Shown here piece after piece: positions 1 to 37,503 of a DNA stretch of 37,503 nucleotides. Location: positions 1-37,503 of the IMG/VR virus record IMGVR_UViG_3300028840_002630. The stretch is one strand, 5' to 3'. The position numbers and the translations under genes were made by a program. The notes beneath the pieces are model-generated. The model was not told where the DNA came from. It made no database searches and saw only the letters and a list, made by a program, of their open reading frames with translations. Numbering within the stretch: the first letter of the stretch is position 1; each line of letters opens with the position of its first letter. The DNA is from a virus.

Positions 1-44
1 GCGGGACGAACCGGCGATCGCCCTCGGGGCCGATCGGGTTCATG
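1..44. repeat. Terminal overlap, left copy
   Basis: The first 44 bases are identical to bases 37460-37503. The portal reading frame continues correctly when the copies are merged, so this is best read as an assembly overlap of a circular (or circularly permuted) genome of about 37,459 bp. A true short terminal repeat is the alternative. Confidence 0.9.
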
Positions 45-1216
45 TTCTCCTTCGCGCGGATCTCGTTGATCGTGTACACCCCCATGCCGTTGTGGTTGCG
101 ATAGACCTCGGAGCGGGTCTTCGGATCGGCCTGCAGGAAGGCGTCGAGCGTGAACTCGCAGAAGTATTCGCTCGAATCGAGGAGCTGCGCGTTGGCAGCG
201 CCGCACCAGCGGCAGAGCCACGAACTCATCGTGAATCGGATGAACTGCCGGCCCAGCTCGGTGATATTGGAAAACGTGCCGCGCGTGAGGTCCTGCAGCA
301 GACTTGGCGGGATGCGGTAGATCCGCGCGATGTCCTCGATGTTGAATCGCCGCGTCTGGATCATCTGCACGTCTTGCGGCTTCATCATCGAGGAGGCGAA
401 CTTCATTCCCTCCTCGAGCAACAGCACGCGATGACGGCCGCCGTGGGCGGCTCGCTTCTTCATCGCGGTGTTCCATCGCTCTTGCGCCTTTTCGCCCAGC
501 GTGCCGGGATGCTCCAGAAACCCCGAGGGAGTGGGCGAGTTGGTGGTCGCTTCGGCGGCGAACCGGTCGGCCCCCATCGCGCGGCCGATCGCCTCCTTCT
601 GCAAGGAGATCGGCGAGTAGCCGACAATGCCGTCGTAGCCGAGGCCCGCGATATGAAACATGTCGCGACGCCTGAGCGTCTTCTGGCCGCCGCGGGGCTG
701 GTCGACCTCGTAGACGAGCTGCCCGGTGTCGAGTCGTTTCGGGCGGACGCGATGCGGCTTGATCGGCCAGAGCGCGTGGATCTTACCGCTGCGCGTCCGC
801 TGGATCTCGGCGTAAGCGTTGCCCCAGGTCGCCAGGTGGGCCTGCAGCGTCTCGCGGAAGTTGTACGCCGCCATCTCCCCATTGGGCACGTCGTGCAGCA
901 CGCGGTAGAGCGGATGATCGATCGCCTCTTCTTTCCCTCGGTCCGGCAGCCGGCGGTAGACCTTCCACGGCAGGAACGCCACCGTCTCGGCCAACACGCG
1001 GACCGCGGCGAACACGGCCGCACACGTCAGCGCCGTCTGCTCGTCGACCATCTCGCCGGCGGCCGTCTCGCGGCCCAGGCCCAGCAGATCGAGCAGGGCC
1101 GGATCGCCCGGATGTTTTGAATCGGTGGCTAGCGCTCGCTGCTCGGAGGCCGTAGCGGCCGGCGTGGCCAGGCAATCGATCGAACCGCAGCCGGCGAGTA
1201 GGTCGGTTTCATACAT
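1..1216 (-). CDS. Phage portal protein, N-terminal part (gene continues at 37459)
   Basis: This is the 5' part of the portal gene. It starts at ATG 1214-1216, overlapping the TerL stop as TGATG, which implies translational coupling. The product begins MYETDLLAGC and has typical HK97-family portal stretches: a helix with VRVLAETVAFLPW, the segment WGNAYAEI, the GYSPIS segment and a RIYRIPPSLL motif near residue 300. Merging the terminal overlap gives a continuous frame of about 669 codons ending at 36666. The portal forms the dodecameric ring through which TerL pumps DNA. The gene is listed in two pieces only because the window is linear. The family call is firm from motifs and position between TerL and the prohead protease. 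Confidence 0.9.
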   Translation of the reverse strand, partial: MYETDLLAGCGSIDCLATPAATASEQRALATDSKHPGDPALLDLLGLGRETAAGEMVDEQTALTCAAVFAAVRVLAETVAFLPWKVYRRLPDRGKEEAIDHPLYRVLHDVPNGEMAAYNFRETLQAHLATWGNAYAEIQRTRSGKIHALWPIKPHRVRPKRLDTGQLVYEVDQPRGGQKTLRRRDMFHIAGLGYDGIVGYSPISLQKEAIGRAMGADRFAAEATTNSPTPSGFLEHPGTLGEKAQERWNTAMKKRAAHGGRHRVLLLEEGMKFASSMMKPQDVQMIQTRRFNIEDIARIYRIPPSLLQDLTRGTFSNITELGRQFIRFTMSSWLCRWCGAANAQLLDSSEYFCEFTLDAFLQADPKTRSEVYRNHNGMGVYTINEIRAKENMNPIGPEGDRRFVP

Positions 1217-2916
1217 CAGAATTCAAGCTCCAAAGGGTCGCGCCGGTCGTACACCGATTGGCCGTCGTCGCCGTCGAGCCAGCCGGCCAGGCCCATGATC
1301 GCGGCCACGATCCCGTCGATCTTCTTGGGGTCCTTGTGTTCCGGCTTCACCGGCCGAATGTTTCCGCTCGGATCCGTTCGCACGGCGACGTTGCCGGCGT
1401 TCCACGTGGCGACCGGGTGGTTGCCGTGCTGAATCTCGCCGGCGATCAGCAGCCGCTCGAACTCCTGGCTCGGCTCGTTGAAGTTGCGGATCGTCTGGCC
1501 GAACTCGACCATCGGGATCCCGTAGCCGTCGAGGTTGGTCGCCGTCTGCGTCAGGTTCCACGGATCGAAGGCCACTTGCTTGACCAGGTACCGCTCAGCA
1601 TCCTCCTGGATCCGCTGCTCGATGTAGCGGTAATCGGTCACGTTGCCGGGGGTCAGCTCGACGAACCCGCGTTCCGCCCAGTGGCGATAGGGCACGCGGT
1701 CCTTCTCCTCGCGCTCGGCGGCCGTATCTTCGGGGATCCAGAACCGCCACAGCAGCTTATAGATCTCCTCGATCTTGAAGACCCAGCAGAGCGCCGTCAG
1801 GTCGAGCTTCGTCGCCGCGTCGAGCCCGCCGCAGCAAACCGCCTTGTGCAGCTCGCGGCGGACAATCACGCCGCGGCACCGGTCCCAGGTATCCATGTCG
1901 AGCCAGCGGACGGCCTGCTCGACCCACTGATTGAGCAGCTTCTGCCGGACGGTGTTCTGATAGCGCGGCGATTCCTTGGCCTTCTGGACTTGCTCGCGGA
2001 GAAAGTCGATCTTGACCGACACGCCGAGATTCGGATTTGCCTTGCCCCATACGCTTTCGTCGCGCCAGTCGTCGCCTTCGTCGAGCCCGGCGATGAAGAC
2101 GAACCACGCATCGTCGAACGCCGCGGCGTCCGGGTCGACCGCCCCGAGCACGCCGCGACCGTACTCGTGCTTTTCGTAGCAGATGCTCGTCGTGTCGTTG
2201 CCGGCCGTGGTGATCATAATCATCAGCGGCTGGTCTCGCGAGCCGAACGCCGTGTCGAGCACGTCGAGGATCGCGCGGGTCTTGTGGGCGTGGACCTCGT
2301 CGACCAGGGCGGCGTGAGGATTCAGGCCGTCTTCGGTGTCGCCGTCGGCGCCCAGCGGCTCGTATTTCGAGTTGGTTGCCGGGCAGTTGAGATTGTCCTT
2401 CCACGTCTCGACGAGCTGCTTCAGGTCGGGCGACTTGGCGACCATCCGCTTTGCTTCCTCGTGGATGATCCGGGCCTGCTTCAATTTCGTCGCGGCCGTG
2501 TAGATCTCGGCGCCGGGCTCGCCGTCGGCCACCAACAGATAGAGACCCAACGCCGCGGCGAACGTGCTCTTGCCGTTCTTGCGCGCGATCTCGATGTAGG
2601 CCGTTCGGAACCTGCGAGTGCCGTCGGCGCGTTTCCAACCGAAGATGCTCGCGACAATGAAGACCTGCCACGGGCTGAGCACGAACGGCTCGCCCGCGAA
2701 GCCGCGGCCCTTGCTGTGACGCAAGAACTGAAAGAACCCGACCGCCCGCTCGGCCGCCGCCGAGTCGTAGTGCAGCCCGCGATCGGCGCCGCGCTCCAGA
2801 TCGCGCAGGTGTCGCTTGACCGCCAAGCGAACCAGCTTGCCGGTAACGATCTCGCCGTCGAGCACGCCGTCGCAATAGGCCTCGACGATCCGGTCTGTCT
2901 TAGTTGGTGCTACCAA
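1216..2916 (-). CDS. terL: Terminase large subunit (ATPase and nuclease)
   Basis: The 566-residue product is the packaging motor. The ATPase half carries a Walker A-like RKNGKST at about 112-118, Walker B ALVDE at about 203-207 and coupling motif TTAG at about 236-239. The nuclease half has acidic residues in GLDAATKLD (about D366, D372) and a late aspartate in KKIDGIVAA. The length and motif order fit the Terminase_1 (HK97/YmfN-like) family. The start at 2916 overlaps the end of TerS by 17 bases and the stop overlaps the portal start, so TerS, TerL and portal form one coupled block. It would cut concatemeric DNA and drive it through the portal into the prohead. Confidence 0.96.
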   Translation of the reverse strand: MVAPTKTDRIVEAYCDGVLDGEIVTGKLVRLAVKRHLRDLERGADRGLHYDSAAAERAVGFFQFLRHSKGRGFAGEPFVLSPWQVFIVASIFGWKRADGTRRFRTAYIEIARKNGKSTFAAALGLYLLVADGEPGAEIYTAATKLKQARIIHEEAKRMVAKSPDLKQLVETWKDNLNCPATNSKYEPLGADGDTEDGLNPHAALVDEVHAHKTRAILDVLDTAFGSRDQPLMIMITTAGNDTTSICYEKHEYGRGVLGAVDPDAAAFDDAWFVFIAGLDEGDDWRDESVWGKANPNLGVSVKIDFLREQVQKAKESPRYQNTVRQKLLNQWVEQAVRWLDMDTWDRCRGVIVRRELHKAVCCGGLDAATKLDLTALCWVFKIEEIYKLLWRFWIPEDTAAEREEKDRVPYRHWAERGFVELTPGNVTDYRYIEQRIQEDAERYLVKQVAFDPWNLTQTATNLDGYGIPMVEFGQTIRNFNEPSQEFERLLIAGEIQHGNHPVATWNAGNVAVRTDPSGNIRPVKPEHKDPKKIDGIVAAIMGLAGWLDGDDGQSVYDRRDPLELEF

Positions 2917-3373
2917 TGCCGAGGAAATCCAATAGGGAATTGCTCTTGCCCGTCTCGCCGGTCGGCTTCACCCGCGACCTGGCCGACGGCGTCATGCCCA
3001 GCTCCGCCGCGAACGCCTGCATCTGCTTCATCGCCGTGGCCATCAGGTTGACGTAGGGCGATTGATAGACCGCGCCCTTCTCGCTGATCGCGACGGTGCC
3101 GTGCTCCTGCACATCACGGCTCGCCTGCACGTAGAGGCTCCACGCCTCGCAGTAACCGGTGAGTACGGCCCGGTCGAGTTCGGTGACGATCTTCAACTCG
3201 ACCAGCTTCTTGCAGACGCGTCGCCACTCCTTCTTTGCCTCCTTGTCGAGGTGCGACGGGCACGGCGGCGCCTTGGCCTCGACCTTCACCCCGTCGCTCG
3301 CCGCCCGCCGGCCAGGGTTCCCGCGACGGCTCTTGACCGCATCCGGCAGCGGCTTTCTTCCACGTGTGGCCAT
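2900..3373 (-). CDS. terS: Terminase small subunit, P27-like
   Basis: The product (about 157 residues from MATRGRKPLP) fits the P27/Terminase_4 family of small terminase subunits: a basic N-terminus with GRKPLP and a RRGNPG-like stretch, then helices containing AKKEWRRV and LDRAVLTGYCEAW, and a C-terminal LDFLGIGS. I chose ATG 3373 because GAGGAG lies 5-6 bases upstream; an upstream start at 3385 has no comparable site. TerS recognises the packaging site and loads TerL. It overlaps TerL by 17 bases. The neighbouring HNH gene is a usual partner in cos-type HK97-like phages. Confidence 0.92.
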   Translation of the reverse strand: MATRGRKPLPDAVKSRRGNPGRRAASDGVKVEAKAPPCPSHLDKEAKKEWRRVCKKLVELKIVTELDRAVLTGYCEAWSLYVQASRDVQEHGTVAISEKGAVYQSPYVNLMATAMKQMQAFAAELGMTPSARSRVKPTGETGKSNSLLDFLGIGSTN

Positions 3374-3515
3374 GTTGCTCCTCATGTTTGAGCCGCCCCC
3401 AATTCGGCCGGCCAGCTCCCGCTACTCTCGGTGACCCGCCCTTCCAATACCCCCCCCCTCCCAATTTCGCGCAAAAAAACAGCCGAGGGCGGGTCGGTCT
3501 ACGCTTGGGTGGGTC

Positions 3516-3761
3516 TCAGGGATTTCCCCCCCCCTCCCCCGTGGTCTTGGGTGAGAGGTCCGGTCGGGCGACGCTGAGCGTTGTTCCGTCGCTCAGGAAG
3601 ATGACGTCGTGGCCCGGGAAGACCTCGCATAGCTTCTCGCCTAGCTGGGCGTGGCTCGCGGCAGAGAGCCTCTGAGGCACCGTCACGATGATGACGTCGC
3701 CCAGCTCGAGCTGCAGCTTGGCAATCTCGCCTTCAGCCAGATTGACGCGTTCGTTCTCCAC
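3516..3761 (-). CDS. Small hypothetical protein beside the terminase genes
   Basis: An 81-residue frame starts at GTG 3759-3761 with a strong GGAGG six bases upstream. It reads VENERVNLAEGE, then alternates hydrophobic strands (LGDVIIVTVP, HDVIFLSDGT) and ends in a disordered Gly/Pro tail. I do not recognise a characterised family. It resembles the short uncharacterised proteins often found between HNH and TerS genes of siphoviruses. It overlaps the preceding small gene by 29 bases. Longer versions starting at 4007 run into low-complexity shadow sequence and were not used. Confidence 0.65.
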   Translation of the reverse strand: MENERVNLAEGEIAKLQLELGDVIIVTVPQRLSAASHAQLGEKLCEVFPGHDVIFLSDGTTLSVARPDLSPKTTGEGGGNP

Positions 3762-3870
3762 GTTTCGCCTCCGATTTCCTGCGTAACAGCTCGCCGAGCA
3801 GGTAGCGTAGAGTGCCTTGCTTGGCGGTTGGTGGTTTGGACTGGTCCGGCTTGGTGCTCGGCTCAGCCAT
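3733..3870 (-). CDS. Small basic protein (45 aa)
   Basis: A 45-codon frame begins at ATG 3868-3870, overlapping the HNH stop so that the start lies just before the upstream TGA. It reads MAEPSTKPDQ, then a basic helix LRYLLGELLRRK. It overlaps the start of the next gene by 29 bases. The coupling with its neighbours is the main support. No domain is recognised, and it could be a spurious reading of a dense region. Confidence 0.45.
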   Translation of the reverse strand: MAEPSTKPDQSKPPTAKQGTLRYLLGELLRRKSEAKRGERTRQSG

Positions 3871-4213
3871 ACTCTCGGCTCTCCTCGACCGTTCGTTGGC
3901 TGTGATGGCTGTGACACATCGACAGCAGCTCGTCGAGCGACACGAGCACGCGCCCGGTCACTCGCACGGGCACACGGTGATGCACGTCGACGGCCGGCTG
4001 GTCGCACCCGTCGATCTCACAGATCGGATCGCGTGCGAGCTTGGCCGCTCGCAGCCTCCGCCACGCCCGGCCGTAACCTCGTTTGGCGGCGCTCGGCCTG
4101 GCCTCGTCGGCGCCACGCCGGCCGCGTCGTTGTTCGCACGTCGCGCAGTAGACGCGGTGGGTCGTGCCGTTGCATGCTGGCGTCCGGCAGACTCGCGGCA
4201 TTCGTCTCGGCAT
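3863..4213 (-). CDS. HNH endonuclease
   Basis: The 116-residue product from MPRRMPRVCR has two N-terminal CxxC-type cysteine pairs (CRTPAC, YCATC), an arginine-rich middle with GYGRAWRR, and a C-terminal HNH region: CEIDGCDQPAVDVHHR followed by LLSMCHSHHS. This matches the small HNH nucleases next to terminase genes in HK97-like cos phages, where the nuclease works with TerL in packaging and cohesive-end cutting. The ATG at 4213 overlaps the stop of the upstream gene (TAATG). That placement supports this start rather than the longer frame beginning at 4372. Confidence 0.88.
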   Translation of the reverse strand: MPRRMPRVCRTPACNGTTHRVYCATCEQRRGRRGADEARPSAAKRGYGRAWRRLRAAKLARDPICEIDGCDQPAVDVHHRVPVRVTGRVLVSLDELLSMCHSHHSQRTVEESREYG

Positions 4214-4611
4214 TACTCCACCTGCAGCTTGAACCGCACGACGATCACCTGGCCGCTGGTGGGCGTGAGTCGATACTCGACCAGGCACCGCCGGCCGGCC
4301 GTCTCGAACGCCTCGTTGCTGCTGACATCGATCGTGTGGCGGAAGTTGTACCCGGTCGAGTCGACGGTCCATCGGGCATCGGTCTGCAGGGCGTCGTAGA
4401 TCACGTCGGCCACGGCGAGCGACTCGCCGTCGTGCCCGGTCACCACGGTCCGGCTGCTCGGCACGGAATCGTCGAGCAGGAAGACCGAGTACTCGATCGA
4501 CGCGATGTCGGCCTGCACGATCGCCGCGGCGTCGGCGCCGACGAGGCGAGCCATCAGCGTGGCCGTGCCCTGCTGGAACACGCTCCCGAATGTATCACTC
4601 GCTCCGCCCAT
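4213..4611 (-). CDS. Hypothetical structural-region protein (132 aa)
   Basis: The product starts MGGASDTFGS and is rich in short beta-type segments (SIEYSVFLL, QVIVVRFKLQVE). It lacks membrane segments and cysteines. It sits between a tail-fibre gene and the HNH/terminase block and overlaps both neighbours by a few bases. The beta-rich make-up and position fit a minor virion or adaptor protein. I do not recognise the family. Confidence 0.7.
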   Translation of the reverse strand: MGGASDTFGSVFQQGTATLMARLVGADAAAIVQADIASIEYSVFLLDDSVPSSRTVVTGHDGESLAVADVIYDALQTDARWTVDSTGYNFRHTIDVSSNEAFETAGRRCLVEYRLTPTSGQVIVVRFKLQVE

Positions 4612-4768
4612 CCGCTTGTCCTGCTACGCTTCCCGCGCGGTGTGTCTCGCCGGCCGTACTGCCGGCCCGATACGTGTCTGCTTCGCCGACGTGATACGGG
4701 CCGCCGACGGCCGGCCGCCGGTCGATGTCAGCCAAAGGATATTCCGACAGGGCACCCAGGCCTAGCAT
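4595..4768 (-). CDS. Small hypothetical protein (57 aa)
   Basis: A 57-codon frame starts at ATG 4766-4768, 16 bases after the end of the tail-fibre gene, and overlaps the next gene by 17 bases. It begins MLGLGALSEYPLADID and becomes Gly/Ala/Thr rich. The start LGLGALSEYPLA looks like the short proteins seen beside phage tail genes. Support is position and tight overlap; no function is assigned. Confidence 0.5.
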   Translation of the reverse strand: MLGLGALSEYPLADIDRRPAVGGPYHVGEADTYRAGSTAGETHRAGSVAGQADGRSE

Positions 4769-4783
4769 GATCGTCCCATCTAT

Positions 4784-6844
4784 CTAGGAGCTGCAGAACA
4801 TCCGCACGAACTCGCGGTACGCCGCATCGGCTATCTGGTAATAACCCTCAGTGGCAGGGTGCACGCCGTTCGTGCACCTGCTTTCGGTCGCGGAGTTCCT
4901 GGCGTTCACCGGCACGTCAGACAAAGACACGTTGTGCTCGACATCGAACTGCGAAGCCACGTGAACGAACCGACCGATCGACGGCCAAGTGTCGCTGACG
5001 TAAGTATCCAGCGATTGGTTCAGGCCGTTCACCGCTCGCATCGTCCGCAGCCACTTGCCGCGATCACTGTTGGATCCATAGTTGTAGCTCGATCCCTCTG
5101 CATTGGGCGTGTTGAGCCCGAACAACGCAATGTGCTCGATGCCCGGAAACACCGCAATGAATTCATCAATGAACGCGTCCAACTCCGTGATGTAGCTGTC
5201 CCACGTTGCCTCCAGGTGCCCGTCGTCGATGTAGGAGTTGATCGTATTCCACCCGAGGAAGATGCACAGGCTATGCAACTCGGTGTAGCTATGCCGAGTC
5301 GCCCAGGCGCTGATCGAGTAGTCGCCGGTCGTGAAGTCGCAGAACGGAGACTCGATCGCAGCAGTCGAGGACGCGTAGTCGATGTCGTCTTCGTTATTAC
5401 CGCCCGAGACGTAGGTTAGCGTGCCTGACGCTGGCAGTGCGGTGGTGTGATTATAGCGATACAACAACACCTGCGCGGCGTCGTAGTCCATTACGATCCA
5501 CTGGTTGCTGTTGTCGTCCGCGTACACTGAGCCCACATCGCGGCCGTCCTTTTCGTGCAGTGCCGTCAGTGACACATCGTCGAAGTAGGCAGTCGTACCG
5601 TCGACGGCTTCACAAGTGAGCATCAGATAGAGGTACACGCAGCCGGCGGGCGTTGTGAAGTCGTGGATCACCTTCGTCCAATCGGTCCCCGTAACTCCGG
5701 TGCTCGTTGGGCTCGTGATATAGGCGCCGTTGGTGACATCGTAGATCCGATATCGCCCGCAATTGGCACCGTCGCCTCGGGTCCAGAGCGTAAGCCGATA
5801 GTCAGTCTCGGCGGTAACCGTGATGTACTGCCGAAGGCGTGGATAGTATTCCGCATCGGCATCACTGTAGATCAGTTGCGCCGACGTGCTTCCGCCATGG
5901 ACAATCGTGGTCTCCGCGGCTATTTGGCCTCCTGTCCCAAGGGACTCGTCCCACGTGCCGAACGGCGAACCGTCGGTGGCCTCAAAGTCGCCGTTGACCA
6001 TCAGCTCGGCACCCGATACATCTACGATCCGGGCCGTCTTCGACGAACCAGCGCCTCGGTAACGATCGACGTTCCAGCCAGAGAAGCCGATGAACTTCTG
6101 TGCTGCGTAGCTAGCCATCGACTGATTGCCGATGAACGTGATGTTGCCATAGTTGAGCCCGGCAGGCGTCCCGCCACTCTCGGCCAGGCGCCGATAGAAC
6201 TCTTGCGGCCAGATGCCGCCGGCAGTCAGCGAGTCTCCGATACACAGGACATTCTTGTTGCTGGCGGGCGCCCCGGTATGGTCGACGATGTCCAGGGTGG
6301 TCGCGCCCTGAGAGATCGAGTCGCCGGTCAAGCCGACCAGGTCGATCGTGAACGACTCCGTCCCCACGTCCCCGGACTCTGGCGTGTAGGAAAAGTATCT
6401 GGCGTAGTCGACGCCTTGCGCGCAGCTCACTTCACGCTGGTAGATGTAAGGATCAATGGCCTCGATAATCCCGCTGTAGAACAACTGCAGCTCGTCATCC
6501 ACCACGGCCGTCAACCTCGACGGCAGGATGACGCGAGGCACCGCCGCGTCTATCACGGTCGCCGGGACCGTGCAAAATATCTCCTTGCTCCCTTCCGCCC
6601 ACGATACGGCACTCCCGCCGTTGCTGCTAGCGACGATCGAATCGCGGGTCAATGCTCCGCTTTCGATCGTGCCGAGGCCGACCTCCCAATCGACGTCGTT
6701 CGTGCAGCAATAGTAGCACGTGTGCCCAACCCCCATGGCGGCGGCAAAGGTCGTGAACCCTGTCCTCGCGCCCGCCAGGCTGTAAGACCCGGTGCCCGTG
6801 GTGATGGTCAGCTCAACGACCCGATCAGCGTACTTCAGCGTCAT
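4784..6844 (-). CDS. Tail fibre with SGNH/GDSL hydrolase and inserted carbohydrate-binding-like domain
   Basis: The 686-residue product has three parts. Residues 1-100 form a beta-rich tail-attachment domain (YADRVVELT, WEVGLGTI, LTRDSIVASSNGG) of a type common at the start of phage fibre proteins. From about 105 a beta domain leads into an SGNH hydrolase: the catalytic serine lies in VLCIGDSLTAG (about 200-210), LGWN near 531 stands where the block III GxN normally is, and NGVHPATEGY near 663 supplies the catalytic histidine. Block V usually has Asp before His; here Asn occupies the nearby position. Between them, about 278-430, is a CBM4/9-like insertion (LMVNGDFEA, YRLTLWTRG, AYFDDVSL). The likely role is deacetylating or de-esterifying the host surface glycan during adsorption. 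Base composition is more AT-rich than its neighbours, which suggests exchange. Confidence 0.85.
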   Translation of the reverse strand: MTLKYADRVVELTITTGTGSYSLAGARTGFTTFAAAMGVGHTCYYCCTNDVDWEVGLGTIESGALTRDSIVASSNGGSAVSWAEGSKEIFCTVPATVIDAAVPRVILPSRLTAVVDDELQLFYSGIIEAIDPYIYQREVSCAQGVDYARYFSYTPESGDVGTESFTIDLVGLTGDSISQGATTLDIVDHTGAPASNKNVLCIGDSLTAGGIWPQEFYRRLAESGGTPAGLNYGNITFIGNQSMASYAAQKFIGFSGWNVDRYRGAGSSKTARIVDVSGAELMVNGDFEATDGSPFGTWDESLGTGGQIAAETTIVHGGSTSAQLIYSDADAEYYPRLRQYITVTAETDYRLTLWTRGDGANCGRYRIYDVTNGAYITSPTSTGVTGTDWTKVIHDFTTPAGCVYLYLMLTCEAVDGTTAYFDDVSLTALHEKDGRDVGSVYADDNSNQWIVMDYDAAQVLLYRYNHTTALPASGTLTYVSGGNNEDDIDYASSTAAIESPFCDFTTGDYSISAWATRHSYTELHSLCIFLGWNTINSYIDDGHLEATWDSYITELDAFIDEFIAVFPGIEHIALFGLNTPNAEGSSYNYGSNSDRGKWLRTMRAVNGLNQSLDTYVSDTWPSIGRFVHVASQFDVEHNVSLSDVPVNARNSATESRCTNGVHPATEGYYQIADAAYREFVRMFCSS

Positions 6845-6860
6845 GCAACGCTCCCTTGGT

Positions 6861-7151
6861 TCACCAACCGACCATCGACTTGACCCAACTGCACAGCAGC
6901 CCGAAGACGCCGGTCACCGCGATCGCGGCCAGCTTCCATTGCCGCTTGCGCGTCTTGTCGCGATCGGCCTTGAGGCTCTCGATGTCCTTCTCGGCCACGA
7001 CGACGCGCGTCCGCAGCCCCGGCTTGTCGCCGTTTTCGGGCGTGCCGTCGAGAATCACCTCGTGCTGCTCGACCTTGGTGGCGATCGTTTGCACCGCGGC
7101 GTGCGTCTCGGCCGATTGTCGCAGCAGGCGTTCTTCTTGGTCGGGAGTCAT
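6861..7151 (-). CDS. Coiled-coil protein with C-terminal membrane helix
   Basis: The 96-residue product starts MTPDQEERLLRQ, has a heptad-rich central helix (VVVAEKDIESLKADRD) and one C-terminal membrane segment AAIAVTGVFGLLCSW. This layout is like XhlA-type haemolysin or holin accessory proteins. The start at 7151 is preceded by B-family repeats rather than a good ribosome-binding site; an upstream reading from 7196 is made of repeat sequence only. It follows a 37-residue membrane protein and a membrane-anchored protease, so a role in lysis or envelope interaction is inferred. Confidence 0.7.
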   Translation of the reverse strand: MTPDQEERLLRQSAETHAAVQTIATKVEQHEVILDGTPENGDKPGLRTRVVVAEKDIESLKADRDKTRKRQWKLAAIAVTGVFGLLCSWVKSMVGW

Positions 7152-7154
7152 GGC

Positions 7155-7192
7155 AGTTTGAAGTTTGAAGGGTGAAGTTTGAAGGGTGAAGG
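7155..7192. repeat. B-family heptamer repeat (TTTGAAG/GGTGAAG)
   Basis: Alternating 7-base units TTTGAAG and GGTGAAG fill the gap upstream of the 7151 start and run directly into the palindrome at 7193. The same B repeat plus palindrome arrangement recurs at 11333-11385. Confidence 0.85.
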
Positions 7193-7210
7193 CCATTTCG
7201 CGCGAAATGG
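7193..7210. promoter_or_regulatory. parS-like palindrome, copy 1
   Basis: CCATTTCGCGCGAAATGG is a perfect 18-bp palindrome containing the 14-bp core shared by six sites in the genome. It lies about 42 bases upstream of the 7151 start and just after the stop of the 37-residue membrane gene. Its core resembles chromosomal parS (TTTCACGTGAAA) with two substitutions. Proposed ligand: the ParB-family protein encoded at 14549-16235. Confidence 0.7.
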
Positions 7211-7211
7211 A

Positions 7212-7325
7212 TCAGGCGAGCCCGGAGAGCTTCAGCAGCGATTTGCCGAGCGCCCAAAACAGCCAGCCGAGCGCCCAGAGGACAACCGGCCAGAGCACCT
7301 TCAGCCACTTCAGCACGGCGATCAT
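7212..7325 (-). CDS. Small Trp-rich membrane protein (37 aa)
   Basis: The frame starts at ATG 7323-7325, overlapping the protease stop as ATGA, and encodes 37 residues: MIAVLKWLKVLWPVV, then LWALGWLFWALGK. It is almost all one hydrophobic helix rich in Trp and Leu, flanked by lysines. The tight coupling to a membrane-anchored protease and the following coiled-coil membrane protein suggests an envelope or lysis cassette, perhaps a small holin or antiholin. No family match can be claimed. Confidence 0.65.
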   Translation of the reverse strand: MIAVLKWLKVLWPVVLWALGWLFWALGKSLLKLSGLA

Positions 7326-8737
7326 TGCTTCGTCGGCTCCTCCGCCTGGTCGCGGCCGAGTCGCTCCTGGATCCGGTCGACCAGCTTCTCGATCGCCAGC
7401 GGGTCGCCCGTCTCGCGTTTGTCCTTGATGTCTCGCACGACGAACAACGTGAACGCCGCGGCGAGCGCCAGGATCAACGCAGCGCGGATCCAGCCCGCCG
7501 TGCCGTCGTTGCGGATGCGATCGTCGAACCAGTCTTTCATGTAGGCCTTGGTCGTCTCGATCTTGCCGGCGTCTTCGCCGAGTTGTTTTTCAATTCGATC
7601 GAGTCGTTCGGCGCGACGCATCCCGATCGTGCCCTCCTTGGTGATCAGCGCGGAGACCCGCTGTTGCTCGGCGACGACCTGGCCGACCTGCTTGTGCGTC
7701 TCGGCGGTCACGTCGACGGCCCCCTGCACGGCCTCGGCGAGTTTTTCACGTTCAGCCGTCGCCAATTCGTCGGCCTGGCGTAGCTCGGCGATCTTCGCCG
7801 CCTGCTCTTCGACCACGGGCGTCACGTCGGGCACCGGGATCGGTTCGGGTGCCGCGCGATCGGTCCGGATCTCGACCAGCAGCGCCGCGACATTGTCGTT
7901 CAGCGCGTCGAGTTTTCCATTGGTCACCGTCAGATCAACCTTCGGCGCGACTTCCACCTGGGCCGGCGGCAACGTCGGCCAGTTATTGCCGCCCTGCGGT
8001 TGCTGCTGCTGCTGTTGCTGCGGAGGGCAGCCGTTGGGGCCGCATTGGTCGCGGCGGTAGAAGTAGCCGGCGTCGGCGGTCCGGATCGACGCGTTGATCC
8101 CTTGCCTGAGCGCGCGACAATACGTCGCGATCCCGTGCGTCTGGTCGGTCACTTCACGAGTGTTTCGCTGCTTCAGCAGGCCCACGATGTATCGTCCGTC
8201 TCGGCTGAAGATGGCCGAGCCGGATCTGCCGCCCTCGGGTCCCGGTCGAAACAACAGATTGCTGCCCGAGTATCCGATCGCGTGGCCCCTCCATAGCGAC
8301 GGCCAATGCCCTTCCGCGCATCCGACCGACAGCACGGTCTCGCCGGGCCGCACGACGTAGTCGGCCGGGGCGGTGGGGATCGCCGGCGGCACCCAGCCCC
8401 CAAAATGGCTCGCGTGCACGGCGATGATCGCGGCATCGAGCTGCTTGTGCCGGAACTTGACCACGCCCTCCATCTTCTGGCTGGTGTGGCCGTGGCGGTA
8501 GAACTGGCACCAGGCACGGCTACCAGACGCCACATGGTCGTTGGTCAGGATCCACGCGTAGCCGTTGCTGACCTGGATCACGCATCCCGAACCGCAGTTG
8601 GCCTTGCCGCTGCCGTCCGGGCAGGTCACCCGGCAGGTCGCGTCGATACATTCGCTGATTCCCGCGTGGGCCGCCGTGGCTACGACTGCCACGATCAGCA
8701 CTATCGCGATCAACACATTAATCCAGAATCGTCTCAT
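7322..8737 (-). CDS. Secreted, membrane-anchored trypsin-like serine protease
   Basis: The 471-residue product has an N-terminal signal or anchor segment (residues 6-24, FWINVLIAIVLIVAVVATA). A chymotrypsin-fold protease domain follows, with the apparent triad His68 (LTNDHV), Asp101 (KQLDAAII) and Ser172 (GGRSGSAIF). The domain is cysteine-rich and ends near residue 215. A glutamine run around 240 starts a linker, then a long helical region (about 275-410) leads to a second membrane segment, WIRAALILALAAAFTLFVV, and a charged tail. Phage capsid-processing proteases do not look like this; it would act in or on the cell envelope. Possible roles are lysis, superinfection exclusion or host surface modification. 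Confidence 0.8.
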   Translation of the reverse strand: MRRFWINVLIAIVLIVAVVATAAHAGISECIDATCRVTCPDGSGKANCGSGCVIQVSNGYAWILTNDHVASGSRAWCQFYRHGHTSQKMEGVVKFRHKQLDAAIIAVHASHFGGWVPPAIPTAPADYVVRPGETVLSVGCAEGHWPSLWRGHAIGYSGSNLLFRPGPEGGRSGSAIFSRDGRYIVGLLKQRNTREVTDQTHGIATYCRALRQGINASIRTADAGYFYRRDQCGPNGCPPQQQQQQQPQGGNNWPTLPPAQVEVAPKVDLTVTNGKLDALNDNVAALLVEIRTDRAAPEPIPVPDVTPVVEEQAAKIAELRQADELATAEREKLAEAVQGAVDVTAETHKQVGQVVAEQQRVSALITKEGTIGMRRAERLDRIEKQLGEDAGKIETTKAYMKDWFDDRIRNDGTAGWIRAALILALAAAFTLFVVRDIKDKRETGDPLAIEKLVDRIQERLGRDQAEEPTKQ

Positions 8738-8759
8738 TGCCCTGTTCCTCGTGTTGGGC

Positions 8760-8825
8760 GATGAGCTTTGAGCTATGAGCTATGAGCCAGAGGGTCTTGC
8801 TCACTGCTCACTGCTCATGGCTCAC
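8760..8825. repeat. A-family heptamer hairpin with loop GAGGGTCTT
   Basis: The left arm is built of TGAGCTT/TGAGCTA units and the right arm of their reverse complement (GCTCACT, GCTCATG), separated by CCAGAGGGTCTT. The segment can fold on itself. The same arm-loop-arm design with the complementary loop AAGACCCTCTGG is found near 14510, 28995, 29875 and 33740. Confidence 0.85.
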
Positions 8826-8983
8826 CGCGTCCCCAGAATTCGCTCGACCAGTTCCTTGCGGTACCGCCGCGGCCCGAGATCTCGCCGGCGGCGATCCTCA
8901 GCCAGGCAGCACCTTTTGTACTTCAACCCGCTGCCACACGGGCACGTTGCGTTTCGCCGCGTCTCGACCTTCGCCTGCTTCAT
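8822..8983 (-). CDS. SEC-C motif zinc-binding protein (53 aa)
   Basis: A 53-residue frame from ATG 8983 carries RNATCPCGSGLKYKRCC, the SEC-C zinc-binding motif (CxCxSGxKxKxCC) known from SecA C-termini and many small proteins. The rest is an arginine-rich helix ending VERILGTR. Small stand-alone SEC-C proteins are widespread; a ribosome, SecB or nucleic-acid interaction is possible but not shown. The end of the gene abuts an A-family repeat. Confidence 0.8.
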   Translation of the reverse strand: MKQAKVETRRNATCPCGSGLKYKRCCLAEDRRRRDLGPRRYRKELVERILGTR

Positions 8984-8987
8984 CGGC

Positions 8988-9019
8988 TCGCCTCTGCGTC
9001 TCTGCGTCTCGGCGGTTCA
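8988..9019. repeat. D-family 8-base repeat (TCTGCGTC, ending TCGGCGGTT)
   Basis: The segment between 8983 and the end of the next gene contains TCTGCGTC repeated, then TCGGCGGTTCA. The same element occurs at 13776, 17374 and, as an inverted pair, at 18547-18625. Confidence 0.8.
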
Positions 9020-9532
9020 CCCCGTCACGACGGGCTCGCTCCATCCGTCTTGGCTCTCGGCCGCATCTTCGATCGCCGCCAGCTCTTCGTCGCTCGGCTC
9101 GGCATCGCTCTCGGCGAGGCTGACCTCGATCACGCCGTTGGCGACCTTCTGCAATTTGAGCTTGTCGTAGCGGCCCCGCGCGCTGCCCCGCAACTCCAAC
9201 TCGATCGTGATCTCGTCGCCGTTCTCCGCGTCATCGCCAGCGGCCCGCGGGCTCCCGCCGGCGGTCCGCAGCATCCGCCGGATCCGGCAGGCCAGGCACG
9301 GCGGATCGACCAGCGACCCGCAGTCCGGGCACCGCCGTTTTCCCCGGGTCGTCGGAGTCTCATCCGCGGAGGTGTCCTCGCCGCGATAGCGTGCCGAGCA
9401 GTAAGGATGCTTTTCTTGGGCGATCCGGGCCACGGATCCGCGGGAGACGCCCGTGGCCGCCGCGGCTGCCCGCCGGCTGAGCCCGGTGGCCAGCGCGGCC
9501 TCGACCTCGAGTACTTGGCCACGGCTCAGCAC
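9017..9532 (-). CDS. HTH and zinc-ribbon DNA-binding protein
   Basis: The 171-residue product starts at GTG 9532 with GGAGGTG six bases upstream. Residues 5-38 form a resolvase-like helix-turn-helix (GLSRRAAAAATGVSRGSVARIA). A zinc ribbon follows at about 67-83 (CPDCGSLVDPPCLAC), then an acidic beta-rich C-terminal part. It is a likely phage transcription regulator. A terminator hairpin lies just upstream (9565-9594), so its own promoter must be close to the start or transcription must read through. Confidence 0.75.
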   Translation of the reverse strand: MLSRGQVLEVEAALATGLSRRAAAAATGVSRGSVARIAQEKHPYCSARYRGEDTSADETPTTRGKRRCPDCGSLVDPPCLACRIRRMLRTAGGSPRAAGDDAENGDEITIELELRGSARGRYDKLKLQKVANGVIEVSLAESDAEPSDEELAAIEDAAESQDGWSEPVVTG

Positions 9533-9564
9533 GCGCCACCTCCATCGATGAGGATCAGCGCGCG

Positions 9565-9594
9565 AAAAGAGGCCCGGGAAAGGGTCCGGGCCTC
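9565..9594 (-). terminator. Intrinsic terminator
   Basis: On the minus strand GAGGCCCGG and CCGGGCCTC form a 9-bp stem with an 8-base loop, followed directly by TTTTCGCG. It would end the transcript of the small RNA candidate upstream, or form a boundary before the 9532 gene. Confidence 0.7.
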
Positions 9595-9682
9595 ACGGCG
9601 GTGGCAAGAAAGCGAGACGGCAGCGGTCACCAGGTCGATCTCCCGAGGTCGATCTTCCAGTCCGCTGCCGAGAGTTAGCCTA
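9565..9682 (-). ncRNA. Candidate small RNA with promoter and terminator
   Basis: On the minus strand a promoter-like TTGGCA (9699-9704) and extended element TGG-TAGGCT (-10 at 9677-9682) are 16 bases apart. Transcription would start near 9670 and end at the terminator at 9565. The roughly 105-nt product has no reading frame of note and contains GGCAGCGG pairing with CCGCTGCC around a twice-repeated GATCGACCT. The -10 is weak, so this is a structural and positional prediction only. Confidence 0.35.
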
Positions 9683-9732
9683 CCATGGATTGGGGGGCTG
9701 CCAAGGCGGGATTTTGGGCCAGGGAGGGAAGA

Positions 9733-9812
9733 GTGAGGGGTGAAGAGCGAAGGGTGAAGGCTCGACGCCCGAAGTGACCGCTCCAGCCGATTCCCGTCTC
9801 ACGACAATCAAT
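9733..9812 (+). repeat. B repeat plus orphan leader element L, plus orientation
   Basis: B-family GGTGAAG units (9733-9762) are followed by a sequence matching the conserved leader found before many genes (CTCGACGCCCGAAG, then CCGATTCCCGTC, then CACGACAATCAATAG). Here it is on the plus strand and leads to no recognisable gene. This shows that the leader can exist apart from a gene. Confidence 0.6.
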
Positions 9813-9815
9813 AGA

Positions 9816-9863
9816 CCCGGCGGCGGTAAGGGCAGCGGACCTGGTGGGGTCCCCGCCGCCGGG
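9816..9863 (-). other. Strong hairpin downstream of a TATAAT promoter
   Basis: CCCGGCGGCGG and CCGCCGCCGGG (11 bp) enclose a smaller GGACC/GGTCC hairpin. It lies within the first 60 bases of any transcript from the promoter at 9881-9889. No gene follows for 300 bases, so it may be a structured leader or part of a non-coding RNA. Confidence 0.6.
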
Positions 9864-9880
9864 CGACGGAAGTCACCCGC

Positions 9881-9889
9881 ATTATACCA
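9881..9889 (-). promoter_or_regulatory. Extended -10 promoter (TGGTATAAT)
   Basis: On the minus strand TGGTATAAT is a perfect sigma70 extended -10. No convincing -35 is present, which is usual for extended -10 promoters. The same CGCATTATACCAC string recurs at 10927-10939. Transcription would run left through the hairpin at 9816-9863. Confidence 0.55.
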
Positions 9890-10023
9890 CGTCGGGGGGG
9901 ATGCCGGCAGCGCGATAATTGGACCAGAGGGGCGAAACTGACCTGGATCGACTTGGCGGATCTTGGTACAAGGCCCCGCGAATTCGAGAAGCAGATCGTT
10001 TGCAGTTCTTGCAGCGGCCTGCG

Positions 10024-10063
10024 AAAATGAAAACCCCCGGCGGGGCGTACGCCACACCGGGGG
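10024..10063 (-). terminator. Intrinsic terminator after the 10128-10289 gene
   Basis: On the minus strand CCCCCGG and CCGGGGG form a stem around an inner GGCGTACGCC, followed by TTTTCATTTT. It lies about 65 bases beyond the stop of the small basic gene at 10128 and would end that transcript. Confidence 0.75.
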
Positions 10064-10127
10064 AAACTCGGTCGTGAGTTTTTCGTTGATCGTAGCGCCA
10101 TTCAGCGCTTGAAGACGTAGATTGCCG

Positions 10128-10289
10128 CTACGCCTTCACCCAGATCGGCCAGGCCTTGAGACCGTAGTTGCGTGCGTCTAGCACGCGACCGTCCTTCGTG
10201 GTGCGGAACCTACGAAAGATCAGGATCTCGCCCGGCTTACCAGGTCTTCTCGGACGTTTGCCCGAGGACTTGGGGGGTTGCTTCCCCAT
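10128..10289 (-). CDS. Small basic protein (53 aa)
   Basis: A 53-residue frame from ATG 10289 has GGAG eight bases upstream. It starts MGKQPPKSSGKRPRR, very basic, then forms a compact part (ILIFRRFRTTKDGRVLDARNYGLKAWPIWV). A good start, a clean downstream terminator and sensible composition make it a real gene. Its function is not recognised; a nucleic-acid-binding role is possible from charge. It is divergent from the plus-strand zinc-ribbon gene at 10434. Confidence 0.7.
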   Translation of the reverse strand: MGKQPPKSSGKRPRRPGKPGEILIFRRFRTTKDGRVLDARNYGLKAWPIWVKA

Positions 10290-10400
10290 AACGGTACTCC
10301 TATTGAGGTTGATTAGGTCGCCACTTCGAACCCGGATGTCGCATTGCTGCGTAAGCATCACCCGGGCGCGTCGGGTCGGCAACAGTAACCCTCGGCATCC

Positions 10401-10428
10401 TTCCGGAGCGGCCCCCACCGCTCCGGAA
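10401..10428. promoter_or_regulatory. 11-bp hairpin overlapping the ribosome-binding site of the 10434 gene
   Basis: TTCCGGAGCGG and CCGCTCCGGAA form a perfect 11-bp stem with a 6-base loop. The 3' arm overlaps GGAAGG, the likely Shine-Dalgarno of the ATG at 10434. The structure could hide that site or act as a terminator for divergent transcription; there is no T-run on the plus side. Confidence 0.6.
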
Positions 10429-10433
10429 GGTGT

Positions 10434-10715
10434 ATGCCCATAGTTGTGCCAGAAAATACGATGCCTAATCAAGAGGACTTTGTGACGTTGCAGCCGGCGT
10501 ACCTCTGGGACTGCCCAGAGTGCGGCCGGGAGGTATTTGAACGCGGGTGCATCCCAGAAATGTCCGCCGAAGAAATGGCGGAACTCCGCGAGGAATTCGG
10601 GATCGAGGTCGCGGACCAAGGAGACTTCGTCACGATGCCGGACGAAGTGACTTGCCCCCATTGCGGGGCATCTTTCTCGACGGAGCACTACGGCCAGACG
10701 AGGCCCACGAACTAG
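10434..10715 (+). CDS. Zinc-ribbon protein, plus strand
   Basis: The product (93 residues, or 84 from ATG 10461) contains two CPxCG knuckles: WDCPECGREVF and VTCPHCGASF, separated by an acidic helix (SAEEMAELREEFG). This is a zinc-ribbon pattern of small nucleic-acid or protein adaptors. It is one of very few plus-strand genes and is flanked by divergent and convergent signals, suggesting an independently acquired cassette. The exact start is uncertain because the SD of the first ATG sits in a hairpin. Confidence 0.75.
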   Translation: MPIVVPENTMPNQEDFVTLQPAYLWDCPECGREVFERGCIPEMSAEEMAELREEFGIEVADQGDFVTMPDEVTCPHCGASFSTEHYGQTRPTN

Positions 10716-11108
10716 GGAGATCGAGCCCGAGGCCCCAGCTTTTCCCGGGGACAGGGCTTGACTCGCGGATTCCAACCGCTTATCTTTGGAGCCGTGGTTG
10801 CCAACCATGGCAGGCACCTATTGAGGTATAGCCAGGCCGACTCCCCCCAATGACGAGCTGGCCGGCTGACGACAATTCAAAGGAAGGGGCTCGCCGAGCA
10901 TGCGAGCCTCTTCCCGTTTCTTGGCCGCATTATACCACAGCCTGCCCGATCCCAAACCGGGATCTGACCGGAAAATGCTAGCACCGCAGAACGCGGTCAG
11001 ATTAGGGGTTGACGGCTCCCCGCTGGGAGTCCATTGCATCACTTTGATGCACGGCCCGCTTCTCGTCGTCTCCATACTCCCGGTCCGCCAAAGGCGGATC
11101 GCACGCCA
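10716..11108. other. Gene-free stretch with a minus-strand promoter and hairpins
   Basis: No convincing gene is seen. It holds a minus-strand TGGTATAAT at 10929-10937, a long hairpin at 10882-10915 (GGAAG and GGCTCGC arms) just downstream of it, a GCATC/GATGC hairpin near 11036 and TCCGCC/GGCGGA at 11084-11098 just past the end of the next gene. A 27-codon frame starting inside the 10882 hairpin is possible but unsupported. Confidence 0.55.
10929..10937 (-). promoter_or_regulatory. Extended -10 promoter (TGGTATAAT), second copy
   Basis: TGGTATAAT on the minus strand lies in the same string CGCATTATACCAC as the copy at 9881. A transcript would pass through the 10882-10915 hairpin, run antisense to the plus-strand zinc-ribbon gene and reach the 10289 gene. 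Confidence 0.55.
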
Positions 11109-11330
11109 TCAAGATCCCCAGACGCCGGTCTTGAGCTGGTCGATCGAGATCTCGGAGAAGTCGCGATCGCAGCCGGCGGTGGGGCAGCGTGTGACGAACC
11201 GGCCCGGCTCGTCGCCTTCCTCGACCCAGGCGTAGACCTGGATCCGCTCGGGACGATCACCTTTTGCAGGCCTACAGAAAATCGTCAGCGGCCGACCGCA
11301 GCCGCCGCATTGGGTCTCGATGTGACGCAT
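11109..11330 (-). CDS. Zinc-finger protein (73 aa)
   Basis: The frame from ATG 11330 begins MRHIETQCGGCGRPLTIFC and has a second cysteine pair CPTAGC near residue 49, giving a C4-type zinc site around a short beta region (RIQVYAWVEEGD). It resembles small phage zinc-ribbon proteins of unknown role. The upstream gap is filled by B repeats and palindrome copy 2. Longer readings starting at 11444 translate repeat sequence and were rejected. Confidence 0.7.
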   Translation of the reverse strand: MRHIETQCGGCGRPLTIFCRPAKGDRPERIQVYAWVEEGDEPGRFVTRCPTAGCDRDFSEISIDQLKTGVWGS

Positions 11331-11332
11331 GA

Positions 11333-11367
11333 GTGAAGTTTGAAGGGTGAAGGGTGAGGGGTGAAGG
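11333..11367. repeat. B-family heptamer repeat
   Basis: TTTGAAG/GGTGAAG/GGTGAGG units lead directly into the palindrome at 11368, the same composite as at 7155-7210. Confidence 0.85.
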
Positions 11368-11385
11368 CCATTTCGCGCGAAATGG
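11368..11385. promoter_or_regulatory. parS-like palindrome, copy 2
   Basis: A second perfect 18-bp CCATTTCGCGCGAAATGG, 38 bases upstream of the 11330 start and followed by GATCGGGCGATGAGC, similar to the right flank of copy 1. It sits between B repeats and A repeats. Confidence 0.7.
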
Positions 11386-11391
11386 ATCGGG

Positions 11392-11462
11392 CGATGAGCA
11401 GTGAGCTTTGAGCGATGAGCCGGAGCGCTTTCCTCGCAGCTCACCGCTCATTGCTCATAGCT
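11392..11462. repeat. A-family heptamer hairpin
   Basis: TGAGC units on the left and GCTCA units on the right, around CCGGAGCGCTTTCC. The right arm provides the TGA stop of the gene ending at 11455. Confidence 0.8.
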
Positions 11463-11703
11463 CCTTGAACTCCTCCTCCAGGGCGGCCTTCTTCGTGACC
11501 AGGGCATCGCGGAACCGCCGGCGAAATGTCACCAGGTCGACGTGCGTGTCGTCGACGAAGCCGCCCTCGACCTTGTACTGCAGCCGGATCTCCAGCCCGG
11601 CGTCGAGCAGGCCGATCAGACGCTCGATCTCTTTGTGCTCCTCGACGATCTCCCGCCCACGATCGATCCGCGGGCCTTCCGTTTCCAGTGTCGCTTGGTC
11701 CAT
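11455..11703 (-). CDS. Hypothetical charged helical protein (82 aa)
   Basis: The product from MDQATLETEG is acidic and helical (IVEEHKEIERLIGLLDAG, ALVTKKAALEEEFKEL) with a central beta segment (IRLQYKVEGGFVDDTHVD). The ATG at 11703 is one base past the previous stop, which supports it over the longer frame from 11742. No family is recognised. Its last codon and stop come from an A-family repeat. Confidence 0.6.
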   Translation of the reverse strand: MDQATLETEGPRIDRGREIVEEHKEIERLIGLLDAGLEIRLQYKVEGGFVDDTHVDLVTFRRRFRDALVTKKAALEEEFKEL

Positions 11704-11704
11704 G

Positions 11705-11842
11705 TCAATCGTCCTCCGTTTCCTCGGTTGACTCCTGTTCAAGATCTCTCAGTTCGTCCCGCAGTGCCCACCTGGCGATTCTCAACGCCAGGTAGACGAG
11801 CCCCAGGTACCCAATGAAGATCAACGCCGCGGCCGTTTGCAT
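11705..11842 (-). CDS. Small membrane protein (45 aa)
   Basis: ATG 11842 has AAGGAGA about six bases upstream. The 45-residue product has one membrane helix (AAALIFIGYLGLVYLALRIA) and an acidic cytoplasmic tail ending STEETEDD. It is adjacent to a helical hypothetical protein and a sigma-like regulator. The function is unknown. Confidence 0.65.
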   Translation of the reverse strand: MQTAAALIFIGYLGLVYLALRIARWALRDELRDLEQESTEETEDD

Positions 11843-11856
11843 CGCGATCTCCTTTT

Positions 11857-11916
11857 CAGCTTTGAGCAGTGAGCCGGATGCTTGCTCATAGCTCAATGCT
11901 CACTACTCATTGCTCT
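11857..11916. repeat. A-family heptamer hairpin
   Basis: TGAGCAG/TGAGCCG units face GCTCATA/GCTCAAT/GCTCACT/ACTCATT units in the 60-base gap between two genes. Confidence 0.8.
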
Positions 11917-11917
11917 T

Positions 11918-12472
11918 TCACCTCAACGCATCCGCAAGCAGCAATCGAATCCCTCGCATCTGCAGCCGGAATGCCTTGACGGTCAGGCCCAGTTCCCGGC
12001 GGATCTCCTCCTGCTTGCTCCCCTCGAGCAACTCCACGATGATCCGCTGCCGGATCGTCGACTGCGATCGAAACCACTCGGCCAGGTCGAGCCGCAGGTC
12101 CACCGCCGGCCAGGGGTCGTGTCCGTGGCGGCCGTAGGCACGCTCGCAGCCGACCCGCGTGAAGACCCGCCGAGCCTTGCCGGCCCGCTTCTGCCGGCCA
12201 CGCATGATGCAACACGAGCCGCCACGCGGCCCGTAGGTCACGAACCGGTGGCCGTGAAGCACCCGCATCAACGCCTCCCAGTAGGCCAACCGCGGCGAAT
12301 GCCCGAGCCTGACCATAAAGTCGAAGAAGAAACAGACCGTCTCCTGGGCCTCTTCCTCCGGATCGCGCCGCCCGCGAAACCGAGCGAGCGCCTGCCGACG
12401 CGTCCGCTCGCATTGTGCGACGAGCGATGAGCCTTGAGCTTTGGACTTTCCGTATTTGTCTTTCGTCCTCAT
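11918..12472 (-). CDS. Sigma-70 region 4/ArpU-like regulator
   Basis: The 184-residue product ends in a region-4-like helix-turn-helix: IRQRIIVELLEGSKQEEI followed by ELGLTVKAFRLQM (about 140-180). The middle has a conserved-looking aromatic segment (CFFFDFMVRL, YWEALMRVL, VFTRVGCERAYG). This design fits phage late-gene activators of the ArpU/RinA type or a divergent sigma-like factor that would switch on the late genes. The N-terminal residues KAQGSSLVAQ are encoded by A-family repeat sequence, and the ATG lies in the loop between repeat arms. No normal Shine-Dalgarno is visible. Confidence 0.65.
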   Translation of the reverse strand: MRTKDKYGKSKAQGSSLVAQCERTRRQALARFRGRRDPEEEAQETVCFFFDFMVRLGHSPRLAYWEALMRVLHGHRFVTYGPRGGSCCIMRGRQKRAGKARRVFTRVGCERAYGRHGHDPWPAVDLRLDLAEWFRSQSTIRQRIIVELLEGSKQEEIRRELGLTVKAFRLQMRGIRLLLADALR

Positions 12473-12510
12473 AGCTCATCGCTCACTGCTCAAAGCTCAC
12501 TGCTCACTGC
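12421..12510. repeat. A-family repeat flanking and entering two genes
   Basis: Arms of TGAGC and GCTCA units enclose the start codon of the 12472 gene and supply the last residues and stop of the 12490-13173 gene (VSSEL-stop). Confidence 0.8.
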
Positions 12511-13173
12511 CATTCGTTCGCACGGCCACCTCTGTCGCAAGCTCTCCTCCTGCTCGGCCGTCCACACGATCGTCGCCAAGTACCGCGACCAATGCGGCCA
12601 CGCCAAATGGTTCGGCGTCGTGACCGCGTCGGCCAGATCCGCGATCGGATCGCTGCCGGCGCGTCGCCAGCCGAACGACACCGCCTGCGAGCAGTGCCGG
12701 GCCGCCTCGATCCGGCTGTCGGCCGCGTCGTCGCGAGGCGGCGGGCAGAGCGCGCCGACGATCGGCAGGTACCCGACCGACGCCGTCCAGAGCGACCCGT
12801 AGCCGTAAGGCGTGCCGGTGATCTGACGCATCACCCGCGAGGCCGCATATCCAGACGGCTCGCCGTCGAACCACTCGTCCGACGCGATCGGCCGATACAC
12901 GTCCCACTGGCCCGACCAGCCCTTCACCTGCCAACTCAGCCGCGTGCACCGCCCGCCGCGAAACTGCAGCATCTCCAGCAGCTCGCAGACGCCCTGGGCC
13001 CAGCCGACCATCCCGGCATGCGCGTACCGCTGCCACGGCTCGGCCTCCTCATGCACCGCCTTGCTCGCGATCCGCCGGTTGATCAACTCCCACCGCCCCG
13101 GCCGGTACAGCACCACGTCGCCGGCCCGTAGCTTCTCGCGATACTCGCGGTAGATAACTGGTTTCATGTCCAT
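12490..13173 (-). CDS. Permuted NlpC/P60-type (YiiX-like) cysteine peptidase or amidase
   Basis: The 227-residue product has GDVVLYRPG near residue 18, a histidine in YAHAGMVG (about 51-56) and a later cysteine in ARHCSQAVSFGW (about 160-170). His before Cys is the order of circularly permuted NlpC/P60 (YiiX/YebB-like, papain-fold) enzymes. It has no signal peptide. It could cleave peptidoglycan peptides as an endolysin or act on lipids or proteins. ATG 13173 has AAGGA seven bases upstream. The last five residues come from an A-family repeat. Confidence 0.7.
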   Translation of the reverse strand: MDMKPVIYREYREKLRAGDVVLYRPGRWELINRRIASKAVHEEAEPWQRYAHAGMVGWAQGVCELLEMLQFRGGRCTRLSWQVKGWSGQWDVYRPIASDEWFDGEPSGYAASRVMRQITGTPYGYGSLWTASVGYLPIVGALCPPPRDDAADSRIEAARHCSQAVSFGWRRAGSDPIADLADAVTTPNHLAWPHWSRYLATIVWTAEQEESLRQRWPCERMAVSSEL

Positions 13174-13276
13174 GCGTTTTCCTTGTCGTGTAAAGTGAAT
13201 CGACTGGCTGGCTCACTTCGAGCGCTGAGCCAGAACACTTCGACAATCAACACTCATCAATCGGCAATCGTCAATC
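13174..13276 (-). repeat. Leader element L, A remnant and C-family repeats
   Basis: In gene direction: C-family units (GATTGAC/GATTGCC), an A-like remnant, then CGCTCGAAG, CGATTCAC and CACGACAAGG leading to ATG 13173. This matches leaders before eight other genes. Confidence 0.7.
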
Positions 13277-13281
13277 ACTCC

Positions 13282-13686
13282 TCATCCCGCCGCCATCGCC
13301 TTGCAGTCGAGCCGCTCCTCGACACCGAAGATCTCATCTGGAACGTCGAACAAGCCGGCTCGTCCTCGCCAGCCGATCGGCTGATCGACCATCCGCGGCG
13401 AGCGGAACACGAGGCACCACGGGCCGTCGGCCAGCACGTCGGCCACGCCGGGCCGCCGGCAGTCGACGAGATCCACGGTGCCGAGCACGGCCCCGCACGA
13501 CAGCCGAGCCGGCAAGACGACGCCGGCCCGGCGGATTCGGCACACGTCCCGCAGCGGCGGCCTCGCCACCGCCGCGACGATCGCCAGCGGCCCGCGCATC
13601 GCGATCTGGCGCTCGACCGACCAGAACCTCGTCCGGCCGGCCACGATCGCCCACGCCCACGGCTGCGGCACCGTAATAGCTTTCAC
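13282..13686 (-). CDS. ASCH-domain protein
   Basis: The product begins VKAITVPQPWAWAIVAG and continues WSVERQIAMRGPLAIVAA, the signature start of ASCH-domain (PUA-like fold) proteins. A later beta strand holds VLGTVDLVDC. The ASCH fold binds RNA or modified nucleosides; phage members are mostly uncharacterised, though some relatives hydrolyse N4-acetylcytidine. I favour GTG 13686 as start because the conserved leader ends just before it and the ASCH consensus begins there; GTG 13707 is the alternative. Confidence 0.75.
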   Translation of the reverse strand: MKAITVPQPWAWAIVAGRTRFWSVERQIAMRGPLAIVAAVARPPLRDVCRIRRAGVVLPARLSCGAVLGTVDLVDCRRPGVADVLADGPWCLVFRSPRMVDQPIGWRGRAGLFDVPDEIFGVEERLDCKAMAAG

Positions 13687-13733
13687 TTGTCGTGATACCT
13701 CAATCACCTGGTTCGCTTGCTTCGGGCGTCCGG

Positions 13734-13969
13734 CTATGAGCTTTGAGCCGTGAGCGGTGAGCTTTGGGCGAGGCCCTCGGCGCCTCCGCGTCTCGGCGGT
13801 TCGTCCCCTTGCTCCGATTCCGCGAAACTATCCAGCCTCGACCGGACGGCTTCGATCATGCAGTCGGCATAGCCGCGTCGGTAGCCGAGGTGGTGGCCGA
13901 CCAGGTAGATCCCGGCACACACCCCGCCGTAGAGCAGCGGCACCAAATAGATCAAGAGCGTTTCCATAC
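13734..13969 (-). CDS. Small membrane protein with repeat-derived C-terminus
   Basis: From METLLIYLVPLLYGG the product has one membrane helix or hairpin (residues 2-22), then GYRRGYADCMIEAVRSRLDSF. After about residue 55 the coding sequence is D-family and A-family repeat (PPRRGGAEG, then TAQSS). ATG 13969 lies inside the upstream gene; an ATG at 13988 is an alternative. It could be a small holin-like protein, but there is no clear family. Confidence 0.55.
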
Positions 13970-14200
13970 CTTTTGGTATCCCATCCATTCGTGGAATCTC
14001 ACGAGCTGCTCGAGCGTCGCCGGCGAGCCCAGCGGCGGCGGTATCGTCGCCTCGGCCCGGTCCGCAGCGACAACCTCGGGCACCTCCACCAGCAGCGTTT
14101 GCATCGCGTCATCGTTCCATCCCAGTTCGTGGTAAATGGCTTTGAGCCTTGAGCGATGAGCTTTGAGCCAGCGTTCGATTTCCGCGCTTTCACCCTTCAC
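13952..14200 (-). CDS. Hypothetical protein whose start lies in repeats (82 aa)
   Basis: The core reads YHELGWNDDAMQTLLVEVPEVV, then PATLEQLVRFHEWMGYQKVW, a plausible soluble helical protein. The only in-frame start I find is a GTG inside a B-family repeat at 14200, and residues about 10-22 (RWLKAHRSRLKA) are encoded by an A-family repeat. The repeats have therefore either replaced the original start or extended the protein. The 3' end overlaps the next gene. Confidence 0.5.
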   Translation of the reverse strand: MKGESAEIERWLKAHRSRLKAIYHELGWNDDAMQTLLVEVPEVVAADRAEATIPPPLGSPATLEQLVRFHEWMGYQKVWKRS

Positions 14201-14217
14201 TCTTCACCCTTCAAACT

Positions 14218-14472
14218 TCAGCTCCGCACTCCCCACGTCTCGACGATCGCCGGATCGTCGCCCGGATTGCGGCCGAAGCAGACCGCCCCGCGCGGCAGGT
14301 GCCTGCGGGCCTCGTCGATCGACTCGTGATGCCAGGCCAACCCCGTCGGCACGGTCTGCACCTTGTCGCCTCGCAGCGCCAGCAGGTGCAAGGCGGTGAT
14401 CACCTCGGTCGGGAATTCGTCCGGCCGATCGTAGATCACCAGGCAGTACTGCACTTTGATGATGGCCGCCAT
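14218..14472 (-). CDS. Hypothetical protein (84 aa)
   Basis: ATG 14472 has AAAGGA six bases upstream. The product alternates strands and helices (IIKVQYCLVIYDRP, VITALHLLALRGDKV, RGAVCFGRNPGDDPAIVETW). The pattern is a compact soluble alpha/beta domain, and I do not recognise the family. An A-family hairpin lies upstream and B-family repeats lie just before the next gene. Confidence 0.65.
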   Translation of the reverse strand: MAAIIKVQYCLVIYDRPDEFPTEVITALHLLALRGDKVQTVPTGLAWHHESIDEARRHLPRGAVCFGRNPGDDPAIVETWGVRS

Positions 14473-14483
14473 GTTGGTCCTTT

Positions 14484-14545
14484 CAGCTATGAGCTTTGAG
14501 CTATGAGAAAGACCCTCTGGCTCATCGCTCAAGGCTCATCGCCCT
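14484..14545. repeat. A-family hairpin with loop AAGACCCTCTGG
   Basis: AGCTATGAGCTTTGAGC, then GAAAGACCCTCTGG, then GCTCATC/GCTCAAG/GCTCATC. This is the canonical arm-loop-arm form. Confidence 0.85.
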
Positions 14546-14548
14546 TCC

Positions 14549-16235
14549 TCACTTCGGCCGCTTCACTTGCTTCAGTTCCTTGGGCATGTCGATCCCGGCG
14601 TCGATGTCCTCCGGCTTCGGGATCTTCGCCACGAACGCCGCGACCAGGTCGCTCTTCGTCCCGCCCGCCGGCAGCTCGACGCCGAGCGCCTTGCCCTGCG
14701 CGACGAGCTGGTCCTTGCTCTGCCGGTTCCAGTAGGCCTCGCTCAGCAGCGGCCCAGCCTGCTCCTCGAGCCAGGCATTCTCGACGTCGATCTCGCACCA
14801 CTCGGCGATCGCCCACACGTCGGCCGCCGGCACGATCCGCGACGGCCCCGCCTTGTCGTCGCAGAAGAACCGGGCGACGAACTCGGCCGCCGCCTCGTAC
14901 ACATCGAATGCGTCGTCTTGCTCGAGCACGGCGCCGCAGATCGCGTCGCGGCTGCCCATCCAGGTCGACGCCCTGATCTTCGCCCCTTGCGTCCTCAGGA
15001 TCCCGGCCAGGTACTCGGCGTACTGATGCTCCTGCTGCAGCCAGTGGACGCCGGCGACCAGCAGCAGCCGGACCAGGCCGTCCTCGACCGCCAGACAGCC
15101 GTCGCGAATCGACTTAGCGATCAGGTACCGCCGCCAGTCGGTCGACCAGTCGACCAGCCACTTGCGGTACTTGGCCGCCCGCTCCTTCGCCTTCCGCTTC
15201 TCCTCCTCCGCCACCTCTTTCTTGGCTTTTGTGCTGCTGGGCTTCTTCGCACTGCCCTTCTTCCCGTTCTCCTTCGCCTTGAGCAACTCGTCGATCTGCG
15301 TCTTCCGCAGCTTCTCCCACAGCTTCGCGTTGGTCGCCAGCCGCTCCGTCTCGCCGCAGTCGTCGGGCACCTCGATCACGCCCAGCGCCTCCTCCTGCTC
15401 TGGCGTCACCGCGAAGATCTCGACGGCTCGGCCGACGCGATGGTCCCACAGCGAATCGTCCATCGGCTTGGTGACTCGCTGGACCCACCAGTGGACGTTG
15501 TTGGCGAATTGCTGCGAGTCGGGCAACTCGCCGCGCTTCAACTCCCGCTCGATCCCCTTCTCGATCTCCTTCATCACGGCCGGATGCCCGGCGAACGGCA
15601 CCAGGCACCGCGCGTGCGTCGCCGGTATTTCGCGCGAAATGACTTTCTTGAGTATCCCATTGGGTAACTTCAACAGCCGCAGACGATTCGAGACTTGTCC
15701 CTGCGACAAGCCGAGTTGCCGGGCCAGCTCGGTCGGCCCGGCCGCGTCGCCCGAGTCGATCGCCGATTGCATCGCCCGGGCCTCTTCCACCGGCCCCAGC
15801 TCCTTGCGGTTCATCGCGGTCACCAACACCAGCGCCCGGCACTCGGCATCGGTGCGGTCCTGCACCTCCGCCCGGACCAGCGTGAGCTTGCCCTGCTGCT
15901 TCGCCAGCTTGCTCGCTCGCAACCGCCGCTCGCAACCGCCGCTCGCCGTCGATCAGCTCGAACCGCTTTCCGCGCGGCTTGCGTCTGACGATGATCGGCA
16001 CGGCCAGGCCGTTGTTGACGATCGAGTCGGCCAGTTCGCGGATCTCGTCGTCGGGGAACTCCGTCCGGGGCTGAAACGGCGACGGGTCGATCCGCTCCGG
16101 GTCGATCGCCGTCGCCTCGACCACCACGTTTTTGATTGCCGCGCGCGGGCTCTTCGCCGCGGCGGCCCCGTTCGTCGACGCCTTGCCCCTCCTCGTTCGC
16201 GCCGCCGGTCGTTTCGCTTTCGTTGCCGTAGCCAT
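14549..16235 (-). CDS. ParB-family CTP-switch-like DNA-binding protein, frameshifted
   Basis: From ATG 16235 the product has a basic N-terminus, then the ParB domain: IRELADSIVNNGLAVPIIV (about 65-84), ELIDGERRLRA (about 93-103, the CTP-contacting arginine motif), NRKELGPVEEARAM, then a helix-turn-helix LARQLGLSQGQVSNRL. After about residue 190 comes a long charged helical C-terminal region. The frame breaks at 15921-15946, where 13 bases are exactly duplicated in tandem; removing one copy restores a 557-residue protein reading GERRLRASKLAKQQ. This may be a real inactivating slip, an on/off switch or an assembly error. No ParA is seen. One parS-like palindrome lies inside the gene (15627). 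A conserved leader precedes the start. Confidence 0.8.
15627..15640. promoter_or_regulatory. parS-like palindrome, copy 3 (inside parB-like gene)
   Basis: ATTTCGCGCGAAAT occurs within the ParB-like coding region, where it encodes ISRE. parS sites inside or beside parB are common in known systems. Confidence 0.7.
15921..15946. repeat. 13-bp tandem duplication breaking the parB-like frame
   Basis: AACCGCCGCTCGC occurs twice in direct succession. The unit length is not a multiple of three, so the copy number decides whether the ParB-like protein is in frame. Confidence 0.9.
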
Positions 16236-16393
16236 GACTTCCGCCTTTTGGTTGTTGTGTGAACTGAATCGGTTTGAACGCCTGCTTCGAGCTTTGAGTC
16301 CTTGAGTCAAAGACTCATGGACTCACCGCTCACTTCGCGCGTCCCGTTTTCACCCTTCGCTCTTCACCCTTCGCTCTTCACCCTTCAAACTTC
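16236..16393 (-). repeat. Leader element L, A-type and B-family repeats
   Basis: Before ATG 16235: CACACAACAACCAAAAGG, CCGATTCAG and GCTCGAAGCAGG. Further up, A-type units (TTGAGTC, ACTCATG) and B-family TTCACCC/TTCGCTC units reach into the end of the next gene. Confidence 0.75.
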
Positions 16394-17364
16394 CTCCCCG
16401 GAGGGCTTCGCTGCTTCGCTCGCAAGCCGATGCCCACTCTGCCGAGGATCTCCGGCGGATACCGCCGGTTGCGTTGGATCATCCCGAAGAAGTACCGACC
16501 GGGGGTCGTCTTGATCGTGTCGTCCGTCTTGGCCTGTCGAACGCGATCGAGGCACTCGTCGAGCAGGTCCAACGACACGCCGTGGTCGACGTGCATGCTG
16601 GCGACCTTCCAGTAGAACTCCAGATTCGTATCCGGGTCCGCGACGACGGCCCTCATCCGCCGGACCAGCTCTTCCTTGCGTCGATGGCGCGCGGCCTGGT
16701 CGCCGGCCGCGTCGACGATCGCCCCAACCACCGTACCAATGGGCGCCGGTTCCATTGCGCCTTGGATGTCTTGGTTTGGTTGCCTTTGTTCTTGGGGTAG
16801 ATATTTCTTGTTTTCTTGTTCTTGTTCTTGTAGGGCGCAAGAAGGACCTTTCGGCGCCGTAAGGTCCGGACCTTTTGGTACCTCACCGGACGATCGAGGA
16901 CCTTTCGGCGCCGTAACGTCCGCCCTTTCGGCCGCCTCCTCTTCGCGCGGACCTTTCGGCGCCGTAAGGTCCGGACCTTTGCGCGCCGAAAGGTCCGCCT
17001 CTTCGGCCGGTGGCGACGGTTCGAGCGGCAGCGGGATCTGCGGGTCGGGCCGTGCTTCGCGCCGTCCGGGCAGCGGATGATAGACGTAGATGTGGTGCAC
17101 GCCGCGGCGATCGGTCTCAACGATCTCGATCAGGTCCGCCTCGCAGAGGTTCACCAGCCACTTCCGCGCGGCCCGCGTGTCCCGGCCGCAGGCCCGGGCC
17201 AGCTCCCCGGGCGAGATGATCACGTAGTCGGGTCGGCAGTCGGCAAGCATCCAGAGGTGGTGATAGGCCAGTTTGGTCGCTGCTCCAAGCTGTCCGTCCA
17301 TCATGAGCATCTTCAGCGGCGCCAGTGCTTCGTGCACGTTCACGTTTCCGGCCATCCTGGTCAC
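16378..17364 (-). CDS. Replication initiator with internal origin
   Basis: Residues 15-97 form a winged helix-turn-helix (LGAATKLAYHHLWMLA, SPGELARACGRDTRAARKWLVNLC), like phage replisome organisers. Residues 125-175 are a low-complexity linker repeating KGPDLTAPKGP because the DNA beneath carries iterons. A Gln/Asn-rich part follows over an AT-rich tract, then a C-terminal helical domain (about 230-310) that could recruit a host helicase or loader. This mirrors lambda O, where the origin lies in the initiator gene. Starts at GTG 17364 or ATG 17355 are both possible. The last residues KFEG-stop are encoded by a B-family repeat. No polymerase or primase is encoded, so replication must use the host machinery. 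Confidence 0.75.
   Translation of the reverse strand: MTRMAGNVNVHEALAPLKMLMMDGQLGAATKLAYHHLWMLADCRPDYVIISPGELARACGRDTRAARKWLVNLCEADLIEIVETDRRGVHHIYVYHPLPGRREARPDPQIPLPLEPSPPAEEADLSARKGPDLTAPKGPREEEAAERADVTAPKGPRSSGEVPKGPDLTAPKGPSCALQEQEQENKKYLPQEQRQPNQDIQGAMEPAPIGTVVGAIVDAAGDQAARHRRKEELVRRMRAVVADPDTNLEFYWKVASMHVDHGVSLDLLDECLDRVRQAKTDDTIKTTPGRYFFGMIQRNRRYPPEILGRVGIGLRAKQRSPPGRKFEG
16780..17000. other. Predicted origin of replication (iterons plus AT-rich tract)
   Basis: Four near-palindromic 24-bp iterons lie at 16844-16867, 16898-16921, 16949-16972 and 16973-16996. Each starts GGACCTT, has GCGCCG near the middle and ends GTCC (AAGGTCC in three, AACGTCC in the second). On one side is a T-rich, AT-rich tract (about 16785-16832, TTCTTGTTTTCTTGTTC) suited to unwinding. 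This arrangement inside an initiator gene is that of lambdoid origins. Confidence 0.7.
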
Positions 17365-17439
17365 GTCCTTTCCTCAGCGTCTCCGCGTCTCGGCGGTTGA
17401 ATCAAAACGTCGCCGCACTTTCGGTTCCGAAAGTAGCGC
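17365..17439. repeat. D-family repeat in short gap
   Basis: GCGTCTCCGCGTCTCGGCGG at about 17377-17396 is the D element. The rest of the 75-base gap has no other feature. Confidence 0.75.
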
Positions 17440-17790
17440 TCACCCCTCCCCGTTGGATCCGAACAACGCCTGGCCGGCCGCCGCCCGTTGCTGCAAGTCG
17501 GCCACCTTCGCCGGCGAGCCGGGCTCGGCGTCCGGGTCGGCCTCGTGGCCGTAGAAGTTGTTCTGAATGAGCGTCGACGGGGCCTTGCCCTCGCCGACCA
17601 GGTACTTGAAGAACAACTGGATCGCCGTTTTGTCGCCGGCCTTGGCCCGCGTGACGATCCCCTGGACCACCTCCTTGGCGTCCTGCTCGCTGACCCCGTC
17701 GTACATCGCCTGGCGCAGCTTGTTCGTCCAGCCGAGTACGTCCGAGGCCGTAGCGATCTGGCCGCCCCGCTTGCTTCCCTTCCTAGGCAC
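17440..17790 (-). CDS. Hypothetical protein, DUF5681-like
   Basis: The 116-residue product starts at GTG 17790 with AAAGGA about eight bases upstream and overlaps the upstream gene by eight bases. It begins MPRKGSKRGGQ and contains VVQGIVTRAKAGDKTAIQLFFKYLVGEG in pieces typical of the AKAGDxxAIxLLxxYLxG pattern of DUF5681-like phage and mobile-element proteins. The role is unknown; its position between a DNA-binding protein and the replication initiator suggests DNA metabolism or regulation. Confidence 0.65.
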   Translation of the reverse strand: MPRKGSKRGGQIATASDVLGWTNKLRQAMYDGVSEQDAKEVVQGIVTRAKAGDKTAIQLFFKYLVGEGKAPSTLIQNNFYGHEADPDAEPGSPAKVADLQQRAAAGQALFGSNGEG

Positions 17791-18496
17791 TTTGGGTATC
17801 CTTTCGATGTTGTGGCTCGACCCACAGCGGCAACGCGTAGAGCTGCACGCTTCGGCCGCGGCCCTTTCCTTTGACCATGCGTCCTAATGAAACCACCAGC
17901 CCTCGTTTGATCAGGTGCGCCAAATAAGAGCCCTCGGGGTCGTTGCTGACCAGGCTCTTGCGCGATCCCTTCCACGGCATGCCGATCGCATCGGCGATCT
18001 GCCGCCGCGTGGCCGGCCCGTGCGCGTGGAGGAAGTTGAGGATCTGCACCGCCCGCGGACGCAGGTCCTCCGGCCATCCCGCCGCCCGTGCCCGCTCGCG
18101 ATAGACCTTCACCCGCAACTGGGCGAGGCTCTCAAGCCCCGCCGCCCGGAGCTGCTCGGCCGTCTTCCGCGCGACCTTCGCCCGGCGATACTGGCTCAGC
18201 GCGTTGCTCGGCAGCCCCATCGCCCGCCGCCGTTCGCCGACCCATTCCCGCGAGCAGCCCCACTGGTTGGCGATCTCCGTGTCGGGCCACCCCAGCGCGT
18301 GCTTCTCGCGGATCAACCCGTCGAGCCTCTCGCGATCCTCGGCCGCGCTGCGCGATTCGCTCATCCCCAGCTCGGCCGCCTTCATGTAGACCGCTCGTGT
18401 CGACCGCCCGATCCGATTCGCGATCGCCGTCGCCGACAGCTTATGGTAGTGCCGACGGAGGACGAACAGTTCGGTTGTGGTCCACTTGCGTCCCAT
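17783..18496 (-). CDS. Multi-HTH DNA-binding protein
   Basis: The 237-residue product has three predicted DNA-binding parts: a GcrA/Myb-like N-terminus (WTTTELFVLRRHYHKLSA, IANRIGRSTRAVYMKA), a second HTH around residues 65-95 (WPDTEIANQWGCSREWVGERR) and a C-terminal winged helix (ILNFLHAHGPATRRQIADAIG, then a basic wing ending QLYALPLW). It is a good candidate for an early regulator or lysogeny repressor, since no classic CI-like repressor is visible. ATG 18496 follows A-family repeats directly and has no good SD. Confidence 0.75.
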   Translation of the reverse strand: MGRKWTTTELFVLRRHYHKLSATAIANRIGRSTRAVYMKAAELGMSESRSAAEDRERLDGLIREKHALGWPDTEIANQWGCSREWVGERRRAMGLPSNALSQYRRAKVARKTAEQLRAAGLESLAQLRVKVYRERARAAGWPEDLRPRAVQILNFLHAHGPATRRQIADAIGMPWKGSRKSLVSNDPEGSYLAHLIKRGLVVSLGRMVKGKGRGRSVQLYALPLWVEPQHRKDTQSA

Positions 18497-18621
18497 GGTC
18501 TTTGAGCTATGAGCTATGAGCTATGAGCGTTGAGCAATGAGCCGGGTTGGAACCGCCGAGGCGCGGAGACGCGGAGGGACGGCACGGATTTCTGATCCCC
18601 GCGCCTCCGCGTCTCGGCGGT
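18497..18621. repeat. A-family array and inverted D-family pair
   Basis: TGAGCTA units (18500-18542) are followed by two D elements facing each other: AACCGCCGAGGCGCGGAG at about 18549 and CCTCCGCGTCTCGGCGGTT near 18605. They could form a stem of over 20 bases. Confidence 0.8.
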
Positions 18622-19002
18622 TCATTCTTCTTCTCGTTCGCCATCGTCTTCGTCCTCGAAGTAGTCCTCGCCGTCGTATCCCTCGTAGGGATCGAAATCG
18701 TCCGGCGGCTGTGCGAGCGTCTTCACCGCCGGCCTGGTCGGCAGGTCGAGGTAGGTGATCGGCCGGGCGCAAAACTCCTCGGCCGCGGCCCGGGCGACCG
18801 CCTCGGTGCAGGGCGTGATCGAGTAGATCGCCGCCCCGCCCAGATGCTTTTCAAAGGCGGGCTGCCCCGGGATCTCGGGCACCTCGACGCGCAGCAGAGG
18901 CACGCCGAACTGCGTCGACTCCGAGATCCGACCCGCGTATCTCACGTGGCCCATCACTTCGACCAGGGCCCAGGTTTCCGCTTGTTTCGATTCGTCGGTC
19001 AT
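18622..19002 (-). CDS. Hypothetical protein with acidic tail (126 aa)
   Basis: The product from MTDESKQAETWALVEVMGHVRYAGRI continues with beta-rich segments and YSITPCTEAVARAAAEEF, then an acidic disordered tail (YEGYDGEDYFEDEDDG). The ETWALVEVMGH start and ITPCTEAVAR block are recurrent in uncharacterised phage and prophage proteins. The start overlaps the upstream stop as TGATG. The acidic tail hints at DNA mimicry or protein binding, but no function is known. Confidence 0.7.
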   Translation of the reverse strand: MTDESKQAETWALVEVMGHVRYAGRISESTQFGVPLLRVEVPEIPGQPAFEKHLGGAAIYSITPCTEAVARAAAEEFCARPITYLDLPTRPAVKTLAQPPDDFDPYEGYDGEDYFEDEDDGEREEE

Positions 19003-19247
19003 CAATCGTCTCTCCAGTACCAGACTCCGTCATCGCCCAGCACGCCGACGCGTGCACGTCCGTTCTTCTTCACGAGATGGGGCGTCAGTTCGCCCACCGC
19101 ACTCTTGTTGCGACCGGTGCTTTCGCGGAGATCGTAGATCCACGCGCCGCCCAACTCCGGCATGGCTTGATAGACGCGGTCGCCTTCCTCCAAGTCGAAG
19201 TTCCACGGGTTGTAGCCGGCGACCGGTTGTTTCCGCATGCGTCGCAT
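19002..19247 (-). CDS. Hypothetical protein (81 aa)
   Basis: From ATG 19247 the product begins MRRMRKQPVAGYNPWNF and has GDRVYQAMPELGGAWIYDL and a Lys/Arg segment VKKNGRARVGVLGDDGVWYW. The composition is that of a small folded beta-rich protein. It is part of a chain of overlapping early genes (19735 to 18622) and has no recognised family. Confidence 0.65.
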   Translation of the reverse strand: MRRMRKQPVAGYNPWNFDLEEGDRVYQAMPELGGAWIYDLRESTGRNKSAVGELTPHLVKKNGRARVGVLGDDGVWYWRDD

Positions 19248-19250
19248 GGT

Positions 19251-19439
19251 TCATTCTTCTTCTCGTTCGCAGGCCATGCACTCGACGTCGTCGCCCATGT
19301 CGCACATATTGCACTTGGCCGCCCCGCAGTAGAGGCACGTCCTGATCTCCTTCGGCTCCGGGTTCCCGCACGTCTCGCACGCCGGCTCCGTTGCCTCGGT
19401 TTCCTTCTGTTCAGTCCGCTTGTCTTCGTCCGCCATCAT
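19251..19439 (-). CDS. Small protein with four CxxC knuckles
   Basis: The 62-residue product has an acidic N-terminus (ADEDKRTEQKETEATE) then four cysteine pairs: CETC, CLYC, CNMC and CMAC, enough for two zinc sites. ATG 19439 overlaps the stop of the upstream gene as ATGA and has GAGG nearby. It is a treble-clef or ribbon-like adaptor of unknown partner. Confidence 0.7.
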   Translation of the reverse strand: MMADEDKRTEQKETEATEPACETCGNPEPKEIRTCLYCGAAKCNMCDMGDDVECMACEREEE

Positions 19440-19735
19440 CCTCGCCTCAGATCCGGATGGTTCTCGATGATCTTCGCGGCGGCCAGCAGCAGCTTGCGGC
19501 TGGTCACGGCCTGGACCCGGTGGACGCGGCCGTCGGGCGTCACCGCGCAAAAACTGATCACCACCGCGGCGGCCCCGCTCTTCATCCCGTTCGGTTTCGC
19601 GGCGACCTCCATCGCGGTGCCGCCGTGCTGCGGGAGCACGGGCTCCGCTTCCGTCCCGTGCACCAGTTCGTCAAAGCGCTCCGCGTTGACTTGCGTCGTC
19701 AGTAGCTCCATGACTTCCCTGCCTTCTGTTGCCAT
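19436..19735 (-). CDS. Hypothetical protein, first gene of the early operon (99 aa)
   Basis: The frame from ATG 19735 reads MATEGREVMELLTTQV, a middle of beta strands (AAAVVISFCAVTPDGRVHRVQAV) and a C-terminal helix (RKLLLAAAKIIENHPDL). No family is recognised. It is the most upstream gene of the early minus-strand operon. Immediately before it are C- and B-family repeats and a strong terminator hairpin, so its promoter must lie in or near the repeats. Confidence 0.65.
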   Translation of the reverse strand: MATEGREVMELLTTQVNAERFDELVHGTEAEPVLPQHGGTAMEVAAKPNGMKSGAAAVVISFCAVTPDGRVHRVQAVTSRKLLLAAAKIIENHPDLRRG

Positions 19736-19736
19736 A

Positions 19737-19816
19737 AGAGATTGATGATTGCCGATTGATGATTGCTGATTGTCGAAATTCTTCTTTCACCCTTCACTCT
19801 TCACCCTTCACCCTTC
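19737..19816. repeat. C-family and B-family repeats upstream of the early operon
   Basis: GATTGAT/GATTGCC/GATTGCT units (19739-19776) are followed by TTCACCC/TTCACTC units (19786-19816). They fill the whole interval between the early operon start and the 19817 terminator. Confidence 0.85.
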
Positions 19817-19852
19817 AAAAAGCGCGCGGGGCGGCAACACGCCGCCCCGCGC
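19817..19852 (-). terminator. Strong intrinsic terminator at the end of the integrase operon
   Basis: On the minus strand a 12-bp GC-only stem (GCGCGGGGCGGC with its complement, 5-base loop) is followed within three bases by TTTTT. It separates integrase transcription from the early operon. Confidence 0.8.
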
Positions 19853-20249
19853 TATCACCCGGTCGAACAGACACAGAAAAACGCACGCGCCGCGGCGGCC
19901 CTTTCTTCCGCCGCGGGAAACAAGGAAGGTGCCGAGCAAGCAAGCGACTCCGTTGCTTGGAGGCGAATTTGGGGCGTCGTGCCCGAAGTGGAGACGTCCT
20001 GTCGACATCGGCACCAGAAAGCGGCGGAGCCGTCCGCCGCGCGAGACGATATAAAAACACCCGGTCGGGCGTTGAGCTTTGAGCAGTGAGCTTTGAGCGG
20101 TGAGCGGCCGAACTGATGGTTGGCCGCCGCTCGGCCGAAAAGCGCGCAGCAAGAAAAGGTCGGGAGGATCGAGGCTAGAGACTGCCGCACGCCGAAGCGT
20201 CTACCCCGCTGCAATCTCCAGCCTCCAGCCTCCGGACTCCAGCCTGTCG
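19853..20249. other. Structured gene-free region between integrase and early operon
   Basis: No credible gene is seen. It contains two further perfect hairpins, 19890-19916 (CCGCGGCGG/CCGCCGCGG, with TTTTT 12 bases on) and 20021-20040 (GCGGCGGA-GCCG-TCCGCCGC), an A-family array at 20070-20104, and an E-family heptamer run CTCCAGC at 20214-20249. A frame at 19808-20152 has unlikely composition and translates the hairpins. The region could be a non-coding RNA processed from the integrase transcript. Confidence 0.6.
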
Positions 20250-21314
20250 TCAGAACCCGGGCAGCGTCAACTGCGGGTCGTCGGCCGCGATCGCCGGCTG
20301 GGGGACCTTGTCGATCGCCTTGCGAACGACCTTGCGGTGCACGTAGTGCCTCCGCGTCACGTCGCGGCCGAGGTGCCCGAGCATCTTCTCGGCCGCCGCC
20401 GGGTCGTCTTCCCACAGCGTCGTGCCCAACAGCTTCCGCACGGCGTGGAAGCCGAACCGTCGCTCCGGCGGAATCTCGGTCTTGGCCAGGATTCGGCGAC
20501 GGTTCTCCTGCAGCCATGAGTGCCCATGCGGCCAGAAGAAGAGTCGCTTGTTGGCGGTCCGCACCGACTCGGCCGCCCGCAAGGCCGCCTCGTTCAGCGG
20601 GAACCGCTTGCCGTTGTTGCCCTTGATGATCCGTGCCGGCACGACCAGCTCGTCGCCCTGGATCATGCTCCACTCCAGCAGCAGGGTCGTCTCGATCCGC
20701 GTGCCGACGTTGTAGATCCAGATGATCAGCGCCCGCCACCAGAGCGCCGGCTCGACGCCGAGCTGCGGCACGGCCGCGTGCTTGCATGCTTCCAGCCAGG
20801 CGGAGATCTCGTCGAGCGTGAAGACGTTTTCGACCTCCTCCTCGCGCTTCGGCGGTCGCTCCAAATAGGGCACCGAGTCGAGCAGCTCGGCGGCCATCCG
20901 GCAGGCTCGTCGCTTCGGGCCGGCCAGGTCGATCACTCGCTGGAGATGCACACAGTGCTTGCGGACCGTGTTCGGCGAAATCGGCTCGCCGTCGCGCCCG
21001 TGCAACTTCGCCACGCGACAGACGAACTCGCTGCAAGCATTGCCGTCGATCGACGCGAGCGGCGGATCGCTGGTCAGCTTTTGCCAGTACCCCAGCGACT
21101 GCTGATACTGATCGAGCGTCCGCTGCTTGATCTGCCGGGGCCGCAATACGTTCGGCTCGACATAGGCCTCGTAGAACTCCCCGAGCGTCATCGTCGGCGA
21201 GAGTGTTTTGGTATCCCCAGGCGGATCGACGGTCGATGACGGCGCGGCGATCGGCGCCGGGTCGTCGCCGACGAACAATCGCAAGGCGGGCGGTGAGGTA
21301 GTAGCTGGTTCCAT
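20250..21314 (-). CDS. int: Tyrosine recombinase (phage integrase)
   Basis: The 354-residue product has a core-binding domain (about 43-150) and a catalytic domain with the expected residues: Arg206 in NVGTRIETTLLLEW, a lysine in KGNNGKRFPL, His290 and Arg293 in FHAVRKLLGTTLW, His314 in LGHLGRDVT and the nucleophile Tyr324 in RRHYVH. HAVRK replaces the more usual HDLRH but keeps the catalytic pair. It would integrate and excise the genome at attP, proposed at 24181-24291. The start at 21314 is the first after an in-frame stop. Upstream inverted repeats (21329-21345, 21356-21378) may control it. Confidence 0.93.
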   Translation of the reverse strand: MEPATTSPPALRLFVGDDPAPIAAPSSTVDPPGDTKTLSPTMTLGEFYEAYVEPNVLRPRQIKQRTLDQYQQSLGYWQKLTSDPPLASIDGNACSEFVCRVAKLHGRDGEPISPNTVRKHCVHLQRVIDLAGPKRRACRMAAELLDSVPYLERPPKREEEVENVFTLDEISAWLEACKHAAVPQLGVEPALWWRALIIWIYNVGTRIETTLLLEWSMIQGDELVVPARIIKGNNGKRFPLNEAALRAAESVRTANKRLFFWPHGHSWLQENRRRILAKTEIPPERRFGFHAVRKLLGTTLWEDDPAAAEKMLGHLGRDVTRRHYVHRKVVRKAIDKVPQPAIAADDPQLTLPGF

Positions 21315-21328
21315 GATTTTGGCCGATG

Positions 21329-21345
21329 ATTAGCTGCCCGCTAAT
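21329..21345. promoter_or_regulatory. Inverted repeat just upstream of integrase
   Basis: ATTAGC-TGCCC-GCTAAT is a 6-bp inverted repeat ending 15 bases before the integrase ATG, a position suited to an operator or translational control. Confidence 0.45.
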
Positions 21346-21355
21346 AAAACCTAGC

Positions 21356-21378
21356 CCATGCGGATTCTGTTCGCATGG
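21356..21378 (-). terminator. Hairpin with T-rich tail ahead of integrase (attenuator candidate)
   Basis: CCATGCG and CGCATGG form a 7-bp stem with a 9-base loop. On the minus strand GCTAGGTTTTATTAG follows. It could attenuate read-through from the upstream genes into the integrase. Confidence 0.45.
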
Positions 21379-21514
21379 ACATGCCGGTTGCGCGGCCAGC
21401 AAGACACCCTTCGATCGGGTGCCGTCGAGTACGGTCGTGCCGGCGGCGCCGGTTTTTCTACGCTTGGTCGGCATCCGTGCCTCCGTGATCCGCGACGTCG
21501 TGACGCGGAGTGGT

Positions 21515-21542
21515 TGGGCTTTGAGCGGTGAGCGGTGAGCCT
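21515..21542. repeat. A-family repeat
   Basis: GGGCTTTGAGCGGTGAGCGG followed by TGAGC. It is read through by the open frame from 21861 and encodes AHRSPLKAQ there. Confidence 0.75.
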
Positions 21543-21861
21543 CGCGCTTCGCCGCGTAGCACTCGGTGATGTCCGTAAGCTCCGTGATGACGTTGGCGAA
21601 ATCGACCTGGAGCTTGCGCTCTCTCGTAAGCACGCGGCCGAGGTCCAGCTCCTTCTGCTTGACGTGCCGTCGCAACGTAGTGCCGACGTCTCGCGCGGAG
21701 TCGAGATCGAGAGTCAGCTTCTGCGTCTTCTCCTTCTCCGCCTTGAGCTTCCCTCTTGCCACCTCGCACCGCACTTGCCAGTCGGGCCGCGCGAGCAGCC
21801 CGCCGATAAACGCCACGAGCAGCACGTTCACCACGACACTCGCAATCAGCCATCCGATCAT
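21541..21861 (-). CDS. Membrane-anchored coiled-coil protein, 3' end uncertain
   Basis: From ATG 21861, overlapping the upstream stop as ATGA, the product reads MIGWLIASVVVNVLLVAFIGGLL (one membrane helix), then a charged coiled coil (GKLKAEKEKTQKLTL, LGRVLTRERKLQVDFANVITELTDI). This resembles i-spanin-like or other phage membrane coiled-coil proteins. The frame has no stop before the integrase and stays open as far as 19855, so the real end cannot be set from sequence alone. I end it where an A-family repeat begins. A short MPTKRRKTG segment at 21475 in the same frame may be a separate small gene. Confidence 0.55.
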
Positions 21862-22151
21862 GATCCCGCCTCCTCTCCTTCCGGGCCGTGCTCTCGCGCG
21901 GCCGCCTGCAGGGCCTCGCACCGCTGGATCTCGGCGTCGAGCGCCTCGTCGTTGCCGTACAGGGCGGCGTTGGCGACCTGGCGCGACCACTGGCCCCAGT
22001 TGATCGGGTCGTCGAAAAACTGGTGCAGGCTCGACTTGGCGATCAGTTTTAGTGCTCGCGCCATGGTCCGGCGTTGGCGATTACGCGACCGGACGGCACG
22101 AGCCACGGCCACCCCGTCGAGCGATGGATTGAATTGGGCAACCTCATGCAT
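21858..22151 (-). CDS. Small helical protein, paralogue of the upstream gene (97 aa)
   Basis: The product contains ARALKLIAKSSLHQFFDDP, WGQWSRQVANAALYGNDEAL and a charged C-terminus. The upstream gene has the matching block KALQLIAQPRDDAQP and WGLWSRGVARAALLGDEEHL, so the two share one domain (pattern ALxLIA, WGxWSRxVAxAAL). It overlaps the upstream gene by eight bases and the downstream one by four. The function is unknown; operon position with integrase suggests control of integration or excision, for example an Xis-like or regulatory partner. Confidence 0.65.
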   Translation of the reverse strand: MHEVAQFNPSLDGVAVARAVRSRNRQRRTMARALKLIAKSSLHQFFDDPINWGQWSRQVANAALYGNDEALDAEIQRCEALQAAAREHGPEGEEAGS

Positions 22152-22650
22152 CGGTCGCCTCCTCTCTCGCCGCAGCGTGCTTGGCCACGGCTTTGAACAC
22201 GCGCGCCAAATGCTCCTCGTCCCCGAGGAGCGCGGCCCGCGCGACCCCGCGGGACCAGAGGCCCCACATCACTGGTTGGGCGTCGTCTCTCGGCTGCGCG
22301 ATCAACTGCAGCGCCTTGCTCATCCTGCGTCGATCGTCAAGGTGCTGCTCGACGATGATCGCCTTCCGCAGGATTTGCTCGTGAATCGCGACCATTTGTT
22401 CGGCTGCGTTAGCCAGCGTGAGAACGGCCTTGTCGGCCATGTCGGCGAGCTCGGTGACCGCCTCCTTGGCCGTCGGCGTGGCTTCGTCGCCGGGAGTTTC
22501 ACCGCTCGCGTCGGCTTGCTCCGGGGCGGCCGCCCTGTCCTCCCGCGGCTCGCTTCGCAGCTCCCTGAGCGCCTTCTTGAGTTCTTCGCGGAATCGCCCG
22601 ACCGCGCTCTCGATCATCCGGTCGATCAGCTCAATCGTCGTCTCTGGCAT
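22144..22650 (-). CDS. Helical protein of the integrase operon (168 aa)
   Basis: The start MPETTIELIDRMIESA at ATG 22650 has AAAGGA about ten bases upstream; the reading from 22719 has a basic, unlikely N-terminus. Residues 1-30 form a helix, 35-65 an acidic disordered stretch, about 65-100 a long helix, then the domain shared with the next gene (KALQLIA, WGLWSRGVARAAL). It is the first gene of the integrase operon. No DNA-binding motif is clear. Confidence 0.65.
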   Translation of the reverse strand: MPETTIELIDRMIESAVGRFREELKKALRELRSEPREDRAAAPEQADASGETPGDEATPTAKEAVTELADMADKAVLTLANAAEQMVAIHEQILRKAIIVEQHLDDRRRMSKALQLIAQPRDDAQPVMWGLWSRGVARAALLGDEEHLARVFKAVAKHAAAREEATDA

Positions 22651-23051
22651 GCGTGCGTTCCTTTCGTGCATACCCCGAGCACCCGGCAAGCTGCCGAGCG
22701 CGCGGAAAAAGACGCGCACGGCAGCCGCCGCAAGTGCATGGGAAAAGGCTCTGGTTAGGCCGGTACTAGGTCGTCCCTACCCCGACCGCGCTTCCGCACG
22801 GCCGCGGCCGTCAGAGCCCGAGAGAATCGCCAGTCGAAGGACCGGGCGAGTTCAGGCCAAGAGGCTGAGTCGGCGGGAGCATTTAGTAATCACGCCCGCC
22901 AAGTTAGCAACTCCCGGGAAGCCGTCAACGGGAAGTCGCTATTTTGTGGTCGACGGCAGGCGCAACCACTACATATTGTGGTTTCGCCAAGAAATGAGCA
23001 AACCCTTCACGCCCCACTGGCGAGAGGGTTTTGCGAAATCAGTGATTCAAG
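22651..23051. other. Gene-free control region before the RNA repeats
   Basis: No gene is supported. A weak minus-strand promoter (TTGCTA 22905-22910, TACTAA 22883-22888, 16-base spacer) could serve the integrase operon. Two hairpins follow: 22959-22988 (GGCG and AACCAC arms, one mismatch) and 23000-23032 (AAACCCT and CGCC arms), the latter followed by TTTTGCG on the plus strand and usable as a terminator on either strand. Confidence 0.5.
23000..23032. terminator. Bidirectional terminator-like hairpin beside the RNA repeats
   Basis: AAACCCT-TCA-CGCC-CCACT-GGCG-AG-AGGGTTT forms a two-part stem. It lies 20 bases from the first repeat unit and would stop a leftward transcript of the repeats. Confidence 0.5.
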
Positions 23052-23415
23052 GAGCGACTACGAGGTTTGTTAGAGGCCAAATGTTTCCGCGCCGGAAAGA
23101 GCCGGTGTGAGAAATGCCCCCACGTGCCTCACGACACGCGGAACCTCGTAGTCGCCTTGTATTCAGTTGTTCAGCATCAAAGAGCGACCACGAGGTGTGT
23201 TGTAGGCCGAACGCTCCGCGCCGGAAAGAGCCGGCTTGAGAAAATGCCCCCACGTGCCTCACGACACGCGGCACCTCGTGATCGCCTTGTATTCAGTTGT
23301 TCAGCTTCAAAGAGCGACTGCGAGGTTTGTCATAGGCCAAATGCTTCCGCGCCGGAAAGAGCCGGTGTGAGAAATGCCCCCACGTGCCTCACGACACGCG
23401 GAACCTCGCAATCGC
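23052..23415 (-). ncRNA. Three tandem 130-bp units of a branched structured RNA
   Basis: Units begin at 23052, 23182 and 23312, exactly 130 bases apart. In each, a 14-bp outer stem (in unit 1 23054-23067 with 23142-23155) encloses an inner CCGCG/CGCGG stem and two hairpins (CCGG with a six-base loop, and GTGAG/CTCAC with a 16-base loop). Between units the outer stem changes at three positions with compensating changes on the other side (T-A to C-G, A-T to G-C, T-A to G-C). The one mismatch in units 2 and 3 is A.C on plus-strand RNA but G.U on minus-strand RNA, so I propose transcription from the minus strand. No protein is encoded. Possible roles are an antitoxin-type RNA for the neighbouring membrane protein, a decoy or an integrase-region regulator. 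Confidence 0.65.
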
Positions 23416-23475
23416 CCTGTATCTTTTCAGGCGTCGTCGGCGGCCGTACACTAAGCAGTGAAAGGAGTTCCGCCG

Positions 23476-24012
23476 ATGAAAGCCTGGTTCATGTCGTTGT
23501 TCTGTCCGCCTCCCGCGTCCGAGGTTCCCGCCTGCCAGGAGCAGGAGGCCTGGGTCGGATCGTATCGCCCGCCGGCCGAGGCCCGCGGTGAGTTCGCCTT
23601 GGACCATGCCCGGCGGGTCTACGATGAGTTTCTCCCTCGGTCCGACGTGCTCGATGGCAAGGCGGCCGATCTGCTGCGAGCTGCGGGCCTGCTGGCCACG
23701 CTGCTGATCGGGTTCGCCCGGTACGCCGAAATCTCCGTCTGGTCGATGGTCTGGTCTCTCGTTTGTTTCCTGCTGACGATGATCGTCGCGACGATCGCCC
23801 GCACGCCGATGCGACGACCGGCCCAGGCGTCGATTCGCGTCGTCCTGGAGTCGGCCCACCTGACTGACAACCCAACGGCCTGGCTCGCCGCCTCGCTTCA
23901 CCGCACCGTCCAGCAGCACCGCGTGGTGCTCGACTGGAAGGCCCGGCGGATCTACATCGCAAGTTGGCTCTTCTGCCTGGGCGTCCTGCTGCTGGCGGTC
24001 ATCCCGTGCTGA
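23476..24012 (+). CDS. Three-helix membrane protein, Pycsar-TM/SLATT-like
   Basis: ATG 23476 has AAAGGAG eight bases upstream. The 178-residue product has a helix YDEFLPRSDVLDGKAADLL leading into membrane segment 1 (about 66-83), segment 2 (SVWSMVWSLVCFLLTMIVA, about 88-108) and a C-terminal segment (IASWLFCLGVLLLAVI) after WKARR. The DGKAxxLL motif before paired helices and a final K-rich helix plus membrane segment recall DUF5706 (PycTM, the Pycsar effector) and SLATT domains, which act as membrane-damaging effectors in anti-phage systems. No cyclase or nucleotide sensor is next to it. The structured RNA array lies just upstream. Family assignment is by pattern only. Confidence 0.65.
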   Translation: MKAWFMSLFCPPPASEVPACQEQEAWVGSYRPPAEARGEFALDHARRVYDEFLPRSDVLDGKAADLLRAAGLLATLLIGFARYAEISVWSMVWSLVCFLLTMIVATIARTPMRRPAQASIRVVLESAHLTDNPTAWLAASLHRTVQQHRVVLDWKARRIYIASWLFCLGVLLLAVIPC

Positions 24013-24139
24013 GGTCTTCTCGTGGCACGGCTCGGGATAGGTCGTCAGGGTCGTCGCTCCGCGTCGTTTCCGACGGGGGCGGCGGCGGCGGTGCCTGCGG
24101 TTGAGCCGGCGTCGGCGTCTGGCCTGGATCGTTCGACAT
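23999..24139 (-). CDS. Proline-rich small protein (46 aa)
   Basis: ATG 24139 has a strong AAGGAGG seven bases upstream. The product is MSNDPGQTPTPAQPQAP, a run of prolines, then an acidic/basic tail ending EDLSTG. It overlaps the end of the plus-strand membrane gene by 14 bases. The ribosome-binding site is the main support; composition suggests a disordered peptide. Confidence 0.45.
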   Translation of the reverse strand: MSNDPGQTPTPAQPQAPPPPPPSETTRSDDPDDLSRAVPREDLSTG

Positions 24140-24180
24140 AAACACCCTCCTTGTTATCTGGCTTGACTATCTCGCCACGT

Positions 24181-24291
24181 GCGGATTATGGTTCCGCACC
24201 ACTGCCTCCCCCCCGGCTGTCGTAACTCCTCTGCCAGGGGCAAGTAGCGGCGCAGGGACTCGAACCCCGGACACGCGGATTATGATTCCGC
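24181..24291 (-). other. Probable attP: tRNA-Met 3' half and duplicated anticodon-arm core
   Basis: On the minus strand 24291-24245 reads as the 3' half of a tRNA: anticodon arm GCGGA-ATCATAA-TCCGC (anticodon CAU), a 5-base variable loop, T arm CGGGG-TTCGAGT-CCCTG, acceptor strand CGCCGCT and discriminator A. No matching 5' half is present, so it is not a tRNA gene. Phages that integrate into tRNA genes carry just such a 3' part. A near-identical anticodon-arm copy lies at 24181-24197, 94 bases away, and could be a second core-type integrase site. Confidence 0.55.
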
Positions 24292-24295
24292 AGTA

Positions 24296-24455
24296 TCCAC
24301 CGGACGGGTGGTCCGGTGCTCGGGGTTTTCGTCCGGTGCAGGGGGGTTTCGTCCGGTAGATGCACCGGACCGATTGTCCGGTGCTCGGGGTTTTCGTCCG
24401 GTACAGGGGGGTTTCGTCCGGTAGATGCACCGGACCGACTGCCCGGTGTTCGGGG
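24296..24455. repeat. 65-bp tandem repeats rich in CCGGT motifs
   Basis: The string beginning GTCCGGTGCTCGG recurs at 24311, 24376 and, altered, 24441, a 65-base period. Each unit carries three TCCGGT motifs and an inverted GTCCGG/CCGGAC pair. Being next to the tRNA-like core, it may hold arm-type sites for integrase or excisionase. Confidence 0.8.
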
Positions 24456-24559
24456 GTTCCGGCCGCGCGGAACGTGCCGATTGTGCTGGCAATTATGCCG
24501 AGAATTATGCCGGGGATTTGCACGCGGCCGTCGCGGGTGGTATCGTGGGGGCCGTGGGG

Positions 24560-24575
24560 CATTTCGCGCGAAATG
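24560..24575. promoter_or_regulatory. parS-like palindrome, copy 4, overlapping a start codon
   Basis: CATTTCGCGCGAAATG is immediately followed by GATCGAGCGATG, and its last bases form the ATG at 24573. Protein binding here would directly affect expression of the small membrane gene. Confidence 0.7.
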
Positions 24576-24701
24576 GATCGAGCGATGCGATACGACTACC
24601 AGCCGACGGAGATCTGCCAGCGGCTCGCTCTGGCCGCCGTCTGCGTCGCCCTGCTGCTCGTGCTGCGGTTGATCTGCTCGATCTTCGGTTGGGGAGAATA
24701 G
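24573..24701 (+). CDS. Small membrane protein (42 aa)
   Basis: The product is MDRAMRYDYQPTEICQ followed by one membrane helix (LALAAVCVALLLVLRLICSI) and FGWGE. A second ATG at 24585 gives 38 residues. The start overlaps palindrome copy 4 and no clear Shine-Dalgarno is seen. It is four bases from the next plus-strand gene, so the two are likely co-transcribed. Confidence 0.6.
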   Translation: MDRAMRYDYQPTEICQRLALAAVCVALLLVLRLICSIFGWGE

Positions 24702-24705
24702 CGAG

Positions 24706-25032
24706 ATGGCTTACGAGCAGGCCCAGATCTTCTGTGAGCGGTGCCGACGGCCGACGCTGCACGCCAGGCAGACCTACGACGTCCCGCACACGCTCCACCT
24801 GCTCGTGACGCTCCTGCTGTGCGGATTCTGGCTGCCCGTGTGGATCCTGCACGCGGTGATCAACGAGTGGTTCTCGAAGCCGCAATTCCTCTGCCAGCAC
24901 TGCGGCCAGCCGGCGGCCAAGCCGTCCTGGTCGACCGGCTCCGTCGCGATGCTGCTCTGCCTGGTGATCGCCGTACTGATCGGCCTGCTGATCGCCGGGT
25001 CGAATTCGGCCGGCAATCTGCCGGCCCGCTAG
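24706..25032 (+). CDS. Membrane protein with split zinc ribbon
   Basis: The 108-residue product has CERC at 10-13, a membrane hairpin (LHLLVTLLLCGFWLPVWILH), CQHC near 64 and a C-terminal membrane segment (VAMLLCLVIAVLIGLLIAG). The two cysteine pairs probably form one zinc ribbon across a membrane hairpin. It ends convergently with the tail gene, the two TAG stops sharing the four bases CTAG at 25029-25032. It may be a lysogenic-conversion protein; the function is unknown. Confidence 0.7.
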   Translation: MAYEQAQIFCERCRRPTLHARQTYDVPHTLHLLVTLLLCGFWLPVWILHAVINEWFSKPQFLCQHCGQPAAKPSWSTGSVAMLLCLVIAVLIGLLIAGSNSAGNLPAR

Positions 25033-26202
25033 TTCCCGCTGTCGCGGACGATCATCCGGTACTGCACGACGTTGACCGCGGCACCGGTCCCCTGGCTGAG
25101 GCTCAATGAGTTGCTGCCGTCGTAGTGGGCCACGATCGACGTGGCGTTGCCGATCAGGCTCCAGCCGGGCGGAGACCGGCGTCTGGCCGCCGCCCTCGCT
25201 GATGCAGTGATAGGCGAACTCGTCGTCTTCGTGGATGTTCCAGTCGAACTGGTCGGGCACGGCCGGCATCGTCAGATCGAAGCTGATCGCCGGGTAGTCG
25301 CCCGTGCCGTCGTAGACGCTCCCGTTGCGGCCGGTCATCGGACGGACCGAGACCGTGCGAGGACTCGAACCGCTCGGGTCGGCGATCGCCTTGCACCAGT
25401 AGGATCCGCCGGCGTAGTCGGAGATCACCCAGACCAGGCCGTCGCCGCTGTCGTAGTTGCCCACGACACGAAAGCCCGGCAGACCCGGGTAGAGCTTGAA
25501 GTCGTCGCCGTACGGGCCCCACGTCTCGCCCAGGGCCGGCGTGCCGGCGTCCGTGTCGTACAACGCCAGCACGGGCACGCCGGTCGCGTAGGAGACGCGG
25601 CCGAACGTGTATTGGCCGTTGACCGCGTTGATCCCGTTGACGGCGAACGGCCGGTCCGGCGGGAAGTCGTAGCCGCTCGTCTCGTAGGGCGGCAAGATCC
25701 CGAGTTGCGGCACCCGGGTCGTCTCGGTCACCGAGATCGACTTGACGTCACAGATGCCGTGCGCCGGGATACTGTCGGACGGGTCGAAGTTCTTGCCGGG
25801 CATCCAGAGATAGTCTTCGTCGACGATCTCCCAGCGGCCGCGGTTGACGGCGTAGACTCGCTCGCCTTCGCGAAACGGTGGCGGCGGCGGGCCGTCGTCG
25901 CCGTCGTGAGGTGTGATCGGCGCGTAGAGCGTGATCTCGTCGGCCTCGTCGTCGACCAGATAGACGTCCGTGTCGCTCTCGGAGGCCTCCTCCTGGAGCG
26001 TGACTCGCTTAGCGGTCGCCGTCCATTCCCCGTCGGTCTCGTCTTGCGTGAAGTCGCTGGTCAGCTCGAAGGGGCGATAGGGAAAGACCTGCCGTTCCCG
26101 TCGCCGAAACCGGTTGCGGTTGCGGCGCGCACGATGGGCGGCGATCAACTCGCGGAGGATCGCCTTGTCTTCACCGGTGAGATAGAACCGCTCGTCGCTC
26201 AT
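25029..26202 (-). CDS. Distal tail or virion protein with an apparent frameshift
   Basis: From MSDERFYLTGEDKAIL the product has a basic N-terminal helix (about 12-38), then beta-rich sequence with tail-protein character (VFPYRPFELTSDF, YAVNRGRWEIVDEDYLWMPG, YWCKAIADPSG). Near 25170 the frame becomes arginine-rich nonsense, while skipping one base gives a sensible end: SPPGWSLIGNATSIVAHYDG, NVVQYRMIVRDSGN and a TAG stop at 25029. A one-base sequencing insertion in the CCGGTCTCC stretch is the simplest explanation; a +1 frameshift is possible. The start codon lies inside an A-family repeat. Confidence 0.7.
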
Positions 26203-26219
26203 CGCTCAAAGCTCACTGC

Positions 26220-26735
26220 TCAATCGGGGTTCTCGCGGACCCAGGCGGTCACGCAAAGCCCTTGGGCCTGGCTGCCGGTCGAGCCGGAGACGCTGACCTC
26301 GATCGAGATCACGTCGTCGGCCGCGTAGTCGTTGCTGCTGGCGACCGTGGCGTCCTTTACCGTGCGGTCGGTGTCGCTGCTGGAGAGCGTAACGGCACTG
26401 TCCAGCAGCGTCGCAAAGGCCGCGCCGCCGGTGCTCTTCTTCACCTCGACCGAGACCTCCTTGTCGCCGCCGGCGGGGACCGCGTCGGCCACCACGCTGA
26501 CCGCCAGCAGCTCGCCGGCGCCCCGGGCGATGTGGACCAGCTCCACGGCCGCGGCGACGTCCGAACCGTCGGCCTGGACGTGATGCAGGGCGATCTGGTG
26601 GACCACCTTGCTGGCCTGGATCCCGGCTCCCGACTCGATCATGTCGTCGTCGATCGAGCCCTCGGGCATCGCCGGTGCCTTTAGGAATGTGACGTCGTCG
26701 GAATAGACACGGTCGCCTTCGATTCTCGTTGCCAT
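26220..26735 (-). CDS. Hypothetical virion protein (171 aa)
   Basis: ATG 26735 has AGGAG nine bases upstream. The product MATRIEGDRVYSDDVTFLKAPAMPEGSI continues as a beta-rich protein (ALHHVQADGSDVAAAVELV, ISIEVSVSGSTG) and ends VTAWVRENPD. It resembles uncharacterised tail-associated proteins encoded between the tape measure and fibre genes. The exact role is unknown. Confidence 0.65.
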   Translation of the reverse strand: MATRIEGDRVYSDDVTFLKAPAMPEGSIDDDMIESGAGIQASKVVHQIALHHVQADGSDVAAAVELVHIARGAGELLAVSVVADAVPAGGDKEVSVEVKKSTGGAAFATLLDSAVTLSSSDTDRTVKDATVASSNDYAADDVISIEVSVSGSTGSQAQGLCVTAWVRENPD

Positions 26736-26747
26736 CGTAAAGGACTC

Positions 26748-27584
26748 CTAGGGTAGTCGCCACGCCGCGAAGAAGCGCGGCATATAGATCCGGTGCGTGC
26801 GGTAGACGGGCTTGGTGTAGTCGTCGAGTACCTTGCCCTCGCCGTCCAAGAGGACCTGGTCGGTGTAGGTGCCGGTCTCGTCCTCCACGGCGACCACGCC
26901 CGTGTCCAAAACCACCTTGTCCCACTTCTCCGGGTTGAACACGAATTTCCTGGTGACCGAGTAGAACTGCACCCCGTTCTCGTATTGCAAGTCGCCCGTG
27001 TAGCGGGTGATTTTGGCCACGAACGGTTCCGCGCCGAAGAACGGGTCCTTATTGATCGCCGGCGGATTGAGCGCGCTGGCCGCGTCGAACGTGTCGAACC
27101 CCGCCTCGTTGCGGACGATGGTGAGCGACAGCAGCGAGCCCTCCCGCTCGATCGGCGGATCGTAGGGGCGGTGCTGCGAATTGAGGACCGGCGTGCGGTC
27201 GAAATCGGTCTCGAACTCGACGATCTCGGTAAACGGCTCGTTGTCCCAGGTGATCTCCGCCGGCCGCAGCAGCGGGTTCTCCTGCAGGTCGCCCGGGTCC
27301 TGGCTGCCCGGCGGATCGGCCGCGTACTCGACGGTCACCTCCCAGACGTACTTGTCGGTCTGTCGCGGCGTGATCTTGGCGGCCGGGGCCCCCAGATCGC
27401 TCTCGCTGCCGATCTGCCAGGCCGTGCCGATCCGCGGCACACCGGTCGCCGTGCGGACCGTGTAGTCGCCGTCGTTCGGATCGTCGACCAGCACGACGAA
27501 CGTCCGCCAATACTGCCGCGCGTTGTCCGCACCGTAGTTGCTACGGCGCGAGGCGACTTTCTCCCAGACGGCGACGACAGCCAT
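26748..27584 (-). CDS. Hypothetical tail-tip/baseplate-region protein (278 aa)
   Basis: The product MAVVAVWEKVASRRSNYG is beta-rich with many aromatic residues (YWRTFVVLVDDP, YVWEVTVEYA, GVQFYSVTRKFVF, RIYMPRFFAAW). It lies three bases after the tape measure gene, in the place of distal tail proteins. The repeated strand pattern suits a tail-tip or adhesin component. No named family is recognised. Confidence 0.65.
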   Translation of the reverse strand: MAVVAVWEKVASRRSNYGADNARQYWRTFVVLVDDPNDGDYTVRTATGVPRIGTAWQIGSESDLGAPAAKITPRQTDKYVWEVTVEYAADPPGSQDPGDLQENPLLRPAEITWDNEPFTEIVEFETDFDRTPVLNSQHRPYDPPIEREGSLLSLTIVRNEAGFDTFDAASALNPPAINKDPFFGAEPFVAKITRYTGDLQYENGVQFYSVTRKFVFNPEKWDKVVLDTGVVAVEDETGTYTDQVLLDGEGKVLDDYTKPVYRTHRIYMPRFFAAWRLP

Positions 27585-27587
27585 GGA

Positions 27588-28913
27588 TCATTTCCCCAGG
27601 TTTGCGGCTTCCGCGCCTTCGCCCTGCCGGTCGCGGATCTCCTCGAGTATTCCGTTGGCCCGGCCCAGTTGGTCGACCTGGCGACGGGCCAACTGCTCGA
27701 CGTTCTTCTGAGGATCGTTGCCGCCGAACCGGTGGCGGATGATCGCCGAATAGGCCTCCCGGCTGCCGCGCTCCATGACGGCCGCGAAGTCGGGCCCGGT
27801 CCGGCGACGCGCCAGCGCGGCCGAGGCTCCGCCGGCCGCATTCAGATCGCGCTCGCGCGGCTCGAAAACCTTCGGCTTGTCGAAGTCGGCCAGTTGCCGC
27901 TCGAGGTCCTTGATGGTCCGCTCGAGATCCTCGCTGAACGCGGTCACAAACTCCTCGGACGGCGCCATGCCTGGGTCGCCCGGCAACAGCGCGCCGGCAA
28001 GACCGACCGTCATGCCGTTGCGCTGGAACTGCCGCAGCACGTCCCATGCCGGAGACTTGAAAAGCTCGGCTTCTGCCTGCACGATCCAGGCGACGGCCTT
28101 GGTGACCTGGAGCTGCATGTACTTGAACGCCCGGATGATCTCGTGCGCGGCGGCCGGCAGCAGGTCGGTGCAGGCGTCGGCCAGCATCTCGATGTCGTCG
28201 GCCAGGTCGACCACGACGTTTGCCGTGAGACCCTCTACCGACCGGCCGAGTTTCATCATCGAATCGTTGGCCGCCTCGACCTTGGCCGCGTCGAGTCGCG
28301 AGTACATCAGCCCGAGCCGCTCCGCCTCGTCGGCCGCGTCGGCCAGCCCGTCCTTACCCAGGTCGAGCGTGTTCAAGAGGCTCATGTTGGCCTTACTGAA
28401 GATGTTGGCCGCGATCGCGGCACGCTTGCCCGGCTCCTCGATCCCCTGCAGCCGCTCGGCGATCTCCCGAAAGGCGTCGGCCGGGTTCATCGCGGCCAGG
28501 CGTTCGGCGTCGAGGCCCAACTCCCCGAGCGCGGCCTTGGCCGCCCCGCCGCCTCGGGCCGCTTCTCCGAGCCGCTTGGCCATCGTTTGCAGGCCCGCGT
28601 CCAGAGCGTCGGCACCGGCGCCGGTCAGCTCGGCCGCGTGCCGCAGGCCGATCAGGTCCTCGGTCGTCGTGCCGATCCGGTCGGAGAGCTTTGCAGTGGC
28701 GTCGATCGCCGCCATCTGCTTCTTGGCCATCGCCACGAACCCGCCGGCGACCATCCCGCCGGTCAACAACGCGCCCAGGCCGCCCAGCTTGCCGGTCAGC
28801 CCCGAGACCTTCGAGCGCAGCGTCGTCACACCGCGGCCCGCCTTCGCCATACGCGAAGTGAACTGCTGCGTGTGCGCCGTCAGCTTGACTATCAAGTTTC
28901 CGATCGTGGCCAT
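27588..28913 (-). CDS. Tail tape measure protein (short)
   Basis: The 441-residue product starts MATIGNLIVKLTAHTQQFT, the usual TMP opening, then has helices and small-residue segments (LGGLGALLTGGMVAGGFVAMA) and blocks typical of TMPs (LSDRIGTTTEDLIGLRHAAELTG, AAIAANIFSKANMSLL). The C-terminus is helical. It sets tail length; at about 1.5 Angstrom per residue this suggests a tail of roughly 65 nm. It follows the tail chaperone genes as expected. A conserved leader precedes the ATG. Confidence 0.85.
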   Translation of the reverse strand: MATIGNLIVKLTAHTQQFTSRMAKAGRGVTTLRSKVSGLTGKLGGLGALLTGGMVAGGFVAMAKKQMAAIDATAKLSDRIGTTTEDLIGLRHAAELTGAGADALDAGLQTMAKRLGEAARGGGAAKAALGELGLDAERLAAMNPADAFREIAERLQGIEEPGKRAAIAANIFSKANMSLLNTLDLGKDGLADAADEAERLGLMYSRLDAAKVEAANDSMMKLGRSVEGLTANVVVDLADDIEMLADACTDLLPAAAHEIIRAFKYMQLQVTKAVAWIVQAEAELFKSPAWDVLRQFQRNGMTVGLAGALLPGDPGMAPSEEFVTAFSEDLERTIKDLERQLADFDKPKVFEPRERDLNAAGGASAALARRRTGPDFAAVMERGSREAYSAIIRHRFGGNDPQKNVEQLARRQVDQLGRANGILEEIRDRQGEGAEAANLGK

Positions 28914-29036
28914 TTTGGTTGTCGTGACAACGGAATCGGTTGGGGGGCTGGTTTCGAGCGTCGGGCTTTGAGCGATGAGCTATGAGCATTGAGGAAGACC
29001 CTCTGGCTCATTGCTCACTGCTCAAGGCTCACTGCT
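28914..29036 (-). repeat. Leader element L and A-family hairpin, loop AAGACCCTCTGG
   Basis: Before ATG 28913: CACGACAACCAAA, CCGATTCCGT and CCCGACGCTCGAAA. Then A-family arms (GCTCAAAG, and TGAGC units) enclose AAGACCCTCTGG. This is the full composite junction cassette, about 120 bases. Confidence 0.8.
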
Positions 29037-29385
29037 TACCTCCGATCGCCCGTTCCAGCTTGGCCCAGATCCGGGCGGCGTTCTCGTCGATCTCTTCCTG
29101 CGTCGGCTCCTCGTCCTCTTCCAACGCGTCGAACTTCAGCACGTAATCGTCCGGCCGCCGGTCGTCGGCCCCGGCGGCCGACATGAAGTTAGCGACGATC
29201 GCCGTGAGTTGACCCCGCGACAACTCGGTCCGCTCTTCGCCCCACGGCGACAGCTTGAATATGGCCATCCACTCGGCGAACTCGCGGCTGTCGACCCGGG
29301 CCTGGGCCTCAGCCACGCTGCAGTGCAGTACCGTGCGCGCTAGGAAGAACCAAAATCGTCGCTCGGGTCGCTCTCGGAGTTTTTT
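29029..29385 (-). CDS. Tail assembly chaperone, T part of the -1 frameshift product
   Basis: In the -1 frame after the slippery site the sequence reads LRERPERRFWFFLARTV and continues into VAEAQARVDSREFAEWMAIF, KLSPWGEERTELSRGQLTAI, then an acidic tail ending LERAIGGKQ. This is the DUF4035/GpT-like half of the GT fusion found in long-tailed phages, usually translated only as part of that fusion. A GTG at 29316 could start it alone, but continuity to the slippery site argues for frameshifting. It binds the tape measure and tail tube proteins during assembly. Confidence 0.8.
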   Translation of the reverse strand, partial: KKLRERPERRFWFFLARTVLHCSVAEAQARVDSREFAEWMAIFKLSPWGEERTELSRGQLTAIVANFMSAAGADDRRPDDYVLKFDALEEDEEPTQEEIDENAARIWAKLERAIGGKQ

Positions 29386-29795
29386 GCCAGTTCCTCGACG
29401 TCGTCATCGGAGATCCGGCTGAGCCGTTGCGCCACGTCGAAGATCCGATCCAGCGGCGCCGCGTTCTTCTCGCCGAGCCATCCGATATCTTTTTCTTGGA
29501 ATAGGGCCTTTCCATCCGCGTTGCACGTCGCCATGACGACCAGCCGCGCGCGGATGTTTCGCAAGTTCAGCCGGCGGTCCTTGCCGCGGCCGGTGATCGA
29601 CGCATCCTCGAACGCGTCGCGCTCGCGGCCGGAGAGGTTGCGCACGTAAACGCAGCCCTTCCACTCGGGCACGAACAGCCGCTCGATCACCTGGTCGTCG
29701 ATCGCTCGCACGGTCGCCGCGTCGAGATCCGGCGTGTCGATCTGGTCCTCGAACTCCTCGCCGTCGGCCGGTGGAGCAACTTGGTTTGCCGGCAT
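29340..29795 (-). CDS. Tail assembly chaperone, G part
   Basis: The 151-residue product starts MPANQVAPPADGEEF after a conserved leader and has a folded core (IDDQVIERLFVPEWKGCVYVRNLSGRERDAF in pieces, RLVVMATCNADGKALF). It ends DDVEELAKNSESDPSD before the stop. It precedes the T part and the tape measure gene, the standard place of GpG-like chaperones. Near its end is the slippery heptamer A-AAA-AAC at 29379-29385. Confidence 0.82.
   Translation of the reverse strand: MPANQVAPPADGEEFEDQIDTPDLDAATVRAIDDQVIERLFVPEWKGCVYVRNLSGRERDAFEDASITGRGKDRRLNLRNIRARLVVMATCNADGKALFQEKDIGWLGEKNAAPLDRIFDVAQRLSRISDDDVEELAKNSESDPSDDFGSS
29379..29385 (-). promoter_or_regulatory. Slippery heptamer A AAA AAC for -1 frameshifting
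   Basis: The zero-frame codons are GCA AAA AAC. This is a classic XXXYYYZ slippery site, 43 bases before the G stop. The -1 frame continues without a stop into the T part. Confidence 0.8.
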
Positions 29796-29912
29796 GTTTT
29801 GGTTCCTGTGATAAGGGAATCGGATTGAACGCGTGCTTCGAGCGTCGGGCTATGAGCTGTGAGCTATGAGCAAACCCTCTGGCTCACTGCTCATAGCTCA
29901 TCGCTCACTGCC
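29796..29912 (-). repeat. Leader element L and A-family hairpin
   Basis: Before ATG 29795: CACAGGAACCAAAAC, CCGATTCCC and GACGCTCGAAGCACGCG, then A-family arms around AACCCTCTGG. The right arm reaches into the end of the 29891 gene. Confidence 0.8.
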
Positions 29913-30319
29913 TCGTCGGACTCGGGCTCCGCTTCCGGCTCCGGCTCGACTTCGGGCTCCGCTTCCGGCTCCGGCTCGATCGTCGTCAGCCCGAGCGTGG
30001 TCGTCAGCGGCCCGAGCAGCTCGGCCGGCTTGACGCGGTACTTCGGCCGGCCGGCCGGATCGGCCGCGTCGATGCCGACGACGATCGGCTTGCCGACCAG
30101 GCCGCCCAGGACGGCGGCGACCTGCTCCGGCTCCAGGGCCAACGGTTCGAGGTCCTCGCCGGCCGGTTCCGCTCGCTTGAGTCGTGCGGCGTAGTGTCGG
30201 GCCCGGCGTGGCGTGGTCCACATCAGCAGGCAGTCGATTCCGTCGAGCGACACAAGCGACGCCTCGGCCGGGTCGACCGAGCCAGCCGGCACGAGCAGGA
30301 CATGCGGGTGAGCGGTCAT
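29891..30319 (-). CDS. Hypothetical tail-region protein with Glu-Pro repeat tail
   Basis: The 142-residue product MTAHPHVLLVPAGSV has a folded part to about residue 108 (PRRARHYAARLKRAEPAG, VAAVLGGLVGKPIVVGID), then a tail of EPEPEAEPE repeats and SDEAVSDEL. The last residues derive from an A-family repeat. Its place between tail tube and tail chaperones is common for small tail-completion or unknown proteins. Confidence 0.65.
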   Translation of the reverse strand: MTAHPHVLLVPAGSVDPAEASLVSLDGIDCLLMWTTPRRARHYAARLKRAEPAGEDLEPLALEPEQVAAVLGGLVGKPIVVGIDAADPAGRPKYRVKPAELLGPLTTTLGLTTIEPEPEAEPEVEPEPEAEPESDEAVSDEL

Positions 30320-30364
30320 GAGTCTTTCCTCGTGGTAGTAGGGAATTCAATCCGACGCGACCGA

Positions 30365-30748
30365 TTAGGTGTCCGCCCAGTCGGGCTCGCCGGTCAGCTT
30401 GAATGTGATGCTCTCGACCATCTTTTGGCCGAGCGTACCTTGCACCTCGCCCTTCTTGCTGAGGTTCGCGCTGCAAGAAAACCCGTTGGTCGCGCCGGTC
30501 GGCCAGGAGATCGCCAGCGTGTCGGCCGTGCCCAGCGCGGGGATCGTGGCGTCGGGATCGAAGGCCAGGACCAACGTCACTTCGCCGGCGTCCTTCAACG
30601 CGGAGATGAACGTCCGCCAGTCGTTGGTCGACGCCTGGTCGGTCGAGTCGATCTGCTCGGCCTCTTCGCCGGCGTGGTTCACGTCGACCAGCTCGGCCGA
30701 GAGCGTCGAGAAGCTGACGACGATTCCGGTTGCCGCGTATTGTGCCAT
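30365..30748 (-). CDS. Major tail tube protein
   Basis: The 127-residue product MAQYAATGIVVSFSTL has the beta-rich pattern of phage tail tube proteins: SAELVDVNHAGEEAEQIDSTD, DWRTFISALKDAGEVTLVLAFDP and a final strand VESITFKLTGEPDWADT. It lies just after the tail terminator gene, the canonical place. Many copies stack into the non-contractile tail. Confidence 0.82.
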   Translation of the reverse strand: MAQYAATGIVVSFSTLSAELVDVNHAGEEAEQIDSTDQASTNDWRTFISALKDAGEVTLVLAFDPDATIPALGTADTLAISWPTGATNGFSCSANLSKKGEVQGTLGQKMVESITFKLTGEPDWADT

Positions 30749-30759
30749 GACTCGTTACC

Positions 30760-31170
30760 TCATTCTCGATACAGGATCCGCGTGTCCAAACTTCCCTGGT
30801 ACCAGACCTCTTCGCCGCCGCCGGCCGTCCGATGGGCGTCGAGGATTCGGTTCTCGACGAACACCCTCTCGACGGTCACCGCCGGATCGGCGATTTCTCC
30901 GCTCAGGCCGGCGATCGCCTGGCGGACCGCGTCGCGGATCTGCCGGCACTCGCCGACGCTGGTGCTCCAGGCGTCGAGTTGCACCCGCGCGTCGATCAGG
31001 CTGTCGGAGCCGGTCTGGTGGTGGCCGCCGGCGGCGGTGATCTCGGTAATCACCAGGCACGCCTTCGTCTGCCGCTGCGGACGTTGCTGTTGGTAGACCC
31101 GCTGGCCGATCAGTGCGGTAACGGCCTCCTGCTGGCAGAGCCAATCGTGCAGTGCTTCGTAGAGCGTCAT
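30760..31170 (-). CDS. Tail terminator/completion protein, DUF3168-like
   Basis: The 136-residue product begins MTLYEALHDWLCQQEAV and continues LIGQRVYQQQRPQ, ACLVITEITAAGG and LIDARVQLDAWSTSVGECRQI, a standard DUF3168 pattern (gpU-like tail terminator). The ATG overlaps the upstream stop as ATGA. It would cap the tail tube and join it to the head. Confidence 0.85.
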   Translation of the reverse strand: MTLYEALHDWLCQQEAVTALIGQRVYQQQRPQRQTKACLVITEITAAGGHHQTGSDSLIDARVQLDAWSTSVGECRQIRDAVRQAIAGLSGEIADPAVTVERVFVENRILDAHRTAGGGEEVWYQGSLDTRILYRE

Positions 31171-31607
31171 GACTTGGCCGCCTCCCGCTCGATGCCGGTC
31201 TTGATGTGCGATTGCATGGCGACCATCGCCGGTCCCTTCTGCTCCTCGTAGGCTCGCCGCATGAAGCCGGTCGCCGGGCTGTGCGCGGTGCCGAACTCGA
31301 CCAGGTGGGCGTATTTCACCGGGTCGCGGTACTGGGTCGCACCGTCGGGCAACGTGACCTCTTTGCCTTGTCCCTTGCGCGGGCCCAGCACGCTGAGCAC
31401 GACGCCGCGGGCGAAGTAGCTCTTGAGCTTCTTGCCCATCGACTTGGCCAGCAGGCCCGTCTCGCGCGGCGCGTTGCGACGGGCCGCCTTGACCAGCGGC
31501 GTGGCCGACTTGTTGACCGCCTGCCGGACCACCTTGCGATGGACCTTCCCCGGCAAGCTATCCAGCTTGCGGATCAACCGGTCGGCGCCGATCAACTGGG
31601 CGGTCAT
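31167..31607 (-). CDS. HK97 gp10-like head-tail joining protein
   Basis: The 146-residue product reads MTAQLIGADRLIRKLDSLP, then VVRQAVNKSATPLVKAARRNAP, a signature of the HK97-gp10 family, and ends with YAHLVEFGTAHSPATGFMRRAYEE, where the LVEFGT and P-x-GFMR elements are typical. It overlaps both neighbours by four bases. The role is tail completion and head-tail joining. Confidence 0.88.
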   Translation of the reverse strand: MTAQLIGADRLIRKLDSLPGKVHRKVVRQAVNKSATPLVKAARRNAPRETGLLAKSMGKKLKSYFARGVVLSVLGPRKGQGKEVTLPDGATQYRDPVKYAHLVEFGTAHSPATGFMRRAYEEQKGPAMVAMQSHIKTGIEREAAKS

Positions 31608-31933
31608 TCGTCTTCCTTGCAGTCGATAATCAGTTCTTCGTTCCGCTCGCGCGGGTTGCGCGGCGGGCCGACGATGTGCAGCTCGCGGCTGCCGTACTTC
31701 AGTCGCATCCGGCTCGTGATCGTAAGGTCGGGCCGGTAGCGGATCCGCAGCCGGTGCGTGATCCGCGACGCAAGTTGCTCGGCGTCGACCGACTCGTCGC
31801 TCTTCAACGGGATCATTTCGGCCCAGACGGTGGCCAGGTCCTCCCAGACGCGGGTCACCTCGCCGCCGTGCGTGCTCTCGCGCGGCTGCTGGATCGTGAT
31901 CCGCTTGTCGAGTTTTCCGGAGTCGATGGGCAT
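31604..31933 (-). CDS. Head closure protein (SPP1 gp16/Phage_H_T_join-like)
   Basis: The 109-residue product MPIDSGKLDKRITIQQP has the expected order of strands: RVWEDLATVWAEMIPL, ITHRLRIRYRPDLTITSRMRL and ELHIVGPPRNPRERNEEL. This is the head-tail adaptor family. Palindrome copy 5 ends four bases before the ATG, in the ribosome-binding region. Confidence 0.87.
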   Translation of the reverse strand: MPIDSGKLDKRITIQQPRESTHGGEVTRVWEDLATVWAEMIPLKSDESVDAEQLASRITHRLRIRYRPDLTITSRMRLKYGSRELHIVGPPRNPRERNEELIIDCKEDE

Positions 31934-31937
31934 GGTC

Positions 31938-31953
31938 CATTTCGCGCGAAATG
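31938..31953. promoter_or_regulatory. parS-like palindrome, copy 5, at a start site
   Basis: CATTTCGCGCGAAATG lies between the connector stop (31962) and the head-closure ATG (31933), where a ribosome-binding site would normally be. Confidence 0.7.
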
Positions 31954-31961
31954 CCGCGCGG

Positions 31962-32522
31962 CTATGCGTTGTAGTTCCGGTCGCCGAGCAGTGCTTTGAC
32001 CACGCCGGGCAGGGCTCCGCCCGATTCGCGTTCGCGGTAGTATTCGGCGGCCAGGATCTTGATCGCCAGCCGGTAGTCGGCCGGCACGTCTTCGGGGTCG
32101 TCGCCGTAGCCGGCGACGTAGGTGATCGTTACCGCGTGGCGCTGGTCCCGAGTCACGGGCCAACTCTGCTGATGCTGCAATACCAAAACACCCGGGTCGC
32201 TGTCGGTGTCGGCGTCGTAGACGTCGGTCGACAGGGTCTGTGTGTCGCCCTCGGTGTCGACGTAGGTGATCGAGGTGATCGACTGCAAGGGCGGTCGCGG
32301 CAAGTCGATGGCCCCGTCGGCCGGGAAGGCGTCGAGCTTCAGCACCCAGGTCGCCGTGATCAACTGCCGCCGGAGCCGTTCCTCCGCGATCCGGATCGCC
32401 GCGGCCAGGTAGGCGTCGACCAGGTCGTCGTCGACCGTGTGCTCGATCTTGGCGTGATCTTTCACGTCCGATCGAGCGACGACCGTATTGACCGGAGCGA
32501 CGGTTTGGTTGTAGGCGTTCAT
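31962..32522 (-). CDS. Head-tail connector, HK97 gp6-like
   Basis: From MNAYNQTVAPVNTVVARSDV the product has VDAYLAAAIRIAEERLRRQLITATW, LPRPPLQSITSITYVDTEG and VPADYRLAIKILAAEYYRERE in order, the pattern of the gp6-like (Phage_connect_1) connector. A conserved leader CGCAACAACCAAA precedes the ATG and there is no Shine-Dalgarno. It docks on the portal and prepares the head for the tail. Confidence 0.85.
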   Translation of the reverse strand: MNAYNQTVAPVNTVVARSDVKDHAKIEHTVDDDLVDAYLAAAIRIAEERLRRQLITATWVLKLDAFPADGAIDLPRPPLQSITSITYVDTEGDTQTLSTDVYDADTDSDPGVLVLQHQQSWPVTRDQRHAVTITYVAGYGDDPEDVPADYRLAIKILAAEYYRERESGGALPGVVKALLGDRNYNA

Positions 32523-32646
32523 TTTGGTTGTTGCGATCACGGAATCGGTTGGAACGCGTGCGTCGGGCAGTGAGCTTTGAGCTATGAGCTACCAGGAAGA
32601 CCCTCGTCAATCGACAATCGTCAATCGACAATCGTCAATCACTCCT
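32523..32646 (-). repeat. Leader L, A-family arm and C-family repeats
   Basis: Before ATG 32522: CGCAACAACCAAA, CCGATTCCGTG and GCCCGACGCACGCG. Then an A-family arm, a shortened loop (AAGACCCTCG) and C-family GATTGAC/GATTGTC units in place of the second A arm. Confidence 0.8.
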
Positions 32647-33136
32647 CATAGCTCAGCGCGATCAGTTCCCGGATCTCGCCGGCGCTGACCTTGCCGATGT
32701 GCTTGATCGACTCGAGGCCCGGGCCGGCGTCGAACTCCTCGATCGCCGAACGGGTCAGGAGGTTCTTCTCCTTGAGCAGCGCGGCGTCGTTGCCGTCGAT
32801 CCCCAGCTCGTCGAGCGTCGGATCCGCTTCGTCGGTGGCGTCGGTCGCCTCGTCGGCCGGCTGGTTCGTCTCACCAGACGGCTGGTTCGTCTCGGACTCC
32901 TCGTCGTCGTCGGTCGGCTTGGGCTTGCCGTTGCCGGCCGCGGCGTTGTTCTCGGGCGGCCCGGGGGCGGCCGTCGTTTCGGCGCTCGGATTCTGCACGG
33001 AAAGGCTCCCGTCGAGTAGTTCGGCGTAGCCGCCACGGACCAGCGCTTCGCCGGTCGCCTGGTCGAACTCACGCTCGTCGCCCGGCCGCGCGCAACCTTG
33101 CGGACCGGCCATCGTCGTCTTCATTCTGACGCGCAT
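32639..33136 (-). CDS. Virion-region protein with C-terminal helix-hairpin-helix-like motif
   Basis: From MRVRMKTTMAGPQGCARPGDE the product has a small beta N-terminus (like RVRMKTTMAGP heads of capsid-region proteins), a long disordered Thr/Pro/Asp linker with NQPSGETNQPADEATDATDE, and a helical C-terminus (LLTRSAIEEFDAGPGLESI, IGKVSAGEIRELIAL) resembling helix-hairpin-helix modules. The end LSYEE is coded by A-family sequence. It lies between decoration and connector genes; a minor head protein is likely. Confidence 0.6.
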   Translation of the reverse strand: MRVRMKTTMAGPQGCARPGDEREFDQATGEALVRGGYAELLDGSLSVQNPSAETTAAPGPPENNAAAGNGKPKPTDDDEESETNQPSGETNQPADEATDATDEADPTLDELGIDGNDAALLKEKNLLTRSAIEEFDAGPGLESIKHIGKVSAGEIRELIALSYEE

Positions 33137-33236
33137 TTTTTGGTTCCTGTGTGACGTGACTTCAACAATCGACAATCATCAATCGACAATCGTCAATCCG
33201 TTTCACCCTTCACTCTTCACTCTTCAAACTTCGTCC
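33137..33236 (-). repeat. Short leader, C-family and B-family repeats
   Basis: CACACAGGAACCAAAAA precedes ATG 33136; upstream are GATTGTC/GATTGAT units and TTCACTC/TTCACCC units. The B repeat provides the stop codon of the 33224 gene. Confidence 0.75.
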
Positions 33237-33646
33237 GGCGAGATCCCCAGCACTTCCGCGGCCAGCGTGGCCGCGTCGTGCGCGGTCGGCTTCTTCCGCG
33301 CGCGATACTGGATCGCGATCGTCCCGCCGTAGGTGATGTCGTTGCCGGCGCGAGCTACCGTAGTGCGGACGTAGCGGTCGGTCGGTCGGTAGACGTCGAT
33401 CAGCAGGAACGTGTCGTTGTCGTCGACCAGCGCGTTCATCTCCGATAGCGCGTTGAACGTGCTGTCGTCGCTTGACTGATAGGCGGTGACAGCGAGCAGG
33501 GCGGCGCCGGCAAACTCGCCGACGATCCCCACGAACATCACGCCGTCGAAGCCCGTCATGTCGACGCTCGCGCCGGTCGCGCCGGTCTGGCCGGCGGCCA
33601 GCGGCGCCTGCACGAGCGTGATCTTGACGCCCTTCGACAAATTCAT
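33224..33646 (-). CDS. Decoration-like protein, paralogue 2
   Basis: The 140-residue product MNLSKGVKITLVQAPL shares most of its sequence with the gene at 33784-34212: FDGVMFVGIVG, QSSDDSTFNALS, LLIDVYRPTDRYVRT, YGGTIAIQYRARKKPT and LGISPDE. Two tandem copies right after the major capsid gene suggest capsid decoration or stabilising proteins, with the two variants perhaps at different capsid positions. The stop lies in a B-family repeat. Confidence 0.72.
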   Translation of the reverse strand: MNLSKGVKITLVQAPLAAGQTGATGASVDMTGFDGVMFVGIVGEFAGAALLAVTAYQSSDDSTFNALSEMNALVDDNDTFLLIDVYRPTDRYVRTTVARAGNDITYGGTIAIQYRARKKPTAHDAATLAAEVLGISPDEV

Positions 33647-33785
33647 TTGTTTTGATTGTTGTGTGACGGGAATCAAATGGGACGCGTGCTTCGTGCGTCG
33701 GGCTTTGAGCCATGAGCTTTGAGCCATGAGCCTTGAGGAAGCCCCTCTGGCTCGCTGCTCATCGCTCACTGCTCATCGCTCGATC
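33647..33785 (-). repeat. Leader L and A-family hairpin (loop AAGCCCCTCTGG)
   Basis: Before ATG 33646: CACACAACAATCAAAACAA, TGATTCCCGT and CCCGACGCACGAAGCACGCG, then A-family arms around AAGCCCCTCTGG. Confidence 0.8.
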
Positions 33786-34212
33786 AGCTTTCGTCCGGCG
33801 AGATCCCCAGGACCTGGGCGGCCAGCGTGCTCGCGTCCTGCACGGTCGGCTTCTTGCGGGCCTTGTACTGGATCGCGATCGTGCCGCCGTAGACGCTGTC
33901 GGCCGTGCCGCGGGTCAGCGCGGTTCGGACGTAGCGGTCGGTCGGGCGGTAGACGTCGAGCAAGAGGAACTTGTCGTCGTCGGCAGCGCCGGCCTCCGCG
34001 CTGATCCCGCTCAGCGCGTTGAACGTGCTGTCGTCGCTCGACTGTTCGGCGGCCAGGGTCACCGTGCCGGTGGCCGCGATCGTGCCGACGATGCCGAGGA
34101 ACATCACGCCGTCAAAACCCTCCATGTCGACGCTATCCGAATCCGGATCCGTCGCGCCGTCGGCCAGCGCGACTTGCACGAGCGTGCACTTTACTTCCTT
34201 ACAGAGATTCAT
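33784..34212 (-). CDS. Decoration-like protein, paralogue 1
   Basis: The 142-residue product MNLCKEVKCTLVQVAL has FDGVMFLGIVG, EQSSDDSTFNALSG, LLLDVYRPTDRYVRTAL, YGGTIAIQYKARKKPT and LGISPDE. It is clearly related to the following gene, differing mainly in the N-terminal loop and middle. It is the first gene after the major capsid gene. A conserved leader ends AGCGAGCAAAAA before the ATG. Confidence 0.72.
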   Translation of the reverse strand: MNLCKEVKCTLVQVALADGATDPDSDSVDMEGFDGVMFLGIVGTIAATGTVTLAAEQSSDDSTFNALSGISAEAGAADDDKFLLLDVYRPTDRYVRTALTRGTADSVYGGTIAIQYKARKKPTVQDASTLAAQVLGISPDES

Positions 34213-34321
34213 TTTTTGCTCGCTGTGTTGAGTGAACGGTTGGGTGATGCGTTTCGAGCGTCGAGCTGTAAGCGGCGAGCCTGGCCGGCTCACCGCTCAC
34301 TGCTCATGGCTCACAGCTCGA
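34213..34321 (-). repeat. Leader L and A-family arms
   Basis: AACACAGCGAGCAAAAA, CCGTTCAC and CTCGACGCTCGAAACGC precede ATG 34212; A-family GCTCA/TGAGC units follow up to the capsid stop. Confidence 0.75.
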
Positions 34322-35674
34322 TCAGCTCGCGGCGAGCTTCACGCGGACGAAGGCCTCGCCCAACACGGGCATGCCGTCGGTCTCGGCGCGGCCGATGAAA
34401 CCGACCTGGTTGTTGCCGGCGTAGAGTTCCATCAGTCTTTGGAGACTGAAGTTCAACGCGTCGGCGATCCAGTAGTAGGAAAAGTCGCCGAGCATGCCGA
34501 CGTACTGGCTGGCGGTGAACGTGTTCGGGCAGTACTCCGACACGACGTAGGGGAAGTTCAACAGCGTGTTCGGCTGCCCGCCGGCGAGCCCCGGCTGCCA
34601 GATGTACTGGTTGTTGTCGTCCTTGAGCTTGCGGATCTGCTTGATCCCGTCGCGGTGCCACAGCCAGCGCGCGTTGGGCCAATACTGGCCCTTGAGCGTG
34701 TAGGCGACGTTCATCAGGCCGTCGGCCGTCACGGCCGTCGCGCCCATGTCGGTCGCCACGTCGCGGGCGGCGGGAATCCCGTTGTCGCTGAGCGTGAACA
34801 GGCCGAGCGGCTCGTTGGCGCCGCTGCCGGTCAAGAAGTTCGCTTCTTCGGTGACGCCGAATTTGTACGCCAGCCGGTTGCGGACCAACGCCTCGGCACC
34901 GCCGGACGTCTTCCGCAACAGCTTCATGCTGACCTTGACCAGCTTGGTCAACTGATGCGGGTGCAGCTCGCGCTTGCCGAAGCTCATCGTCGAGTCTTCG
35001 GAGACGTCGCCGATCTCCGCGGTCCAGGCCGGATCGGCCGGGTCGTTGTCCAGCGAGACGGCGCCCAGGCTGTCCGCATTGGGCACGAGATGGACGGTGG
35101 CGAGCTTCCGCAGGAAGCAGAGATCGTCCTTGGCCATGATCAGGCCGCCGACGAACTGGGTCGGGGCGACGAGGTAGCCGCCCGAGATGTCGGCGTCGGC
35201 CTGCAGGGCCCGCTGCTCGGACAGGCCGTAGAGGGCCTGCTGGCCGTCTCGCATGTACCCGCCAAACGCGTCGCGATAGGCCGGCTTGGCGCGTCGAATC
35301 TGGTCCGGATTGCCGGCCCAGCCGCGCAACTGCGACTCGGTGTCGTAGCGGCAGTCGTCCCAGCGGATCTCCGGATCGGCGCCCGAGCCGCGGGTGTCGG
35401 CGTCTTCGCCCGGGTTGTCGCCGCCCGGCTGGCCCGGGTCGCTCCGACGGTCGAGCGGCTGGTCGCCGAGCGCCTTGCGGCTGGCGAGCTGCTCCTGACG
35501 CTCGATCCGCTGGTCGTACTGATCGATGTCGGCGCTGATCCGGTCGTACTTCTCCTGCTCCTCGCCGGAGAAGACGCCCGGGTTGTCGCTACGGGCCTCG
35601 GCCTCGTCAACCAGGTTCCTCATCTGCTCGAAGGCCGTCGCGCGCTTGTCGCACAGTTCCTGAATGGTGGGCAT
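34322..35674 (-). CDS. Major capsid protein, HK97 fold
   Basis: The 450-residue product has an N-terminal helical delta/scaffold domain (about 1-115: MPTIQELCDKRATAFEQM, YDRISADIDQYDQRIERQE), then the capsid domain: ADISGGYLVAPTQFVGGLI, FLRKLATVHLVPNADSLGAV, LHPHQLTKLVKVSMKLLRK, LTGSGANEPLGLF and a final LYAGNNQVGFIGRAETDG with VLGEAFVRVKLAAS. The delta domain would be removed by the prohead protease encoded upstream. Family and role are firm. Confidence 0.95.
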   Translation of the reverse strand: MPTIQELCDKRATAFEQMRNLVDEAEARSDNPGVFSGEEQEKYDRISADIDQYDQRIERQEQLASRKALGDQPLDRRSDPGQPGGDNPGEDADTRGSGADPEIRWDDCRYDTESQLRGWAGNPDQIRRAKPAYRDAFGGYMRDGQQALYGLSEQRALQADADISGGYLVAPTQFVGGLIMAKDDLCFLRKLATVHLVPNADSLGAVSLDNDPADPAWTAEIGDVSEDSTMSFGKRELHPHQLTKLVKVSMKLLRKTSGGAEALVRNRLAYKFGVTEEANFLTGSGANEPLGLFTLSDNGIPAARDVATDMGATAVTADGLMNVAYTLKGQYWPNARWLWHRDGIKQIRKLKDDNNQYIWQPGLAGGQPNTLLNFPYVVSEYCPNTFTASQYVGMLGDFSYYWIADALNFSLQRLMELYAGNNQVGFIGRAETDGMPVLGEAFVRVKLAAS

Positions 35675-36034
35675 GGTCGATTCCTCTGTTTCTCACCGGC
35701 CCACCGGGCGCCCCCAACGAAACAAGCCGGACGCGGACTGCCGGCAGACCCTTGGCTGGGTTCTGCGAGTGGTCCACGCCCGGCTTGCCGGGTCGCTTCG
35801 CTCACTGTCACACACCGATCGCCGGACGCTGCTTGCAGCCCGGGCCCCTGGCCGCGGCCGGTGTGCCCTCTCTTCTGTTCGAGCCGTTCAATCTAGCGGA
35901 GGATCGGCCGGCCGTGGGCGGGATTTTTGGGCCGCGCGGGGAGATTGACGATTGCTGATTGCTGATTGCCGATTGCTGAAGGCCGAGGATTCGGACCCTT
36001 CCTTCGCCACTCAACAATCGCTAATCATCAATCT
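35675..36034. other. 360-bp capsid leader region
   Basis: No gene is supported. It contains GC-rich segments able to fold (CCCGGC/GCCGGG near 35786), then C-family repeats as an inverted pair: GATTGCT units at 35942-35980 and CAATCGC/CATCAAT units at 36012-36040. It is the likely 5' leader of the capsid transcript and may hold a late promoter, but no clear -35/-10 pair was found. Confidence 0.55.
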
Positions 36035-36703
36035 TCAATCCGTCATTTCGCGCGAAATACCCGCTTGCCGCATCCGCAGATCGAGCCGCCGGCGGGCCGT
36101 CGCGATCGAGGTCCGCGGCTGTTGCTCCTGCTCCCAGGCGGCGAACGAGGCTTCGATCGAGCGCTGCAGCGACAGGTTCATCCGCACACTGACCTCGGTC
36201 GTCGGGTAGGCCGCGGCAGTGACCGGCGAGACATCGAAGAGCTTCGCCTTGCTGATGATCCGGATCCGCTTGCCGTCTTCCTTCTTGTACTCTTCGTCGA
36301 GCACCCAGAAGCCGATCGACATTTGCGAGATGTCGCCGCGGCGGATCAGTACCACCGTATCACGGCCGAGCTGCGTGTCGGGCGGGTCGATCTCGATCGC
36401 CAGGCCGTGCTCGTCTTCCGACAGCCGAAGCGTCTTGGCCTTGTTTCGCCCGAGGACGTAGTTCACGTCGTGGTTGAACAGCGCGCGGATGTCGTCGGCC
36501 TTGAGCGATTCCTCGAACGCGCCGGGGAGGATCTCCTCAAAGTGGTCCGTCCACAACTCGGTCCGCTGATTGAACACCGCGGCATAGCCGACGATCTTCG
36601 GCTCGTTGCTCTCGTCGGACTCGCTGTCGTCGACGCGGAGTTCGCGGGCCGGGAAGATCCGCCGCTCAAGTTGACGCTTCCCCGGGATCATCGTCGTACT
36701 CAT
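36035..36703 (-). CDS. Prohead protease, HK97 gp4-like (S78)
   Basis: The product (222 residues from MSTTMIPGKRQ) has PKIVGYAAVFNQRTELW, FEEILPGAFEESL, IRALFNHDVNYVLGR with the catalytic histidine, and DISQMSIGFWVLDEEY with the catalytic serine, the standard order of HK97 prohead proteases. GAGG lies five bases before ATG 36703, which sits inside the portal 3' end. The last residues ISREMTD are encoded by palindrome copy 6. It cuts the capsid delta domain during maturation. Confidence 0.92.
   Translation of the reverse strand: MSTTMIPGKRQLERRIFPARELRVDDSESDESNEPKIVGYAAVFNQRTELWTDHFEEILPGAFEESLKADDIRALFNHDVNYVLGRNKAKTLRLSEDEHGLAIEIDPPDTQLGRDTVVLIRRGDISQMSIGFWVLDEEYKKEDGKRIRIISKAKLFDVSPVTAAAYPTTEVSVRMNLSLQRSIEASFAAWEQEQQPRTSIATARRRLDLRMRQAGISREMTD
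36045..36058. promoter_or_regulatory. parS-like palindrome, copy 6
   Basis: ATTTCGCGCGAAAT occurs in the last codons of the prohead protease, upstream of the capsid leader region. Confidence 0.7.
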
Positions 36704-37503
36704 CTTCATCCTCGCTTGGTAAGGTTGGGTCGTCGGGATCATCGGAGACCGAACGCGGCTGCAACCAGCCGTCGCGGCCTTCGTCGTCTTCGGTCGGCAG
36801 GGTCGGATCGTCGGGGTCGTAGCCGCCGGCGTCGGCACACGTGTGACGGGTGACGAGGGCGGATAATTGGTCCATCACCCGCTCGCACCACTCAGAGGCG
36901 TCCCAGCCACTGACGCAATGCGCGATCACCACATATCGATTGACCCCGGGCTCCGGCCCCGGAAGCCTGCGGATCATGCGATTGCAGTGATTGCGAGCCA
37001 AGCCGTCGGCGAAACGCAGAAGAGCCTCGCGAAAGCGGGCCGATGGCTCGCCTGCCAGGTCGATCGAGCCGGCCTGGATCGCGGCCATCGTGCTCGCGTA
37101 GGCGTCGATTACGGGCTGCCAGGCATTGCGCAAATACGTTTCGTGTTTGTCGGCGAAGCTGGCGGCCCATGTATCGAACGCCTCATGGTTGGGCTCCGCT
37201 CGCTGCAGGTGTCTCTTCGCTGCGCCACAGACTGCATTCTCACCTCGTCGTAACGTCCGTCGTGCCGCGTCGCGGAAGAGGTGGCGATACTGCCGCTTGC
37301 ATACCGATCGCATTTGCTTCCATATCGCAACGTGGCGATCGTCCCGCTGGCTCGGTTCGTCGTCTCCTGCCTGGTCGTCGGTCGCGTCGTCGTCGACCTG
37401 GTCGTCAGCCGCCTGGTCGCCGTAGATGTCGTCGACGTGCTCGAGCGGGACCATGTTCAGCGGGACGAACCGGCGATCGCCCTCGGGGCCGATCGGGTTC
37501 ATG
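36666..37503 (-). CDS. Phage portal protein, C-terminal part (joins 1-1216)
   Basis: The frame runs in from the circle junction (NMNPIGPEGDRRFVPLNMVP, a typical portal stretch), then has an acidic linker (GDQAADDQVDDDATDDQ), a helical block (CKRQYRHLFRDAARRTL, WAASFADKHETYLRNAWQPV) and a distal acidic tail in which DPDDPTLPTEDDEG is followed by DPDDPTLPSEDEDE, an internal duplication. Portals of this class are often about 400-500 residues, so the extra roughly 230-residue C-terminal region is notable. It overlaps the prohead protease start by 38 bases. Confidence 0.88.
   Translation of the reverse strand, partial: MNPIGPEGDRRFVPLNMVPLEHVDDIYGDQAADDQVDDDATDDQAGDDEPSQRDDRHVAIWKQMRSVCKRQYRHLFRDAARRTLRRGENAVCGAAKRHLQRAEPNHEAFDTWAASFADKHETYLRNAWQPVIDAYASTMAAIQAGSIDLAGEPSARFREALLRFADGLARNHCNRMIRRLPGPEPGVNRYVVIAHCVSGWDASEWCERVMDQLSALVTRHTCADAGGYDPDDPTLPTEDDEGRDGWLQPRSVSDDPDDPTLPSEDEDEYDDDPGEAST
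37460..37503. repeat. Terminal overlap, right copy
   Basis: Identical to bases 1-44; it indicates circular closure of the assembly. Confidence 0.9.

Follow-up and report, generated by a model that had tools for sequence, protein, structure and literature searches.

A 13-bp tandem duplication, which is probably a recent and sporadic event and is known here from one assembled sequence, interrupts a ParB-like gene in the circular genome of a temperate phage. At the GERRxR motif, which binds CTP, the duplication shifts by +13 (i.e., +1) the frame of a gene encoded on the minus strand (positions 16235-14549) of the window, the entire stretch of 37,503 nucleotides that was analysed. GERRxR is the CTP-binding arginine patch, substitutions of which abolish CTP binding in the Streptomyces ParB protein (PMC12207404).

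The two halves of the gene are read in different frames. Frame 0 is open on the 5' side of the tract (15915..16235, minus strand, starting with the ATG at 16235) and encodes the ParB_N (CTPase) domain up to and including the GERRLRA motif (PF02195, E 5.4e-16). On the 3' side, the adjacent frame (14549..15922, minus strand) carries the rest of the N-terminal domain, HTH_ParB (E 1.1e-13) and a C-terminal region common to the ParB protein of plasmid pPLIM01, and it closes with the stop at 14549. After the duplication, the two domains that members of the ParB/RepB/Spo0J family carry on the same protein are, thus, found in one protein only if both frames are read through, as was done for the search. 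In this read-through protein of ~557 amino acids, the ParB_N match lengthens from profile position 65 to 87, its E value improves from 5e-16 to 7.5e-17, and HTH_ParB lies directly next to it. As given, translation from the ATG at 16235 goes out of frame past GERRLRA and runs through an extension (15114..15914, minus strand) to the stop at 15114-15116; in the profile search, no domain beyond ParB_N was found in this product. A codon-usage scan places the switch of the best frame exactly at the tract and, apart from the first short start window, nowhere else in the gene. The preliminary description, according to which a duplication at GERRLRA throws a ParB that is otherwise intact out of frame, is borne out by both the domains and this frame switch; likewise, since codon bias is intact on both sides of the tract, the disruption is recent, as had been proposed.

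The 13-bp unit AACCGCCGCTCGC is found at 15921-15933 and again at 15934-15946 on direct reading, and TRF reports an array at 15914-15946 with a period of 13, 2.5 copies and 100% match, which confirms the duplication and extends it. The perfect 13-bp periodicity covers 33 bp on the minus strand (15914..15946; sense unit GAGCGGCGGTTGC), corresponding to two full copies plus 7 bp, and is, therefore, longer than originally described. The 7-bp direct repeat GCGAGCG, at a spacing of 13 bp, flanks the unit and ends the tract (2x13+7 = 33), which is the configuration of microhomology-mediated tandem duplications (MTDs). The tract is not due to chance: when 100 sequences, matched in length and composition, were simulated with a third-order Markov model, none contained a 33-bp tract with a 13-bp period, and exact tandem duplications with a period of at least 12 occurred at a mean of 0.01 per simulated sequence. 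All other exact tandem arrays in the window with units of at least 12 bp have a period of 14 and are mostly intergenic according to the gene list; the parB tract is the only one inside a known domain and is a non-triplet tandem unit within coding sequence.

As for its origin, the single-copy form would have contained GCGAGCG twice on the sense strand, at this 13-bp spacing. During replication, strand slippage or a template switch from one of these copies to the other may have produced the two-copy, 33-bp periodic tract, the predicted product of which is a truncated ParB devoid of HTH and C-terminal domain, i.e., a null or near-null allele. The tract now presents a 20-bp direct repeat, which would make reversion through loss of one copy relatively easy. 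Sporadic emergence and reversion have been described for microhomology-mediated tandem duplications in a review (PMC13207564).

The relatives of the gene bear on what its original state was. Its nearest relative is the ParB/RepB/Spo0J family protein WP_041404074 from the Planctopirus limnophila plasmid pPLIM01, with ~28-32% identity and an alignment that runs end to end across both sides of the frame join, and the ParB genes of other viral records have one continuous open frame through the motif. Among relatives having the motif, none contains tandem copies at this position, and none contains a 7-bp repeat spaced by 13 bp; at an offset of +13, matching runs do not exceed 5 bp. Because the relatives are continuous and carry neither tandem copies nor the 7-bp repeat, sequence comparison shows that the family has the continuous single-copy form and that the duplication is private to this sequence; the case that homologues share the duplication and conserve the frame downstream of it, which had been named as refuting the initial proposal, does not apply to the relatives. 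These relatives are distant: protein scans of IMG/VR and bacterial genomes yielded no close relative, searches of IMG/VR contigs yielded neither another one covering parB of the same phage nor the exact duplicated 33-mer, and the only near-DNA match in phage and plasmid records was a stretch of ParB from a Sphingopyxis plasmid, with 69% identity.

Two separate genes are ruled out, given that the relatives use one continuous frame; in practical terms, parB should not be annotated as two genes. It is also very improbable that, through ribosomal frameshifting or an internal restart, ParB remains active or its HTH part is made as a protein of its own. Possible starts in the downstream frame are available (ATG 15812-15814, GTG 15863-15865 and TTG 15920-15922); however, no convincing ribosome-binding site precedes those closest to the tract, AAGGAGC being present ahead of only the GTG at 15788-15790, no recognised +1 slippery site was seen on reading of the tract, and the frame of the homologues is continuous. 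Among the relatives, the ParB gene at L014:4716-5243 is 90% identical to that of L009 over ~507 bases, after which the similarity ends abruptly and the frame closes, reflecting either a recombination breakpoint or a chimera; it was rejected as a second broken parB, ending at this abrupt similarity break and not at a repeat.

The preliminary description had further interpreted the tract as a slippage switch. An evolved phase-variable switch would turn ParB on and off by copy-number slippage, e.g., for plasmid-like maintenance or ParB-dependent regulation; each gain or loss of the non-triplet unit would shift the frame, and short tandem duplications, including duplicated 13-bp units, are intrinsically revertible by copy loss. 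However, accidental revertibility differs from an evolved phase switch, and the evidence does not favour the latter. There are only 2.5 copies of a single unit, no variant with another copy number was seen, the array and the predisposing 7-bp repeat are missing from the relatives examined, and the exact duplicated motif is missing from the other IMG/VR contigs searched. In addition, this GC-rich genome contains 534 7-bp repeats spaced 8-30 bp apart in the window, with 16 others in the parB gene, and nothing, therefore, marks the tract site as an evolved hot spot. With such repeats common here and absent at this position in the relatives, phase variation is unsupported; this part of the earlier interpretation was not upheld, and we attach very little probability to it, preferring a sporadic duplication.

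Whether loss of ParB could be tolerated relates to its partner. Searching for ParA with PF13614, the only family used, gave no hit in the window, in a related record of 37,448 bases (L018/G004) or in pPLIM01, while 14/14 control genomes were positive; the ParA ATPase partner of a ParABS system was, thus, not found with this family. Of 39 records whose capsid is related, many of them fragments, two contain ParB_N, and in these phages ParB is, therefore, probably an accessory gene. Since ParB is rare among them and no ParA was found, its loss may be tolerable. If the two-copy form were shown to be frequent in the phage population and to revert there, this would represent a partition gene under the control of repeat copy number; yet, that a phage ParB without detected ParA is toggled by a 13-bp duplication on its CTP-binding motif, switching plasmid-like maintenance of the lysogen, is highly improbable.

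The main rival to a real mutation is an artefact of library, sequencing or assembly, or a minority variant. The second copy would then stem from polymerase slippage during library amplification, from a low-coverage consensus or from a rare variant picked by the assembler, with parB intact in the population. Several observations favour this: the record is metagenome-derived and displays strain variation (six mismatches over 4.26 kb relative to contig L015), the parB genes of the relatives are intact, and no gene of the genome other than parB is clearly broken, the last observation also favouring a recent sporadic mutation. On the other hand, a 33-bp tract fits within single reads and usual assembly k-mers, and assemblers more often collapse short tandem copies than invent them, making invention without supporting reads unlikely. 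Overall, we regard this explanation as rather unlikely and retain a genuine, sporadic duplication as the preferred one.

The window corresponds to a complete virus record, of which positions 1-44 are identical to 37460-37503 (44 bp), though it starts and ends inside a gene. The independent contig L015, from an IMG/VR record of another name and the only near-identical one (99.8-99.9% identity), crosses the end join but covers only 35620-37503 and 1-2415 and, hence, misses parB. The identical ends and the contig spanning the join show a circular or circularly permuted genome of ~37,459 bp. The element is a circular temperate-phage-like (phage-plasmid-like) genome encoding terminase, prohead protease, HK97-type capsid, tape measure, integrase (20250-21314) and a replication-initiator-like protein; pPLIM01, as the single basis, suggests a planctomycete host. 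General frame decay of the element was rejected, as genes that simply overlap seem to account for the other direct frame changes, the clear ones having been checked by eye. In the related 37,448-base record, the ParB-like gene is intact. The upstream neighbour of parB is the replication-initiator-like gene (16378..17364, minus strand), inside which palindromic repeats GGACCTT...AAGGTCC (GGACCTTTCGGCGCCGTAAGGTCC, about six imperfect copies) are located at 16843-16997; these may mark a replication origin that lies, as in lambda O, inside the gene of its initiator, or else sites to which ParB binds.

Further repeats are scattered over the window. About 20 arrays with a period of 7 (heptads, e.g., TGAGCTA/TGAGCTT, TTCACCC and GATTGCT) are mostly intergenic and are found at 7155-7191, 8761-8824, 11334-11367, 12488-12510, 14187-14213, 18499-18535, 19784-19819, 32570-32640, 33201-33232, 35943-35979 and other positions; periods 8 to 11 account for 0-4 arrays, and six related records contain 0-1 heptad arrays each. 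They resemble heptamer repeats that have been reported from intergenic regions of Beggiatoaceae and cyanobacteria (PMC4679880), but several different heptads occur in the window, and they are probably more interesting than the parB duplication. The intergenic region 23047-23422 comprises three direct repeats of 130 bp that are 87% alike and each have inverted ends of the type GCGACTACGAGGT ... ACCTCGTAGTCGC. The region 24180-24455 contains two tRNA-like stretches (anticodon/T-arm part; e.g., GGACTCGAACCCCGGACACGCGGATTATGATTCCGC), for which ARAGORN made no tRNA call, followed by 65-bp repeats with CACCGGAC/GTCCGGTG; this region is possibly the attachment site of the integrase.

Among known systems, pPLIM01 offers the closest comparison for the gene and its element. 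Its ParB has the same domains, ParB_N and HTH_ParB, followed by a long C-terminal region, and can be aligned over its full length; the plasmid is likewise a circular ~37-kb element with a phage tape-measure gene and without detected ParA, but its ParB is intact, has GHTR for GERR in the motif and lacks the 13-bp repeat. Simple-sequence phase-variable (contingency) genes resemble the tract in that a non-triplet tandem copy number sets the reading frame. In such genes, the short units are numerous, strains share the array and variants are present, none of which was seen for the parB tract. Regarding the duplication itself, the MTDs of fission yeast ssp1 (PMC13207564) are the nearest counterpart. 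In fungi, these are reversible and their mechanism is described in terms of break repair, whereas here a phage genome is concerned, in one assembly, for which slippage is assumed and reversibility would follow from the repeat; in both cases, a short direct repeat flanks the unit, one copy becomes two and a coding frame is shifted, and the tract as it stands is one more short tandem-duplication frameshift.

Follow-up and report, generated by a model that had tools for sequence, protein, structure and literature searches.

The window, meaning the whole 37,503-nt stretch of DNA analysed here, holds a whole phage genome, complete and circularly closed. The first 44 bases (1-44) are repeated exactly as the last 44 (37460-37503), and a separate contig (L002) crosses the junction at 99.8-99.9% identity, so the DNA is a 37,459-bp circle or a circularly permuted genome. 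Genes for portal, terminase, HK97-type capsid, neck, tail chaperone and tape measure were recognised and, together with a tyrosine integrase, indicate a temperate siphovirus. The minus strand carries nearly all of the predicted genes. Relatives of the portal protein in cellular genomes were mostly from Firmicutes, at ~40% identity, and no relatives of the integrase were found in viral_contigs. TTCACCCTTCGCTC-type short tandem repeats, or their complement, were noted in intergenic stretches at 7170-7193, 9728-9780, 11345-11368 and 16349-16393. The features considered below were as follows.

14549-16310: ParB-like gene directly downstream of the initiator gene, with the ParB_N domain read in the 15114-16310 frame and HTH_ParB in the 14549-15922 frame
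16378-17364, minus strand: initiator gene, 328 aa, start codon GTG at 17364 or ATG at 17355, matching phrog_270
16378-16740, minus strand: C-terminal all-helical domain (low-confidence model), predicted contact for helicase or loader
about 16766-16835: A/T tract, predicted unwinding element, T-rich on the plus strand and A-rich on the coding strand
16844-16867: iteron 1, 24-bp dyad, 22/24 palindromic
16868-16882: half-iteron abutting iteron 1, 14/24 identity to iteron 4 against a mean of 6.6 (sd 2.3)
16898-16921: iteron 2, 24-bp dyad, 20/24 palindromic
16922-16936: possible degenerate half-iteron abutting iteron 2, weak, 11/24 against a background of 6.6 (sd 2.3)
16949-16972: iteron 3, 24-bp dyad, 22/24 palindromic
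16973-16996: iteron 4, 24-bp dyad, 20/24 palindromic, directly abutting iteron 3
17086-17337, minus strand: N-terminal winged-helix domain, predicted to bind the iterons, helices H-H-H-H plus two short strands at low confidence
17418-17433: palindrome CTTTCGG-TT-CCGAAAG (CTTTCGGTTCCGAAAG), between the initiator gene and the preceding gene, resembling the iteron core
20250-21314: tyrosine integrase

The initiator protein and its family

The best family match of the initiator was phrog_270, 'replication initiation protein' (E 4.7e-6, residues 22-147). The match was weak and confined to the N-terminal half, in the winged-helix region; the N-terminal 99 aa alone scored 9.2e-5. At loose cut-offs phrog_270 also found matches in cellular genomes. 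The O-like family phrog_391 gave a weaker hint (0.0083), phrog_277, the family that holds lambda O, left the initiator unmatched at 0.1, and a profile built from 25 O-like N-termini did not find it at E 10. The earlier note had described the protein as not like lambda O, and these searches agree. The initiator is O-like in layout, while its membership of the lambda O family is not demonstrable. Direct relatives were absent from viral_contigs and genome_contigs, and tblastn against phages at 1e-5 and at 10 returned no relatives, the one match (E 0.6) being unrelated.

The predicted structure, of low confidence, ran from the N-terminal winged helix through a long disordered linker to an all-helical C-terminus, and both the iterons and the A/T tract lie within the linker of the gene. 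The single-sequence model was poor (pLDDT 48.7), and the N-terminus modelled with a 10-row alignment reached 62.7. A fold search of the PDB with the predicted structure gave no match below E 0.06; as all matches were weak, they agree only with a generic winged helix. The C-terminal part matched nothing in Pfam above the cut-off and nothing in PHROGs. Among the proteins scanned, no helicase or loader gene was recognised. Unlike lambda O, which is followed by P, the initiator is followed by parB, which is neither a P-type loader nor a DnaB-type helicase gene.

The iteron array and the constraint on its DNA

Four 24-bp near-palindromic iterons in the middle of the gene had been reported, separated by 30, 27 and 0 bases, along with a T-rich tract and an encoded linker that repeats KGPDLTAPKGP. 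The iterons (20-22 of 24 positions palindromic) and their gaps were found exactly as claimed, and the protein carries two copies of the repeat plus the related ADVTAPKGP and ADLSARKGP. The iteron consensus, at up to 3 mismatches, occurred nowhere else in the window and gave 0 matches in 100 dinucleotide shuffles; searching viral_contigs for the pattern also returned nothing. In view of the half-copies after iteron 1 and perhaps iteron 2, the array is best taken as three double units of 48 bp, with starts at 16844, 16898 and 16949; the half-copy after iteron 2 is weak. These starts are 54 and 51 bp apart, a spacing that would correspond to about five turns of DNA. The leading dyads of these units agree with one another at 23-24 of 24 positions, and the 24 bp after each at only 10-14 of 24.

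Such repeats might have been selected at the protein level, as a low-complexity linker, leaving the DNA repeat as a by-product or as the trace of a recent local duplication, and the linker does encode repeated KGP motifs. We therefore weighed this reading against codon shuffles in which the peptide was fixed and codons were sampled at the frequencies of this genome. Against the 4 near-palindromes observed, 3000 such draws averaged 0.005 and never exceeded 1, and 0 of the 100 synonymous shuffles of the array test described below matched the observed copy count. The repeats use codons that are rare in this genome (CTT 3%, CCT 6%, GGT 8%, AAA 13%) and retain them in every copy. Third-position GC was high at both ends of the gene (0.83 in the N-terminal part, 0.81 in the C-terminal part) and lower in between, at 0.56 in the iterons and 0.36 in the A/T tract. 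Because shuffles that fix the protein fail to reproduce the array, the DNA is constrained beyond the peptide, and the selective constraint sits on the DNA of the array. This agrees with the proposed direction of cause, in which the iterons shape the encoded linker. The contrast in identity between the two halves of the units is likewise not expected from plain recent duplication, and we consider a protein-level or duplication origin of the repeats extremely improbable.

The A/T tract and alternative roles for the palindromes

Inside the A/T tract, position 16774 opens the 60-bp window with the lowest duplex stability anywhere in the 37,459-bp circle (dG -74.1 versus a mean of -94.1, sd 5.2). 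The tract is also where T exceeds A most strongly over 70 nt in the genome. Genome-wide duplex stability and base bias thereby bore out the claim of a T-rich tract. The unstable tract adjoins the array on the C-terminal-coding side, as expected from lambda. The genome's next least stable 60-bp stretch lies around 19734. A turn of cumulative GC skew near 16.9 kb, which the earlier note had put forward as a check, did not appear: the raw minimum was at 31,648, and the detrended extremes were at 19,912 (the minimum) and 11,427. On the note's own terms a minimum elsewhere formally counts against the origin, but with nearly all predicted genes on one strand, GC skew is weak or uninformative here as a test of it.

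Dimeric repressors bind dyads of the 24-bp size class, and the dyads could accordingly be read as repressor operators on an internal promoter, with no replication role. The palindrome at 17418-17433, upstream of the initiator gene, is similar to the iterons and would suit such operators. Against this, a search for the sigma-70 consensus found no promoter-like site within 16250-17900, and four copies beside the genome's least stable tract suit an origin better. We regard the operator reading as very improbable. The upstream palindrome itself may be an autoregulatory site of the initiator, a suggestion made weakly: its core was absent from 60 shuffles, and its PWM score of 1.6 was below the shuffle mean maximum of 6.5 and within chance. 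By the 3-mismatch rule, an iteron-like site within 300 bp upstream was found in 0 of 28 initiator genes, including that of this phage.

The neighbouring gene raises another alternative, in which the palindromes are centromere-like (parS) sites of the adjacent ParB-like protein, serve partition or silencing, and lie in a replication gene by chance. ParB sites are often palindromes near parB, which a full ParB could bind, and ParB_N and HTH_ParB domains are encoded next door, in two frames. The change of frame, near 15.9 kb, could reflect a broken gene, an error of assembly or programmed frameshifting. Among the proteins scanned there was no recognisable ParA, and the C-terminal part of ParB had no relatives in viral_contigs. 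The best NCBIfam match of the ParB-like protein was a nucleoid-occlusion model.

A different sequence fits this protein better. The perfect 14-bp palindrome ATTTCGCGCGAAAT occurs in six copies around the genome (7195, 11370, 15627, 24561, 31939 and 36045), one of them inside parB, and 100 Markov shuffles never contained more than 1 copy of any perfect 14-mer palindrome. ATTTCGCGCGAAAT is two mismatches from the Noc site. ParB and Noc sites are described as 16-bp palindromes (PMC11109969). The copies of ATTTCGCGCGAAAT are likely candidate sites of the phage's Noc/ParB-like protein, and judged on sequence ATTTCGCGCGAAAT appears a better candidate ParB site than the 24-bp dyads. With its six copies and its resemblance to a Noc/ParB site, this palindrome weakens the parS reading of the dyads. 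A ParB HTH above the cut-off was moreover present in only 1 of 21 other records (G078); the remaining 20 lacked it, yet many of their initiators carry arrays. Taken with the domains next door, this leaves a parS role for the dyads quite improbable.

Comparison with other initiators and a proposed lambda-type origin

To compare the layout across initiators, an array was scored when at least 3 16-mers with up to 3 mismatches lay within 240 nt and this was reached by no more than 5 of 100 synonymous shuffles. The sample comprised 49 genes: the initiator studied, 25 O-like genes (L053, 13 from annotated or unannotated phage records and 11 from IMG/VR) and 23 phrog_270 matches. The last were L054 plus 22 stop-free loci out of 30; L164, L166, L167, L170, L180, L181 and L185 (internal stops) and L189 (same frame as L187) were dropped before the count. 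L161 and L162 are near-duplicates within this set, and because L178 resembles a LexA repressor and not an initiator, the 23 form a loose set. In a first set of 27 initiators with no span limit, TerL of the phage also gave 6 scattered copies and 1 of 40 shuffles equalled the initiator; the 240-nt limit was added after that set, so the rule is not fully blind.

The initiator studied passed the rule, as did 19 of the 25 O-like initiators, including lambda O as the positive control; the arrays of these O-like genes lie at 0.32-0.59 of gene length. Six failed, among them P22 gene 18 and D3, which means that the rule misses some. Among the phrog_270 matches a local array was present in 10 of 23 and absent from 13. 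Other genes of the same phage passed in 2 of 32 cases (40 shuffles each), none as strongly as the initiator; this background rate comes from one GC-rich genome only and may not hold for A/T-rich genomes. The same array test found in lambda and in most O-like relatives the layout seen here, of winged helix, iterons, A/T tract and C-terminal domain in one gene, and the lambda-like arrangement suggested by the earlier note was supported.

This arrangement is already well known. In lambdoid phages the origin lies in the middle of O and consists of iterons and an A/T-rich tract, with four iterons in lambda and six in Stx phages, where the extra ones add 13 residues to the protein (PMC7466680); for some mycobacteriophages an origin within repA has been suggested by analogy with lambda (PMC7157519). 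As in lambda, the phage studied has its iterons midway along the initiator gene with an A/T-rich tract after them in reading direction, and its iteron copies insert repeated residues into the linker. Unlike those of lambda, its dyads are 24 bp, nearly perfect and in two pairs abutting or nearly so, and the iteron spacing is 24/51/54, compared with about 20-24 in lambda.

In family terms, the phrog_270 initiators, with an HTH_36-like winged helix, are the best family for this protein, although its match is weak and limited to the N-terminal half and its C-terminus matches nothing. Lambda O falls in phrog_277, did not match phrog_270 at E 1 and returned no match in a sequence search of the PDB; P22 gene 18 and L053 match both the phrog_270 and phrog_277 groups. 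L053 is a phrog_270-matching gene of record G006, a related phage that was reached in viral_contigs through its portal protein (34% identity), and it aligns directly by tblastn to lambda O and P22 gene 18. It shares with the gene studied four palindromic iteron copies (GTGTCATTTTTGACAC) at the same position in the linker, whereas its iteron sequence is unrelated, its genome is A/T-rich and no ParB HTH was found in G006.

We conclude that the locus is very probably a lambda-type replication origin contained within the gene that encodes its own initiator. Initiator dimers would use their N-terminal winged helix to bind the 24-bp dyads and would wrap the array. The A/T tract, on the side that encodes the C-terminus, would then melt, and the C-terminal domain would recruit the replicative helicase of the host, either by itself or by way of a host loader. 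A fuller version can be imagined, in which the initiator belongs to a family separate from lambda O, the origin consists of three units of paired dyads spaced by about five turns of the helix, the initiator acts as its own repressor at the matching dyad 54 bp upstream of the start codon, and firing is tuned by the phage's Noc/ParB-like protein from a candidate site 1.2 kb away; as a whole this is speculative and rather unlikely.

The prediction is clear and well supported, but the kind of origin is already known. What it offers is a precisely placed origin, open to testing, in an uncultured phage without close relatives in the collections searched. It also extends the origin-inside-initiator layout to a phage that is GC-rich and has an initiator not recognisable as lambda O. 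Other phage genomes could be screened for such origins with the synonymous-codon test.
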